Source of the DNA: Burkholderiales bacterium | GTDB taxonomy: Bacteria > Pseudomonadota > Gammaproteobacteria > Burkholderiales > Burkholderiaceae_C | DNA length: 57,518 bases | NCBI GenBank assembly: GCA_013044035.1 | Contig: JABEVE010000099.1 | Location: forward strand, 1 to 57,518 | Reading direction: 5' to 3' | Notes under the pieces: model-generated | What the model saw: the letters and a program-made list of their open reading frames with translations, nothing else | Told to the model about the DNA's origin: nothing | Database searches by the model: none | Shown: in pieces, positions 1-57,518 of the stretch | Numbering within the stretch: position 1 is the first letter of the stretch | Layout: every line of letters starts with the position of its first letter | Program-made: the position numbers and the translations under genes

Positions 1-1
1 C

Positions 2-1714
2 AAGGCGAGCATGGAGATACCCAGCAGCGCAGCCGGTGTGGTGAAGACGATGCGTGTGAAGCTGGGAGACAAGGTGAACGAAGGCACGGTGCTGCTGGAA
101 CTGGAAGCCGGGGCTGGCGTGCAACCCGCGGCCGCAACCGCTTCGGCTCCCCCGGCAACGGCGACCCGGGGTGCCCAGGCCGAGGCGGCCGTTGCGCAGA
201 CCCCGGCGGCCCCGACACCGCCGTCACCGGCTGCTGCTGACAGCTACACCGGAAGCGTCGACCACGATTGCGAGGTGCTGGTACTGGGTTCCGGTCCCGG
301 CGGATATTCCGCGGCTTTCCGCGCGGCCGATCTCGGTCTCAAGGTGGTACTGGTCGAGCGCTACGCCGCACTCGGCGGGGTTTGCCTGAACGTGGGCTGC
401 ATTCCGAGCAAGGCACTGCTGCATGTGGCCGCGGTGATGGACGAAGCGGCACATTTCGCCGACATCGGCGTGGAGTTCGGCGCACCCAAGGTGGACCGGA
501 CCAAGCTCGCCGCGCACAAGGCAAAGGTCGTGGGCAAGCTCACCGGCGGCTTGAGCGCGATGGCCAAGATGCGCAAGGTGACGGTGGTGCGCGGTTACGG
601 CAGCTTTGTCGACGCGCATCACGTTGCCGTGGAGTTGACCGAAGGCGATGCGCAACGCAAGACCGGCGCGACGCAGACGGTGCGCTTCCAGCGCGCCATC
701 ATCGCCGCCGGGAGCCAGGCGGTGCGTTTGCCCTTCCTGCCGGATGATCCGCGCATCGTCGATTCCACCGGTGCGCTGCAACTCGCCACCGCGCCCCAAT
801 CCATGCTCATCGTCGGCGGCGGCATCATCGGCCTGGAGATGGGTACCGTCTATTCCACGCTGGGCGCGCGGCTCGACGTGGTGGAAATGCTCGACGGCCT
901 GATGCCCGGCGCCGACCGTGACCTGGTCAAGGTCTGGCAGAAGCTCAATGCCAAACGCTTCGACCATGTCATGCTCAAGACCAAGACCGTGGCCGCCGAG
1001 GCTAAGCCCGATGGCATCTGGGTACGCTTCGAAGGTGAAGGGGCACCCCCCGCGCCACAGCGCTATGACCTGGTGTTGCAAGCTGTAGGCCGTGCGCCCA
1101 ACGGCCGCAAGATCGGTGCCGACAAGGCAGGTGTGGCGGTGAGCGAGCGCGGTTTCATTCCTGTGGACGCGCAGTTGCGCACCAATGTGCCGCACATCCA
1201 CGCCATTGGCGACATCATCGGCCAGCCCATGCTTGCGCACAAGGCGGTGCACGAAGGCCACGTGGCGGCGGAGGTGTGTGCGGGTGAACTCAAGGGCGAT
1301 GACGCGCTGGCGACGTCGGCCTTCGACGCCCGGGTGATTCCAAGCGTGGCCTACACCGACCCCGAGATCGCCTGGGTCGGCCTGACCGAAGACGCTGCCA
1401 AGTCTCAGGGCATCGCAGTCACCAAGGGCCTGTTCCCGTGGACGGCTTCGGGCCGCGCCATCGCCAACGGCCGCGACGAAGGCTTCACCAAGTTGCTGTT
1501 CGACAAGCAAACGCATCGCATCGTCGGCGGTGGCATCGTCGGCACCCATGCGGGTGATTTGATCAGCGAAATCGCGTTGGCGATCGAAATGGGCGCTGAC
1601 GCGGTGGACATCGGCCGCACCATCCACCCTCATCCCACGCTGGGCGAATCGGTGGGGATAGCGGCGGAGGTGGCCGAAGGTGCGTGCACCGACTTGCCGC
1701 CTCCCAGGCGCTGA
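2..1714 (+). CDS. lpdA: dihydrolipoamide dehydrogenase with N-terminal lipoyl domain (5' partial)
   Basis: E3 component of a 2-oxoacid dehydrogenase complex, probably pyruvate dehydrogenase; it reoxidises dihydrolipoyl groups with NAD+ in the cytoplasm. The open frame runs off the left edge: the first full codons read K-A-S-M-E-I-P-S, the classic lipoyl-site context, so the lipoylated lysine is codon 2-4 and about 40 residues lie outside the window. The ATG at 11 is therefore internal. After the lipoyl domain comes an Ala/Pro-rich linker (about 115-240), an FAD-binding GSGPGG motif, the redox pair CLNVGC (about 385-402), the NAD-binding GGGIIG motif and the C-terminal HPHPTLGES dimer motif with the catalytic His. 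An E3 fused to a lipoyl domain is usual in Burkholderiales and Neisseria pyruvate dehydrogenase operons; aceE and aceF would be expected just upstream. Confidence 0.95.
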   Translation, partial: KASMEIPSSAAGVVKTMRVKLGDKVNEGTVLLELEAGAGVQPAAATASAPPATATRGAQAEAAVAQTPAAPTPPSPAAADSYTGSVDHDCEVLVLGSGPGGYSAAFRAADLGLKVVLVERYAALGGVCLNVGCIPSKALLHVAAVMDEAAHFADIGVEFGAPKVDRTKLAAHKAKVVGKLTGGLSAMAKMRKVTVVRGYGSFVDAHHVAVELTEGDAQRKTGATQTVRFQRAIIAAGSQAVRLPFLPDDPRIVDSTGALQLATAPQSMLIVGGGIIGLEMGTVYSTLGARLDVVEMLDGLMPGADRDLVKVWQKLNAKRFDHVMLKTKTVAAEAKPDGIWVRFEGEGAPPAPQRYDLVLQAVGRAPNGRKIGADKAGVAVSERGFIPVDAQLRTNVPHIHAIGDIIGQPMLAHKAVHEGHVAAEVCAGELKGDDALATSAFDARVIPSVAYTDPEIAWVGLTEDAAKSQGIAVTKGLFPWTASGRAIANGRDEGFTKLLFDKQTHRIVGGGIVGTHAGDLISEIALAIEMGADAVDIGRTIHPHPTLGESVGIAAEVAEGACTDLPPPRR

Positions 1715-1806
1715 GGGGTTTTCAGTCGGCAGGCCGCTCAGCCCGGCTCGAGAACGCCTGGCAAGCTCTTGAGCTGAACCCGCTCAGGGCTTGCGTCGCC
1801 CAGGTC

Positions 1807-2589
1807 TCAGCGGTTCGAGTAATCGGTCGCGAGGGCGGCGTTGGCGCGGCCCGTGTCGGTACGCTGCGGCAAGGCGTTCGGCATGGCCCTGGTTGATCCA
1901 TCTCCGACGGAGCCGTTGCCATCCGAGGTCGCTGCAGCCGGCGCTGCCTGAGCCTCGGGAACCGCATCCGCAGCGCGGGTTATGAAGCGCCGAGCCCCGT
2001 CGAAGCGTCGAGACCAATAGGGATTGTTGAGGTTGCCGATCTGCACGTCCTGTCCCGGTTTGGGCGCGTGCACGAACTCGCCGTTGCCGATGTAGATGCC
2101 CACATGCGAGAACGCGCGGCGCAGGGTGTTGAAGAACACCAGATCGCCCGGTCTCAGCTGGTTTTCAGCAATTTTTTCGCCCTCGCGACTTTGCTGTGCG
2201 GCGTTGTGCGGCAGCACCAAGCCCAGGGTCTGCTGATAGACGTGACGCACGAACCCCGAACAGTCGAATCCGGTGGCGGCATGGTCGCCACCATACTTGT
2301 AGCGCACCCCCAGGAAGCTCAGGGCATTGATGACCAGATCGGAAGCATGCGTTGAAACCTGCTGCACCAGGCCATTCTGTGCCAGCCATTGCTGCAGCGA
2401 ATCGCGGCTGCTGGAGGGGGTTTCCGGCGCTTGCGTCGGGGCGGTTTGCAGCACATGCGTCGGCACGCCACGGCTGGCGTCGCGCTCATCCGGGCCGACA
2501 GGGCGATGTTGCGCGCAAGCGGTCGCCGCGCCCGCCAGCATGGCCAGGAACAGTGCTGACTTGATCGCTCGGGCGTGCAGATTTCCCAT
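1807..2589 (-). CDS. NlpC/P60 (C40) family cell-wall endopeptidase lipoprotein
   Basis: A 260-residue murein endopeptidase predicted to cut peptide stems of peptidoglycan in the periplasm. The N-terminus is a hydrophobic signal ending in a lipobox-like ATAC, so lipid anchoring is likely. The C40 catalytic domain shows the nucleophile in DCSGFVRHVYQ, the typical LRPGDLVFF stretch, and the catalytic His in SHVGIYIGNGEFVHA. The roughly 60 residues after the domain are low-complexity Ala/Ser/Gly. It converges on lpdA and diverges from acuI; the 90 bp between it and lpdA show no clear terminator. The start at 2589 is chosen because it gives the complete signal. Substrate specificity cannot be read from the sequence. 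Confidence 0.88.
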   Translation of the reverse strand: MGNLHARAIKSALFLAMLAGAATACAQHRPVGPDERDASRGVPTHVLQTAPTQAPETPSSSRDSLQQWLAQNGLVQQVSTHASDLVINALSFLGVRYKYGGDHAATGFDCSGFVRHVYQQTLGLVLPHNAAQQSREGEKIAENQLRPGDLVFFNTLRRAFSHVGIYIGNGEFVHAPKPGQDVQIGNLNNPYWSRRFDGARRFITRAADAVPEAQAAPAAATSDGNGSVGDGSTRAMPNALPQRTDTGRANAALATDYSNR

Positions 2590-2716
2590 AAGGGCGCGAC
2601 CTTAGCGTTTCCCTTGCGCGCCTGTCAACTCTCTCCAGGATGCGCTGAAATGCTGCGACCCCACATCGCCGCGCTTGAACTAGGCTTGCTCCATACCCCA
2701 ACACCTGGAGACTTGA

Positions 2717-3694
2717 ATGTTCAAAGCCTGGCTTTTGCGCAAGGAGGACGGCCGATTCAGCGCGACCCTGAGCACTCTGGACGAGCGCGATCTGCCCGAA
2801 GGTGACGTCCTGCTGCAGGTGCAGCATTCCACACTCAATTACAAGGATGCGTTGGCACTCTGCGACAAGGCGCCTGTGGTGCGCAAATGGCCCATGGTGC
2901 CGGGCATCGATGGCGCGGGTGTGGTGTTGCACAGCAGTCATTCGGCATGGAAGGCCGGAGACCGCTGGATTCTCAACGGCTTCGGCGTGGGCGAAAGCCA
3001 TTGGGGTTGTCTGGCTGAGCGTGCAAGCTTGCGCGGCGATTGGCTGGTGCCGCTGCCGCCGCGGTTCGACACGCGGCAGGCGATGATCATCGGCACCGCG
3101 GGCTACACCGCCATGCTGTGCGTTCTGGCCATTGCACGCCATGGCGTGCAAGCGGCCGATGGTGAGGTGCTGGTGACTGGTGCCACTGGCGGGGTGGGCA
3201 GTGTCGCGCTGGGCCTGCTGGCGCAGCGTGGCTATCGTGTGGTGGCTGCAACCGGCAAGCCTGGCGAGGCGGATTACTTGCGCGAGCTGGGCGCTGCCGA
3301 GATCATCGACCGCGCTGCCTTGAGCACGCCGGGCAAGCCGCTGCAAAAGGAGCGCTGGGCCGCGGTGATCGACACTGCGGGCAGCCACATCCTGGCCAAT
3401 GCATGCGCTCAAACCCGCTGGGGTGGTGTGGTGGCCGCCTGTGGTTTGGCACAAGGCATGGATTTCCCGACGAGCGTGACGCCTTTCATCTTGCGCAATG
3501 TCACCCTGGTTGGCGTCGACAGCGTGATGCAGCCGCAGGCTGCGCGTCGGGCGGCCTGGGACGCATTGGCCGCGGAGATCGACCTCGCCCGACTCGAGCG
3601 CATGGCGCACGATGTGTCGCTGGATCAGGTTCTGCAGACCGCTGCGGGCATCATGGCCGGGCAGTCGCGTGGCCGGGCGGTGGTCGGCCTCTGA
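2717..3694 (+). CDS. acuI: acryloyl-CoA reductase-type MDR oxidoreductase (YhdH/AcuI family)
   Basis: A 325-residue zinc-independent medium-chain dehydrogenase/reductase. YhdH/AcuI proteins reduce acryloyl-CoA to propionyl-CoA with NADPH, detoxifying acrylate. Family marks: HSTLNYKDALA near residue 40, MVPGIDGAGVV, and the nucleotide-binding TGATGGVGSVALGLL in the middle. A ggag ribosome site at 2707-2710 precedes the ATG. The next gene on the same strand is prpE, which activates propionate to propionyl-CoA, so the pair fits C3 metabolism. The 228-bp gap between them argues that prpE may have its own signals. Family assignment is firm; the acryloyl-CoA substrate is inferred from the family. 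Confidence 0.85.
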   Translation: MFKAWLLRKEDGRFSATLSTLDERDLPEGDVLLQVQHSTLNYKDALALCDKAPVVRKWPMVPGIDGAGVVLHSSHSAWKAGDRWILNGFGVGESHWGCLAERASLRGDWLVPLPPRFDTRQAMIIGTAGYTAMLCVLAIARHGVQAADGEVLVTGATGGVGSVALGLLAQRGYRVVAATGKPGEADYLRELGAAEIIDRAALSTPGKPLQKERWAAVIDTAGSHILANACAQTRWGGVVAACGLAQGMDFPTSVTPFILRNVTLVGVDSVMQPQAARRAAWDALAAEIDLARLERMAHDVSLDQVLQTAAGIMAGQSRGRAVVGL

Positions 3695-3824
3695 ACCGAG
3701 CGGTCGCAGCAAGCATCTGGTGCCCGCAACGATCGCCCGCAGTCGCCTCTCCTGGGCCTGCAGCCATCTGCTCTGGGCATGGGTCAGTGCTGCGTCAGTT
3801 CTGGCTCCTAACGTGCGCGGGCTT

Positions 3825-3868
3825 GCTGGTCGGTGGCGTCGTGGTTCACCACGACGCCACCGACCAGC
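3825..3868. repeat. perfect 20-bp inverted repeat with 4-nt loop upstream of prpE
   Basis: The left arm at 3825-3844 and right arm at 3849-3868 are exact reverse complements separated by TTCA. No run of T follows on either strand, so it is not a standard intrinsic terminator. It ends 54 bp before the prpE start and lies in a 228-bp gap after acuI. Confidence 0.95.
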
Positions 3869-3922
3869 GGATCCAAGCGGTTCCCCCTGCGGCCGCCATC
3901 ACACCAGGACTGGAGACAAACC

Positions 3923-5815
3923 ATGCGCTACGCCGACTACCACCGTCGCTCGATCGAACTGCCCGAAGCGTTCTGGGCCGAGCAGGCTGGACTGATCGAT
4001 TGGCATCGGCCTTGGGATCAAGTGCTAGACGCCACCCGCAAGCCCTTTGCTCGCTGGTTCCCGGGTGGGCTGACCAATCTCTGCCACAACGCAATCGACC
4101 GGCACCTGCCCTGGCGCGCCGAGCAGCCGGCTTTGATCTGGGAGTCCACCGAAGTCGACCAAAGCCGCAGCTACACCTACGCCCAGTTGCATGCCGAGGT
4201 GCAGCGCATGGCGGCGGTGCTGCGCCGGCAAGGCGTCGAGCAGGGTGACAGGGTGTTGATCTACATGCCCATGATTCCCGAGGCGGTCTTCGCCATGCTG
4301 GCTTGTGCTCGCCTGGGGGCGATTCATTCCGTGGTGTTTGGCGGCTTTGCTGCCATGAGTCTGGCCACGCGTATTGACGACGCCCAGCCCAAGGTCGTGG
4401 TCAGCAGCGATGCCGGCTCGCGCGCTGGACGCGTCATTCCCTATAAGCCGCTGCTGGACGAAGCCATTGCCCGTGCCACGCACAAGCCGGACACTGTGTT
4501 GATGGTGGACCGCGGGCTGCAGCCCTACGAGCCGGTGGTCGGGCGCGACCTGGATTACGTCGCCGCATGCGCGGCTGTGGGCGGCACACCTGTGGCTTGC
4601 ACCTGGGTGGATGCCACGCATCCGAGCTACATCCTCTACACATCGGGAACCACCGGCAGGCCCAAGGGCGTGCAGCGCGACACCGGTGGCTATGCCGTGG
4701 CGCTGGCGGTGTCCATGCGCGACATTTTTCGCGCCGAGCCCGGGCAGACCTATTTCTGCACCAGCGACATCGGCTGGGTCGTCGGCCACAGCTACATTGT
4801 CTACGGCCCGTTGTTGCACGGCATGACCACGTTGCTGTACGAAGGCACTCCGCTGCGCCCGGACGCTGGCAGCTTCTGGCAATTGGTCGAACGCCACCGG
4901 GTGAGTGTGATGTTCTCGTCGCCAACCGCCATCCGCGTGCTCAAGAAATTCGACACGGCCTTCATGCGCAACAGCGACTTGTCGTCGTTGCAGCGCCTGT
5001 TCCTGGCGGGTGAACCGCTCGACGAACCCACCGCGGCCTGGATCGCGCAGGCCTTGGGCAAACCCGTGGTCGACAACTACTGGCAGACCGAGACCGGCTG
5101 GCCCATCCTCAGCATCGCTGGCGGTGTGGAAGAACTGGCGCCCAAGCCCGGCTCACCCGGTGTCGCCATGGCGGGGTACGACGTCCAAATCCTGCACGAC
5201 TCCACAGGCGAGCCCGTTGCGCCCGGCGAAAAGGGTGTGGTCGCCATCGGCTGGCCCTTGCCGCCGGGATGCATGCAAACCGTCTGGGGTGACGATGCCC
5301 GCTTCGTCGGCACTTATTGGTCGACCTTCCCCGGTAAACAGGTGTATTCCACGTTTGATTGGGGTGTAGCCGACGCAAGCGGCTACATCACCATACTCGG
5401 GCGCACCGATGACGTCATCAACGTCGCCGGCCATCGCCTGGGCACACGCGAGATCGAGGAAAGCATTTCGAGCCACACGGCCGTGGCCGAGGTGGCCGTG
5501 GTCGGTGCCGCGGACGCCATCAAGGGTCAGGTGGCGATGGCTTTCGTCGTGCCACGCGATGCCGGCAAGATGGCCGACGCTGCCGCTTGCGCCAGCCTGG
5601 AGGCCAGCATCATGCAGACCGTGCAGGCGCAATTGGGCGCCTTGGCGCGCCCGGCCCGGGTCCGCTTCGTTGCCATGCTGCCCAAGACCCGATCCGGTAA
5701 ATTATTGCGCCGATCCATCCAGGCGCTATGCGAGCAGCGCGACCCCGGCGACCTGACCACCCTGGAAGAACCGCTGGCCCTGGCGCAGATTCGTGAAGCA
5801 ATTGCTCACCAATAG
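3923..5815 (+). CDS. prpE: propionate--CoA ligase
   Basis: A 630-residue AMP-forming acyl-CoA synthetase converting propionate, ATP and CoA to propionyl-CoA. Diagnostic stretches are FARWFPGGLTNLCHNAIDRH near residue 45, the P-loop-like YTSGTTGRPKG, the ANL motif NYWQTETGWP, FDWGV, the hinge GRTDDVINVAGHRLGTREIEE, and the catalytic lysine region KTRSGKLLRR near the end, the usual site of acetylation control. The whole layout matches PrpE rather than Acs. The start at 3923 (MRYADYHRRS) aligns with the PrpE N-terminus and has a tggag ribosome site at 3911-3915; the open frame extends 30 codons further up but that part is not PrpE-like. Together with acuI upstream this suggests propionate/acrylate assimilation. 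Confidence 0.94.
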   Translation: MRYADYHRRSIELPEAFWAEQAGLIDWHRPWDQVLDATRKPFARWFPGGLTNLCHNAIDRHLPWRAEQPALIWESTEVDQSRSYTYAQLHAEVQRMAAVLRRQGVEQGDRVLIYMPMIPEAVFAMLACARLGAIHSVVFGGFAAMSLATRIDDAQPKVVVSSDAGSRAGRVIPYKPLLDEAIARATHKPDTVLMVDRGLQPYEPVVGRDLDYVAACAAVGGTPVACTWVDATHPSYILYTSGTTGRPKGVQRDTGGYAVALAVSMRDIFRAEPGQTYFCTSDIGWVVGHSYIVYGPLLHGMTTLLYEGTPLRPDAGSFWQLVERHRVSVMFSSPTAIRVLKKFDTAFMRNSDLSSLQRLFLAGEPLDEPTAAWIAQALGKPVVDNYWQTETGWPILSIAGGVEELAPKPGSPGVAMAGYDVQILHDSTGEPVAPGEKGVVAIGWPLPPGCMQTVWGDDARFVGTYWSTFPGKQVYSTFDWGVADASGYITILGRTDDVINVAGHRLGTREIEESISSHTAVAEVAVVGAADAIKGQVAMAFVVPRDAGKMADAAACASLEASIMQTVQAQLGALARPARVRFVAMLPKTRSGKLLRRSIQALCEQRDPGDLTTLEEPLALAQIREAIAHQ

Positions 5816-5840
5816 CTAGGGAAACTCCTAGGCCGCCGAT

Positions 5841-5869
5841 CTGGACGCCGAGGGCAACTTCCCTACAAT
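5841..5869 (+). promoter_or_regulatory. candidate sigma-70 promoter of soxR/sox operon
   Basis: A TACAAT -10 hexamer at 5864-5869 has a weak TGGACG-like -35 at 5842-5847 (16-bp spacing). Transcription would begin near 5876, inside the dyad operator at 5872-5891. The -10 is good and the -35 is poor, as expected for a regulated promoter. Confidence 0.5.
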
Positions 5870-5871
5870 TC

Positions 5872-5891
5872 ATAAGTTCTTGCTTATAAGC
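5872..5891. promoter_or_regulatory. putative SoxR operator (overlapping dyads)
   Basis: ATAAG-N6-CTTAT at 5872-5887 overlaps the 10-bp palindrome GCTTATAAGC at 5882-5891, just downstream of the -10 box and 10 bp before the soxR ATG. ArsR-type repressors bind such AT-rich dyads over the start site. Autoregulation by SoxR is inferred. Confidence 0.65.
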
Positions 5892-5901
5892 AAATTGATA
5901 G

Positions 5902-6294
5902 ATGCCAACCATGCTCAACACGCTGCATTTGCTTGAAACAGCGGCCGCCGACCAAGTCGACGCCGAGCGCGTTTTCGTCTCCGCCGCTGAACTGTTCGGT
6001 GTTTTGGCGACGCCTTTGCGCCTGCGCATCATTAATGCCATTTGCGACCGGGAGAAAAGCGTCGGCGACATCATGGAGGCGGTCAATTCCACCCAGCCCA
6101 ATGTCTCCCAGCACCTCAAGGTGCTGTACCAGGCGGGCATTGTTGCCAAGCGGCGCGTGGGCAATCAGGTTTATTACCGGGTGCAAAGTGAGAAGGCGGT
6201 GCAACTCTGCCGCACGGTGTGCACGCAAATTGCCATCGAGTTGGACGACCCAGAGTCGGTTTCTCAATCTGAGCGCCTGGCTCGGCGCATCTAG
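5902..6294 (+). CDS. soxR: ArsR-family transcriptional regulator SoxR of the sox operon
   Basis: A 130-residue winged-helix repressor. The recognition region reads STQPNVSQHLKVLYQAGIVAKRRVGNQVYYRV (residues about 63-94), typical of ArsR proteins. Related sulfur regulators (SqrR, BigR, SoxR of other sulfur oxidisers) sense persulfide through a pair of cysteines; here Cys48 sits in the helix that carries the first sensor Cys and Cys103/Cys107 lie in the last helix, so a thiol switch is plausible but inferred. It ends 11 bp before soxC, so regulator and structural genes are probably co-transcribed. ATG at 5902 or 5911 could both start it; no strong ribosome site is visible. This is not the [2Fe-2S] MerR-type SoxR of enterobacteria. 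Confidence 0.88.
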   Translation: MPTMLNTLHLLETAAADQVDAERVFVSAAELFGVLATPLRLRIINAICDREKSVGDIMEAVNSTQPNVSQHLKVLYQAGIVAKRRVGNQVYYRVQSEKAVQLCRTVCTQIAIELDDPESVSQSERLARRI

Positions 6295-6305
6295 ATTTTC
6301 AACAA

Positions 6306-7706
6306 GTGAGTACGAGGATGAGTGACGACAGCAAAAGGTTGGGTCGGTTGCGTCCTGCGCCGGAAAATTTCCTGACTGCCGAGCAAATCGCGCAGGTTCA
6401 GGGCGGCCGACGCGATTTTTTGCGCCGGGCGTTGACGGCAGCCAGCGCCACCATGGTCGCTGGAGGCGCTGTGAACGCCTATGGCGCTACCGAGGACGAC
6501 CGCAAAGACTGGGAAGGCGACAAGGGCAGCAAGTTGATTCTCGACAAGCCTGAGTGGGGAACCACGTTGGGCAAAGGTGTCGATGAACCGCCTTACGGCT
6601 CGCCGTCGAAATACGAGGCCAATCTGGTGCGTCGCATCAGCCCCGGTCTTGCTGCGGTGACGCAAGCCAACGTGGCCTTCGCTCCGTTGCAGGGCATGTT
6701 CGGGATCGTCACGCCGGCGGGTCTGCACTTCAACCGCTCGCACCAGGGTTGGTACGACATTGATCCGGCCCAGGTCCGGTTGATGATCATGGGCGAAAAA
6801 GATCTGGTGAAAAACCCCAAGGTCTACAGCGTCGGCGACATCATGCGCATGCAGCCGGTGTCGCGTTTTCATTTCATCGAGTGCGGGGCCAACTCTGCCA
6901 TGGAGTGGGGCAATGTGGCCGTGCCCACGGTGCAGTACACCCACGGCATGGTGTCATGCAGCGAGTTCACCGGTGTGCCGCTGATCAAGCTGCTGGATGA
7001 TTGCGGTGCCGATTTGAAGGGTGTGCGCTTCATCATGGCCGAGGGCGCCGATGGCTCCCACGAAAACCGCACCATCCCCATGTCGCTGGTCATGTCGGGC
7101 GAAGTGCTGGTGGCTTATGGCCAGAACGGCGAAATGCTGCGCCCTGAAAACGGCTATCCGCTGCGCCTGATCGTCCCCGGCGTCGAGGGTGTGTCACAAA
7201 TCAAGTACCTGCGCCGCATCAAACTGGGAACCTCTCCCTTCGCCACGAAAGACGAAGTCTTGGGCTATGTCGACCTCATGCCCGACGGCAAGTTGCGCCA
7301 ATACACCTCCGTCATGGAAGTCAAGTCGGTGGTGACCTCACCGTCGGGCGGTCAGGTGTTGATGGATCGCGGTGTCTATAACGTCACGGGCCTTGCGTGG
7401 TCGGGGCGCGGCAAGATCAAGCGGGTGGATGTGTCGTTCGATGGCGGCGTCAACTGGAAAGAAGCCCGTCTGGAAGGCCCGGTGCAAAACAAGGCTTTCG
7501 CCCGTTTCAACATCCCCTGGGTGTGGAACGGCAAAGTGGCCTTCCTGCAAAGCCGCGCTGTCGACGAGACTGGCATGGTGCAACCGACCTACCAGGAAAT
7601 GCGCAAGATCCGCGGAACCCGTTCGATCTATCACAACAACTCAATTCAAACTTGGCAAGTTGAAGAACATGGAGAGGTTCGCAATGTCCAACTCGCGAAT
7701 TCGTAA
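6306..7706 (+). CDS. soxC: SoxC, molybdenum subunit of sulfane dehydrogenase SoxCD
   Basis: A 466-residue sulfite-oxidase-fold protein that, with SoxD, removes six electrons from the sulfane sulfur on SoxY in the periplasm. A twin-arginine signal (RRDFLRRALTAASATM, about residues 36-51) implies export of the folded cofactor-bearing protein. The molybdopterin-ligating Cys lies in HFIECGANS near residue 193, followed by a moco-dimerisation domain (LAWSGRGKIKRVDVSFDGG). The start is uncertain: GTG at 6306 or ATG at 6318, both before the Tat motif and neither with ideal ribosome-site spacing. It overlaps soxD by 23 bp. Its presence predicts complete oxidation to sulfate without stored sulfur globules. 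Confidence 0.94.
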   Translation: MSTRMSDDSKRLGRLRPAPENFLTAEQIAQVQGGRRDFLRRALTAASATMVAGGAVNAYGATEDDRKDWEGDKGSKLILDKPEWGTTLGKGVDEPPYGSPSKYEANLVRRISPGLAAVTQANVAFAPLQGMFGIVTPAGLHFNRSHQGWYDIDPAQVRLMIMGEKDLVKNPKVYSVGDIMRMQPVSRFHFIECGANSAMEWGNVAVPTVQYTHGMVSCSEFTGVPLIKLLDDCGADLKGVRFIMAEGADGSHENRTIPMSLVMSGEVLVAYGQNGEMLRPENGYPLRLIVPGVEGVSQIKYLRRIKLGTSPFATKDEVLGYVDLMPDGKLRQYTSVMEVKSVVTSPSGGQVLMDRGVYNVTGLAWSGRGKIKRVDVSFDGGVNWKEARLEGPVQNKAFARFNIPWVWNGKVAFLQSRAVDETGMVQPTYQEMRKIRGTRSIYHNNSIQTWQVEEHGEVRNVQLANS

Positions 7707-8760
7707 GGTGGCCGTGGCGGCAGCACTAGGCCTGACTTTTTCGGCCGCATGGGGCGTCAATGCCTCAGCTTCGCTGGGCCGCGCGGCCACTCCAGACGAG
7801 ATCAAGGCATGGAATATCGATGTGCGCCCAGATTTTCAAGGGCTACCAGCGGGACAAGGAACTGTTGCTGAAGGTACCAAGCTGTGGGAGGCCAAATGTG
7901 CCTCCTGCCATGGCGACTTCGCAGATTCGAATTCCGTATTCCCGCCTCTGGTGGGTGCATTCCAGGCCTCAAAACAGGACATTGCCACGGGTCGTGTTGC
8001 CAAGCTGGCGAACGTGACCGACGGCGGTGGCACCTCGCTCGAGAAACTCTCGACCCTATCGACGCTGTTCGACTACATCCACAGGGCCATGCCCTGGAAC
8101 GAACCGGATTCACTCACCTGGAACCAGACCTATTCGGTCGTCGCCTATTTGCTGAACCTGGCGAATGTCGTGCCGGCCAATTACACGCTGACACGTGACA
8201 ACGTGCAGCAAGTCCAAAACATGCTGCCCAACCGCAACGGCATGACCTGGAATCACGGCATGTGGCCAGGCAAGGAAATTGGGAACGGGGGTATCCCGGA
8301 TACCCATAATGTTGAATGCATGAAAGACTGCAGCCCGAAGCCGAAGGTCGACTCCTTCATCCCTGCGTACGCCATGAATACTTGGGGCAACTTGGCTGAT
8401 GAGACACGTCCTTGGGGGCCGATTCGCGGCCAGGTGACCTTGACACGGGCCGAGTTGAAAAAGGCCGCGCTGAAGAAGGAATCAGCCGCGGTCGACCCTA
8501 ACGCCAAAGTCGTCGCGCTGATCAAGGCCAATGGCTGCATCGCTTGTCATAGCTTGGGTGACAACAAACTGGTCGGTCCTGGCTACAAGGAAATTGCCGC
8601 CAAATACAGCGGCAAGACTGCGATGGTGGGCGAATTGACCGTGCGTATCATGCAAGGCGGATCAGGTACATGGGGCAGTATGCAGATGCCGCCTCAGAGT
8701 ATCAGTGAGGCCGATGCCAAGATGATTGCAACTTGGGTTGTTGACGGAGCGAAGCAGTAA
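7684..8760 (+). CDS. soxD: SoxD, dihaem cytochrome c subunit of sulfane dehydrogenase
   Basis: A 358-residue periplasmic c-type cytochrome and electron acceptor of SoxC. A Sec signal (KVAVAAALGLTFSAAWG) is followed by two haem-binding motifs, CASCH near residue 72 and CIACH near residue 285, the second in a typical monohaem cytochrome c fold ending in MQMPPQSISEADAKMIATWV. Start 7684 is chosen because ggagagg (7671-7677) sits six bases before it; an in-frame ATG at 7669 overlaps that site. The gene overlaps the end of soxC by 23 bp, supporting coupled translation of the two subunits. A 79-bp gap leads to soxY. Confidence 0.94.
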   Translation: MSNSRIRKVAVAAALGLTFSAAWGVNASASLGRAATPDEIKAWNIDVRPDFQGLPAGQGTVAEGTKLWEAKCASCHGDFADSNSVFPPLVGAFQASKQDIATGRVAKLANVTDGGGTSLEKLSTLSTLFDYIHRAMPWNEPDSLTWNQTYSVVAYLLNLANVVPANYTLTRDNVQQVQNMLPNRNGMTWNHGMWPGKEIGNGGIPDTHNVECMKDCSPKPKVDSFIPAYAMNTWGNLADETRPWGPIRGQVTLTRAELKKAALKKESAAVDPNAKVVALIKANGCIACHSLGDNKLVGPGYKEIAAKYSGKTAMVGELTVRIMQGGSGTWGSMQMPPQSISEADAKMIATWVVDGAKQ

Positions 8761-8839
8761 AGCGTCGCGTCCTGCCGGGCCATCCCCGAGGACACAACGC
8801 TCACTACTTACGCATTTTTATATTTGAGGAGCTAGTCGT

Positions 8840-9313
8840 ATGAATCAATCTCGTCGTCAGGTCATGCAGCTTGGTGCTGGTGCGACCGTTGTGGGTCTGG
8901 TCGCTTCGGCCGGTCTTCTGCCCGTCACCGCCCAGGCGGCTGATGCTCCGGGCTGGGACTCCAAGTTGTTCGAAGCCAAGACTCTGGATGAAATCGCCAA
9001 GGCGCTCGGGGCAAGCGCCACCGAAAGCACGGAAGTGTCCATCGTCGGTCCGGACATTGCCGAAAACGGTGCTGTCGTGCCGGTCGGCATCAAGTCCACG
9101 GCTGCTGGCGTGAGCATGCTGGGCATCGTGGTGCAGAAAAACCCCACTGCGTTGGTCGCCACCTTCAGCACCAAGGATGGAGCCGAGCCGAACTTTGCCA
9201 CCCGCATCAAGATGGCGCAGACCTCCCACGTCTATGCCGTGGCGAAGGCTGGTGACAAGTTGCTGTTCAGCAAGAAAGAAATCAAGGTCACGCTCGGTGG
9301 TTGCGGCGGCTGA
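8840..9313 (+). CDS. soxY: SoxY, sulfur-carrier subunit of SoxYZ
   Basis: A 157-residue periplasmic carrier on which thiosulfate sulfur is bound covalently and oxidised. The decisive feature is the flexible C-terminal tail ending LGGCGG, whose Cys (residue 155) carries the substrate. The N-terminus has a Tat-like SRRQVMQLGAGATVVGL signal, as in known SoxY, which exports SoxZ as a folded passenger. A gaggag ribosome site at about 8825 precedes the ATG. It is followed by soxZ, its obligate partner. Confidence 0.95.
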   Translation: MNQSRRQVMQLGAGATVVGLVASAGLLPVTAQAADAPGWDSKLFEAKTLDEIAKALGASATESTEVSIVGPDIAENGAVVPVGIKSTAAGVSMLGIVVQKNPTALVATFSTKDGAEPNFATRIKMAQTSHVYAVAKAGDKLLFSKKEIKVTLGGCGG

Positions 9314-9359
9314 TTCTTTTTTAACTACCTCGGTTATCTAGACTTTATTGGAGTTCAAT

Positions 9360-9671
9360 ATGCCAAATCCGATGCGCATGCGCGCCAACGTCGAAGGCGA
9401 CGCAGTGGTTGTTCGCGTCCTGATGTCTCACCCCGAAGATACCGGCCTGATGAAGGCTCCGGACGGGAAAATCATCCCTGCCCATTTCATTCAATCCGTC
9501 ATTTGCAAGAACAATGACAAGAACGTCCTGACTTGCGATTGGGGCACGGCCATTTCCAAGAATCCGTTCCTTGAATTCCGCTTCAAAGGTGGAAAATCGG
9601 GCGACAAAATTTCGGTGACGTGGCTGGACAACAAGGGTGAAACCCAAACTGACACCACCACGGTGTCCTGA
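9360..9671 (+). CDS. soxZ: SoxZ, sulfur-carrier complex partner
   Basis: A 103-residue immunoglobulin-like protein that dimerises with SoxY. Family stretches include MRMRANVEGD at the start, LMSHPEDTGL, AHFIQSVICKNNDK and WGTAISKNPFLEFRFKGGKSGDKISVTWLDN. It has no signal peptide, consistent with Tat co-export with SoxY. The start is ATG 9360, with ttggag (9348-9353) as the ribosome site; an in-frame TTG at 9348 is part of that site and is rejected. Confidence 0.95.
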   Translation: MPNPMRMRANVEGDAVVVRVLMSHPEDTGLMKAPDGKIIPAHFIQSVICKNNDKNVLTCDWGTAISKNPFLEFRFKGGKSGDKISVTWLDNKGETQTDTTTVS

Positions 9672-9724
9672 CGCATTGAGCCTTCTTTTTGTTTGACGCA
9701 GTACCCACTGTTCGCGAGGAGACT

Positions 9725-10561
9725 ATGAGACTACGACTAAAAAGGATTGCGGCGCTGGCTGGCTTGTCGCTCCCTGCCATGATGCTGATCGGAGCCTGCG
9801 CGACAACGGCGCTGGCAGAATCCGTGACCCAGGAGGGCAATGCCTATCTCAAGTTGATGAACGAGATGGGTGGTAACCCCGCCGACTTCAACATCGATGA
9901 CGGCAAGAAACTCTGGAGTGAAAAGCGGGGACCCAAAAACGCCTCCCTCGAACAGTGCAATCTGGGACTCGGCCCTGGCGTGGTGAAGGGCGCCTATGCC
10001 CAGCTTCCACGTTATTTTCCGGATACGGGCAAGGTGCAGGATCTGGAATCCCGCTTGGTCACTTGCATGGAAACCCTGCAGGGTTTTAGTGCCAAGGAGG
10101 CCGATAAAGATCCCTTCGCAAAGGAAGGCGGCAACGCGTCTCCGCTTGAAAATATCGCCATGTACGTGGCGCATGAATCCGACGGCATGAAGATCGCCAT
10201 TCCGCAACATGACGCCTTGGAAAAGCTGTCTTACGACAATGGCAAGAAGCTGTTTTTCTACCGCGCGGGGCCCTTCAGCTTCTCGTGCGCGGCCTGTCAC
10301 GCGGAAAGCGGCAAGCGCATCAAGATCTCGGCGCTGCCCAACCTGACGAACAAGGAAGCTGCCGTGTCCTACGCGACCTGGCCCGCCTACCCCAATTCCC
10401 AAGGCGTCGCCCGCACGCTTGAGTGGCGCATGTTGGCTTGCGAACGCCAACAGCGCTGGCCTGCACCCAAGTTCACATCCAGCGCAGTGATCGACCTGAT
10501 CACTTACATGGGGGTCAACTCCAATGGCGCCACGCTCCACACGCCTTCGTTCAAGCGCTAA
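9725..10561 (+). CDS. soxA: SoxA, cytochrome c subunit of SoxAX (single-haem type)
   Basis: A 278-residue periplasmic cytochrome that, with SoxX, couples thiosulfate to the SoxY cysteine. There is one haem motif, CAACH near residue 188; the degenerate N-terminal haem of dihaem SoxA is absent and replaced by two cysteines (EQCNLG, VTCMETL) that probably form a disulfide. Cys239 in RMLACERQQRW matches the cysteine-persulfide haem ligand. This resembles the Starkeya-type SoxAX with one haem per subunit. The signal region contains IGAC before ALA-ES, so either signal peptidase I cleavage or a lipoprotein cut is possible. The start at 9725 has gagga at 9716-9720; the longer frame from TTG 9689 lacks support. 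Confidence 0.93.
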   Translation: MRLRLKRIAALAGLSLPAMMLIGACATTALAESVTQEGNAYLKLMNEMGGNPADFNIDDGKKLWSEKRGPKNASLEQCNLGLGPGVVKGAYAQLPRYFPDTGKVQDLESRLVTCMETLQGFSAKEADKDPFAKEGGNASPLENIAMYVAHESDGMKIAIPQHDALEKLSYDNGKKLFFYRAGPFSFSCAACHAESGKRIKISALPNLTNKEAAVSYATWPAYPNSQGVARTLEWRMLACERQQRWPAPKFTSSAVIDLITYMGVNSNGATLHTPSFKR

Positions 10562-10575
10562 GAGAGGAGACATCC

Positions 10576-11232
10576 ATGAAGAAATCTGTGTTATTAGCCT
10601 TGACCGCAGTGGCAGGCGCTGTTGTGCTGAGCGGCTGTGCCGGTATGGACAAATCCGCTTCGGAAGGCGCCAACGGTGATCCTTTCGCGACGGCATCTTT
10701 CCAGAAAATCCTCAAAGACGATTTCGTCAGCAAGGGACAAGCCAGCGTCGATCGACTCAAGCAGACGAAGGCCCAGTACGAGTGCTCGAAGTACGACTAC
10801 CTCGGCCAACCGCTGCCGGCTGTGGTTCGCAAGGAGATCGAGACGACGGCGCAGTCCAAGGTCGTCTATCCGAAGGATGGTCAGTACTTGGGTGACTGGA
10901 AGGCTGGTCTGAAGATTGCCGAGGACGGCAAGGGCCTGCAGTGGAGCGACAAACCCGGTACTCCCAACGGCGGCAATTGCCTGGCTTGCCACAAGATGAT
11001 TGCGAACGATCCTTCTCAAGGCAATATCGGGCCAGAGCTATATCACTACGCCAAGTTGCGTGGCAACAGTGAAGCGATTTTGAAGTACACCTGGGCGCGT
11101 ATCTACAACTCTGAAGCATTCAATGCGTGCTCCTACATGCCACCGTTCGGGGAGCACAAAATTCTCACCGAACAACAGATGAAGGACGTGATGGCACTGC
11201 TGATGGACCCGAACTCTCCAGTCAATCAATAA
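10576..11232 (+). CDS. soxX: SoxX, monohaem cytochrome c subunit of SoxAX, with lipoprotein signal
   Basis: A 218-residue cytochrome partner of SoxA. The haem motif is CLACH near residue 135, with the conserved axial Met in CSYMPPFGEH near residue 188. The N-terminus reads as a lipoprotein signal: a short basic start, a hydrophobic core and the lipobox LSGC with Cys21, followed by AGMDKSASEG. Classical SoxX proteins are soluble, so anchoring would be unusual. The length exceeds the about 155 residues of Paracoccus-type SoxX and is nearer Starkeya-type. The start at 10576 follows gagagga at about 10562-10569. A hairpin terminator follows before soxB. Confidence 0.93.
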   Translation: MKKSVLLALTAVAGAVVLSGCAGMDKSASEGANGDPFATASFQKILKDDFVSKGQASVDRLKQTKAQYECSKYDYLGQPLPAVVRKEIETTAQSKVVYPKDGQYLGDWKAGLKIAEDGKGLQWSDKPGTPNGGNCLACHKMIANDPSQGNIGPELYHYAKLRGNSEAILKYTWARIYNSEAFNACSYMPPFGEHKILTEQQMKDVMALLMDPNSPVNQ

Positions 11233-11276
11233 CCCATCGTTTTGATGGTGGCTGGTCGCCAGCCGATTAGCCCAGG

Positions 11277-11309
11277 CCCGCCTCTTGTATGCCAATTGGC
11301 GGGTTTTTT
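11277..11309 (+). terminator. intrinsic terminator between soxX and soxB
   Basis: CCCGCC (11277-11282) pairs with GGCGGG (11298-11303) around a 15-nt loop and is followed directly by TTTTTT-C-TTTTTT. The soxB ribosome site begins only about 9 bp after the T-run, so it may act as a partial terminator or attenuator inside the operon. The loop contains the palindrome GCCAATTGGC. Confidence 0.75.
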
Positions 11310-11328
11310 CTTTTTTCAAGGACTGATG

Positions 11329-13065
11329 ATGAGCCTTTCCCGACGCGAATTCTTGAGTGTTTTGGCTGCTGCCGGTGTCAACGGATTCCCGATGATGCGT
11401 GACGCCAGCGCCGCCGAGGTGGACCAACTGTACAACCCATCCGTGACGGGAAATGTGCACTTCCTGCACATGACCGACAGCCATGCGCATTTGCAGCCCG
11501 TCTATTTCCGTGAGCCGAACGTGAACATCGGTATCGGCACGATGGATGGGCATCTGCCACACCTTGTCGGTGCGAATTATCTCAAGCGTGTCGGCTTCAA
11601 GCCCAATACCCGCGAGTCCTACGCTTTCACCTATCTTGATTTTGTCCGCGCGGGTCAGCAATACGGCAAGATGGGTGGTTATGCCCACATTGCCACGCTG
11701 GCCAAGCAATTGCGTGCGGCTCGCCCTGGTGCACTCTTTTTGGATGGCGGCGACACTTGGCAAGGTACTGGTCTGTCGTTGTGGACCAAAGGCCAGGACA
11801 TGGTCGACGCCCAGCTCCTGCTCGGTATTGATGTGATGACGGCGCACTGGGAGTTCACCTATGGCCAGGACCGCGTCAAGGAAATCATCAACAAAGACTT
11901 CAAGGGCAAGATCGACTTTCTGGCCCAGAACGTGAAGACCGCCGACTTCGGTGACCCGGTATTCCCCAACTATGCGATGAAGCAAATGAATGGCGTGCCG
12001 GTCGCCATCATTGGCCAGGCATTCCCCTACACACCGATTGCCAATCCGGGATATTTAATGCCCGATTGGACCTTCGGCATCGACACAGATCACATGCAAA
12101 AGGTGGTGCATGAGGTGAAGAAGAAGGGCGCTCAACTCGTCGTGGTCATCTCGCACAACGGTATGGATGTCGACCGCAAGATGGCCTCGCTGGTTGAGGG
12201 AATCGACTGCATTTTCGGCGGCCACACGCACGACGGTGAAGCCGTTCCCGTCGAAATTCGACGCCCTTCCGGTGGCATGACGCTGGTGACCAACGCCGGT
12301 TCCCATGGCAAATTCCTTGCCGTGATGGACTTCGACGTGCGTGGCGGCAAGATGTTGGGCTACAAATACAAGCTGCTACCGGTGTTTTCCGACCTGCTGC
12401 CTGCCGATCCCGCGATGGAAGCCTTGATCAAGAAGCACCGCGCGCCTTACGAGAGCAAGATGAGCGAGGTGCTGGCGCATACCGAAGGCGTGCTCTATCG
12501 GCGCGGCAATTTCAACGGCACCTGGGACCAGTTGGTGGTGGATGCGATGCTCGCCGTGCGCGGCGGCGATCTCGCCTTCTCGCCGGGATTCCGCTGGGGC
12601 GGCGACTTGTTGCCAGGCGCGCCAATCACCAGGGAGGACATGATGACCCAACTGGCCATCACCTACCCGTACTGCACGCTGGCCGACATGACCGGCGAAA
12701 CCGTCAAGGCCGTCATGGAAGATGTGTGCGACAACCTGTTCAATCCCGACCCCTACTACCAGCAAGGTGGTGACATGGTTCGTCTCGGTGCGCTGGAGTA
12801 CAGCTGTGCACCGAGCGAGAGAATCGGCAACCGCATTCAGGACATGCGCCTGGGTGGCAAGCCGCTCGACCCGAAAAAGACCTACAAGGTTGCTGGCTGG
12901 GCGCCGGTGCAACAAGTCTCCGCGATTCCCAGCAACCCGCCGATCTGGGACATCGTCGAGGAGTACCTCAAGCACAACAAGGTCATCAAACCGCTCAAGG
13001 TCAATGAACCCAAACTGATTGGCGTCGCGGGCAACCCGGGCTTGGCGCAGTACGGTCAGTTCTGA
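11329..13065 (+). CDS. soxB: SoxB, thiosulfohydrolase (dimanganese)
   Basis: A 578-residue member of the metallophosphoesterase/5'-nucleotidase superfamily that hydrolyses sulfate from S-sulfonated SoxY. A Tat signal (SRREFLSVLAAAGVNG) opens it. Metal-ligand motifs are visible: HMTDSHAHLQP, LDGGDTWQGTGLS, and later VISHNGMDVDRK and FGGHTHDG, followed by the nucleotidase C-terminal domain. Two adjacent ATGs (11326 and 11329) could start it; 11329 gives better spacing to aagga. It is last in the sox operon, after a terminator hairpin, and is followed by a 276-bp gap. No soxV, soxW or soxEF genes are in the window. Confidence 0.95.
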   Translation: MSLSRREFLSVLAAAGVNGFPMMRDASAAEVDQLYNPSVTGNVHFLHMTDSHAHLQPVYFREPNVNIGIGTMDGHLPHLVGANYLKRVGFKPNTRESYAFTYLDFVRAGQQYGKMGGYAHIATLAKQLRAARPGALFLDGGDTWQGTGLSLWTKGQDMVDAQLLLGIDVMTAHWEFTYGQDRVKEIINKDFKGKIDFLAQNVKTADFGDPVFPNYAMKQMNGVPVAIIGQAFPYTPIANPGYLMPDWTFGIDTDHMQKVVHEVKKKGAQLVVVISHNGMDVDRKMASLVEGIDCIFGGHTHDGEAVPVEIRRPSGGMTLVTNAGSHGKFLAVMDFDVRGGKMLGYKYKLLPVFSDLLPADPAMEALIKKHRAPYESKMSEVLAHTEGVLYRRGNFNGTWDQLVVDAMLAVRGGDLAFSPGFRWGGDLLPGAPITREDMMTQLAITYPYCTLADMTGETVKAVMEDVCDNLFNPDPYYQQGGDMVRLGALEYSCAPSERIGNRIQDMRLGGKPLDPKKTYKVAGWAPVQQVSAIPSNPPIWDIVEEYLKHNKVIKPLKVNEPKLIGVAGNPGLAQYGQF

Positions 13066-13341
13066 CCATGTCGCTGTTCATGCCAGGGTAAGTCGCTTGT
13101 GACCGGCGTGCTTGGAGCAATTCCAGCCCGCCTTGCTTCTCGGCCATGGCCCATGCGGCTTGGAGACATACCGGAGACCATTCAGACGCGACTCATATCA
13201 GGCCGCCTGCCATGCCGACGCGGTTCGCGCGAACCAAGGGCTATCCATGTAGGCAAGCCAATCCATGTGCGCCCATCACCACTGTTCGCGAACGCACCGG
13301 GTCCGCCGACAAGGTTGGTCTTTGGGCGCACGACAGCCGCG
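13066..13341. other. intergenic region between convergent soxB and GMC oxidoreductase
   Basis: 276 bp with no convincing gene, RNA or T-tailed hairpin. It holds a 14-bp palindrome, GGTTCGCGCGAACC, at 13222-13235, which one would expect a few times by chance in a window this long. Confidence 0.6.
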
Positions 13342-15033
13342 TCAGGTCCCGGATGACGCGGCGCGGATCCACCGTGCAGCCTTTTCCGCAATCATCAGCG
13401 TCGGGCTGTTGATGTTGCCGCTCGGAATGACGGGCATCACGCCTGCATCCACCACGCGCAGGCCTTCAATGGTGCTCCCGCGTCCGTCGCGCAGACGCAG
13501 TCGGGCATCGACCACGGCTTGCGGATCGTCCAAGCGGCCCATCGCGGTGGTGCCGGCGGGGTGGAAGATGGTGGTGGCGATGTCCCCGGCCAGGCGCGCC
13601 AGTTCTGCGTCCGTCCGGAACTGAACCCCGGGCTTGAATTCCTCAGGCTGGTACTGCGCCAGCGCAGGCTGGGCGACGATGCGGCGGGTGAGGCGCAGGC
13701 TGTCGGCGGCCACTTGCCGGTCGGCCTCGGTGCTCAGGTAATTGGGCGCGATGGCTGGGGCGTCTTCGAAGCGCGGACTGGTGATGCGCACCGTGCCGCG
13801 GCTGCCGGGGTTGAGGTTGCACACGCTGGCGGTGAAGGCGTCGAAGCCGTGGAGCGGTTCACCGAAGGCATCCAGGCTCAGCGGCTGGACGTGATACTGG
13901 ATGTTGGGGTGCGTGTACTGCGCGCTGCTGCGGGTGAACACGCCGAGTTGGCTGGGCGCCATGCTCATCGGCCCGCTGCGCTTGAGCGCGTATTCCAGCG
14001 CGATGGCGGCCTTGCCCCAGGCGCTGGCGGCGCGGGTGTTGAGGGTGCGCGTGCCCTGCACCTTGAACACGGCACGAATCTGCAGATGGTCCTGCAGATT
14101 GGCGCCCACACCGGGCAGATCGGCCACGGGCGCAATGCCATGCTGCCGCAGCAGGGCGGCCGGGCCGATGCCCGAGAGCTGCAGGATTTGCGGCGAGCCG
14201 ATCGCCCCGGCGCTGAGGATGACTTCGTGTTTGGCGTGCGCGGTCACCATCTCCTGGCCAGTCCACACCTCCACGCCGCTGCAACGCAGGCTGCCATCGG
14301 GCTGGGTGTCGATGCGCAGGCGCGAAACCTGCGCCGAGGTCCACAGCTCGAAGTTGGGCCGGCCGTAGCAGGTGGGACGCAGAAAGGCCTTGGCGGCGTT
14401 CCAGCGCCAGCCTGCTTTCTGGTTGACCTCGAAATAGCTCACGCCCTCGTTGGTGCCGCGGTTGAAGTCGTCGGTGGCGGCAATGCCGGCTTGTTGCGCA
14501 GCCTGGGCGAAGGCGTCGAGAACGTCCCAGCGCAGACGCTGCCGCTCCACGCGCCATTCGCCGCCGTGGCCGTGGAATGCGGCGAAGGCGGAGTCGGCCT
14601 TGGTCGGGTCGTCCCCGCGCCAGTGGTTTTCGTGGGCCATGAAGTCGGGCAGGCAGGCGTTCCAGTTCCAGGATTCGTCGCCGAGTTGCTGCGCCCAGGC
14701 GTCGTAGTCGCGTGCCTGGCCGCGCATGTAGATCATGCCGTTGATGCTGCTGCAGCCGCCCAGCACCTTGCCGCGCGGGTAGCGCAGGGTGCGGCCGTTC
14801 AGGCCCGCGTCCGGCTCGGTCTGGTAGAGCCAGTCGGTGCGCGGGTTGCCGATGCAATAGAGATAGCCCACCGGAATGTGAATCCAGTGGTAGTCGTCCT
14901 TGCCGCCGGCCTCGACCAGCAGCACGCTTTTGCTCGGGTCGGCGCTCAGCCGGTTGGCGAGCAGGCTGCCCGCGGTGCCGGCGCCGATGACGATGAAATC
15001 GAAGGTTGTGTCGCGCATGGTGGTCAACATCAT
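13342..15033 (-). CDS. GMC-family FAD-dependent alcohol/choline dehydrogenase
   Basis: A 563-residue flavoprotein of the glucose-methanol-choline oxidoreductase family. The FAD Rossmann motif GAGTAGSLLANRLS is at the N-terminus, the GMC signature PRGKVLGGCSSINGMIYMRG near residue 95, the second signature GAIGSPQILQLSGIGP near residue 275, and the catalytic His region TTIFHPAGTTAMG and NINSPTLMIAEKAA near the C-terminus. Members oxidise primary alcohols or choline; the substrate here is unknown. It stands beside mmsA on the same strand, 140 bp downstream, so the two may belong to one catabolic route. The start may be ATG 15033 or ATG 15018 (MRDTTFDF); neither has a clear ribosome site. Confidence 0.88.
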   Translation of the reverse strand: MMLTTMRDTTFDFIVIGAGTAGSLLANRLSADPSKSVLLVEAGGKDDYHWIHIPVGYLYCIGNPRTDWLYQTEPDAGLNGRTLRYPRGKVLGGCSSINGMIYMRGQARDYDAWAQQLGDESWNWNACLPDFMAHENHWRGDDPTKADSAFAAFHGHGGEWRVERQRLRWDVLDAFAQAAQQAGIAATDDFNRGTNEGVSYFEVNQKAGWRWNAAKAFLRPTCYGRPNFELWTSAQVSRLRIDTQPDGSLRCSGVEVWTGQEMVTAHAKHEVILSAGAIGSPQILQLSGIGPAALLRQHGIAPVADLPGVGANLQDHLQIRAVFKVQGTRTLNTRAASAWGKAAIALEYALKRSGPMSMAPSQLGVFTRSSAQYTHPNIQYHVQPLSLDAFGEPLHGFDAFTASVCNLNPGSRGTVRITSPRFEDAPAIAPNYLSTEADRQVAADSLRLTRRIVAQPALAQYQPEEFKPGVQFRTDAELARLAGDIATTIFHPAGTTAMGRLDDPQAVVDARLRLRDGRGSTIEGLRVVDAGVMPVIPSGNINSPTLMIAEKAARWIRAASSGT

Positions 15034-15173
15034 CGCATGCCATCAAGGCCCGTCGCGCAAAGCCTTGGCAGCCTTTGGTACGAGCCTCATCCCCACCATC
15101 CTCCTCCCTGCCCCCACGGCGTGGGAGGGTCGGGCTGGGGACAACGAGGCAGGCTGGCGTTGCGGTGGTTGTC

Positions 15174-16694
15174 TTACTTCGCGGTCGGCATGACGAACTC
15201 GGCACCCTTCGGTGTGCTTTCCGGCCAGCGCTGCATGACGCTTTTTTGCTTGGTGTAGAAGCGCACGCCTTCTTCGCCGTAGGCGTGCATGTCGCCGAAC
15301 AGGCTGGCCTTCCAGCCGCCGAAACCATGCCAAGCCATGGGCACCGGAATGGGCACGTTGATGCCCACCATGCCCACCTGGACTCGGCGAGCGAATTCGC
15401 GCGCCACGTGGCCGTCGCGGGTGAAGCAGGCCACGCCGTTGCCGAAGGCGTGGGCGTTGACCAGGTCGAGCGCGGCAGTGAAGTCGGGCACTCGCACGCA
15501 GCTCAGCACCGGGCCGAAAATTTCGTCCTGGTAGATGCGCATGCCGGGGGTGACGTGGTCGAACAGCGTGCCGCCCAGCCAGAACCCGCCGTCATGCCCG
15601 GGGACGGCTTGTGAGCGGCCATCAACCAGCAGCTTCGCGCCCTGCTCCACGCCCGCGGCGATCATGCTGCTGATACGCTCGCGCGCCGCGGCAGTGACGA
15701 TAGGGCCCATCTCGGCGTCCAGCTCCATGCCGTTCTTCGTCTTGAGCTGCTGCGTGCGCTCGATCAGCCGGGGCATGATCTTGTCGGCCACGTCTCCCAC
15801 CAGCACAGCCACCGAAATGGCCATGCAGCGCTCGCCGGCCGATCCAAAGGCGCTGCCGATGAGCGCATCGATCACCTGGTCGAGATCGGCGTCGGGCATC
15901 ACCACCATGTGGTTCTTCGCCCCACCGAGTGCCTGCACCCGCTTGCCCAGGCGTGCCGCCTCCTGCGCAATGTGGTGCGCCACGGGCGTGGAGCCGACAA
16001 AGCTGATCGCGCGCACGTCCGGGTGCTCCAGCAGCGCATCCACTGCCACCTTGTCACCCTGCACGACGTTGAACACCCCATCGGGCAGGCCGGCCTGCTT
16101 GAACAACTCGGCCATGAGCAGGCTGGGGGAGGGGTCGAGGGGGCTGGGTTTGAGCACGAAGGTATTGCCCGCAGCGATCGCCACCGGGAACATCCAGCAC
16201 GGCACCATGCAGGGGAAATTAAAGGGTGTGACCCCGGCCACAACGCCCAGCGGCTGGCGCAGCGTCCAGTTGTCGATGCCGGTGGAGACTTGCTCGGTGT
16301 AATCGCCCTTGAGCAGTTGCGGAATGCCGCAGGCGAACTCGATGATTTCAATGCCGCGCGTGACCTCGCCCTGGGCGTCGGTGAACACCTTGCCATGTTC
16401 GGCGGTGATCATCGCGGCGAGGGTGTCGCGTTGCTGGTTCATCAGCTCCAGAAACTTGAACAGCACCCGCGCGCGGCGCAGTGGCGGCGTATCGGCCCAC
16501 TTCGGGAACGCCGCTTGGGCAGCGGCTACAGCGACGCCGACATCGCTGGCATTGGCTAGGGCGACCTGGCGCGCAACCCGGCCGGTGGCGGGGTTGTAGA
16601 TCGGCTGGCTGCGCCCGCTGGCGCCCGGTGTGGCATGGCCCTGGATGAAATGGCCGACCGTGGCCGTGGCGGTAAAGGCTTCTGGGGCACCCAT
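15174..16694 (-). CDS. mmsA: methylmalonate-semialdehyde dehydrogenase (CoA-acylating)
   Basis: A 506-residue aldehyde dehydrogenase converting methylmalonate or malonate semialdehyde with CoA and NAD+ to propionyl- or acetyl-CoA, in valine and beta-alanine or inositol breakdown. MmsA-specific text is seen: [28 protein letters not shown] (in the middle), [14 protein letters not shown], and the catalytic Cys in GSAGERCMA. The start has aggag six bases upstream. A LysR gene lies divergently across a 128-bp gap containing a dyad operator, so control by that regulator is likely. Its propionyl-CoA product links it functionally to acuI and prpE earlier in the window. Confidence 0.93.
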
Positions 16695-16774
16695 GCGAAT
16701 CTCCTGGAGTGAATTTGCAACCGAAGCATCGTAGGCTTTGACTCCGAGCCTGAATAGCCATGCGTAGTGACAAC

Positions 16775-16796
16775 ATTGTTCAAATGTGTGAACAAT
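16775..16796. promoter_or_regulatory. 22-bp dyad operator between mmsA and its LysR regulator
   Basis: A perfect 8-bp inverted repeat, ATTGTTCA-N6-TGAACAAT, lies in the divergent gap, 27 bp before the regulator's start and 80 bp before mmsA. It is AT-rich in a GC-rich genome and is a probable binding site for the LysR protein. The T-N11-A form typical of LysR sites is also present within it. Confidence 0.75.
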
Positions 16797-16822
16797 AGAT
16801 AGATGACTGCATCCATGGGCCG

Positions 16823-17812
16823 ATGACTTTCCCCCTTCCTCCCCGCGACGACCTGTTGTGGCAGCAGGTGCATTGGCTTGGCGTCATTGCCAGCGCCGGC
16901 AGCCTGACGGCGGCGGCGCAGCGCCTGGGCGTGTCCAAGGCCGCCGTGAGCCAGCATCTCGCTCTGCTGGAGCGCCGAGTGGGGGTGCCGTTGGTGAGGC
17001 GCACCACCCGCGCCCTGCGCCTGACCGAAGCCGGCCAGGGTTTGGTGGACGACACCGTGCCGGCCTTCGCGCAGATCGCCCAGAGTGTGGCTGCGGCTCA
17101 CGAACTGGCCCAGGCGCCGCGCGGGTTGGTTCGCGTGACTGCCCCGGTGGCGCTGGGGCGGCAGCATATCGCCCCGCATCTGCTGGATTTCCTGCGGCGC
17201 TATCCCGACATTCGCGTCGAGCTGGAACTGTCGGACCGGCTGGTCAACCTGCCGCAAGAGGGATTCGATCTGGCGATTCGCCACGTCGCCGCGCCACCCG
17301 ACAGCACCGTGGCTTGGAAGCTGTGCACCACACGCTCGCTGCTGGTGGCGGCGAACGGCTATTTGCGCAGACACGGCGTGCCGCGCCATCCGGACGATCT
17401 GGCCGGGCATGATTGCCTGACCTATTTGCGCCCGGGAGCGGCGGTGTGGATGTTCGAGCGCACGAATGAAGCCGGTGGCACATCACAAACCGAGGGGCAG
17501 CCCGAACAGCCGCCCGAGCGTGTGCGCGTCACAGTGCGTGGGTCGCTGCGCGCCAACACCACCGAGGTTCTGCGCGAGGCCCTGCTGGCCGGCCTGGGCA
17601 TTGCCCTGGTTCCCGACTTCAGCGTGGCCAAGCCGCGCAACATGCAGCGACTCCACCAGGTCCTGCCCGACTGGAAGCCGGTGGGTTTTTTCGGCGACAG
17701 CATCTACGCCATCCGCCCCTGGAGCCCAAGCGCGCCCCGCGCTGTGCAGCTGGTGGTGGAGCATCTGCGCACGGCGCTGACTGACGGCTTCGCGCAGCTG
17801 GGGTTTGATTGA
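16823..17812 (+). CDS. LysR-family transcriptional regulator
   Basis: A 329-residue regulator. The N-terminal winged helix-turn-helix reads [46 protein letters not shown] (residues about 26-75); a periplasmic-binding-like effector domain follows ([36 protein letters not shown]). This is the DsdC/CrgA-like subgroup with the LV-R-T-R-x-L-x-LTEAG pattern. It diverges from mmsA with a dyad operator in between, which by LysR convention makes mmsA and itself the likely targets. The effector is unknown. An insert of about 20 polar residues ([18 protein letters not shown]) interrupts the effector domain near residue 215. Confidence 0.9.
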
Positions 17813-17858
17813 CGCGATGTCATCCATCACAATGCAACAGCCAACAGGAGAGTCGTTC

Positions 17859-18638
17859 ATGGATCAATGGGCATTGGTTACCGGTGCATCGGGTGGCATC
17901 GGCCTGGAGATTGCACGCGAGTTGGCCGCGACGGGTTATGCGCTCGTGCTGAGCGCGCGCAGCGATGACAAGCTGCAGACCTTGGCCGAGGAGTTGCGAG
18001 CGCAGCATGGCACACGCTGCCTGTGCATGGCGCTGGACCTTGGGGCAGCAGACGGACCGGAGACGCTGACGCGGCGCATCGCCGAGGCGGGCGTGGAGCC
18101 CACGGTGCTGGTGAACAACGCCGGCTTCGGGGTCTACGGCCGTTTCGCCGAGGCGGACGTCGCGCAGACACAGGGCATGATCGACCTCAACATCAGCGCG
18201 CTCACGCGGCTGACAGCGCTGCTGCTGCCGGCGATGCTGCGTCAGGGCCGTGGCCGCATCCTCAACGTGGCAAGCACCGCGGCTTTCCAACCCGGCCCGG
18301 GCATGGCGGTGTATTTCGCGAGCAAGGCCTATGTGTTGTCGTTCAGTGAGGCGCTGGACGCCGAGTTGCGTTGGCGCGGCATCAGCGTCACCGCGCTGTG
18401 CCCAGGGGCGACGGAAACCGGCTTTGGCGCGCGAGCGCTGGGCAAGCAGCGTTCAGCACTGTTTCACGGGCGCATGGCGGCGGCACGTGACGTAGCGCGT
18501 TACGGCGTGTTGGCGATGGAGCGTGGTCAGCGCGTGGCAGTTCATGGCCTGTTCAACCGCATGTTGGCGGCCAGCGTGCGATTCACCCCGCGCCCGGTGG
18601 TGACGGCGCTGGCGGGCTGGATGATGCGTGAGGTCTGA
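17859..18638 (+). CDS. short-chain dehydrogenase/reductase (SDR)
   Basis: A 259-residue classical SDR. The cofactor motif TGASGGIGLEIARELA is at the N-terminus, NNAGFGVYG near residue 83, and the catalytic Ser-Tyr-Lys is visible as ASTAAF (Ser) and YFASKAY (Tyr and Lys). The acidic or basic residue after strand 2 (SARSDDKLQ) suggests NADP(H). The C-terminal part (FTPRPVVTALAGWMMR) is of the YqjQ/DltE-like group. The start is ATG 17859, preceded by caggaga at 17845-17851; upstream in-frame ATGs lack a ribosome site. It begins 46 bp after the LysR gene and could be co-transcribed with it. The substrate is not recognisable. Confidence 0.87.
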   Translation: MDQWALVTGASGGIGLEIARELAATGYALVLSARSDDKLQTLAEELRAQHGTRCLCMALDLGAADGPETLTRRIAEAGVEPTVLVNNAGFGVYGRFAEADVAQTQGMIDLNISALTRLTALLLPAMLRQGRGRILNVASTAAFQPGPGMAVYFASKAYVLSFSEALDAELRWRGISVTALCPGATETGFGARALGKQRSALFHGRMAAARDVARYGVLAMERGQRVAVHGLFNRMLAASVRFTPRPVVTALAGWMMREV

Positions 18639-18677
18639 GGACCGCCGGCGTGGTCATCACGACAACCCTGGCGCGTC

Positions 18678-19511
18678 TCAACGGCGCGTCACGCGGGAGT
18701 CGCAGGCTTCAGCGGCCGACAAGGGCGTGGTGGTCGAGCTCTGGAGCCGCGCGGCATCGCCGCACACCGGGCATTGCGGGTTGCGGGCGATGCGGATGGT
18801 GTGGATATCCATGTCGAGCGCGTCGATCAGCAGCAGGCGGCCCGCCAGGCTGCGGCCGGCGCTAGCCATGAGTTTGAGCGCTTCGGTGGCTTGCAGGCTG
18901 CCGACGATGCCCACCAGCGGCGCGAACACACCCATCACGGCGCAGCGCACCTCCTCCGGCTGCACCTCGGGCGGGAACAGGCAGGCGTAGCAGGGGGCTC
19001 GCTCACCGTCGCTGTGCGCGCGTGGATCGAACACACTCACCTGGCCGTCGAAACGGATGGCCGCACCGCTCACCAACGGCACGTCGTGACGCACGCAGGC
19101 CGCGTTGAGGGTGTGGCGGGTGGCGAAGTTGTCGCTGCAGTCGATGGCCACCGTGGCCTGGGCCACCAGCGTGCCCAGCAGCGCGGCGTCGGCACGGCGC
19201 GGCACCATGTCCACCTGTGCCCGTGGGTTGATCTGGAGCATGGCCTCGCGCGCCGAATCCACCTTGCGCTGGCCCACCCGCGCCTCGGTATGCGCGATCT
19301 GGCGCTGCAGATTGGTGAGGTCGACGACATCGTCGTCGACCAGTGTGATGCGTCCCACTCCGGCGCTGGCCAGATAGAGCGCCACCGGTGAACCCAGTCC
19401 GCCCGCACCCAGCACCAGGGCGTGGCTCGCCGCGATGCGCTCCTGACCTTCGACGCCGATGTCGTCGAGCAGGATGTGGCGCGAATAGCGCAGCAGGTCA
19501 TCGTCGTTCAT
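18678..19511 (-). CDS. moeB: molybdopterin-synthase adenylyltransferase / ThiF-family E1-like enzyme
   Basis: A 277-residue E1-like enzyme that adenylates the C-terminal glycine of a small sulfur-carrier protein (MoaD or ThiS). It shows DLLRYSRHILLDDIGVEGQ at the N-terminus, the ATP motif GAGGLGSPVALYLASAGVG, VDLTNLQRQ, CSDNFATRHTLN, and two zinc CxxC pairs (CYAC and CPVC). It is slightly longer than MoeB through a C-terminal tail after CPVC. A role in molybdopterin synthesis fits the need of SoxC nearby, although ThiF cannot be excluded. The start is taken at ATG 19511 (MNDDDLLRYSRH); an upstream ATG at 19523 is possible. Confidence 0.85.
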   Translation of the reverse strand: MNDDDLLRYSRHILLDDIGVEGQERIAASHALVLGAGGLGSPVALYLASAGVGRITLVDDDVVDLTNLQRQIAHTEARVGQRKVDSAREAMLQINPRAQVDMVPRRADAALLGTLVAQATVAIDCSDNFATRHTLNAACVRHDVPLVSGAAIRFDGQVSVFDPRAHSDGERAPCYACLFPPEVQPEEVRCAVMGVFAPLVGIVGSLQATEALKLMASAGRSLAGRLLLIDALDMDIHTIRIARNPQCPVCGDAARLQSSTTTPLSAAEACDSRVTRR

Positions 19512-19632
19512 GGCATCAAGCATAGAGGCAGCATGACCAAAGCGCGCGCCACCGGCCGGTGTGCAGAGCTGAGAAGGCGACAGAGCAGTTTTACGCATGG
19601 ATACATGCGCGCTTGCTCATTCTCCTTGAATT

Positions 19633-19651
19633 AATAAGAATGCTTCGCATT
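19633..19651. promoter_or_regulatory. Fur-box-like 19-bp site
   Basis: AATAAGAATGCTTCGCATT matches the Fur-box form AATGAGAATGATTCTCATT at 16 of 19 positions. It sits at the start of the broken exported-protein gene. A separate 6-bp dyad, CGCATG-GATA-CATGCG, lies just upstream at 19594-19609. Iron control is inferred from the match alone. Confidence 0.5.
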
Positions 19652-20454
19652 TGTAGATTGATGCAAAGCAAGAGTTGGATCATTGCCGCGGCAGGCCTGC
19701 CGTGATGCTGTTTGGAATGCAGGCGCAAGCGCATCCATGGCAGGTGCAGCCCTGCGATGTGGACGACTACATCACCAAGGCCATTGGCATCGAGGAACCC
19801 TGACTGGATAGCGCGGTCTGTTGGTTCGTCCAGACCGACAACAACGGCTCGCCGCGGGCGCTCAGGCTCTCGACCGAGTGCGAGCGCAAGTTCAGCGACC
19901 GCCTTGGCATGGAACTGGACCTTCCCGCCTACACCCCCAACGAACCCCTCGGACAAGGACAGGGCGACTTCGGTCCCATGGCTGCCGGCTTGAAGTTTGC
20001 AGCCCTGCACACCTGCAATCTGAGCGAAGGACGCGCCAGCCTGTTGACAGTGAAATTGGAAGGCCAGTACTGGGCCAACACGCGCCCGAGTGTGCTGCCG
20101 GGGGGAGGGCAATACGGTGACGACCCAGGTGATGTGGTCGCAGCTCTGGTATCCCTGGCTTACCCAAGGGAGGAGGGCTACAAACAAGGGGTTGGTTCAG
20201 GTGTCGACAGTGGCTGGTTCGTCAACACCAGCTTGGGTCATGCCCTTGGCGCGGCTTATGCCGTGCAGTTGCAGGTGGACAACCAAGTCATGCTGGCTGA
20301 TGGGCGCCGTGGGATCGGAGGCCGTGTGATGCCGCAAATCGCCCACCATCTAGCGCAGCAGTGGCTGTTGGCCATCGGCGAGCAGGCTGCGATCCAGCAA
20401 GGCCAGTCACGGTCGCAATGGTCGGCCCGGTTGATGGTCGAGCACGAATTCTGA
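19640..20454 (+). pseudogene. decayed gene for an exported, probably outer-membrane, protein
   Basis: Reading from ATG 19640 or 19661 gives a signal-peptide-like start (MQSKSWIIAAAGLP) that hits a stop at 19703. Switching frame there continues it as MLFGMQAQA-HPWQ, a perfect signal end with an AQA cleavage site. That second frame meets TGA at 19801 and then stays open, in the same frame, to 20454 (LDSAVCWFVQTDNNGS ... LMVEHEF). So one frameshift near 19702 and one nonsense codon separate three pieces of a single protein of about 270 residues. Alternating hydrophobic stretches and a final Phe suggest a beta-barrel, but I do not recognise the family. A Fur-box-like site overlaps the start. Sequencing error could mimic one lesion, less easily both. 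Confidence 0.7.
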
Positions 20455-20503
20455 TCCAGCACCAGGCAGGCCGACCACGCGAAACGCAGGTGGCGCCATC
20501 CAG

Positions 20504-20542
20504 AGTCGACAAGGCCCGCATCGATGGCGGGCCTTGTCGACT
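20504..20542. repeat. perfect 16-bp inverted repeat between convergent genes
   Basis: The arm AGTCGACAAGGCCCGC (20504-20519) is the exact reverse complement of 20527-20542, around a 7-nt loop. It lies between the broken gene (plus) and ctpA (minus), where a shared terminator would sit, but neither strand shows a T-run after it. Confidence 0.92.
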
Positions 20543-20584
20543 GGGCATCCGATCAGGTCAGGTGGTTACCACCGGTAGCCCGGT

Positions 20585-22096
20585 TCATTTCTTGGCCGGC
20601 AGGGCGGGATTCGCGGGCTTGGACGCCGGGACGTTGGCCGAGGTTGGCGCGGTGGGTTTGGCAGGTTTTTCGTCCGTCTTGGCCAGCAGCTTGGTCGTCA
20701 CGACGGGCTTGCCTTGCAGTTCGTTCAAGGCCTGTTCGAGTTGCCAGTCGTCCTTGCTGCCGTACTCGGGCAATTTCGGAAATTTATTCGGGTCTTTCTC
20801 GATCTCGGCTTCAAGTAAGCGGCGAGCTTCTTCCTGCTTGCGCAACTCGTCCTTGATACCCGTCGAATCGGCCGATTCGGCGCCGGTGCCGATCTGGTTC
20901 TTGTAGTCCACCTCGCGCATGCGCAACGCGGCATAGGGGTCGCCAGTGGGCAGCGGATCGACGAAATAATTGGGCGTGATGCCCTTGGCCTGGATGGACT
21001 CGCCGTTGGGCGTGTAGTAGCGCGCCGTGGTCAGCTTGAGCGCGGTGTCCGGTCCCAGTGGCAGAACTGTCTGCACCGAGCCCTTGCCAAAGGTCTGCGT
21101 GCCCATCACCACACCGCGCTTGTAGTCCTTCAAGGCGCCGGTGACGATCTCCGAAGCCGAAGCCGAACCCCCGTTGACAAGGATGACAAGAGGCAGCGTC
21201 TTGATCGCGGCCGGCAGCTTGGACAAGGGGTTGTCACCAGGAATGCGGGAGTAATCGCTCGGGGTATTGCGGTAGCTCACATTGGCTTCGGGAATCTGGC
21301 CGCGGGTGGAGACGATGACGGCATCCGGCGGCAGAAACACGGAGGCCACACCCACGGCGCTTTCCAGCAGACCACCGGGGTCGTTGCGCAAATCGAGCAC
21401 CATGCCTTTGAGCTTGGGATCCTGCTTGTAGAACTCGTCGACCTTCTTCACGAAGTCGGCCAGGGTGTCGGACTGGAACTGGGTGATACGCACCCAGGCA
21501 TAGCCGGGAGCGACGATCTTGCCACGCACGCTCTGCACATGGATTTCCTCGCGTGTGACCGTCACGTTGAAGGTGCGGTTCTCGCTTTTGCGCAGGACAG
21601 TGAGCACGACCTTGGTGCCGGGCTTGCCTCGCATGAGCTTGACGGCCTGATTCAGCGGTAGCCCCTTCACCGGGGTATCGTCGATGCGGGTGATGAGATC
21701 GCCGGCCTCGATGCCGGCGCGCGCCGCGGGCGAGCCCTCGATCGGGGAGACCACTTTCACCAGTCCATCTTCGGCCGAGATTTCAATGCCCACGCCGACG
21801 AACTTGCCACTGGTGCTTTCGCGGAATTCCTTGAAGTTCTTCTTGTCCAGATATTCCGAATGCGGGTCGAGGTTGTTCACCATGCCGTTGATGGCATTTT
21901 CGACCAGTTTCCTGCCCTCGACCGGCTCGAAAAAGTCAGCCTTGATCAGGCCGTACACCGCGGCGAACTGTTGCAGTTCTTCCAGTGGCAGCGGCGACAC
22001 GGCGCCGCGCGCCATCGCCTGCAATTGCAGGGTTGCCAGGGCGCCGGTAAGCACACCAGCCGTGACCCAAGCCGCGATTTTGAATTTGCCAGCCAT
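20585..22096 (-). CDS. ctpA: carboxyl-terminal processing peptidase (S41)
   Basis: A 503-residue periplasmic serine protease with one N-terminal anchor or signal (WVTAGVLTGALATLQLQ). Order: signal, tail-specific N-terminal helix region, PDZ domain (FVGVGIEISAEDGLVKVVSPIEGSPAARAGIEAGDLI), then the S41 catalytic domain with the Ser in NGGSASASEIV and the Lys in FGKGSVQTV. The C-terminal tail of about 40 residues is Lys/Pro/Ala rich. The start is ATG 22096 with gagga upstream; longer frames add no signal. It lies 122 bp downstream of gpmA on the same strand, a pairing common in Burkholderiales, and the two may form an operon. Confidence 0.93.
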   Translation of the reverse strand: MAGKFKIAAWVTAGVLTGALATLQLQAMARGAVSPLPLEELQQFAAVYGLIKADFFEPVEGRKLVENAINGMVNNLDPHSEYLDKKNFKEFRESTSGKFVGVGIEISAEDGLVKVVSPIEGSPAARAGIEAGDLITRIDDTPVKGLPLNQAVKLMRGKPGTKVVLTVLRKSENRTFNVTVTREEIHVQSVRGKIVAPGYAWVRITQFQSDTLADFVKKVDEFYKQDPKLKGMVLDLRNDPGGLLESAVGVASVFLPPDAVIVSTRGQIPEANVSYRNTPSDYSRIPGDNPLSKLPAAIKTLPLVILVNGGSASASEIVTGALKDYKRGVVMGTQTFGKGSVQTVLPLGPDTALKLTTARYYTPNGESIQAKGITPNYFVDPLPTGDPYAALRMREVDYKNQIGTGAESADSTGIKDELRKQEEARRLLEAEIEKDPNKFPKLPEYGSKDDWQLEQALNELQGKPVVTTKLLAKTDEKPAKPTAPTSANVPASKPANPALPAKK

Positions 22097-22218
22097 GCGT
22101 GGTTCCTCGATGATGTCGCAGTATAGATTCGGGGCATCGACCCCAGAGCGCATGGGCCCGTGCGCCACGAAACCCGCCGCCATCGGGCCGCGTCCCTGGC
22201 GCGGCAGCGGGGGAGCGC

Positions 22219-22929
22219 TCAGCTTGCGACGGCAGGTGGCGCGTCGAGGTAGTAGCGACGCATGGGCTTGAGTGCCACATCAAGTTCGTACACCAGCGGC
22301 ACGCCGTTGGGGATGTTCAGACCGACGATGTCGGTGTCGGAAATGCCGTCGAGATGTTTGATGATGGCGCGCATGGAATTGCCATGCGAAACCGCCAGCA
22401 CTCTCTTGCCGGCGCGGATGGCCGGCGCTAGCGACTCTTCCCACAGCGGCAGCACGCGGCGCACAGTGTCTTTGAGGCATTCGGCCAGGGGAAGGTCTTG
22501 GGCATTGACTCGGCTGTAGCGCGGGTCGGCCGCCAGCTCGTGACGATGGGATTCGTCCATCGAGGGCGGCTGCACGTCGTAGCTGCGGCGCCAGATGAGC
22601 ACTTGCTCGTCGCCGTACTTCGCAGCGGTTTCCGCTTTGTTCAGGCCCTGCAGCGCGCCATAGTGGCGTTCGTTGAGCCGCCAGCTGTGCACTGTGGGGA
22701 GCCACATGCGGTCCATCTCGTCCAGGGTCAGCCACAGGGTACGCACCGCGCGCTTGAGCACCGAGGTGTAGGTGATGTCGAAGTCCAGTCCGTGAACCTT
22801 GAGCAACCGGCCGGCTTGCCTGGCTTCGGCCACGCCCTGGTCGGTGAGGTCGACATCGACCCAGCCGGTGAAGCGGTTTTCCTGGTTCCAGGTGGATTCG
22901 CCATGGCGAATCATTACGAGTTTGTACAT
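22219..22929 (-). CDS. gpmA: 2,3-bisphosphoglycerate-dependent phosphoglycerate mutase
   Basis: A 236-residue glycolytic enzyme interconverting 3- and 2-phosphoglycerate. The phosphohistidine motif [19 protein letters not shown] is at the N-terminus; [20 protein letters not shown] and the second catalytic His in [17 protein letters not shown] confirm the cofactor-dependent family. The start at 22929 ([10 protein letters not shown]) is the family start; about 50 codons of open frame above it are unrelated. It diverges from yibN and is followed by ctpA. Confidence 0.95.
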
Positions 22930-23158
22930 GGTGGGGGCGTCGATTGCGCTTGGAAGTGGGTTCAACAGTTGAATCGGCTTTATCGTAGTGGACACTTCAG
23001 GCGCGATCATCGCTCCGATCTGCTGGTGCCGGGCGTGACGGATTTGCCTCACACGACGCAGGAATAACCCTGCGCATGCCATCGTTTGCCGGCGTAGCCA
23101 TATGCATGCTGGCTAATGTTCTTAAAATTCACGATCGATTTGATCGGGAGCCGGCATT

Positions 23159-23566
23159 TTGAAGTTCGTCATGGAAAACCTGTCACTCATCGCCATTGCC
23201 CTGGTGTCTGGCGGCATGTTGCTGTGGACCACCTTTTCGGGCAGTGGCGGCGGTGGTGTGACCGCCTCCGAGGCCGTGCGTCTGGTCAACCGCGAGAAAG
23301 GTGTGTTGATCGATGTCTGCGAGCCACAGGAGCACGCCGCCGGCCACTGCGTCGGTTCGCGCAACGTACCGCTCGCCCAGATCGAACAGCGCCTGGCGGA
23401 CCTGCCCAAGAATAAGGAAACCCCGCTTTTGCTCATGTGTCAAAGCGGCGCCCGTGCCGGTCGTGCTGCCATCACGCTGCGCAAGCTGGGCTACACCCGC
23501 GCCACGGCTGTTGCCGGTGGTCTGCGTGCCTGGCGTGATGCGGGCTTGCCGGTTGAAAAAAGCTGA
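23159..23566 (+). CDS. yibN: membrane-anchored rhodanese-domain protein (YibN-like)
   Basis: A 135-residue inner-membrane protein with one transmembrane helix (LSLIAIALVSGGMLLW) and a rhodanese domain whose active-site loop is CQSGARAGR (Cys near residue 92). Rhodaneses bind persulfide sulfur; the exact role of YibN is unsettled. The TTG at 23159 is preferred: gggag at 23146-23150 is eight bases away, and MKFVMEN resembles the MKF start of relatives; the next ATG (23171) has no ribosome site at proper distance. It begins the conserved yibN-grxC-secB-gpsA order and diverges from gpmA. Confidence 0.85.
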   Translation: MKFVMENLSLIAIALVSGGMLLWTTFSGSGGGGVTASEAVRLVNREKGVLIDVCEPQEHAAGHCVGSRNVPLAQIEQRLADLPKNKETPLLLMCQSGARAGRAAITLRKLGYTRATAVAGGLRAWRDAGLPVEKS

Positions 23567-23750
23567 CTAGGGGCTGATTGAAGGGCGGATTCAGCACGGC
23601 ATCGACGGTTTCAGAGGTGTCGTGACGTCCTGCCCTGCCTCGTCTCCAAGTATCGTTGTCGGGCGTGGGCGCCACCCTGCATGCCTGGGTTGCGCCACGC
23701 CCGGGCCTGGGTTCATCGGTGGATGACCAAGCCAAGTTTCTGGAGTATTC

Positions 23751-24014
23751 ATGTCTCAGGTTCGCATGTACACCACCGCGGTGTGCCCTTACTGTGTTCG
23801 CGCCAAAGCCTTGTTGCTCAAGCGCGGTGTGCAGCACATCGAGGAAATCCGGGTTGATCTCGACCACCAGGCCCGCCTGCACATGATGCAGAGCACGGGT
23901 CGTCGCACCGTGCCGCAAATCTTCATCGGCCAGACCCATGTGGGCGGCTGCGACGATCTCTACGCGCTCGACGCCCATGGAGGGTTGACCGCGTTGCTGC
24001 AAGCCGCGGCCTGA
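23751..24014 (+). CDS. grxC: glutaredoxin 3
   Basis: An 87-residue cytoplasmic glutathione-dependent disulfide reductase. It has the dithiol active site CPYC near residue 12, the glutathione-binding [18 protein letters not shown] and the Grx C-terminal helix. A tctggag ribosome site lies just upstream. A 184-bp gap separates it from yibN; that gap holds only a bulged GC-rich hairpin (about 23658-23702) with no T-run. secB follows after 115 bp. Confidence 0.95.
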
Positions 24015-24129
24015 CGCGGCTTGGATCGGTCCAGGCGGGACCGGGCGGCTCCTACAATGCGGGATTGGTGTTTCCGTCCTTGCTTTCATCCGCCCCTTGA
24101 GGCGGGCCCACACTCTGGAGCTTTTTTGC

Positions 24130-24630
24130 ATGAGCACCCCCTCGAATAACGCGGTTGCCGATCAGTCGCCGGTCTTTATGCTGCAGCGCTGCTACCTCAA
24201 AGACCTTTCCCTGGAGCAGCCCAATGCGCCGAAAATCTTGCTGGAGCAGGCCCAGCCGACGGTGGATGTGCAGATGAACGTGGAATCGCAGACCGTGGTC
24301 GAGGGCATTTTCGAAGTGGCCATCACCGCCACCATCACTGCCCGTGTCAACGACCAGACCCTGTTTCTGGTTGAGGGCAAGCAAGCCGGCATTTTCGAGA
24401 TGCGCAACATCCCGCAGGAACATGCCGACCTGTTGCTGGGCATCGCCTGCCCCCAAACGGTTTACCCCTACCTGCGCGCCAACCTGGCCGACACCATCAC
24501 CCGCGCCGGGTTTCCTCCAGTACACCTGGCCGAAATCAACTTCCAGGCGATGTACGAAAGCCAGCAAGCCCAGCAGGCCGGCCAGTCCCCGAGCGGCCTG
24601 ATCGCACCCGATGGCTCGGCGTTGAACTGA
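24130..24630 (+). CDS. secB: protein-export chaperone SecB
   Basis: A 166-residue tetrameric chaperone that keeps preproteins unfolded and hands them to SecA. Diagnostic stretches are [21 protein letters not shown], the [23 protein letters not shown] strand region, and [36 protein letters not shown]. It follows grxC as in other betaproteobacteria and precedes gpsA by 119 bp. ATG 24130 is preceded by ctggag about ten bases away. Confidence 0.96.
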
Positions 24631-24749
24631 GATTGTCTTTCCTTCTCGACCCGCCCAGGCCGACGTCGCGACCCACGGTGTCTGCCATGACCGTCCCAGC
24701 GTTTTTCCGGGCGACCTGATCGGCTGTCTCCGGCCTGTCCTGCGTGCGT

Positions 24750-25859
24750 ATGAACATCACCATTCTTGGTGCCGGCGCCTGGGGCACAGCCCTGGCCTGC
24801 CATGCGTCAAGTCGTCATGCCGTGCAGCTCTGGGGACGCGACGCGGGGTTGATGCAAGGCCTGCGCACGCATGGCGAGAACACCCGCTATTTGCCCGGTA
24901 TTGCCTTACCCGAAACGCTGGGCCTCACATCCGATCTGGGCACAGCCCTGGCGCATGCCGGTGCACCAGCAGATTCAGGGTTGCTGGTGCTGGCGACGCC
25001 GGTGGCCGGCTTGCGCAGCGTGGCGCGAGCCATGCGCGAGCATGCGCAGGCCCACGTTGCTGCCGCGCAGCCGCTTGCAGGCAACCTTGCGGGCAACGTC
25101 AAACAGGTGCTGATCCTGGCCAAGGGCTTCGAGCAAGGTAGCGGTCTGCTGCCCCATGCGGTACTGGAGCAGGTGTTTGCCGGCTGGGCGGATCGGCCGG
25201 CCATCGGAGTGCTCTCCGGCCCGAGTTTCGCCCAGGAAGTGGCGCGTGGACTGCCGGTGGCGCTGAGCGTTGCCAGCACCGATGACGGCCTCATGCAGCA
25301 TGCCGTACAAGCCCTGCATGGTGGTGGCATGCGCATTTACGCCAGCGGCGACTTGATCGGCGTGGAAGTGGGTGGTGCGGTGAAGAATGTGCTGGCCATC
25401 GCCTGCGGCGTGAGCGACGGCCTCGGACAGGGGCTGAATGCCCGCGCCGCGCTCATCACCCGCGGCCTGGCGGAAATGTCCCGTCTTGGCCTGGCCCTGG
25501 GCGCGCAGATGGAAACCTTCATGGGCCTGAGCGGCTTGGGCGATCTGGTGCTGACCTGTACCGGGGAGTTGTCGCGCAACCGCCGCGTCGGTCTGCAATT
25601 GGCGGTTGGCAAGACACTCGACAGAATCGTGGCCGGACTCGGGCATGTCGCCGAAGGCGTGCCCACAGCGCAAACCGTGCTGGAGCTTGCATGTGGTCGA
25701 GGTGTGGCCATGCCCATCACCGCGGCGGTGGCCGATTTGCTGGCTGGACGCTGTAGTGCCGAGGATGCGCTGCGTGCCCTGCTGGCGCGTGAGCCTCAAC
25801 CCGAGGTCGCGTCAGCGCCCAGGTTCGGCATTCCAACCAAGCCCGGAGTTCAGGCGTGA
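24750..25859 (+). CDS. gpsA: NAD(P)-dependent glycerol-3-phosphate dehydrogenase
   Basis: A 369-residue cytoplasmic enzyme reducing dihydroxyacetone phosphate to sn-glycerol 3-phosphate, the phospholipid backbone. The Rossmann motif [14 protein letters not shown] opens it; [15 protein letters not shown], the catalytic-lysine region [14 protein letters not shown] and [13 protein letters not shown] follow. It is longer than most GpsA (about 330-340), with extra residues near 105-120 ([14 protein letters not shown]) and a short tail. The stop overlaps the GTG start of pth in a GTGA tetranucleotide, implying coupled translation. No strong ribosome site precedes ATG 24750; GTG 24744 is two codons upstream. 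Confidence 0.94.
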
Positions 25860-26485
25860 TCCGGCTCATTGTCGGCCTTGGCAACCCGGGGCCGGAACAT
25901 GCGCAACAGCGTCATAACACCGGTTTCTGGTGGCTTGATCAAATCGTGCAGCGCGAGGGTCTGAGCCTGCGCGCGGAGCGCGGCTTTTTCGGCGACATCG
26001 CTCGTTTGCGCGGCCCGGAAGGCGACGTCTGGCTGCTGGAGCCAATGACCTACATGAACCGCTCCGGCCAGGCTGTTGCGGCCATGGCACGGTTCTACAA
26101 AATTCCGCCCGAGGACATTCTGGTGGCGCACGACGAGCTCGACTTGCCGCCGGGGCAGATCAAGCTCAAGCTGGCTGGTGGCCACGCCGGACACAATGGC
26201 TTGCGCGACATCGCCGCGCAGCTTGGCACGCTGCAGTTCTGGCGCTTGCGCATCGGCATCGGCCATCCGGGTGATCGCTCCGCGGTCATCGGCTTCGTCC
26301 TGGGCCGGCCGCCGCGCAGTGAGCTCGAGCGCATCGAACAGGCCCTGCAGCGCGGGCTGGATGAGTTGCCGCGTCTTGTGCGCGGCGAATTCGAGGCCGC
26401 GATGATGCATCTGCATCGCGGCAACACACCGCCGCCTGGACCGAATCCGGCACCACCGAAGGGCGCAAGCGAGGAGTTGTCATGA
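25856..26485 (+). CDS. pth: peptidyl-tRNA hydrolase
   Basis: A 209-residue essential enzyme that recycles stalled peptidyl-tRNA. The motifs [23 protein letters not shown] (catalytic His), [28 protein letters not shown] and [17 protein letters not shown] are all present. The start is GTG 25856, sharing GTGA with the end of gpsA; the stop shares ATGA with the next gene, so three genes are translationally linked. Pth next to gpsA is not the usual betaproteobacterial order (with rplY and prs). Confidence 0.95.
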
Positions 26486-26895
26486 TCATCGTCACCGGTT
26501 TTCACCTGCTTCGTGCGGCGCTTCTGCTGCCGTTCCTGGCCTGGATGCTGCTGAGCGGCACGGCCTTGGCGCAGTCGGTATATCGCTGCGGCAGCACCTA
26601 TTCCCAGGCACCGTGCCCCCAGGGCAAGCCCGTCAATGTGGTCGACCCGCGCAATCCCGCCCAGGTGCAGCAGGCTCTTGCCCAGACTGCGCGCGATCAG
26701 GACCTTGCCGACCAATTGCACCGTGAAAACGCCGAGCGTGAAGCGGCGCGGCGCAAGGTTTTGAAGCAGGAAGCCTTGCTGGCCCGCAAAAACGCGTTGG
26801 CCCAGCAGCGCGCCTGGCTCCGGCAGGAGCGTGCGCGCAGGGCGGCGCGTCAACACGACACACGCAAGGTGGTGAGCGGCTCACCCGCATCCTGA
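26482..26895 (+). CDS. small exported protein with DUF4124-like start and charged coiled-coil tail
   Basis: A 137-residue hypothetical protein. A signal peptide ([22 protein letters not shown], cleavage after ALA) is followed by [20 protein letters not shown], the short two-cysteine segment seen in DUF4124-type envelope proteins. Residues about 60-125 are rich in Gln, Arg, Glu and Ala with heptad-like spacing, suggesting a coiled coil. It overlaps pth by four bases (ATGA) and is the last gene before a convergent ferredoxin. Function is unknown. Confidence 0.75.
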
Positions 26896-26934
26896 GGCTT
26901 GCAGCGGACGTGTGAGGTGGCTCGTGCGGCTACC

Positions 26935-28424
<1,490 letters not shown>

Positions 28425-28587
28425 GTCAGTGCTTCTGGACTCGGGTTCGCGCCGCGGAGCATAGCCCCACGCGTACGGGACTGGCGCGAGACTTGTGCAG
28501 GCCGCGAGCGGCGGCAGGTGACAATAAGGCTGGCTGCACGCGTGCACACGCATGCGACCGCATGCCACCATCGAGCCTTCTTCGCCC

Positions 28588-29718
28588 ATGTTCCGTTTTT
28601 TTCAACGCAAGCCCGCCGCACCCGAATCCGCCCAGGCCCATGCGCAGCAGGCGCAGTCGGCCGCGCCAGTTGCAATCCCCGTCGCCGCGGTCGAAGGTCC
28701 TCCGTCCGCACCCATGGGGGGGCGGGGCGTCGTCAGGCCGGACGATGCGGTGAGGCCGGACGCGGACCAGCCGGCCCATGAGTCGATCGGTCCTGTACAC
28801 GGCGATGCAGGCACCGAGGCCGCAGCCGGCTGGTTTTCGCGTTTACGCCAGGGTTTGCGCAAGACCGGCTCGGGACTTTCCGTCCTGTTCGGCGGCAGTC
28901 GTGTCGACGAGGCGTTGTACGAAGAACTGGAGACAGCGTTGATTCTGGCTGATGCCGGCATGCCGGCGACGCAATTCGTGCTGGAGCAGTTGCGCAAGAA
29001 GGTGCGCGCCGCGCGTGCCGAGACGCCGCAGCAGGTCAGGGAACTGCTGCGCGATGTCTTGGCCGAGTTGCTGGTGCCGCTGGAAAAGCCGCTCGACATC
29101 GGCAAGTCCACGCCCACGGTGATGATGATGGTGGGGGTGAACGGCGCGGGCAAGACCACCAGCATCGGCAAGCTCACCCGGCATTTGCAGCAGGCCGGTT
29201 GCAAGGTGCTGCTGGCCGCCGGCGACACCTTTCGCGCCGCCGCGCGCGAGCAGCTCACCGCCTGGGGCGAGCGCAACGCGGTGCAAGTGATCGCCCAGCA
29301 GGGCGGCGACCCCGCCGCGGTGGCGTTCGACGCGGTGAGTGCCGGCCGCGCGCGCGGCATGGACGTGGTGATCGTGGACACCGCAGGCCGGCTTCCCACC
29401 CAGCTGCACCTGATGGACGAATTGAAAAAGGTCAAGCGCGTCATCGGCAAGGCCATGGACGGCGCGCCGCACGAGGCGCTGCTGGTGATCGACGCCACCA
29501 ACGGGCAGAACGCGCTGGCGCAACTGCGCGCCTTCGACGACACGCTGGGGCTGACAGGCATCATCCTCACCAAGCTCGACGGCAGCGCCAAGGGTGGGGT
29601 GATCGCGGCCATCGCGCGCGAACGACCGGTACCGATCTACTTCATCGGCGTGGGCGAATCGCTCGAGGACCTGCAGCCCTTCGACGCCCGTGCCTTCGCC
29701 AGGGCGCTGGTGGGTTGA
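28588..29718 (+). CDS. ftsY: signal recognition particle receptor FtsY
   Basis: A 376-residue SRP GTPase that docks ribosome-SRP complexes to the translocon. Residues 1-80 are an acidic/Pro/Ala-rich A domain; the NG domain follows with GVNGAGKTTSIGKL (P-loop), DTFRAAAREQL, DTAGRLPTQ and TKLDGSAKGG. The ATG at 28588 (MFRFFQRK) matches FtsY starts. It is divergent from rsmD, the usual arrangement in proteobacteria. Confidence 0.95.
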   Translation: MFRFFQRKPAAPESAQAHAQQAQSAAPVAIPVAAVEGPPSAPMGGRGVVRPDDAVRPDADQPAHESIGPVHGDAGTEAAAGWFSRLRQGLRKTGSGLSVLFGGSRVDEALYEELETALILADAGMPATQFVLEQLRKKVRAARAETPQQVRELLRDVLAELLVPLEKPLDIGKSTPTVMMMVGVNGAGKTTSIGKLTRHLQQAGCKVLLAAGDTFRAAAREQLTAWGERNAVQVIAQQGGDPAAVAFDAVSAGRARGMDVVIVDTAGRLPTQLHLMDELKKVKRVIGKAMDGAPHEALLVIDATNGQNALAQLRAFDDTLGLTGIILTKLDGSAKGGVIAAIARERPVPIYFIGVGESLEDLQPFDARAFARALVG

Positions 29719-29743
29719 GACGGCCGCCTCGCGCCGACAGCTC

Positions 29744-30553
29744 ATGTCTTCCCGCAACCGCACGCCGCCATCCGTCACGACCATGCAGACCGCCCCGCCC
29801 GCCAGCCCGCCCGGCCTTGTGACCGATGCGACTGACCTGCCGCTTGGCCCTATGCTGCCCGCCTGGAAGCCAGCCTTGGCGCCCGCGCACGCGCCGCTTG
29901 TCGGCGTGCGTGCAAGGCTGGAACCCCTGGACGTGGCAGAGCATGCCGCGTCCTTGCACGCGGCCAACGCCGCAGACAGCGCTGGGCGGATGTGGGCCTA
30001 TCTGCCTTACGGCCCTTTTGCCGACGCCTCGGCCTATGCCGACTGGGTGCGGCAAAGCCAGGCCTCGCCCGACCCGCTGTTCTTCGCCATCGTCACCGCC
30101 GCAACCGGCCAGGCTTCGGGTGTGGCCGCTTACTTGCGCATCGACCCGAACAACGGCAGCATCGAGATCGGCCATCTGGCCTTCGCACCGCACCTGCAGC
30201 GCACCCCGGCCGCCACCGAGGCGCTGTTCCTCATGCTCGACCACGCTTTTGCGCTGGGATACCGGCGCGTCGAATGGAAGTGCAACGCCCTCAATGCCCC
30301 CTCGCGGCGGGCTGCGCAGCGCCTGGGCTTCCGTTTCGAGGGCCTGTTCCGCCAGGCTGCGGTCGTCAAGGGGCGCAATCGGGACACCACCTGGTACGCC
30401 ATGCTTGACCGCGAATGGCCGGCCCTGCGGCTGGCTTATGCCCAATGGCTGGATGCCGCCAATTTTGACGCCCAGGGCCAGCAGCACTTGGCCCTGGGCA
30501 CACTGACACGAGAGGCATTGGCATCGTGCGATCCAGCGGCCGCGCAGGGCTGA
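29744..30553 (+). CDS. GNAT-family N-acetyltransferase (RimJ/RimL type)
   Basis: A protein of about 269 residues. The GNAT domain runs from VRARLEPLDVAEHAASL to the C-terminus; SIEIGHLAFAPHLQRTPAATEALFLMLDHAFALGYRRVEWKCNALNAPSRRAAQRLGFRFEGLFRQ covers the acetyl-CoA loop and the motif shared with RimJ/RimL. Acceptor unknown. The start is unclear: ATG 29744 or ATG 29783, both before the domain and without a good ribosome site. It starts 25 bp after ftsY, so co-transcription is possible. About 100 bp separate it from the rpoH control region. Confidence 0.85.
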   Translation: MSSRNRTPPSVTTMQTAPPASPPGLVTDATDLPLGPMLPAWKPALAPAHAPLVGVRARLEPLDVAEHAASLHAANAADSAGRMWAYLPYGPFADASAYADWVRQSQASPDPLFFAIVTAATGQASGVAAYLRIDPNNGSIEIGHLAFAPHLQRTPAATEALFLMLDHAFALGYRRVEWKCNALNAPSRRAAQRLGFRFEGLFRQAAVVKGRNRDTTWYAMLDREWPALRLAYAQWLDAANFDAQGQQHLALGTLTREALASCDPAAAQG

Positions 30554-30594
30554 TGGTGGCCTCGTAGGGCCTGGTGCGGAACTCCTGCAGCCCT

Positions 30595-30621
30595 TTAGCA
30601 CTCTATCGGCCTGAGTGCTAA
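30595..30621. promoter_or_regulatory. CIRCE element (HrcA operator) at the rpoH promoter
   Basis: TTAGCACTC-N9-GAGTGCTAA at 30595-30621 equals the CIRCE consensus with no mismatch. It overlaps a TGCTAAAAT extended -10 (TAAAAT at 30619-30624), so HrcA binding would block rpoH transcription. HrcA control of rpoH has been proposed for betaproteobacteria from comparative genomics. Confidence 0.93.
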
Positions 30622-30654
30622 AATCACGTCTTGAATAGACAGAGGAGTATGCAT

Positions 30655-31584
30655 ATGGCTCGTACCAATGCCCTTGCCCTGCAACCCACGTTGGGGACAG
30701 CCCCTGTGGCGGGGGGTTCTTTCGCTGTCGGATTTCCCACCCAGGTGCCTAGCTTGGGCAATCTGGAGTCCTACATCGCCGCTGCCAACCGCATGCCCAT
30801 GCTGAGTCCTGAAGAGGAGCGCGCGCTGGCGCTGGCCTGGCGTGAGCGCGAAGACCGCGACGCCGCCGGGAAACTGGTGATGTCGCATCTGCGGGTGGTG
30901 GTTTCGGTCGCCCGCCACTATCTCGGCTACGGCCTGCCGCATGCCGACCTGATCCAGGAAGGCAATATCGGCTTGATGAAGGCGGTGCGCCGCTTCGACC
31001 CGTCGCAAGGCGTGCGTCTGGTGAGCTATGCGCTGCACTGGATCAAGGCGGAAATCCACGAATACATCCTGCGCAACTGGCGTCTGGTGAAGGTGGCCAC
31101 GACCAAGGCGCAGCGCAAGTTGTTTTTCAACCTGCGCTCGATGAAGCAGGGCTTCGAGAGTTTTCACGACGCCGAGATCGATGCCGTGGCGAAGACCTTG
31201 CAGGTCAAGCGCTCCGACGTCATCGAGATGGAACAGCGCATGGGCGGCAGCGAAGTTGCGCTGCAACCCGTGGGGGACGACGGGGAAGAGGCGTTCGGTC
31301 CCAACGCCTACCTTTCGGACCGCAGCCACGAACCCGATGCTGTGCTGGAAGCTCGCAGCCACGAGCGTCTGCAGGTGCAAGGTCTTGAGCAGGCGCTGGA
31401 AACACTGGATCCGCGCAGCCGCCGCATCGTCGAGCAACGCTGGCTGGCTGTGAACGACGACGGCACCGGCGGCAAAACCCTGCACGACCTGGCCGCCGAG
31501 TTCAGCGTGTCGGCCGAGCGCATTCGCCAGATCGAAGTTCAGGCCATGAAAAAGATGCGCTTGACTCTCGCGCAGTACGCCTGA
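30655..31584 (+). CDS. rpoH: RNA polymerase sigma-32 (heat-shock sigma factor)
   Basis: A 309-residue sigma-70-family factor. Region 2 reads DRDAAGKLVMSHLRVVVSVARHYLGYGLPHADLIQEGNIGLMKAVRRFDPSQGVRLVSYALHWIKAEIHEYIL; the RpoH box AQRKLFFNLR follows; region 4 ends with LHDLAAEFSVSAERIRQIEVQAMKKMR. ATG 30655 has agaggag seven bases upstream (30641-30647); ATG 30649 is too close and TTG 30631 is unlikely. A perfect CIRCE lies over its promoter, so HrcA would act as repressor above sigma-32 in the heat-shock cascade. Confidence 0.96.
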   Translation: MARTNALALQPTLGTAPVAGGSFAVGFPTQVPSLGNLESYIAAANRMPMLSPEEERALALAWREREDRDAAGKLVMSHLRVVVSVARHYLGYGLPHADLIQEGNIGLMKAVRRFDPSQGVRLVSYALHWIKAEIHEYILRNWRLVKVATTKAQRKLFFNLRSMKQGFESFHDAEIDAVAKTLQVKRSDVIEMEQRMGGSEVALQPVGDDGEEAFGPNAYLSDRSHEPDAVLEARSHERLQVQGLEQALETLDPRSRRIVEQRWLAVNDDGTGGKTLHDLAAEFSVSAERIRQIEVQAMKKMRLTLAQYA

Positions 31585-31919
31585 CGCCTGGGGCAAAACC
31601 CCCAAGGCAATACCCCGGGGTCGGCGTTCCCGACAGGGGCGACTCCGGCGTCTTGCGGCGTCGTTCTGCCGCAGGCGTCATGTCATCTTCTCCGCCCTCG
31701 CACGTCATGTCTTGCGCTGCTGCGTGCAGCGAGCCAGTCTTGCGCGCAGGCGGGGTCCAGGTGTCGACAGCCTTGGTTTCACGGGCATTCCCGGCTTATT
31801 CTGGAAAGTTCCCAGTGGCAAGATGGGCCGACAGTTGGATACGCCCAGGACTACATCTAGTCCTGGGAGAAGTCGGCGCGGGAGTGGACGCGGGTTTCAC
31901 AACCGAGGAGGCAACACCC
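31585..31919. other. 335-bp gap after rpoH
   Basis: No gene or RNA is recognised. It contains GC-rich short repeats just after the rpoH stop without a T-run, and a 10-bp perfect hairpin at 31844-31867. The last bases hold gaggagg (31905-31911), a strong ribosome site for the broken SCP2 gene. Confidence 0.6.
31844..31867. repeat. perfect 10-bp hairpin upstream of the SCP2 pseudogene
   Basis: CCCAGGACTA-CATC-TAGTCCTGGG, with no T-run after it. It would form in the leader of the downstream gene, 38 bp before its ribosome site. Confidence 0.85.
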
Positions 31920-32486
31920 ACGCATCGCATTGCTGCAAACCGCCGTCAAACCCTGGTGCGCCTGACCCTGGCCGCACTGTTCACGACCGCCACTGTGACG
32001 GCCCAGGCAGGGGCACCCGTGCTCATGTCCCCGCAATGGACGGCCAACTTCTGCCAGGCCTGGAACCAGACCACACCATTGACCGAGGGCCTGGCCGGCG
32101 AATGGCTGCGCGATGACAAGGGCCGTGGCTACAAGGTGGTGGAGTTGTACCGGACCGATTGCGGCTAGGGTTCGATGGTGGAACTCAAGATCGTGCCGCA
32201 GGACGGCAAGGCCTTCTGCACCTACGGCGGCGTCCCCAACTCACCGGCAAACTTCGACGTGGACTTTCTGATGCACGCCAGCACCAAGGACTGGGAAGCC
32301 ATGGGCCAAGGCGACCCGGGGCCGATGTGGGCCATGATGAGCGGCAAGCTCGAGTTCCAGGGTCCGAAGTTGGTGGCCATGCGCGCGATCAAACCGTTCG
32401 AGAGCTTCCTGCTGAATGTCGGCAAGGTCGCTGCTGACGCGGCGACCTGCCCGGCCGGAGCCATGAAGACCAGCCTGGCACCGTAG
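31920..32486 (+). pseudogene. exported SCP2 sterol-carrier-like protein, interrupted
   Basis: One reading frame carries a signal peptide (RRQTLVRLTLAALFTTATVTAQA) and SPQWTANFCQAWNQTTPLTEGLAGEWL, then stops at TAG 32166-32168 after YRTDCG, and resumes in the same frame with GSMVELKIVPQDGKAFCTYGG to 32486. The second half (FDVDFLMHASTKDWEAMG ... GKLEFQGPKLVAMRAIKPFESFLLNVG) is an SCP2-type lipid-binding fold. There is no ATG at the proper place: gaggagg at 31905-31911 is followed eight bases later by ACG 31920, which looks like a mutated ATG (M-H-R-I-A-A-N-R-R). So start loss plus nonsense is proposed. A reinitiated C-terminal piece from ATG 32175 is possible. Confidence 0.7.
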
Positions 32487-32680
32487 TGGGTTTCAAGCCC
32501 CCAGATCCGGAAAACCCGCATCACCTAGGATTTGGATTTGCACAGCCATGGCGCTCACCCGGTGCTGGGGTTTCAATCAAGACGGCTGCCCATGGGAATG
32601 CCCCCACGTGAGAGCTGCCGCCAGTCCTCGTGAGATCCAGAAACCCTGGGGCCGTCCAGCATTTCTTCGAAAGCCCCGCC

Positions 32681-33262
32681 ATGTCCGATCCCATCAGCCG
32701 CTTTCCCATCCCCGATCTCTCCGACCTGCCCGACGACATACGCCAGCGCATCCTGGAGGTGCAGGAGCGCAGCGGTTTTGTGCCGAATGTATTTCTCGCG
32801 CTGGCGCACCGGCCGGATGAGTTCCGCGCCTTCTTCGCCTATCACGACGCGCTGATGCTCAAGCCTTCGGGGCTGACCAAGGGGGAGCGCGAGATGATCG
32901 TCGTGGCCACCAGTGCGGCCAACCACTGCCTGTATTGCGTGCTGGCGCATGGGGCGATCTTGCGCATTCACGAGAAGAATCCGCTGGTCGCCGACCAGAT
33001 TGCCACGGACTGGACCAAGGCCGGGCTCAGCCGGCGGCAGCGGGCGATGCTGGCGTTCGCGTGCAAGGTTGCGCAGCAGGCGCACGCGGTGGACGACGCC
33101 GACCTCGACGCCTTGTGCGCCGTGGGCTTCAGCCATGAGGATGCGTGGGATATTGGCGCCATCGCAGCGTTCTTCGCCCTGTCCAACCGCATGGCCGGGC
33201 TGCTGCGCATGATGCCCAATCCCGAGTTCTACATGCTGGGGCGGATGCCGAAGGCAGGCTGA
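32681..33262 (+). CDS. AhpD-like carboxymuconolactone-decarboxylase-family peroxidase
   Basis: A 193-residue protein of the peroxidase-related CMD/AhpD family. The redox motif CLYCVLAHG near residue 87 is the AhpD-type CxxCxxxH active site; LMLKPSGLTKGEREMIVVATSAANH precedes it and a second helical half follows (LSRRQRAMLAFACKVAQQA). It probably reduces peroxides with lipoyl or thioredoxin-type donors, but the partner is unknown. The start is ATG 32681; upstream codons look non-coding. It stands alone between the SCP2 pseudogene and the convergent rng gene, 26 bp away. Confidence 0.88.
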   Translation: MSDPISRFPIPDLSDLPDDIRQRILEVQERSGFVPNVFLALAHRPDEFRAFFAYHDALMLKPSGLTKGEREMIVVATSAANHCLYCVLAHGAILRIHEKNPLVADQIATDWTKAGLSRRQRAMLAFACKVAQQAHAVDDADLDALCAVGFSHEDAWDIGAIAAFFALSNRMAGLLRMMPNPEFYMLGRMPKAG

Positions 33263-33288
33263 AGCGCGGGCTGCACTGTGCAACGCCA

Positions 33289-34788
33289 CTACAGCAGCAC
33301 GATGTCGAACTGGTGCTGCACATAGCCGGGCTCGACCTGCAGCGCAATGGGTTTGCCGATGAAGTCGGAGAGTTCGGCGAGATGGGTGCTTTCCTCCTCG
33401 AGGAACAGATCAACCACGGCGTTGGAGGCGACGATGCGGAATTCGCGCGGGCTGAACTGCTTGGCCTCGCGCAGGATTTCGCGCAGGATGTCGTAACAGG
33501 TGGTGCGTGCAGTCTTCACCTGGCCCTGGCCGATACAGATGGGGCAGGGTTCGCACAGTTGGTGGGCGAGGGACTCGCGGGTGCGCTTGCGCGTCATTTC
33601 TACCAGGCCGAGTTGCGAGAAACCGTTGACCGACACTTTCACGCGGTCGCGCGCGAGGGACTTTTTCAGCTCGTCGAGCACGGCGGCGCGGTGCTGGGCG
33701 CTTCCCATGTCGATGAAGTCGATGAGGATGATGCCGCCCAGGTTGCGCAGGCGCAGTTGCCGGGCGATGGCCTGCGCGGCTTCCAGATTGGTCTTGAAAA
33801 TGGTGTCGTCGAAATTGCGCGCGCCGACGAAGCCGCCGGTGTTCACGTCCACCGTGGTCATGGCCTCGGTCTGGTCGATGATGAGATAACCACCGGATTT
33901 GAGATCCACGCGGCGGCCCAGGGCCTTTTCGATTTCCTCGTCCACGTTGTACTGCTCGAACAGCGGGCGCTCACCGTGGTAGATCTGCAGCAACCTGGCG
34001 ACGCCCGGCATGTAGTCCGCGGCGAAAGCCTGTAAACGCTCGAAGTTCTCGCGCGAATCGATCTGGATGCTGCGCGTGGCATCGGTGACGAGGTCGCGCA
34101 GCACGCGCTGGGCCAGGCTCAGTTCCTGGTAGAGCAGGGCGGGGGATTGCGCCTGACGCATGCGGGCCTCGATCGTGCTCCAGGTCTTGCGCAGATAGCC
34201 GATGTCGTCGAGCAACTCGGCGTCACTCGCGTCCTCGGCGTTGGTGCGCACGATGAAGCCCAGGCTGGCGCCGGGGTCGTGCGCCTGGGCCTGCGCAGTC
34301 AGGCGCTGGCGCAGCGCGTCGCGCAGGGCGGGGTCGTCGATTTTTTGCGAAATGCCGATATGCCCGTCCTGCGGCAGATGCACCAGTAGCCGTCCGGCCA
34401 GGCTGATTTGCGAAGACAGTCTCGCGCCCTTGGCGCCGATCGGATCCTTGATCACCTGCACCAGCAAGGACTGGCCCTCGAACACCAGTTTCTCGATGGG
34501 GACCAGCGGCGCGTTCAGCCGCCCCTCGCCATTGCTGCCCAGCATGCGCTGCCACAGATCGGCCACGTGCAGGAAAGCGGCGCGCTCCAGGCCGATGTCG
34601 ACGAAGGCCGACTGCATGCCCGGCAGCACCCGCACGACACGCCCCAGGTAGACATTGCCGGCCAGACCGCGCTCCAGCGTGCGCTCGATGTGAAGCTCCT
34701 GCACAGCCGCGTGGGTGATCAGGGCGACGCGGGTTTCCTGCGGCGTGATGTTGATCAGCAAGTCTTCCTGCAGACCGGGGTTGTTCAT
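33289..34788 (-). CDS. rng: ribonuclease G
   Basis: A 499-residue endoribonuclease for 16S rRNA 5' maturation and mRNA decay. The N-terminus [15 protein letters not shown] and the S1 domain ([30 protein letters not shown]) lead into the RNase E/G catalytic core with [20 protein letters not shown] and [11 protein letters not shown] (metal-binding Asp residues) and the zinc-link cysteines in CEPCPIC. The large C-terminal scaffold of RNase E is absent. Its start overlaps the maf stop (ATGA), as in other betaproteobacteria where maf-rng are coupled. Confidence 0.96.
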
Positions 34789-35465
34789 AGCGGGATTCCA
34801 GCTTGTCGCAGCAATTGGGTGGTTTCGAACAGCGGCAGCCCCATGATGCCCGAGTAGCTGCCGCCGATGCGTTGAATGAACGCCGCCGCCCGGCCCTGCA
34901 CGCCGTAGGCGCCAGCCTTGCCGAACGGTTCGCCGCTGGCCACATAGGCCGCGAGTTCTGCGTCGGACAGCGCTGCGAATTGCACCCGGCTCGTGCTCAG
35001 CGCCTCGGCCTGGTGCGAGCCGGATGCGGATGCGCGCGAACCGGCATTGCGGTGCCTCGAGGCCTGCGGGCCGGGCACATCGGCACCATCAACCCATTGC
35101 AGCGCCACGGCCGTCAGCACACGGTGGGTGCGGCCAGCCAGCAGTCTGAGCATGGCCGCGGCTTCAAGGGCATCGCACGGTTTGCCGAGGATCCTTCGGC
35201 CCAGCGCCACGGTCGTGTCTGCACACAGAATGGGCGCAGGCTGGAGGTTGCGGCGGGCCAGGCGTATGACGGCGGCCTGCAGCTTGAGCCGCGTGACGCG
35301 TGTCACGTAAGCGCGGGCCGACTCGCCGGGTTGAACCCGTTCCAGCGTCTCGGCATCTTCCTTGGCATCGGGCGCCAGCAGCATGAAGTCGACTCCGATC
35401 TGGCGCAGCAATTCCTGCCGTCTGGGGCTGGCCGAGGCGAGGTAGACGAAGGGCTTGGCGTGCAT
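34785..35465 (-). CDS. maf: Maf-family nucleotide pyrophosphatase (YhdE-like) with insert
   Basis: A 226-residue house-cleaning pyrophosphatase acting on dTTP/UTP and modified nucleotides. The N-terminal [16 protein letters not shown] and [16 protein letters not shown] are Maf marks; the SPRR form fits the YhdE branch. The C-terminal [38 protein letters not shown] is complete. About 30-35 extra polar residues ([18 protein letters not shown] and following) sit between the VALQWVDG strand and [11 protein letters not shown], giving a protein longer than the usual 190-200. The start is ATG 35465 or 35477. It overlaps rng by four bases. Confidence 0.93.
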
Positions 35466-35617
35466 GAAAGCGTGCATGGCGGGTGCGTCTGCGGCACTGG
35501 CGAGCCAGGGGTTGGGGGACGGCCGATCATACCGGGCATGGCCGCCGCGAGCAGCGCCGCGCAGCCCGGTGGCACAATGCCCGCGCGCCGGCATCTCGCC
35601 GGTCTTCACTGCTTCCC

Positions 35618-37597
35618 ATGGCCGTTCTCTCCGTCTCCGACCTCAGCCTGGCTTTCGGCCACGTTCCCCTGCTCGACCACGCCGCCATGGCCCTGGAGGC
35701 GGGCGAACGTCTCGGCCTCATCGGCCGCAACGGCACCGGCAAGTCCTCACTGCTGAAAATCATCGCCGGCCTGGAGTTGCCCGACGGTGGCCTGGTGCAG
35801 GTGCAACAGGGCTTGCGACAGGTGTATGTGCCGCAAGAGGCATCGTTTCCGGCGGAGGCCACGGTGTTCGACACTGTGGCCCATGGCGTGGCCGAAGCGC
35901 GCGACCTGCGGGCGCGCTACGAGGCACATTCGCCGGATGATGACCTGGACGCGATCCAGACCCGCATCGAGCTGCTCGATGGCTGGACCTGGGAGCAGCG
36001 CGTGGACCAGACGCTGCAGCGCCTGGAACTGCAGGCCGAGGCGCGCATCGGCAGCCTGTCCGGTGGCATGCAAAAGCGCGTGGCGCTGGCGCAGGCGCTG
36101 GTGGCCGCGCCAGACGTGCTGCTGCTCGACGAGCCCACCAATCACCTCGATCTCGACGCCATCACCTGGCTCGAAGGCCTGCTCATCGGCTTTCGCGGCA
36201 GCGTCGTGCTCATCACCCACGACCGCAGCTTTCTCGACAACGTCACCACCCGCATCGTCGAGCTCGACCGTGGCCAACTGCGCAGCTATCCCGGCAACTT
36301 CAGCGCCTACGAGGCGCGCAAGGCGCAGGAGCTTGCCGACGAGTCCGTGTCCGCAGCCCGCGCCGACAAGCTGCTGGCTCAGGAAGAGGTATGGATCCGC
36401 AAGGGCGTGGAGGCGCGCCGCACCCGCAGCGTCAGCCGCATCAACCGCCTGGAAGCCCTGCGCGCGCAGCGCCAGGTGCGGCGCGAAACCCTGGGGCGCG
36501 TGAAGTTGGAGGTGGATGGGGGCCAGTCCAGCGGGCGCATCGTCGCGGCGCTGGAGGCGGTGGGCAAACGCTTTGGCGAGCGTATCGTGGTGCAGGATTT
36601 TTCCGCCACCATCCTGCGCGGCGACAAGGTCGGCATCCTCGGTCCCAATGGCGCCGGCAAGACCACGCTGCTGAAATTGATCCTCGGCGAACTGGCGCCC
36701 GACAGCGGCAGCGTGCGCCAGGGCACGCGCCTCACCGTGGCCTACTTCGACCAGATGCGCACCGCGCTCGACCCCGAGGCCACGCTGGCCGACACCATCA
36801 GCCCGGGAAGCGAGTGGATTGAAATCGGCGGTTCCCGCAAACATGTGATGAGCTATCTGGGCGACTTCCTGTTCGCCCCGGCGCGGGCCCATTCGCCGGT
36901 GAAGTCGCTGTCGGGAGGCGAACGCAACCGCTTGTTGCTCGCGCGGCTGTTCGCGCGCCCGGCCAATGTGCTGGTGCTGGACGAACCCACCAACGATCTC
37001 GACATCGACACCCTGGAATTGCTGGAACAACTGCTGCAGGAATTCGATGGCACGGTGTTCCTCGTCAGCCACGACCGCCGCTTCCTCGACAACGTCGTCA
37101 CCAGCACCATCGTGGCCGAATCCGCCCCCGGCCATCCGGGCCGCTGGCGCGAATACGAAGGCGGCGTGAGCGACTGGTTGACCCAATCGCAGCGCGCCCG
37201 CGGTCTGCAGCAGTCCGTCACTTCGGCTGCGGCCAAGCGGGCTGATCGCGCAGATCGTGGTAGCGCCGCCGCCGGGTCCGCGCAGCCCGGGCCGACCGTT
37301 GTCGCTGCCGCGTTCCAGGGCCGCAGCAGCGCTCTTGATGGCCAGCCAGCATACGCGGGCACGGGAACCAAGCCACGGCGCAAGCTCAGCTACAAGGACC
37401 AGCGCGAGCTGCAGGAACTGCCTGGCCGCATCGCCGCGCTGGAGGGCGAGCAAAAGAGCCTGTCCGAGCAATTGGCCGACCCGCACACCTACCAGTCCTC
37501 GCCGGAGCGACTGAGTGCGATGCAGCAACGCTTTGCCCAGATCGAGGATGAGCTGCTTCAGGCCCTCGTGCGCTGGGAAGCCCTGGAAGCCCCATGA
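35618..37597 (+). CDS. uup: ABC-F family ATPase (Uup-like)
   Basis: A 659-residue soluble protein with two ABC domains and no membrane segment. Domain 1 has [45 protein letters not shown]; domain 2 has [45 protein letters not shown]. The linker between them is charged (residues about 255-320). After a low-complexity Ala/Gly stretch, a C-terminal coiled coil ([33 protein letters not shown]) matches the DNA-binding tail of Uup. ABC-F proteins act on ribosomes or branched DNA; Uup is linked to precise transposon excision. ATG 35618 gives the family start [14 protein letters not shown]. The stop overlaps the next gene (ATGA). Confidence 0.92.
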
Positions 37598-38100
37598 CCC
37601 CAACCACGCCCTCGGCGATGCAAGCCTCCCAACCCCTCGGCGGTATCGACCTGCGTACCGACCCGCAAGCCGCGCCCTATGTCAAGCACGAGGCTGTGCA
37701 GGTGCAGTTCGCCACCGCGCCGGGCGAACTCGTCAGCCGCGAAGGCCCCAACCGCTACGCCACTGGTGACGCTCTCGTCACCGTGTCTGCTGGCGATCGC
37801 TGGAGCGTGTCACGCGGCCGCTTCGACGCTCGCTACCAGGCCGTCTCTCCGACGCTCGATGGGCAAGACGGGTCTTACATCAACAAACCCCTGCCTGTGC
37901 TGGCGCGGCAAATGCCAACCCCATTTCGCATCGCTCGCAGTGCCGGAGGCGACTTGCTGCACGGTAAAGCCGGCGACTGGCTGTTGCAGTACGCGCCAGG
38001 AGATCATGGGGTTGTGGACGCGGAGCGGTTTGAACGGGTGTATCGGCGTGCCGAGTCACCGGTGAGCAAGCTCGGCAAGGATGCCCCGCCACGCGGCTGA
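37594..38100 (+). CDS. PGDYG-domain-like hypothetical protein
   Basis: A 168-residue soluble protein overlapping the ABC-F gene by four bases (ATGA). Near the end it reads LLQYAPGDHGVVDAERFERVYR, the signature of PGDYG proteins, here with His instead of Tyr. The N-terminal half (VKHEAVQVQFATAPGELVSREGPNRYATGDALVTVSAGDRWSVSRGRFDARY) has two related beta-rich repeats. No enzyme motif is visible, and the function is unknown. The link with the ABC-F gene suggests joint expression. Confidence 0.8.
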   Translation: MTPTTPSAMQASQPLGGIDLRTDPQAAPYVKHEAVQVQFATAPGELVSREGPNRYATGDALVTVSAGDRWSVSRGRFDARYQAVSPTLDGQDGSYINKPLPVLARQMPTPFRIARSAGGDLLHGKAGDWLLQYAPGDHGVVDAERFERVYRRAESPVSKLGKDAPPRG

Positions 38101-38120
38101 CATCGGGCCAATACGGGATT

Positions 38121-38143
38121 GCCGGAGGTTCGGCCTGTTTTTT
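38121..38143 (+). terminator. weak candidate terminator after the PGDYG-like gene
   Basis: GCCG-N6-CGGC (38121-38134) followed after three bases by TTTTTT (38138-38143). The stem is only four pairs, so strength is doubtful, but its place 20 bp after the stop fits. Confidence 0.4.
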
Positions 38144-38238
38144 GCGCGACTGCCACACAACGAGCAAAGGCATGGGATTTGCGGAACAGCGTCGCGCCAG
38201 CGTGGGGGTGACGTGCCCAGCCGGATGTTGATCCCCAT

Positions 38239-38493
38239 TCAGCGCTTTTTGCTGAGCAGATATAAAACGTAGCCCATCACGGCGCCGACAATCAGACCGA
38301 CCAAGACATCGTTGAAGGACTGCTGAGCCGCGTTCCGAAGCAGCAGGGCATCCAGGCCTTGCAGGTTGGCGCCACGCGTGATGACGTCACGGAAGGGGAT
38401 CTGGCCCAGGAGGGGCACCGACGGTCTCATGAGAAAGCCGACGAACCCGCCAAGCAATGCCCCCAAGCCTGCGAACCAGCCACCTGCCATCAT
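38239..38493 (-). CDS. small two-helix membrane protein
   Basis: An 84-residue protein with a glycine-rich N-terminal membrane helix (GWFAGLGALLGGFVGFLM) and a C-terminal one (DVLVGLIVGAVMGYVLYLLS), joined by a polar loop and ending in KKR. aagga lies about eight bases before ATG 38493. It lies 230 bp downstream of rlmH on the same strand. No family is recognised. Gly-zipper-like helices suggest oligomerisation in the membrane. Confidence 0.65.
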   Translation of the reverse strand: MMAGGWFAGLGALLGGFVGFLMRPSVPLLGQIPFRDVITRGANLQGLDALLLRNAAQQSFNDVLVGLIVGAVMGYVLYLLSKKR

Positions 38494-38723
38494 TGCGGTC
38501 GTCCTTGTTGTGTTGATCTGGGGCCCTGCAGTGTGGCCCGCCAGGCGATGTCGGGAGGCAGTCTAAGGCCTGTGCACGCCATGCCTGCGTCCGCGGGTTC
38601 GGACGGATCGCGCGAGCGTGAGATCCGACGTGGACCAGGGCATGGCTCCCGATCAGGTCGGCCGAGCGGCGGGTCAGGCGAGCGGCCGCCGTGGTGCGGC
38701 GCGGACGGCACAGGCTGGGGGCG
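38494..38723. other. gap between rlmH and the small membrane protein
   Basis: 230 bp with no supported gene or RNA and no T-tailed hairpin noticed. Open frames here are antisense or GC-driven. Confidence 0.5.
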
Positions 38724-39194
38724 TCAGGCCCGGTGGTAGGGGTGCCCGGCGAGCAGGCTGTGGGCGCGATAGATTTGCTCGGCCAGCAGCACGCGTGCCA
38801 GGCCGTGGGGCAGGGTGAAGTCCGACAGGCGCAGCAGGGCGTCGGCACGCTGCTTGATGCGCGGTGCCAGGCCGTCGGCACCGCCGATGAGCAGGGCGAC
38901 ATCGCGTCCTTCCTGACGCCAGCGCTGCAGTTCGGTGGCCAGGCTGGCCGTGGTGTGGCGCTGGCCATGCTCGTCCAGGGCGATGAGGCGGCAGCTTGGT
39001 GGCAGCGCAGCCTCGATGCGCTGCGCCTCGCGCTCCATCACCGCCTCGGCACGCATGCTGGAACTGCGCGCCTCGGCGCGAATCTCTTTGAGCAGCAGGG
39101 GAGTTTCAGCGGGCAGGCGTTTGGCATAGTCCGCGCAGGCTTCATCCACCCAATGCGGCATGCGCTGCCCGACCGCCAGCAACCAGATCTTCAT
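38724..39194 (-). CDS. rlmH: 23S rRNA (pseudouridine-1915-N3)-methyltransferase
   Basis: A 156-residue SPOUT methyltransferase modifying pseudouridine 1915 of 23S rRNA. MKIWLLAVGQRMPHWVDEACADYAKRLP opens it; the SAM-binding knot LLIGGADGLAPRIKQRADALLRLSDFTLPHGLARVLLAEQIYRAHSLLAGHPYHR ends it, matching the family to the last residues. The start is ATG 39194. It lies 63 bp downstream of rsfS. Confidence 0.95.
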   Translation of the reverse strand: MKIWLLAVGQRMPHWVDEACADYAKRLPAETPLLLKEIRAEARSSSMRAEAVMEREAQRIEAALPPSCRLIALDEHGQRHTTASLATELQRWRQEGRDVALLIGGADGLAPRIKQRADALLRLSDFTLPHGLARVLLAEQIYRAHSLLAGHPYHRA

Positions 39195-39257
39195 GCACAT
39201 CTCCAGGCTACGAAGGGCGCTCCCGGTTCTCTTCACCCCGACGTGGCAACACCCCTT

Positions 39258-40076
39258 TCAGCCGGATGTTTTTTTCGCAGCGGCGCGGCGCGTCACGGTC
39301 GTCTTGCTCGCAGTACGCGCCGACGAGTTGGCGGAAGTGGAACTGCCGGTCGCGCTGCCTTTGCGGCCGCCGATGGCACCACCAGTGCCACGTTCGCGCG
39401 GCGCGGGTGTGGCGCTGGCAAGCGTCTTGTCCGTTGCCCGGGGCTTGGCTGGGTTCGTGCTCTTGGAGCGCGGTTTGGCGGCTGGCGTATCGTCCATGCC
39501 GTCCCCGTCGCCAACGTCAGCCTTGGTTTTGCCGGGCCAGGGGCCGCGCTTGGCAGGCACCTTGGCGGCGAGGTTGCGGCTGGGTACGGGGCTTGCACTG
39601 ATGCGTTTGGCCGCAGTTTTCGGGGCGGTGGCTACGCGCTTCACGGCCGTTGCGGAACTGGTTTTGGTGTCCCGAGCCGTTCTTGGGCTGGCACTGCGCG
39701 CGGCCTTGGTGGCGGCCAGAGCCGCTGCGTCCTGCTTGGCTTTGAGGTGCACGCTCTTGCCACCCCAGATGTCTTCCAGCTTGTAATAGGCGCGGATGAC
39801 GGGCTGCATGATGTGCACCACGGCATCGCCGCAGTCCACCAGCACCCATTCGCCACTGCCTTCGCCTTCCGGGTTCTTCACGCTGCCGCCGGCGGCGCGG
39901 ACCTGATCGCGCACGCTGGCGGCCAGGGCGCGGGTCTGCCGGTTGGAGCTGCCGCTGGCCACGATGACGCGGTCGAACAGGCTGGTCAAGGCCTCGGTGT
40001 TGAAGACCTGGATGTCTTGCGCCTTGACGTCTTCCAGGGCGTCGACGATGGTGCGTTGCAGCTTACGAATGTCCAT
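39258..40076 (-). CDS. rsfS: ribosome silencing factor with long basic low-complexity tail
   Basis: The first about 110 residues are RsfS, which binds ribosomal protein L14 and blocks subunit joining: VDALEDVKAQDIQVFNT, FDRVIVASGSSNRQTRALAASVRDQV, GEWVLVDCGDAVVHIMQPVIRAYYKLEDIWG. RsfS proteins are usually about 110-150 residues; this one is 272. The extra 150 residues are Ala/Lys/Arg/Ser/Thr/Pro-rich (KRVATAPKTAAKRISASPVP, TSKTTVTRRAAAKKTSG-like), reminiscent of histone-H1-like tails. The start at 40076 overlaps the end of nadD by 14 bp. Confidence 0.92.
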   Translation of the reverse strand: MDIRKLQRTIVDALEDVKAQDIQVFNTEALTSLFDRVIVASGSSNRQTRALAASVRDQVRAAGGSVKNPEGEGSGEWVLVDCGDAVVHIMQPVIRAYYKLEDIWGGKSVHLKAKQDAAALAATKAARSASPRTARDTKTSSATAVKRVATAPKTAAKRISASPVPSRNLAAKVPAKRGPWPGKTKADVGDGDGMDDTPAAKPRSKSTNPAKPRATDKTLASATPAPRERGTGGAIGGRKGSATGSSTSANSSARTASKTTVTRRAAAKKTSG

Positions 40077-40707
40077 GCGGAGTGGGTGTGGAGTAAAGAT
40101 GGTGGTCTTCAATATAGCGCGCCACAGACGCTGGCACGAGCGTGTCGAGCGGCTCGCCGCGTGCAATCCGATCGCGGACGAGGGTGGCGGAGAGGTCGAT
40201 GGCGTCCATGGCGAGTCGGTGCAGCCCATGGCCAGCTCGGGCCAGGGCGTGCAGCAGTTCGGGCGGAGCGGCAACGGCATGGCCTGGGCGGCGGGCCACG
40301 GCCAGATCGACGCAGGCGGCAATCTCTTCCCAACCGTTCCAGCTCGTCAGGTTACGCAATTGGTCGGCACCGAGGATGAAGGTGAAGGCGGTGTCGGGAT
40401 GCGCGCGTTGCAAGGCGCGCAGGGTGTCGATGGTGTAGCTCGGGCCCTGGCGTTTGAGTTCGATGTCGCAGCCGCGCAGCCCGGCGTGGCCGGCGATGGC
40501 GAACTCCAGCATGGCCCAGCGGTCGGCCTGGCTGGCGGCCAGCGGGTCGCGCTGCCAGGGCTGGCCGGCGGGGATGAGCCACACGGTGTCGAGCGCAAGT
40601 TCGCGCCGGGCGCTGAGGGCCAGTTGCAGGTGGGCGGTGTGGATGGGGTCGAAGCTGCCGCCCAGCAGGCCGATGCGTGGTGGCTTTGCCACGGTGGCGC
40701 CGCTCAC
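40063..40707 (-). CDS. nadD: nicotinate-nucleotide adenylyltransferase
   Basis: A 214-residue enzyme converting nicotinate mononucleotide to deamido-NAD. It has [54 protein letters not shown] and [36 protein letters not shown]. No ATG is available near the motif; GTG 40707 overlaps the hemF stop as GTGA, the same junction type as gpsA/pth, so it is preferred over GTG 40692. It overlaps rsfS by 14 bp. Confidence 0.93.
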
Positions 40708-41618
40708 GCCGCAGCAGCCCAGTCGCGTGGCTTGAGGAACACCTCGTACAGCCGCGCTTCGGGTGTGCCGGGTGCGGGGTGCCAGTCGTAGCGCCATTTC
40801 ACGATGGGCGGCATGGACATGAGGATGGATTCGGTGCGCCCGCCCGATTGCAGGCCGAACAGGGTGCCGCGATCCCACACCAGGTTGAATTCGACGTAGC
40901 GGCCGCGCCGGTAGGCCTGGAAGTCGCGTTCGGTCTCTCCAAAGGGCAGGCTGCGGCGGCGCAGGGCGATGGGGAGGTAGGCACCGAGAAAGGCATCGCC
41001 AACCGCGCGCATGAGGGCGAAGCCCTGGTCGAAGCCGCCGTCGGCAAAGTCGTCGAAAAACACCCCGCCGACGCCGCGCGGCTCATTGCGGTGCTTGAGG
41101 AAAAAATAGTCGTCGCACCAGGTTTTGAAGCGCGGGAAATAGCCGGGGTCGAGCGCGTCCAGCGCCTGCTTGCAGGTCTGGTGAAAGTGCGCCGCATCGT
41201 CCTCGAAGCCGTAGTAGGGCGTCAGGTCCATGCCGCCGCCGAACCAGGCCACCTCCGGCTTGCCCGCAGGCTGCGCCACCAGCATGCGCACGTTCATGTG
41301 CACGGTGGGCACATAGGGGTTGCGCGGGTGCAGCACCAGCGACACTCCCATGGCCTCGAACGGCGCTCCCGCCAGCTCGGGCCGGTGCTGCGTGGCCGAG
41401 GGTGGCAGCTGCGCGCCGCGCACGTGCGAGAAGTTGCAGCCACCACGCTCGAACAAATCACCGTCCTCGATCAGGCTCGTCGCCCCATCGCCTTGCAGCG
41501 GCCCGCCGGCAGGCCGCGTCCAGGCGTCGCGCTGAAAGTTCTTGCCGTCGAGTGCTTCGAGGGCGTGAAGAATGCGGGATTGCAGGTCGAGCAGGTAGTC
41601 GCGGACTTCGGTGTGCAT
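40704..41618 (-). CDS. hemF: oxygen-dependent coproporphyrinogen-III oxidase
   Basis: A 304-residue haem-synthesis enzyme decarboxylating coproporphyrinogen III with O2. Family stretches: [113 protein letters not shown]. Haem supply fits the many cytochromes of the sox operon. It heads the hemF-nadD-rsfS-rlmH unit and diverges from the oxoprolinase gene by 97 bp. Confidence 0.95.
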
Positions 41619-41715
41619 GGATGATGAACGGTCTTGAGCGCGCTGCGGGCCGGCGCGATAGAGTGGAATTGTCGCGCAGCCTGGTTTGCGCTTGCTGAAC
41701 ACGAGGACACCCAAC

Positions 41716-44700
41716 ATGCGTTGGCAATTCTGGATCGACCGTGGCGGCACCTTCACCGACATCGTCGCGCGCAGGCCCGATGGGGCTTTGCTCACGCACA
41801 AGCTGCTGTCCGAGAATCCGGAGCAGTACCACGACGCGGCCTTGGCGGGCATCCGGCTCCTGTTGGGCCTGGCGGCTGATGCGCCGATCACGCCGGATCG
41901 GGTGGAGTGCGTGAAGATGGGCACGACCGTGGCGACCAACGCGCTGCTGGAACGCAAGGGCGAGCCGGTGGTGCTGGTGACGACGCGGGGTTTTCGCGAT
42001 GCCTTGCGCATCGCCTACCAGAATCGGCCGCGTTTGTTCGACCGCCACGTCGTGCTGCCCGAGTTGCTCTACCAGCATGTGATCGAGGTACGCGAGCGCG
42101 TGGGCGCCGGCGGCGAGGTGCTGCAAGCACTCGACGCGCCCGCGTTGCGCGAACTGCTGCAGGTGGCGTACGACGCCGGCTTGCGCGCGGCAGCCATCGT
42201 GTTCATGCATGGCTGGCGTTACACGGCGCATGAGCAGGCGGCAGCGCGCCTGGCGCGGGAGGTCGGCTTCAACCAGATCAGCATGTCGCATGAAACCAGC
42301 CCGCTGATCAAGTTTGTCTCGCGCGGCGACACCACCGTGGTCGACGCTTACCTTTCCCCCATCCTGCGGCGCTATGTGGACCTGCTCGCAGCCGAGATGC
42401 CGGGGGTGCGGCTGCTGTTCATGCAGTCCAGCGGCGGCCTGGCCGAGGCGCATGCGTTTCGCGGCAAGGATGCCATTCTTTCCGGCCCCGCCGGCGGCAT
42501 CGTCGGCATGGCGCGCACGGCGGAACTGGCAGGCCACCAACGGGTGATCGGCTTCGACATGGGCGGCACCTCTACCGATGTGTCGCATTACGCCGGCAGC
42601 TTCGAGCGCGCGTTCGAAACCCAGGTGGCGGGTGTGCGCATGCGTGCGCCCATGCTCAGCATCCACACGGTGGCCGCAGGCGGTGGCTCGGTGCTGCACT
42701 TCGATGGCGCACGCATGCGCGTGGGCCCGGACTCGGCCGGCGCCCATCCCGGGCCGGCGTGCTACCGGCGCGGCGGTCCACTGACCGTCACCGACGCCAA
42801 CCTGATGCTGGGCAAGATCAGCCCGGCGCATTTCCCCGCTGTGTTCGGCCCCCACGGCAATGCCCCACTGGACGCCGACGTGGTGCGGGTGCGCTTTGCC
42901 GAACTGGCTGCGGACATCGCTCGCCAGACGGGGCTGGTGCAGACCCCGGAGGGCGTGGCCGAAGGTTATGTGGACATCGCGGTGCAGGTCATGGCAGGCG
43001 CGATCAAGCGCATTTCGGTGGCCCGCGGGCATGACGTCAGGCGCTACACCCTGCAGTGCTTTGGCGGCGCCGGGGCGCAGCACGCCTGCCGTGTGGCCGA
43101 TGCCTTGGGCATGGAGCGCGTGTTCATCCATCCTCTGGCGGGTGTGCTCTCGGCTTACGGCATGGGCTTGGCGGAGCAAACGGTGATCCGCGAACGCAGC
43201 GTCGAAGAGGTGCTGGGCGAGGCCGCCATGCCCGCCATCCGTGCGGCCCTGGACGAACTGGCTGTGGCCGCGCAGACGCAGCTGGCGGAACAGGGCGTCG
43301 CCCTCCAGACCATGCGCGTGTCGCGGCGTGTGCAACTGCGCTACCAGGGCACGGACTCGGCCTTTCTGGTGGACCTCGACACGCCACAAGCCATGCACGC
43401 AGCATTCGAGCAGGCCTACAACCGGCAATTCGCGCACGCCATGCCCGGGCGCGCGCTGGTGGTCGAGACTGTGTCGGCCGAGGCGGCTGGGGGCGGCGAA
43501 GCGGTGGATGAACCACTGCATGGGGTCGGGAGCGGCCTAACGCTCGGGACACCCCACCAGTTGGCGGCTCGGCCGACGATGGCCGCGGGCGATGCTCCCG
43601 TGTCGGACAAGCTTCGGTTCTACAGCGGCGGTGCCTGGCACGCGGCGGCGCTGGTGATGCGCGCGGCTTGCCGCCCCGGGCATGTGATCCAGGGCCCAGC
43701 CATCGTCGCCGAGACCAACACCACCACGGTGATCGAACCCGGGTGGCGCGCCTGCATCACAGCCTTGAACCATCTCGAACTGCTGCGCGGCGAGGCACGA
43801 GCCAGAACCCGCAACCTGCAGACCGAGGCCGATCCGGTGCAACTCGAAGTCTTCAACAACCTGTTCATGAACATCGCCGAACAGATGGGCGAGCAGTTGC
43901 AGAACACAGCGGTGTCGGTGAACATCAAGGAGCGGCTGGATTTTTCCTGCGCCCTGTTCGACGCCGAAGGCCAGCTCATTGCCAATGCGCCGCATATGCC
44001 GGTGCATCTCGGCTCCATGGGTGAGAGCATTCGCTCCATCCAGCAGGCCAATGCCGCAAGCATGCGTCCCGGCGACGTTTACATGCTGAACGATCCGTAC
44101 CACGGTGGCACGCATTTGCCGGACGTGACCGTGGTCACCCCGGTGTTCGACGCGGCTGGCGACAGCGTGTTGTTCTTCGTTGCCTCGCGCGGCCACCACG
44201 CCGACATTGGTGGCACCACGCCCGGTTCCATGCCGCCGTTCTCCCGCAGCATCGAGGAGGAGGGCGTGGTGATCGACAACTTCAAGCTGGTGACCCAAGG
44301 GCGCTTGCGCGAGACCGAAACCCTGTCTCTGCTGGGCAGTGGCAACTACCCGGCACGCAATCCGCAGCAGAACCTCGCCGATCTCAAGGCGCAGATCGCA
44401 GCCAATGCCATGGGTGAGCAGCAGTTGCAGCAACTGGTGGCCGAGTACGGCCTGGCGGTGGTTCAGGCTTACATGCGGCATGTGCAGGACAATGCCGAGC
44501 AGGCCGTGCGCCGCGTGATCGGCGCCTTGCACGACGGCAACTTCGTGCTCGAGCTGGACAACGGCGCGCGCATTGCCGTGGCGATTCGCGTGGACCAGGC
44601 AGCGCGCAGCGCCGTGATCGATTTCAGCGGCACGTCACCGCAACAGGCCAACAACTTCAACGCCCCAAGGGCCGTGACCACAGCGGCGGTGCTCTATGTC

Positions 44701-45393
44701 TTTCGCTGTCTGGTCGGCGACGACATTCCGCTCAACGCCGGTTGCCTCAAACCGCTGCAGGTGATCATTCCCGAGGGCTCGATGCTGGCGCCTGCATTGC
44801 CGGCCTCGGTCGTGGCCGGCAATGTGGAAACCTCGATGTGCATCACCAACGCCCTGTTCGGCGCCCTCGGCGTCCAGGCTGCCAGCCAGTGCACGATGAA
44901 CAACTTCACCTTCGGCAACGCGCATTACCAGTATTACGAAACCATCGCCGGCGGCTCCGGCGCTGGCGGCGTGTTCGACGCGCAGGGCCGGCTCACGGGC
45001 GGCTTCGACGGCACGGCGGTGGTGCAGACCCACATGACCAACTCGCGACTGACCGACCCCGAGGTGCTGGAGTGTCGCTATCCGGTGCTGTTGGAGAGCT
45101 TTGCCCTGCGTGAAGGTTCAGGTGGAGCGGGGCGCTGGCGCGGAGGCGACGGTGGTGTGCGCCGCATCCGCTTCCTCGAGGCGATGACCGCATCCATCCT
45201 GTCGAACGGCCGCAAGATGGCGGCTTTCGGCATGGCCGGCGGCCAGCCTGGCGCGCTGGGCATCAACCGCGTCGAGCGGGCGGACGGGCAGGTCGAGGCA
45301 CTGGGGGCCACGGCCTGCGTGGATATGCAAGCCGGGGATGTGTTCGTCATCGAAACCCCCGGAGGTGGAGGTTTTGGCGAAGTCGGTGCTTGA
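41716..45393 (+). CDS. 5-oxoprolinase-type fused hydantoinase A/B protein
   Basis: A 1225-residue ATP-dependent amidohydrolase. The N-terminal half is Hyu[48 protein letters not shown] (actin-like ATP site), [17 protein letters not shown]. The second half from about residue 715 is Hyu[76 protein letters not shown], ending ETPGGGGFG. The fused length fits 5-oxoprolinase, which opens pyroglutamate to glutamate; a hydantoinase activity cannot be excluded. ATG 41716 has cgagga upstream. It stands alone, divergent from hemF and convergent with mltD. Confidence 0.92.
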
Positions 45394-45425
45394 GCACAAG
45401 CGCGGCCCGGCGCCGCAGCTCGCGC

Positions 45426-47054
45426 TCAGCGCTGCGCCACCTTCAAGTCATGCCGGAATGAGGTGTGGATGGAGTAGCGCAGCGAACGCTTGGTCGTGCG
45501 TGTGATTTTGCGTCGATCAGCCACTCGCACGATGCGGCGTTTGTCACGCTGCGCCAGGATGAGCTCATGCTGCTTGAACACCGGCCTGCGCGAGTACACG
45601 ATGATGATGGAGCGAGGCCGGAACCGCCCGCCTTCGGCAATGTGGTTCCATTGCGCCACCTCGGCCGGGCTCAAGCCGTAGCGGTGCGCCACGGTGAAGG
45701 GCGTGTCGTTCGGCCCGGCGATCAGGCGCTGCCGCCGCCCCGGGGGGATGTCCGGAGCCAAGGCCAGCACGGCGTTTTCCACGGCGTGCCGGCTCACGTT
45801 CCGGTCGTCCTGCGGCGGTTTGGGAATGAGCAAGGTCGAACCCGCCTTCACCAGCGTGCGCAGCGGAATGTTGTTCACGTCGCGCAACGTGGCCTCGGTG
45901 AGGTGAAGGTTGCGGGCCAGTTGGAATGGTGTGGCCGTGACAGGGACGCGATAAGTGGTCCACGTCGACAGCGCGCCCCGGTAATCGGCAACGGCCTGCT
46001 CGAACGCCGTCGCATTGTCATAGGGCAAGAGGATCTGGGGCTTGGTGGCCGCCAGGATGACGGGTTTGTTGTACGAGGGGTTGAGCGAGCGGAATTCGCG
46101 CACCGTCATGTTGGCGAGCTTGGCTGCCAGATCCACGTCGATGTCCTGGGTGATGGTGACGGGTTTGAAATAGGGGTGGTCGGGGACGTCCGGCAGGTTG
46201 ATGCCATATTTCGCCGGGTCTGCGATGATGTCTTTCACCGCTTGCAGTTTCGGGTAATAGTTGCGCGTCTCGATCGGCATGTTCAGGGCGCCGTAACTCA
46301 CTGGAAGTCCCTTGGCCTGGTTGTAAGTCATGGCGCGTTGCACTCCACCTTCGCCCCAGTTGTAGGCCGCCAGCGCCAGTTGCCAATTGCCGAACATGGT
46401 GTGCAGTTTGGTGAGGTAGTCCAACGCAGCCTTGGTCGAAGCCATGACATCGCGCCGATCGTCCTGGAACATGGTCTGCTTCAGCTTGAAATGCTTGCCC
46501 GTGGAAGGAATGAACTGCCACATTCCCGAGGCCTTGGCTGACGACATGGCGTCGGGGTTGAAGGCGCTTTCGACGAAGGGCAGCAAAGCGAGTTCGGTGG
46601 GCAGGTGACGGCGCTCGACTTCCTGCACGATGTAGTAGAGGTATTTGCGCGAGCGCTCGGTCATGCGGGCGACGTAGTCGGGCCGGGTGCTGTACCACTG
46701 CACGGCCTGGTTGACGTAGGGGACCATGGCCGGGCCGTCCATGTCCGGAATGGCGAAGCCGGCGCGAATGCGCTGCCAGATGTTGGTGTAGAGCACATCG
46801 GCATGGTCGGTTGCCTGTTTGGCGGCCTGCATCTCCATGGCATCGTCGCGGGCGATTTGCGCCGCGTCCGGCGGCGTGGCCAGCGGTCCCTGCTGGATGG
46901 CGGAGGGGTTTTGTCCCAGTGCCGTGGCCGAGGCGTCGGTCGACCAGGATGATGAGGCTGAGGAAGTGGATGAGGGTGGGACGGCGGCGCAACCGGCTGC
47001 CATCACAACCACTGCAGCCAGGGCCCAGAATTTCAGTCGTCTCAATCGGTGCAT
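45426..47054 (-). CDS. mltD: membrane-bound lytic murein transglycosylase D
   Basis: A 542-residue outer-membrane lipoprotein cutting peptidoglycan glycan strands. The lipobox is MAAGC with Cys22. After a Ser/Ala-rich linker comes the SLT domain with the catalytic Glu in LALLPFVESAFNPDAMSSAKASGMWQFIPSTGKHF and YNWGEGGVQRAM. The C-terminal third has LysM-like repeats (VPVTATPFQLARNLHLTEATLRDVNN and NDTPFTVAHRYGLSPAEVAQWNH). It lies 10 bp downstream of gloB, the conserved gloB-mltD pair. Confidence 0.94.
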   Translation of the reverse strand: MHRLRRLKFWALAAVVVMAAGCAAVPPSSTSSASSSWSTDASATALGQNPSAIQQGPLATPPDAAQIARDDAMEMQAAKQATDHADVLYTNIWQRIRAGFAIPDMDGPAMVPYVNQAVQWYSTRPDYVARMTERSRKYLYYIVQEVERRHLPTELALLPFVESAFNPDAMSSAKASGMWQFIPSTGKHFKLKQTMFQDDRRDVMASTKAALDYLTKLHTMFGNWQLALAAYNWGEGGVQRAMTYNQAKGLPVSYGALNMPIETRNYYPKLQAVKDIIADPAKYGINLPDVPDHPYFKPVTITQDIDVDLAAKLANMTVREFRSLNPSYNKPVILAATKPQILLPYDNATAFEQAVADYRGALSTWTTYRVPVTATPFQLARNLHLTEATLRDVNNIPLRTLVKAGSTLLIPKPPQDDRNVSRHAVENAVLALAPDIPPGRRQRLIAGPNDTPFTVAHRYGLSPAEVAQWNHIAEGGRFRPRSIIIVYSRRPVFKQHELILAQRDKRRIVRVADRRKITRTTKRSLRYSIHTSFRHDLKVAQR

Positions 47055-47064
47055 CCTGTGGTCC

Positions 47065-47841
47065 TCAGAAATCGTTTTTCCACTGCCGCATCAGTGTGAA
47101 AGCTTCGATGCGGTCGGCCGGCTTGTGCCCTGCATGCGCCGTGAGCCGGGCCTGGACTTCGGGCTCGCTGACGCGCAGGAAGGGGTTGACATGCCATTCC
47201 TGCTCCAGCGTGCTGGGCAGGGTCGGTTGGTTTGCTGCGCGCTGCCTGAGGCACCACTGCGCGTAATCCCGCATAGCCGCGTTGTCGGGCTCGACGTGCC
47301 GCGCGAATTGTAAGTTGCTCAGGGTGTATTCATGGGTGCAGAACACACGGCTGTCGCCGGGCAGGCTGCCCAGACGGTCGAGCGAATGCAGCATCTGGCT
47401 GGGAGTGCCCTCGAACAAGCGACCGCATCCGGCCGAAAACAGGGTGTCACCGCAGAACAGCAAACGTCCGCCCGGACCGCCATCGGCGAAGTAGGCGATA
47501 TGTCCGAGGGTGTGCCCCGGTATCTGCAGAATGTCGAATGCGAGATCAAAACCGGACGGGGCGATACGGTCACCATCGTGCAGCGGGTGGGTCATGCAGG
47601 GGATGGGTTCGGCTGCCGGACCCCACACTGGAACCTGCCTGGCACGCAGCAGATCGGCGATGCCGCCGGTGTGGTCCGCATGGTGGTGGGTGACTAGAAT
47701 GCCTGCGAGTTCCAACCCTTGCGCCTTGCAGGCCGTCTCCACGGGGCCGGCATCACCCGGGTCCACCACCAGCGCGCGATGCGTGTCGTGGATCATCCAG
47801 ATGTAGTTATCCCGAAAGGCTGGCAGCGCGACGATATGCAT
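47065..47841 (-). CDS. gloB: hydroxyacylglutathione hydrolase (glyoxalase II)
   Basis: A 258-residue binuclear-metal hydrolase finishing methylglyoxal detoxification. It has FRDNYIWMI at the N-terminus, the metal motif VTHHHADHTGGI, GHTLGHIAYF, FCGDTLFSAGCGRLFEG and FCTHEYTLSNLQFA. The ATG occupies 47839-47841 within ATGCAT, and the same palindrome gives the start of the divergent methyltransferase. No strong ribosome site is seen; translation of a near-leaderless message is possible. Confidence 0.94.
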   Translation of the reverse strand: MHIVALPAFRDNYIWMIHDTHRALVVDPGDAGPVETACKAQGLELAGILVTHHHADHTGGIADLLRARQVPVWGPAAEPIPCMTHPLHDGDRIAPSGFDLAFDILQIPGHTLGHIAYFADGGPGGRLLFCGDTLFSAGCGRLFEGTPSQMLHSLDRLGSLPGDSRVFCTHEYTLSNLQFARHVEPDNAAMRDYAQWCLRQRAANQPTLPSTLEQEWHVNPFLRVSEPEVQARLTAHAGHKPADRIEAFTLMRQWKNDF

Positions 47842-48798
47842 GCGAATCCCGAAGTCAGCGCGAGTATAAGTCTCGACTCGTGGTTGAAAACCCCGAGCGG
47901 ACGCTATGCCTTGCGCTGGGAGCAGGAGCAACTGGACCGCGTCGTGGCAGACATCTTCGGCTTTCATGCAGTGCAACTCGGGCTGGCTGCGCTGCATGCG
48001 CTGTCCCACAACCGCATGCCGCATCGCTGGCTGGCTCAGGGTGCCCCCAACGGCCAGCAGATGCTGCGCAACAGGCCGCTGCTCTGCCAGGATTTGCTCC
48101 AGGCCGAACCATCCCCTATCTACACCGATCCGCAATTCATCACGGCTGCTTCGGCGCAGCCCCGGCTCGGCCCGGCCGCCGCCGAGCTGGTGCAAGCGGT
48201 GCCTGCCGCGCACGGAATCGAGGCTCTGGTGTGCGAGTTCACCGACCTGCCATTCGCCACGCAAAGCCTGGATCTGGTCGTGCTGCCGCATGCGCTCGAA
48301 GTGGTTTCCGACCCGCATGCCTGCCTGCGCGAAGTCGACCGCGTCATGGTCGCCGGCGGGCAAGTCGTGATCACCGGCTTCAATGCCTTGAGCCTGTGGG
48401 GCGCACGCCAGGCTTTTGGCCGCCTCGGCGGCCCGCTCTACCTGCCGCAGCAAGGAGAATTCATCTCGCCAAGGCGCGTGCGCGACTGGCTGCGTCTGCT
48501 CAGCTTCGAGGTCACGGCGGGGCGTTACGGCTGCTATCGCCCTGCCGCCTGCACCCAACCCTGGCTGGACCGCTGGCGCTTCATGGAGAAGGCCGGCGAC
48601 CGCTGGTGGCCCATGCTGGGCGCGGTCTACATGCTCGTGGCCACCAAGCGCGTGCGCTCCATGCGCCTGGTCGGCAAGGCGTGGAAGTCGCCGCGCGAAA
48701 AGGCTCGCGCCCCGCAACCCGTGGCCCACGGACGCGATGCGCTGGGCTCGCTCCGGCACCCTGAATCAACCCCCAAGCACCATGAGCACAACCTCTGA
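47836..48798 (+). CDS. SAM-dependent methyltransferase (class I-like, truncated motif I)
   Basis: A 320-residue protein of the group found between gloB and rnhA in betaproteobacteria. [31 protein letters not shown] is the conserved N-terminal part; the methyltransferase-11-like core ([49 protein letters not shown]) corresponds to motifs II-III. The usual glycine-rich motif I is poor, so catalysis is uncertain. ATG 47836 is the only start upstream of the conserved region and overlaps the gloB start. It overlaps rnhA by 17 bp. Confidence 0.87.
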
Positions 48799-49240
48799 CA
48801 AAACCATTCATGCGTATACCGATGGCGCCTGCAAAGGCAACCCGGGCCCCGGTGGCTGGGGGGTGCTGCTGCAAGTCGCGGGCGCCCGCAAGGAGCTGTT
48901 CGGCGGCGAGGCCCTGACCACGAACAACCGCATGGAATTGATGGCTGCCATCATGGCCCTCGAGTCGCTGCGCAAACCCAGCGAGGTGCAGTTGTTCACC
49001 GACTCCCAATATGTCCTCAAAGGCATGACCGAATGGCTGCCGGGGTGGAAGGCTCGCGGCTGGAAAACGGCGGACCGCAAGCCGGTGAAGAACGTCGATC
49101 TCTGGCAACGGCTGGAGCGGGCGCTGGCGCCGCATGCCGTGCAGTGGGTTTGGGTGCGTGGGCACAACGGCGACGCGGGCAACGAAGCAGCCGACGCCTT
49201 GGCCAACCAGGGCGTGGATAGCGTGTTGCGCGCGGCTTGA
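48782..49240 (+). CDS. rnhA: ribonuclease HI
   Basis: A 152-residue endonuclease removing RNA from RNA-DNA hybrids. The catalytic carboxylates are visible: Asp in [16 protein letters not shown], Glu in [14 protein letters not shown], Asp in [14 protein letters not shown] and Asp in [12 protein letters not shown]; the HNGDAGNE His is also present. ATG 48782 lies inside the end of the methyltransferase. dnaQ follows after 32 bp, the classic rnhA-dnaQ pair, here in tandem rather than divergent. Confidence 0.96.
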
Positions 49241-49272
49241 ACGGCACGGATCGCCCCTTTCGAAGCTTCTCC

Positions 49273-49992
49273 ATGACACGTCAAATCGTTCTCGACACCG
49301 AAACCACCGGGCTCAACCCGGCATCCGGCGACCGCATCATCGAGGTGGCGGCGGTCGAATTGTTCAAGCGCCGCAGGTCTGGGGCGCGTTTTCAGCGGTA
49401 CGTCAACCCGCAGCGCCCCAGCCATCCGGATGCCTTGCGTGTGCATGGCCTCACCGAGGAATTCCTCGCCGACAAACCCCTGTTCGGGCAGGTGGTGACC
49501 GATCTGCTCGACTTTGTGCGGGACGCCGAAGTCATCATCCATAACGCCGCTTTCGACGTTGGTTTTCTCGATGCCGAGCTCGACCGCCTCGGGCTGCCGC
49601 CCTTCACCCAGCATTGCGCAGGCATCACCGATTCACTCACCCTGGCGCGCACCCAGTTCCCCGGCAAATTCAACAGCCTCGACGCCCTGTGCAAGCGTTT
49701 CGGTGTGGACAACACCCGGCGGACCTTGCATGGAGCCTTGCTGGACGCCGAATTGCTGGCCGAGGTGTACGTCTGGCTCACGCGAGGCCAGGACAGCCTC
49801 GTGATGGAACTCGACGGTCCCGAGCAGCTTGCCGAGTCCGATCCGGTCGACCTCGGCGGTATCGTCCTCCCCGTGCAGTTCGCTGACGACGCCGAACTGC
49901 AAGCCCACGCGGCCATTCTCCAAAGCCTCGACAGCAGTTGCGCATCCGGCGCGATCTGGAAACTCGGCCCCGCCAGCCCTCTGACTGTTTGA
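49273..49992 (+). CDS. dnaQ: DNA polymerase III epsilon subunit (3'-5' proofreading exonuclease)
   Basis: A 239-residue DEDDh exonuclease. Exo I is VLDTETTGLNP, Exo II is IIHNAAFDVGFLDAEL, and Exo III is RRTLHGALLDAELLAEVYVWLT. The C-terminal part after about residue 180 would bind the polymerase alpha subunit. The start is ATG 49273 (MTRQIVLDTET); the open frame extends 12 codons up to the rnhA stop. Confidence 0.96.
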   Translation: MTRQIVLDTETTGLNPASGDRIIEVAAVELFKRRRSGARFQRYVNPQRPSHPDALRVHGLTEEFLADKPLFGQVVTDLLDFVRDAEVIIHNAAFDVGFLDAELDRLGLPPFTQHCAGITDSLTLARTQFPGKFNSLDALCKRFGVDNTRRTLHGALLDAELLAEVYVWLTRGQDSLVMELDGPEQLAESDPVDLGGIVLPVQFADDAELQAHAAILQSLDSSCASGAIWKLGPASPLTV

Positions 49993-50083
49993 CAACGCCG
50001 ACGAAGCGGTCCGAGTCCGGATTGGTGGGTTTACAGCCATCCACCAGGCTCATGCATGAACCCGGTGGAATAATGCTTGCACC

Positions 50084-50650
50084 ATGACAGTGCCGACCTT
50101 CCTGACTTGGCTGCGGGTGGCAGCCATTCCGCTCATCCTCGGTGTGTATGCGCTGCCGCATGGTTGGCTGGCGCTGCCGGATCGCAACCTGATCGCCACG
50201 GTGCTCTTCATCCTGAGCGCCATCACCGACTGGTTCGATGGTTTTCTCGCGCGCCGCTGGAACCAGACTTCCGCTTTTGGCGCCTTCCTCGACCCGGTGG
50301 CCGACAAGCTGATGGTGTCGGCCGCATTGCTGGTGTTGTTGGAACTCTCGCGTATCGGCGCGCTGGTGGCGCTCATCATCATCGGGCGCGAAATCGCCAT
50401 CTCCGCGTTGCGTGAATGGATGGCGCGCATCGGCCAGTCGCGCAAGGTGGCGGTGAATTGGCTGGGCAAGGTGAAGACGGCCACGCAGATGGTGGCCATT
50501 CCATTCCTGCTCTACGACGGCCGTCTGTTCGGCCTCATTCCCACGTCCCTGTGGGGAACCTGGCTGCTGGGCATTGCCGCGGCGCTCACACTCTGGTCCA
50601 TGCTGTACTACTTCAAGCTGGCGCTCACGAGCATCGAGCTGTCGGAATGA
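50084..50650 (+). CDS. pgsA: CDP-diacylglycerol--glycerol-3-phosphate 3-phosphatidyltransferase
   Basis: A 188-residue inner-membrane enzyme making phosphatidylglycerol phosphate. The CDP-alcohol phosphotransferase signature DWFDGFLARRWNQTSAFGAFLDPVADK is complete (D-G-x2-A-R-x8-G-x3-D-x3-D), with several hydrophobic helices. Upstream 90 bp hold TGGTGG-N12-CCACCA, a minor dyad. Its end overlaps the EamA gene (ATGA). Confidence 0.95.
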   Translation: MTVPTFLTWLRVAAIPLILGVYALPHGWLALPDRNLIATVLFILSAITDWFDGFLARRWNQTSAFGAFLDPVADKLMVSAALLVLLELSRIGALVALIIIGREIAISALREWMARIGQSRKVAVNWLGKVKTATQMVAIPFLLYDGRLFGLIPTSLWGTWLLGIAAALTLWSMLYYFKLALTSIELSE

Positions 50651-51555
50651 AGGCCGTCCTGAATGTTCCGCCTCGGGACGCACAAGCTCCATGGGCAAAC
50701 CTTGCTCTGCGTCTCATGCCCTGGGTTTTCGTCGTCATCTGGAGCACGGGGTTCATCGTCGCGCGCTACGGCATGCCCTACGCTCCGCCGCTGAAATTTC
50801 TTTGCCTGCGTTACAGCGCCTCGCTGGCACTGTTGCTGCTCGTGGCGATGGGCCTGCGCGTGCGCTGGCCGCAGTCGCGCCGCCAGTGGCTGCACCTGGC
50901 CATCGTCGGTCTGCTGATGCAAGCGGGCTATCTCGGGGGAGTCTGGGCCGCGGTCAAGCACGGCATCGGTCCGGGCACGGTGGCGCTCATCGTCGGCCTG
51001 CAGCCCCTGCTCACGGCTCTGCTCGTATCGCTGGCCGGACACAAGGTCCGGGCGCTGCAGTGGCTGGGCCTGTTGCTGGGCTTCGCCGGGCTGGGCCTGG
51101 TGGTGGCGCGGCAACTGGAGCAGGGCGCGCTCTCGGGCACCAACCTGGGGCTGGCGTTGTTCGCCCTGTGCTGCATCACTGCCGGAACCCTGTGGCAAAA
51201 GCGCTATGTGGTCACCACGCCGGTGTGGACAGCGGCCGCCGTGCAGATTGGCGCGGCCTTGTTGGTCAGCCTGCCGTTCGCACTGCTCGAGACCGAGCCA
51301 GTGGTGTTCAATATGCAACTCATCGGCGCCCTGGCGTGGTCGGTGCTGGCCCTCACGCTGGGCGCGAGTTCCCTGCTTTATCTGTTGATTCAGCGCGGTG
51401 CGGCGGTGCAAGTCACCAGCCTGATCTATTGGGTGCCCCCTGTGACGGCGCTGATGAGTTGGTGGTTGTTCCACGAGCGCCTCGGGCCAGCCACCTGGGC
51501 CGGCATGGCTCTGGTGGCTGCCGGCGTGCTGGCGGTGACGCGTTCCAGGGCGTGA
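50647..51555 (+). CDS. EamA/DMT-family permease
   Basis: A 302-residue membrane protein with about ten transmembrane helices in two EamA repeats: MPWVFVVIWSTGFIVARYGMPYAPPLKFLCLRY opens the first, and NLGLALFALCCITAGTLWQKRYV the second; TSLIYWVPPVTALMSWWLFHERL is the typical repeat end. Such proteins export metabolites or amino acids; the substrate is unknown. It starts inside the pgsA stop (ATGA) and is probably co-translated. dmlA-like follows 49 bp later. Confidence 0.9.
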   Translation: MKAVLNVPPRDAQAPWANLALRLMPWVFVVIWSTGFIVARYGMPYAPPLKFLCLRYSASLALLLLVAMGLRVRWPQSRRQWLHLAIVGLLMQAGYLGGVWAAVKHGIGPGTVALIVGLQPLLTALLVSLAGHKVRALQWLGLLLGFAGLGLVVARQLEQGALSGTNLGLALFALCCITAGTLWQKRYVVTTPVWTAAAVQIGAALLVSLPFALLETEPVVFNMQLIGALAWSVLALTLGASSLLYLLIQRGAAVQVTSLIYWVPPVTALMSWWLFHERLGPATWAGMALVAAGVLAVTRSRA

Positions 51556-51604
51556 CGCCGCATATCACGGATGTCATTCACGATTTGATTCAGGAGATTG
51601 ATTC

Positions 51605-52714
51605 ATGCTGTCCGATGCATCACACAAGCAGCCCTCGAAACCCTTGCGCATTGCAGTGATTCCCGGCGATGGCATCGGTCTGGAGGTGGTTCCCGAGGGT
51701 CTGCGCGTGCTCGAAGCCGCAGCCCTGCGGTTTGATCTTCGGCTCGATCTGCGCCATTTTGACTTTGCCTCGTGCGACTACTACCTGCGCCATGGCCGCA
51801 TGCTGCCGGATGACTGGAAGGAGCAACTCGCCGACTTCGATGCAATTTTTTTCGGCGCCGTGGGTTGCCCCGAAAAAGTGCCGGACCACGTCTCCTTGTG
51901 GGGCTCGCTGCTGCAGTTTCGCCGCGAGTTCGATCAGTACGTCAACCTGCGCCCGGCGCGTCTCATGCCCGGCCTGCGTTCCCCACTCGCAGGTCTGATG
52001 CCGCGTGATATCGATCTACTCATCGTGCGCGAGAACACCGAGGGCGAATATTCCAACGCCGGTGGGCGCATGTTCGCCGGCACCGTCCGCGAAATGGCGT
52101 TGCAGGAAACCGTGATGACACGCCACGGCGTGGACCGCGTGCTGCACTTCGCCTTCGACCAGGCGGCGAAGCGCCCGCGCCGGTTGTTGACCTCGGCCAC
52201 CAAGTCCAACGGCATCTCCATCACCATGCCCTTCTGGGACGAACGCGTGGCTGCGGTGGCGGCGGAACACGGCTCGGTTCGCTGGAACCAGTTCCACATC
52301 GACGCGCTGTGTGCCCGCCTGGTGCAGCGTCCGCAGGAGTTCGACGTCATCGTCGGCAGCAATCTGTTCGGTGACATCCTGAGTGACCTCGCACCCGCGC
52401 TGTGCGGCACGTTGGGCATCGCGCCTTCGGCCAATCTCAATCCCGAGCGCAACTTCCCATCACTGTTCGAACCGGTGCATGGCTCGGCTCCGGATATCGC
52501 CGGTCGAGGTATCGCCAACCCTATTGGCCAGATCTGGAGCGCGGCCCTGATGCTTGATTTCCTGGGCCATCCCGAGGCCGCCAGCGCCATGGTTGCCGCC
52601 ATCGAGGCCGTGCTTGCGCCCGGCAGCGGCGCACCGCAGACGCCCGACCTTGGCGGCAAGAACACGACCCAGGATCTGGGCAATGCCATTGCCCAGACCG
52701 TGCGCCACAGTTAA
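51605..52714 (+). CDS. tartrate/D-malate dehydrogenase (isopropylmalate dehydrogenase family)
   Basis: A 369-residue NAD-dependent beta-decarboxylating dehydrogenase. VIPGDGIGLEVVPEG opens it; LIVRENTEGEYSNAGG, SATKSNGISITMPFWDERV, FDVIVGSNLFGDILSDLAPALCGTLGIAPSANLNP and FEPVHGSAPDIAGRGIANPIGQIWSAALML follow. The substrate segments fit TtuC/DmlA (tartrate or D-malate) rather than LeuB or Icd. caggag precedes the ATG. Which of the two acids it uses cannot be told by eye. Confidence 0.9.
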   Translation: MLSDASHKQPSKPLRIAVIPGDGIGLEVVPEGLRVLEAAALRFDLRLDLRHFDFASCDYYLRHGRMLPDDWKEQLADFDAIFFGAVGCPEKVPDHVSLWGSLLQFRREFDQYVNLRPARLMPGLRSPLAGLMPRDIDLLIVRENTEGEYSNAGGRMFAGTVREMALQETVMTRHGVDRVLHFAFDQAAKRPRRLLTSATKSNGISITMPFWDERVAAVAAEHGSVRWNQFHIDALCARLVQRPQEFDVIVGSNLFGDILSDLAPALCGTLGIAPSANLNPERNFPSLFEPVHGSAPDIAGRGIANPIGQIWSAALMLDFLGHPEAASAMVAAIEAVLAPGSGAPQTPDLGGKNTTQDLGNAIAQTVRHS

Positions 52715-52720
52715 TCTGAA

Positions 52721-52749
52721 TTGACACGGTGGAGTGGCGTCGTTCTAAT
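52721..52749 (+). promoter_or_regulatory. sigma-70 promoter for the HU gene
   Basis: TTGACA (52721-52726), a 17-bp spacer and TCTAAT (52744-52749): a full -35 and a five-of-six -10. It lies 157 bp before the GTG start, directly after the dehydrogenase stop. Confidence 0.75.
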
Positions 52750-52754
52750 GCAAT

Positions 52755-52785
52755 TGGCGGCTGCACTTAAAATCATGGCGGCTGC
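52755..52785 (+). repeat. pair of 10-bp direct repeats after the HU promoter
   Basis: TGGCGGCTGC occurs at 52755-52764 and 52776-52785, 21 bp apart (two helical turns), just after the likely transcription start. This suits a protein binding the same helix face, but the role is unknown. Confidence 0.6.
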
Positions 52786-52905
52786 TAACCCAGCGATCAC
52801 CCATCACCATTGCGCCTGTTCGCGCCTTGCACATGCAGCGTCGGCTTGCGCCGTTTCGAAAGCCGGCACATCCTGTCTTTGAACCATCCTTACGAGGGGG
52901 CTAGA

Positions 52906-53178
52906 GTGAATAAAACAGAATTGATCGAACACATCGCCAAGAAATCTGACATCTCCAAGGCCGCTGCCACGCGCGCACTGGACTCGATGATCGAGGGTGT
53001 GAAGGTCACGCTCAAAAAAGGTGACACGGTCACCCTCATCGGTTTCGGCACCTTTGCCGTCACCAAGCGCCCGGCTCGCACCGGCCGAAATCCACGAACT
53101 GGCGCAGCCATCAAGATCAAGGCGGCGAAAGTTCCGAAGTTCCGTCCGGGCAAGGGCTTGAAGGACGCATTGAACTGA
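52906..53178 (+). CDS. hupB: HU-type nucleoid DNA-binding protein
   Basis: A 90-residue histone-like protein. [78 protein letters not shown]: the DNA-binding arm and the proline that kinks DNA are intact. The start is GTG 52906, preceded by gagggg; it aligns exactly with the family N-terminus. It is followed 72 bp later by tRNA-Val and ppiD, as in other Burkholderiales where hup precedes ppiD. Confidence 0.96.
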
Positions 53179-53250
53179 ACCGTGCAGCGGCAAGCCGTGT
53201 TTGCTGAACGCAGTCATGAGGCCCATCCGCCGCTTGGCTGTCGACGTTTC

Positions 53251-53326
53251 GGGTGCTTAGCTCAGTTGGTAGAGCGGCGCCCTTACAAGGCGTAGGTCGG
53301 GGGTTCGAACCCCTCAGCACCCACCA
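53251..53326 (+). tRNA. tRNA-Val (anticodon UAC)
   Basis: 76 nt with encoded CCA. Acceptor GGGTGCT/AGCACCC, D arm GCTC-N8-GAGC, anticodon arm GCGCC-CTTACAA-GGCGT (anticodon TAC), T arm with TTCGAAC. Confidence 0.97.
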
Positions 53327-53365
53327 GATCGAGCCAGCCCGTCACGCGGTTTGATCAGCCCCCGA

Positions 53366-53397
53366 GGCGAACAACGATTGTTCGCCTTTTCTTTTTT
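53366..53397 (+). terminator. intrinsic terminator after tRNA-Val
   Basis: GGCGAACAA-CGA-TTGTTCGCC, a nine-pair stem with a three-base loop, followed by TTTT-C-TTTTTT. It ends transcription of the tRNA 49 bp before ppiD. Confidence 0.92.
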
Positions 53398-53446
53398 GAC
53401 GTTTCCAATCACTGCTGCGAGTTGATCGCACACGACGAGCCACCCC

Positions 53447-55384
53447 ATGTTTGATTTCGTCCGCAAGCACACCAAGCTGTTGCAGGTTCTTTTGTTCCTG
53501 CTCATCTTTCCGTCCTTCGTGTTGTTTGGCATCCAGGGCTATGACAGTTTCAACAACAACGGCAGTCTCGCAGCCAAGGTCGATGGCATTCCCATCAGCA
53601 TGCAACAACTCGACAACGCCCAGCGCAGCGAGATTGCGCGGATGCAGCAGTCGCTCGGAGCGTCGGCCGACATCAAGAGCCTGGACACGCCCGAGGCCAA
53701 GCTGCGCACGCTCGACGGCCTGATCCGGCAGACTTTGTTGCAGGTGGCCGTGCGCAAACAGCACCTTGCGGTGAGCGACAGCCAGGTGCAGCAGGCCATT
53801 CTTCAGATTCCGCAGATCGCCGCTTTGCGCAAGCCCGATGGCAGCTTTGACGTCGAGGCCTATCGGCAACTCATCGCGGCGCAAGGCATGACGACGGCCC
53901 AGTTCGAAGACCAGGTGCGCGAACAACTGCTGCTGCAACAGGCCGTGGATGGGATCGCCCAGCCGGTGATCGAAAGCAAGGCCATCGCCGGTCAGCTTTA
54001 CGACTGGCAAAACCAGAAGCGCCAGGTGCGTCTGGCGCTCTTCAGCACGCAGGACTACCTATCCCAGGTCCAACCAAGTGCCGCGCAAATCGAAGCGTTT
54101 TACAAGGATCACACCGTGCTGTTCCAGTCGCCGCAACGTGCCGACATTCAGTATGTGGTCCTGAGCCTGAACGCCGTGCGCCAGGGCATCGTCATCACCC
54201 CGGCGCAGGCGCAGGCCTATTACACCCAGCACATCGCCGAGTTCAGTACACCAGAGGAACGCAAGGCCAGCCACATCCTGATCACCTTGCCGCCCAATCC
54301 CACTCCGGTACAGGTGCAGGCGGCCAAGACGAAGGCAGACGCCATCCTGGCCGAGGTGCGCAAGGATCCGGCCCAGTTCGCCGCAATTGCCAAGCGTGAT
54401 TCGCAAGATCCCGGCTCCGCGGCACAAGGCGGCAACCTCGGCTATTTCACGCAAAACGCCATGGTCAAGCCCTTCGCTGACGCCGTGTTCGCCATGAAGA
54501 AGGTGGGCGACATCGTTGGACCTGTGCAGTCTCCCTATGGCTTTCACATCATCGAGCTGACAGGCATCAAGCCAGCCGAGCAAAAGCCGTTTACGCAGGT
54601 TCAAAGCAGCATTCAGGCGCAATTGCAGAATCAAGAGGCGCAGAAGCGCTTTCCCGAGATGTCCGACAAATTCAGCAATCTCGTTTACGAAGACAGTCGC
54701 AGCTTTGCGCAAGTCGCCACCAAGTACCACCTCCAGGTGCTGACTGCGGAAAACGTGAGCCCAACGCCCAAGGAGACAGGCGACAGCAAGTCCGATCCGC
54801 TTGCGAATGCCGCTTTCCTCAAGGCCGTTTTCAGCAGCAACAGCATCCGCGACAGGCGCAACATCTCTGCGGTCGAGATCGCCCCCAACACACTCGCCTC
54901 GGCCCGTATCCTGAAGTACCAGCCGGCTTCCACGCTGACCTTCGCCCAGGCGCAGGATCAGGTGCGCGCTTTACTGGTCGCCCAACAGGCCGCCACATTG
55001 GCCGTCAAGGCAGGCGAACAGGCACTGGCTGCCGCGCAACAAGGCAAGGCCATGCCGGCATGGGGTTCGCCGGTTGAAATTTCCCAATCGCAAACAACGG
55101 CCCCGCCCGGCGTGCCCGCAGCTGCGGTCACGGCAGCCTTCGAGCTTCCCGCGGCAAAGCTGCCGGCTTTGACGGGACTGCCCCTGCCGGGACAGGCTGG
55201 TTACGTCATCGTCTCGGTCGACAGCGTGAGCAAGGCCAAGCCCGATGCCGAGCAACTGCGCGCGCAACAGGGCGCCATGAGCCAGTTGCTGTCTCAGGGC
55301 GTGACCGAGGCTTATATCGACAGCCTGAAAAAGCGCTACGGCGTCGAGGTGCTGTACAAAGCCGCGGCTCAGGCCCATTCCTGA
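53447..55384 (+). CDS. ppiD: periplasmic peptidyl-prolyl isomerase/chaperone PpiD
   Basis: A 645-residue membrane-anchored foldase. An N-terminal cytoplasmic segment and one transmembrane helix (LLQVLLFLLIFPSFVLFGIQGY) lead to a SurA-like chaperone region (VDGIPISMQQLDNAQRSEIARMQQ), then a parvulin domain (ERKASHILITLPPNPTPVQVQAAKTKADAILAEV ... GGNLGYFTQNAMVKPFADAVFAMKKVGDIVGPVQSPYGFHIIELTG). It assists proteins leaving the Sec translocon. A terminator and tRNA-Val precede it; tRNA-His follows. Confidence 0.95.
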   Translation: MFDFVRKHTKLLQVLLFLLIFPSFVLFGIQGYDSFNNNGSLAAKVDGIPISMQQLDNAQRSEIARMQQSLGASADIKSLDTPEAKLRTLDGLIRQTLLQVAVRKQHLAVSDSQVQQAILQIPQIAALRKPDGSFDVEAYRQLIAAQGMTTAQFEDQVREQLLLQQAVDGIAQPVIESKAIAGQLYDWQNQKRQVRLALFSTQDYLSQVQPSAAQIEAFYKDHTVLFQSPQRADIQYVVLSLNAVRQGIVITPAQAQAYYTQHIAEFSTPEERKASHILITLPPNPTPVQVQAAKTKADAILAEVRKDPAQFAAIAKRDSQDPGSAAQGGNLGYFTQNAMVKPFADAVFAMKKVGDIVGPVQSPYGFHIIELTGIKPAEQKPFTQVQSSIQAQLQNQEAQKRFPEMSDKFSNLVYEDSRSFAQVATKYHLQVLTAENVSPTPKETGDSKSDPLANAAFLKAVFSSNSIRDRRNISAVEIAPNTLASARILKYQPASTLTFAQAQDQVRALLVAQQAATLAVKAGEQALAAAQQGKAMPAWGSPVEISQSQTTAPPGVPAAAVTAAFELPAAKLPALTGLPLPGQAGYVIVSVDSVSKAKPDAEQLRAQQGAMSQLLSQGVTEAYIDSLKKRYGVEVLYKAAAQAHS

Positions 55385-55441
55385 ACCAGCTTCGCCAAGG
55401 CAGGACAACACCCATGTCCCGCCTATAATGACGAGTTCTGC

Positions 55442-55518
55442 GGTGGCTGTAGCTCAGTTGGTAGAGTCCAGGATTGTGATTCCTGTCGTCGTGGGTTCGA
55501 GTCCCATCAGCCACCCCA
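55442..55518 (+). tRNA. tRNA-His (anticodon GUG)
   Basis: 77 nt including the histidine-specific G at position -1 (55442) facing discriminator C (55515), and encoded CCA. Acceptor GTGGCTG/CAGCCAC, anticodon loop TTGTGAT. The accessory cluster begins just downstream. Confidence 0.96.
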
Positions 55519-55534
55519 ATCAATTCAAGCACTT

Positions 55535-55561
55535 AGCCCGGACTCACCATCCGGGCTTTTT
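55535..55561 (+). terminator. intrinsic terminator after tRNA-His
   Basis: AGCCCGGA (55535-55542), 7-nt loop, TCCGGGCT (55550-55557), then T residues to 55561. Confidence 0.88.
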
Positions 55562-55635
55562 GTCGCCCGGCGTTCATGTAATGGCTGTGTAATGTCTGCA
55601 CGGGAATGGCCGGGCATGTTGCCTGCTCCAGAAAC

Positions 55636-55659
55636 GACAAACCCGGCGCGATGGCCGGG
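55636..55659 (-). terminator. candidate terminator of the minus-strand small-gene cluster
   Basis: Read on the minus strand: CCCGGC-N6-GCCGGG followed by TTTGTCGTTT. It lies 22 bp after the last small gene and between it and the tRNA-His terminator. Confidence 0.6.
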
Positions 55660-55680
55660 CGGCTGTGGAGCGATGCACGG

Positions 55681-55923
55681 TTAAAGCGGCAGCTTGTCGA
55701 AGTGCAGCATGTCGCGCAGGTAGAACCAGGCGTCGCGCTCCGCATCGTTGCAGTCTGCGGGCGGCTCAGGCTCCTTCCTGTCCACCGAGTTTGCAAGGCG
55801 TATGAACGCGCGCATGTCGGGCAACCCCAACGTGCGCAGCAGTTCGGCGTCGGTGGCATCGCGTGCAGTACGCGGCTGGTGGCGCTGTTCCAGGCGTAGA
55901 AGTCGAGATTCAAGGGCGCGCAT
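55681..55923 (-). CDS. small LExRLxRLE-helix protein A
   Basis: An 80-residue soluble, charged protein, last of the overlapping cluster. It opens MRALESRLLRLEQRHQP, the amphipathic helix shared with the next two genes upstream; the rest (ATDAELLRTLGLPDMRAFIRL ... DAERDAWFYLRDMLHFDKLPL) is its own. The start overlaps the stop of protein B in the 14-mer ATGCGCGCCCTTGA. No known family is recognised. Confidence 0.75.
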   Translation of the reverse strand: MRALESRLLRLEQRHQPRTARDATDAELLRTLGLPDMRAFIRLANSVDRKEPEPPADCNDAERDAWFYLRDMLHFDKLPL

Positions 55924-56140
55924 CGTTTACCCCCAGCACTCGGCGCAAGGTGTCTCGCAGCTTGGCTGCTGACGTTGAGAGCGGCCCGCGTGACTCCAGG
56001 CGGCGCAACACCTCACCCGGCCCGATGTGCGCCACCATGTCGACCACCTTTTGGCGGGCTGCGTTCGCTGCTGCGGCTTGCGCTTCGTCGGGCACGCGAG
56101 CACGCTCCAGGCGCTGCAATCGGCTTTCAAGGTTGCGCAT
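55910..56140 (-). CDS. small LExRLxRLE-helix protein B
   Basis: A 76-residue protein opening MRNLESRLQRLERARVPDEAQ. The centre (RQKVVDMVAHIGPGEVLRRLESRGPLSTSAAKLRDTLRRVLG) is helical and basic. The start overlaps the stop of protein C in ATGCGCAACCTTGA, the same arrangement as between B and A. No known family is recognised; the composition suggests a helical bundle or a DNA/protein-binding role, which is only a guess. Confidence 0.75.
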   Translation of the reverse strand: MRNLESRLQRLERARVPDEAQAAAANAARQKVVDMVAHIGPGEVLRRLESRGPLSTSAAKLRDTLRRVLGVNDARP

Positions 56141-56453
56141 GGCTTGTCTCCAGTTCGTCAACCCGCGCCAGCAGCGCATGGAAATACGCACGCTCTTGGC
56201 TGCTCCAATCGGCTGGCGGCTGCGGCTCCCACGGCGTGAAGCGCCAGCATCGCCCCATCGCCTCGGGGTGTCCCTGCTCGGTTATGACGCGCTCGAAGTC
56301 CGGGCTTACCGCTGCGATGTGGCGCCCACTGCGCGCGCACAGGATGATGTCCAGCGCCAAATCGAACCTTGCGCGGCCTATCTCCGGCTCGAATCGTTCG
56401 GGCTTGCGGCGCTGCTCCAGGCGCTCTAGGCGCACCTCAAGGCTTCGGCTCAT
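56127..56453 (-). CDS. small LExRLxRLE-helix protein C
   Basis: A 108-residue protein opening MSRSLEVRLERLEQRRKPERFEPE. The middle (ARFDLALDIILCARSGRHIAAVSPDFERVITEQG) and the end (ADWSSQERAYFHALLARVDELETSHAQP) look globular and helical. Its first 17 bases overlap the end of protein D. No family recognised. Confidence 0.75.
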   Translation of the reverse strand: MSRSLEVRLERLEQRRKPERFEPEIGRARFDLALDIILCARSGRHIAAVSPDFERVITEQGHPEAMGRCWRFTPWEPQPPADWSSQERAYFHALLARVDELETSHAQP

Positions 56454-56706
56454 GGGGTAGCTCCAACGCGGCAATACGCGCTTCAAGGCTGGCCGTTTCG
56501 TGCCCGCGTATCAGGATTTGCAGCAGGTAACCCAGCTTGGTAGCGCGGTTCACGTCCATGCGTCCATGCTTGGCGGCGCGATACACGGCGGCCAGTTCGT
56601 CTAGGCAACCCTGCACCGTGTCCAGCTTGATAGGCGGCCTGCCCAGGGGGGTAGGGGCGTTGTCCATGTCCACAACCTCGAATGCTTGCGGCTTCTTTTT
56701 GCTCAC
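56437..56706 (-). CDS. small protein D with C-terminal LEARIAALE helix
   Basis: An 89-residue protein from a GTG start. The N-terminus is Lys-rich (MSKKKPQAFEVVDMDNAP); LDTVQGCLDELAAVYRAAKHGRMDVNRATKLGYLLQILIRGHE is a helical core like those of small phage and integrative-element proteins. It ends SLEARIAALELPHEPKP, echoing the LExRLxRLE start of proteins A-C. It begins three bases after the stop of protein E. Confidence 0.75.
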   Translation of the reverse strand: MSKKKPQAFEVVDMDNAPTPLGRPPIKLDTVQGCLDELAAVYRAAKHGRMDVNRATKLGYLLQILIRGHETASLEARIAALELPHEPKP

Positions 56707-56709
56707 GGC

Positions 56710-57057
56710 TCAATGCTCCAGCGGCTGCACACCAAGGGCGCGCATGGTGGCGAGTTCCTGCATGGCGCGCATTCGCTCAATGTCGTTCACGATGCGCTCG
56801 GCGAACTCTCGGCACAGCCTGGCACGCTCCGCAGACAGCAAGTAGCCAATCCGTACCTTGCGGGGAATGTGCCCGTGCCGCTGGGCCTCCAGTAGCAGCA
56901 AGTCACCAAAGCAGGAAAGTTGCTCTGTCCACAGCTCGATGATGCGTTCGCGCAGTTCTGCGGCGTTCACAGGCCGTCCCCCATGTTGGCGCTCTTGCGC
57001 CACGAGAAACGCAGCGCCTTCCTGGCTGTCCGGCTTGGTTGCTTTGGGTTTCGTCAT
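56710..57057 (-). CDS. small protein E of the accessory cluster
   Basis: A 115-residue protein. After a polar start (MTKPKATKPDSQEG) it is strongly helical: ELRERIIELWTEQLSCFGDLLLLEAQRHGHIPRKVRIGYLLSAERARLCREFAERIVNDIERMRAMQELATMRALG. KVRIGYLLSAERARL resembles ATKLGYLLQILIRGHE of protein D, so D and E may be distant relatives. It starts inside the nuclease stop (ATGA). Function unknown. Confidence 0.75.
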   Translation of the reverse strand: MTKPKATKPDSQEGAAFLVAQERQHGGRPVNAAELRERIIELWTEQLSCFGDLLLLEAQRHGHIPRKVRIGYLLSAERARLCREFAERIVNDIERMRAMQELATMRALGVQPLEH

Positions 57058-57434
57058 CGCATGCCTGCCCGCAACAATTGCGCGGCGGCCTCCAGTCGAA
57101 GGGTCGCCAGCTCACGGCCTGGCGTGAAGATGGCCGGGGCGAGTTCGGCGGCGTCCACCACGGCCAGCCAAGGGCGGCGGCTCTGGCGATAGAACAGCAC
57201 CGGCTTTCGGTTCGTCGCCTCGGCCTGGCTGCATGCCTGCTGCCACCATGCCGCAATGGCCAGTTGCTCGCACCGCTTGCACTCGATAGCCCAGCCGGGC
57301 ACGTCCAGGCCGTCAGCACCACCGGCGCGGGCCTGGCCGATGTTCCGGCGCACCGCGTAGCCCAGCAGTTCGGACAGGGCGGCGAATAGCTCACGCTCGC
57401 CCGATGCGCCTTTGTTTCGCTGTGATGCACTCAT
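57054..57434 (-). CDS. PDDEXK-like (Holliday-junction-resolvase-type) nuclease
   Basis: A 126-residue protein. KGASGERELFAALSELLGYAVRRN holds the first acidic residue, GGADGLDVPGWAIECKRCEQL gives the D-x(n)-E-x-K metal site, and YRQSRRPWLAVVD the final strand. This is the fold of phage and archaeal-type resolvases. ATG 57434 is preferred over ATG 57440 because it overlaps the stop of the upstream gene (ATGA), like the other junctions. Its place at the head of the small-protein genes suggests a phage or integrative-element origin. Confidence 0.75.
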   Translation of the reverse strand: MSASQRNKGASGERELFAALSELLGYAVRRNIGQARAGGADGLDVPGWAIECKRCEQLAIAAWWQQACSQAEATNRKPVLFYRQSRRPWLAVVDAAELAPAIFTPGRELATLRLEAAAQLLRAGMR

Positions 57435-57518
57435 TCCCACGGCCTCCCATCGTCCAGCGGCTCCAGGGCTCGGCTATGGGCTTTGCTGGGGGCTTCTGCT
57501 GTGGTTTTGCGCTGGCGC
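57431..57518 (-). CDS. C-terminal end of an unknown gene (partial)
   Basis: An open frame entering from the right edge ends RQRKTTAEAPSKAHSRALEP-LDDGRPWE and stops at 57431, overlapping the nuclease start in ATGA. Only 28 residues are visible, basic then acidic; no family can be named. Confidence 0.55.
   Translation of the reverse strand, partial: RQRKTTAEAPSKAHSRALEPLDDGRPWE

Follow-up and report, generated by a model that had tools for sequence, protein, structure and literature searches.

Phage satellites that turn the packaging motor of a helper phage to their own use offer the closest described parallels to the locus reported here; among them, TerS and Ppi of the SaPIs presumably serve to redirect packaging to the satellite. 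The Escherichia coli PICI protein Rpp engages helper packaging by binding the small terminase, TerS, according to the accessible portion of PMC6739421. In phages λ and P22, TerS docks through its C terminus onto the N terminus of TerL, which in P22 means TerL residues 1 to 23 (PMC9611059, excerpted text). The motif R-h-x-x-h-E (RhxxhE) is described as stabilizing parallel trimeric coiled coils (available part of PMC5940361, citing Kammerer 2005), and an excerpt of PMC3653964 hints that the motif alone does not fix the oligomeric state. A protein of family DUF5681 is present in the virions of Salmonella phage STGO-35-1, with no function given in the available part of PMC8954984. The literature on DUF5681 consulted here gave no function, and an earlier naming as TerS may exist.

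The window analyzed here is the whole stretch of 57,518 nucleotides of contig JABEVE010000099.1 from a Burkholderiales bacterium (GCA_013044035.1), and its right edge is the end of the contig. Near this edge, six genes (A to F) and a partial seventh run on the minus strand toward a tRNA-His gene, with an overlap or a 3-bp gap at each junction, all located where a preliminary description made from the sequence had placed them:

55443..55518, plus strand: tRNA-His (anticodon gtg; ARAGORN), the integration site
55469..55523, plus strand: attL-side repeat, 55 bp, 54/55 identical to positions 2501-2555 (minus strand) of contig C7 of the same genome (G000), with an integrase gene beyond
55681..55923, minus strand: gene A, 80 aa, head MRALESRLLRLEQR (RhxxhE), body without an above-cutoff family match
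55910..56140, minus strand: gene B, 76 aa, head MRNLESRLQRLERA (RhxxhE)
56127..56453, minus strand: gene C, 108 aa, ATG at 56453 taken as the start, head MSRSLEVRLERLEQR (RhxxhE)
56437..56706, minus strand: gene D, 89 aa, GTG start, hairpin-like core and C-terminal LEARIAALE
56710..57057, minus strand: gene E, 115 aa, one relative, in a prophage tail region of genome G009
57054..57434, minus strand: gene F, 126 aa, PDDEXK_15 nuclease, PHROG name RusA-like Holliday junction resolvase
57431..57518, minus strand: 3′ end of the cut seventh gene, SSB-like, ending EPLDDGRPWE before the stop, truncated by the contig end

The cut seventh gene overlaps F in the sequence ATGA, F and E overlap by 4 bp, and E and D are 3 bp apart; the remaining overlaps are 17 bp for D/C (with C counted from the ATG at 56453), 14 bp for C/B, and 14 bp for B/A. 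We regard A to F as real genes because their GC fractions by codon position (0.69-0.77/0.42-0.56/0.71-0.77) follow the high-low-high pattern expected for a GC-rich genome. The end of the cut gene matches the gene ends in two relatives; as the SSB family match of one such relative lies below the cutoff (20.2 bits versus 26), the gene is labeled only SSB-like. The shared opening helix of A, B, and C and the SLEARIAALE ending of D, both reported in the preliminary description, were confirmed: the heads read LESRLLRLE in A, LESRLQRLE in B, and LEVRLERLE in C, the tail of D reads LEARIAALE, and each contains R-h-x-x-h-E. At the DNA level, the 39-base head stretches of A to C have 19 to 26 bases in common, and a repeat search found no clear repeat at these heads.

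The nuclease had been recognized as PDDEXK-like, and F indeed scores above the Pfam PDDEXK_15 cutoff (47.3 bits, cutoff 27); it belongs to the same family as the PDDEXK_15 and RusA-like (PHROG 244) nucleases, with nothing unusual about it, and had no match in the PDB. Relatives of F were found at five loci in GTDB contigs, in 4 of 60 related genomes including its own, and in five viral contigs. In four of the viral contigs (L015 to L018; L019 is the exception), TerL is encoded at most a few genes further on, as judged by Pfam in L015 and L016 and by reading of the sequence only in L018; in L017, a TerS PHROG lies between the F relative and TerL.

None of A to E reached a curated cutoff in Pfam or NCBIfam or had a match better than E = 0.03 in PHROG or PADLOC, and A to F gave no match below 0.03 against the PADLOC models of antiphage defense, the best being AbiEi for E (0.033). 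The earlier statement that A to E resemble no known family therefore stands as far as curated cutoffs go and requires amendment for D, which resembles the C terminus of DUF5681-type proteins (see below). AbiEi for E, SUKH-4 for A (E = 0.0029; 18.2 bits versus a cutoff of 25.5), and MukB for B (13.6 bits versus 699) were not used. The GYLL-centered helix that D and E were thought to share comes down to the tetrapeptide, and homology of the two through it was rejected: in a search of the six proteins, the D profile scored E at 0.53, and it scored A, B, and C at 0.0018 to 0.0035 via the common coil. The relative of E in the prophage tail region matches at 44% over residues 28 to 115, and at its N terminus E resembles, over 24 residues, the beginning of the same-position gene in the related island of genome G013. 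When A to E were compared by tblastn with the first nuclease loci, these 24 residues were the only match below 0.01 besides the nuclease. The preliminary description had asked whether the set accompanies the nuclease in other genomes; the exact combination of nuclease and A to E was not found elsewhere. Among 28 genomes of the genus, C had one weak match and E had one match outside their own genome; A and B were compared by tblastn with fetched loci only. Scans of viral contigs with the single sequences of D and of E returned none, and a DNA search in phages gave no match.

By its profile matches, D is a member of a widespread family. It matched eight places in 6 of the 28 genus genomes (its own included), its profile matched 14 viral contigs and 7 of 369 class genomes (its own included), and an enlarged profile matched 15 of 398 phylum genomes (its own included) and the same 14 viral contigs. 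Six positions are invariant across an alignment of 18 sequences (A2): E37, Y42, L62, R77, L81, and E82. D starts some 28 residues before this conserved core and had no domain match. The best PDB matches of the profile were designed coiled-coil trimers (E = 0.17), and tblastn of D and two relatives in phages gave no match. D itself matched neither DUF5681 in Pfam nor phrog_9747 in PHROG. No DUF5681 was detected in its own genome, and the control genomes likewise gave none.

What recurs is D followed by an RhxxhE-headed open reading frame (ORF). We scored an ORF as headed if it had at least 45 aa, contained [LIVM]xxR[LIVM]xx[LIVM]E within the N-terminal 30 residues, and started between −60 and +300 nt from the stop of D. 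Of the 39 loci, 24 have such an ORF directly behind D (23 of 38 if the window is excluded), versus 3 of 346 ORF ends in a control that applied the same test to mechanical ORFs of at least 80 aa on both strands of the same loci, away from D. The count omits L053, which has no sequence behind D; the weak matches G601 and G292 were not fetched with their flanks. DUF5681-type proteins account for 7 of the 39 loci (L099 to L105; 6 positive), and the presence of close relatives (L057, L059, L060, L062, and L063; L050 and L056) means that the count overstates independence. Two headed ORFs stand in tandem in L042, L060, L062, L063, L090, and L093, and four stand behind the DUF5681 protein of phage record MT836812.1. 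Eight of the 15 negative loci have another conserved gene, LYST/LYST2 (L043 to L048, L088, and L089), and 7 have neither. At the genus loci other than the window, a headed gene follows D in one of seven (L042) and a different partner gene follows in the other six.

Settings were scored with marker proteins from the same loci (41 loci, window included). Twenty of the 41 carry an integrase and/or primase and no structural marker, 10 carry tape measure, capsid, or TerL markers, and 10 have none of these, one of them with a resolvase-like gene; the window has the nuclease. Several loci have a tRNA gene in the vicinity of D, e.g., L043, L090, L093, and L101 to L103. The gene immediately before D is resolvase-like in L044, L045, and L046; such a gene lies shortly upstream in L103 and L105 and also occurs in L055; that of L103 is a PDDEXK_15 protein, and the others are RuvC-like by reading only, with two tested and lacking a Pfam match. 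D follows tape measure or capsid genes in eight viral loci (L050, L052, L056, L057, L059, L060, L062, and L063) and tail-type genes in the prophage of genome G014 (L042). The D-headed ORF pair is thus a recurrent module of tRNA-borne islands and of phage late regions. The proposal of an undescribed accessory module is supported in part, through this recurrence; of the roles suggested for it, packaging has some evidence and defense has none.

The cluster is the integrase-distal end of an integrative element of about 9 kb borne by tRNA-His, with the other end on contig C7. The preliminary description had recommended looking beyond the right edge of the window, and it is on C7, in the same genome, that the integrase and primase of the island were found. 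The repeat on C7 comprises the 3′-terminal 50 bases of tRNA-His and 5 further bases, and beyond it lie an integrase gene (PF00589), a gene of 487 aa, and the beginning of a primase gene (PriCT_2, cut by the contig end), whose product is 80% identical to a primase in G013; a second integrase flanks attR on C7. In G013, a complete island of about 8.7 kb sits at tRNA-Phe, bounded by a 70-bp copy (93%) of the 3′ part of tRNA-Phe with its flank, in the order tRNA-Phe, two other genes, nuclease, SSB-like gene, primase, 458-aa gene, and integrase. The size and arrangement of our island rest on this complete relative together with the C7 repeat, integrase, and primase: about 1.5 kb between C7 and the window, a length estimated from G013, is absent from the assembly. 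The resulting order is integrase, 487-aa gene, primase, (assembly gap), SSB-like gene, F, E, D, C, B, A, and att. By tblastn, D and A to C are absent from the G013 island, and G013 carries D at two other places; the gene content of the integrase-distal slot varies between related islands.

In its gene content, the island looks like a phage satellite. It has an integrase and direct repeats at a specific site (C7 and window, as in G013) and a replication gene of its own, the PriCT_2 primase. No capsid or tail genes were found on C7 and the window, between which about 1.5 kb is missing, and the island parts on these two contigs showed no TerL or other terminase ATPase gene.

A possible link to packaging came from the D profile itself. 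Several of its phylum matches cover only the second half of the profile and are the C termini of proteins of about 150 aa. Four of seven such proteins pass the DUF5681 cutoff (L100, L103, L104, and L105) and three fall below it; all seven match phrog_9747 over their last 90 to 100 residues (E = 1.8e-7 to 0.0045). Aligned by hhalign, D and these DUF5681-type proteins match over 68 columns with a probability of 96.9, versus 2.6 and 4.7 when one side is reversed. Removal of the coil lowers the value to 32.6, with the register unchanged, and the coil by itself (18 columns) yields 95.9, so the coil carries most of the signal. Homology of D to the tail of DUF5681/phrog_9747-type proteins is moderately supported by these alignments. 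A profile of the seven proteins matched five places in the 28 genus genomes, all of them D genes; no matching helper was therefore seen there.

One of the seven proteins has matches in phages, in four records (Vibrio phages 340E47.2 and 5P1a, Pseudomonas phage Torfinnsbu, and MT836812.1). Among these, the proteins from 340E47.2 and Torfinnsbu belong to phrog_9747 ("unknown function") and have no Pfam match; the link from D to phrog_9747/DUF5681 runs through intermediates. Related phage records number 262 for the former and 300 for the latter, and the 340E47.2 protein had no match in the PDB. Across 17 phage records, TerL is the next or second gene downstream of the DUF5681/phrog_9747-type gene in 16, and in 13 it is immediately next, a count that includes Torfinnsbu and VLCpiS13b (across the record ends; the TerL of VLCpiS13b is annotated as a 450-base piece), DDSR119 (where the labels of the pair are apparently swapped), and SF3 (an interrupted frame, by reading). 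TerL comes after an HNH or homing endonuclease gene in KFS-SE2 and IME207 and after a small ORF in Bas78. The exception is MT836812.1, where no TerL stands beside the DUF5681 gene and headed and tail-type genes follow. We infer that these genes encode TerS. The adjacency to TerL expected of a TerS gene was not seen for D, whose island parts lack TerL.

The strict motif occurs in the last 32 residues of 16 of the 17 DUF5681/phrog_9747-type proteins (background, 10 of 622 ORFs) and in the first 40 residues of 6 of 15 TerL proteins (background, 22 of 622 ORFs), where 5P1a repeats 340E47.2 and the proteins are homologous, not independent; nine TerL heads lack it. The Vibrio TerL head, MNKATLRRLEKLE, followed by a short stretch before the ATPase, reads to us as though a free-standing headed protein had been fused to TerL. 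Of 38 loci with relatives of the L055 TerL, 26 were read, and the motif was in the first 40 residues in 7; none had a flagged upstream ORF end, and in several no upstream ORF was found at all. Such heads thus also occur without an upstream tail motif, which counts against the explanation below.

Taken together, the cluster may help the island to capture or block a phage packaging motor. In our best explanation, the small proteins would be docking parts of a satellite for the packaging motor, forming a module for hijacking of or interference with packaging. D would represent the C-terminal hairpin and coiled-coil tail of a small terminase of the DUF5681/phrog_9747 type, with the N-terminal DNA-binding part absent, and A, B, and C would each begin with a short TerL-type docking helix fused to a different body, their overlapping genes allowing coupled synthesis. 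D could then present a TerS-like tail to the TerL of a helper phage, join the helper TerS, or both, with the heads of A to C docking onto the tails of TerS or D. Together, they would divert the helper terminase to island DNA that has been replicated and processed by the resolvase, or keep the helper from using it; an island that has genes for replication and a nuclease of resolvase type, yet no terminase, would depend on the motor of a helper. We infer the coiled-coil pairing, the oligomeric state and partners of D and A to C, the redirecting or blocking effect, and the existence of a helper. Support for packaging comes from the resemblance of D to the tail of TerL-adjacent proteins and from the helix type shared by several TerL N termini; as D does not match phrog_9747 directly and the strict motif is missing from most TerL heads, we hold this explanation tentatively, at a little under even confidence.

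Hijacking does not explain D and headed genes in phage late regions, where they may tune the phage's own motor or be structural. It is unlikely, in our estimation, that D and the headed proteins are a late structural or assembly accessory set of phages (e.g., coiled coils for tail or head completion), picked up by islands and without a terminase link. The eight viral loci with D behind tape measure or capsid genes, the tail-type genes before D in the G014 prophage, the E relative in a prophage tail region, and the DUF5681 protein in STGO-35-1 virions (PMC8954984, available part) are all consistent with such a set; however, the 20 integrase- and/or primase-bearing loci without structural markers, often near tRNA genes, indicate that the set is kept in islands that have no structural genes, and DUF5681/phrog_9747-type genes adjoin TerL.

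The same late-region loci bear on a role in island replication or recombination, with D and A to C as coiled-coil partners of the SSB-like protein, the primase, and the resolvase-like nuclease. The small genes are codirectional and overlapping with the SSB-like and nuclease genes, and a resolvase-like gene directly precedes D in three loci and lies shortly upstream in two. Yet some phage late regions have D and none of these genes, and the G013 island has SSB-like, nuclease, and primase genes but neither D nor A to C by tblastn, and we regard this role as improbable. As to the replication role suggested in the preliminary description, replication genes (SSB-like and primase) do belong to the island, but A to E are not these genes. 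Alternatively, the integrase-distal slot could be a cargo site and A to E antiphage or other accessory cargo whose use of coiled coils is incidental. Related islands differ in the content of this slot, and satellites carry defense genes in such slots (PICMI; accessible part of PMC10803314), whereas A to F gave no PADLOC match below 0.03 and D with its headed genes recurs in phages and islands, unlike random cargo; we give this possibility little credence.

A more general form of the packaging-hijack explanation can be imagined, in which phages and satellites encode arrays of small proteins all bearing a TerL-type docking helix beside a free TerS tail (D), so that proteins of varied bodies would compete for the TerS-TerL joint and satellites without a terminase could seize or jam the helper motor. 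This seems to us rather unlikely. If the packaging explanation is right, it would supply a function for genes that recur widely, without a name, where tRNA islands end and in the late regions of phages; phrog_9747 would probably be the small terminase in many phages of Salmonella, Klebsiella, Vibrio, and E. coli; and the joint between TerS tail and TerL head would be directly testable, for example, with Escherichia phage Bas78.

What is new here is a gene set, A to E, that none of the family libraries searched names; its proposed kind, satellite packaging genes, is already known. D resembles DUF5681 (PF18932)/phrog_9747 proteins in the C-terminal hairpin and RhxxhE tail (68 columns), and the gene next to those is likewise often RhxxhE headed, or is TerL; D differs in lacking the N-terminal part with its SGNPxGRP-type stretch and in having no direct PHROG or Pfam match. 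The likeness of D and A to C to TerS and Ppi of the SaPIs, which we take to be a comparable case, is one of proposed logic. P4 and the PICIs presumably resemble the island in being small and having an integrase, a primase, direct repeats, and, in the island parts present, no capsid genes. As far as the available text of PMC10803314 goes, PICMI shares this same combination. Rpp of the PICIs (PMC6739421, accessible portion) is likewise comparable in proposed logic, as a small satellite protein that engages the small terminase of a helper. Compared with PICMI, as described in that available text, and with P4 and PICIs, the island part present had no AlpA, and the islands studied here use tRNA sites instead of fis and carry, tightly packed at the distal end, D and its headed genes.

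Gene A, one of the small genes beside tRNA-His, is overlapped by a second open frame.

Window 55533-55913 (-): open frame of 126 aa, in a different frame from gene A

The codon pattern of A indicates that this frame is probably not a gene. The stretch beside tRNA-His (55443-55680) matches three other contigs of the same genome, at C68:48922-49048, C53:108-199 and C72:26189-26358, the last near tRNA-Phe; these copies are perhaps the ends of more islands. Contig C7, which carries the integrase end of the island, has further genes directly past attR.

L028 (C7) 1112-2448: second integrase and small excisionase-like gene (family match below the cut-off)

Their position immediately outside attR suggests that another island sits in tandem at the same tRNA.

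Other genes lie behind the nuclease and behind D in other islands.

L011:8202-8906 (-), L013:4740-5544 and L006:413-1178: alternative genes after the nuclease, islands of genomes G013, G020 and G011
L043:8048-8569, L044:239-760, L045:7054-7596, L047:6442-7531 and L048:1174-1695: LYSTLTPxxR-type partner genes behind D, genus islands

In the former, the nuclease precedes not the window's set but a gene of ∼220 to 234 aa and a small gene whose end is close to a TGPRTPEGKAxAAANSxKHG stretch. In the latter, the partner belongs to an unnamed family of ∼174 aa (LYSTLTPxxR...RRDxxExxRLxDTAP), present as two tandem copies in L047.

Proteins of the types whose C-terminus D resembles were also found in phages.

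L110 (MT836812.1) 450-1779: DUF5681 protein and array of RhxxhE-headed ORFs, unannotated faecal phage scaffold
L149 (MT663720.1) 1-2055: terminase gene pair, Pseudomonas phage DDSR119
L106:3758-4216, L108:4043-4522 and further phage records: phrog_9747 proteins, adjoining the large terminase (TerL)

In MT836812.1, the DUF5681 protein is followed by four overlapping headed ORFs and then by tail-type genes. The terminase labels of DDSR119 look interchanged, as the annotated "large" gene is 474 bp versus 1,578 bp for the "small" one. In nearly all phage records examined, TerL neighbours a phrog_9747 protein ("unknown function"). These proteins probably represent a small terminase family, so far overlooked, in phages of Salmonella, Klebsiella, Vibrio and E. 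coli.
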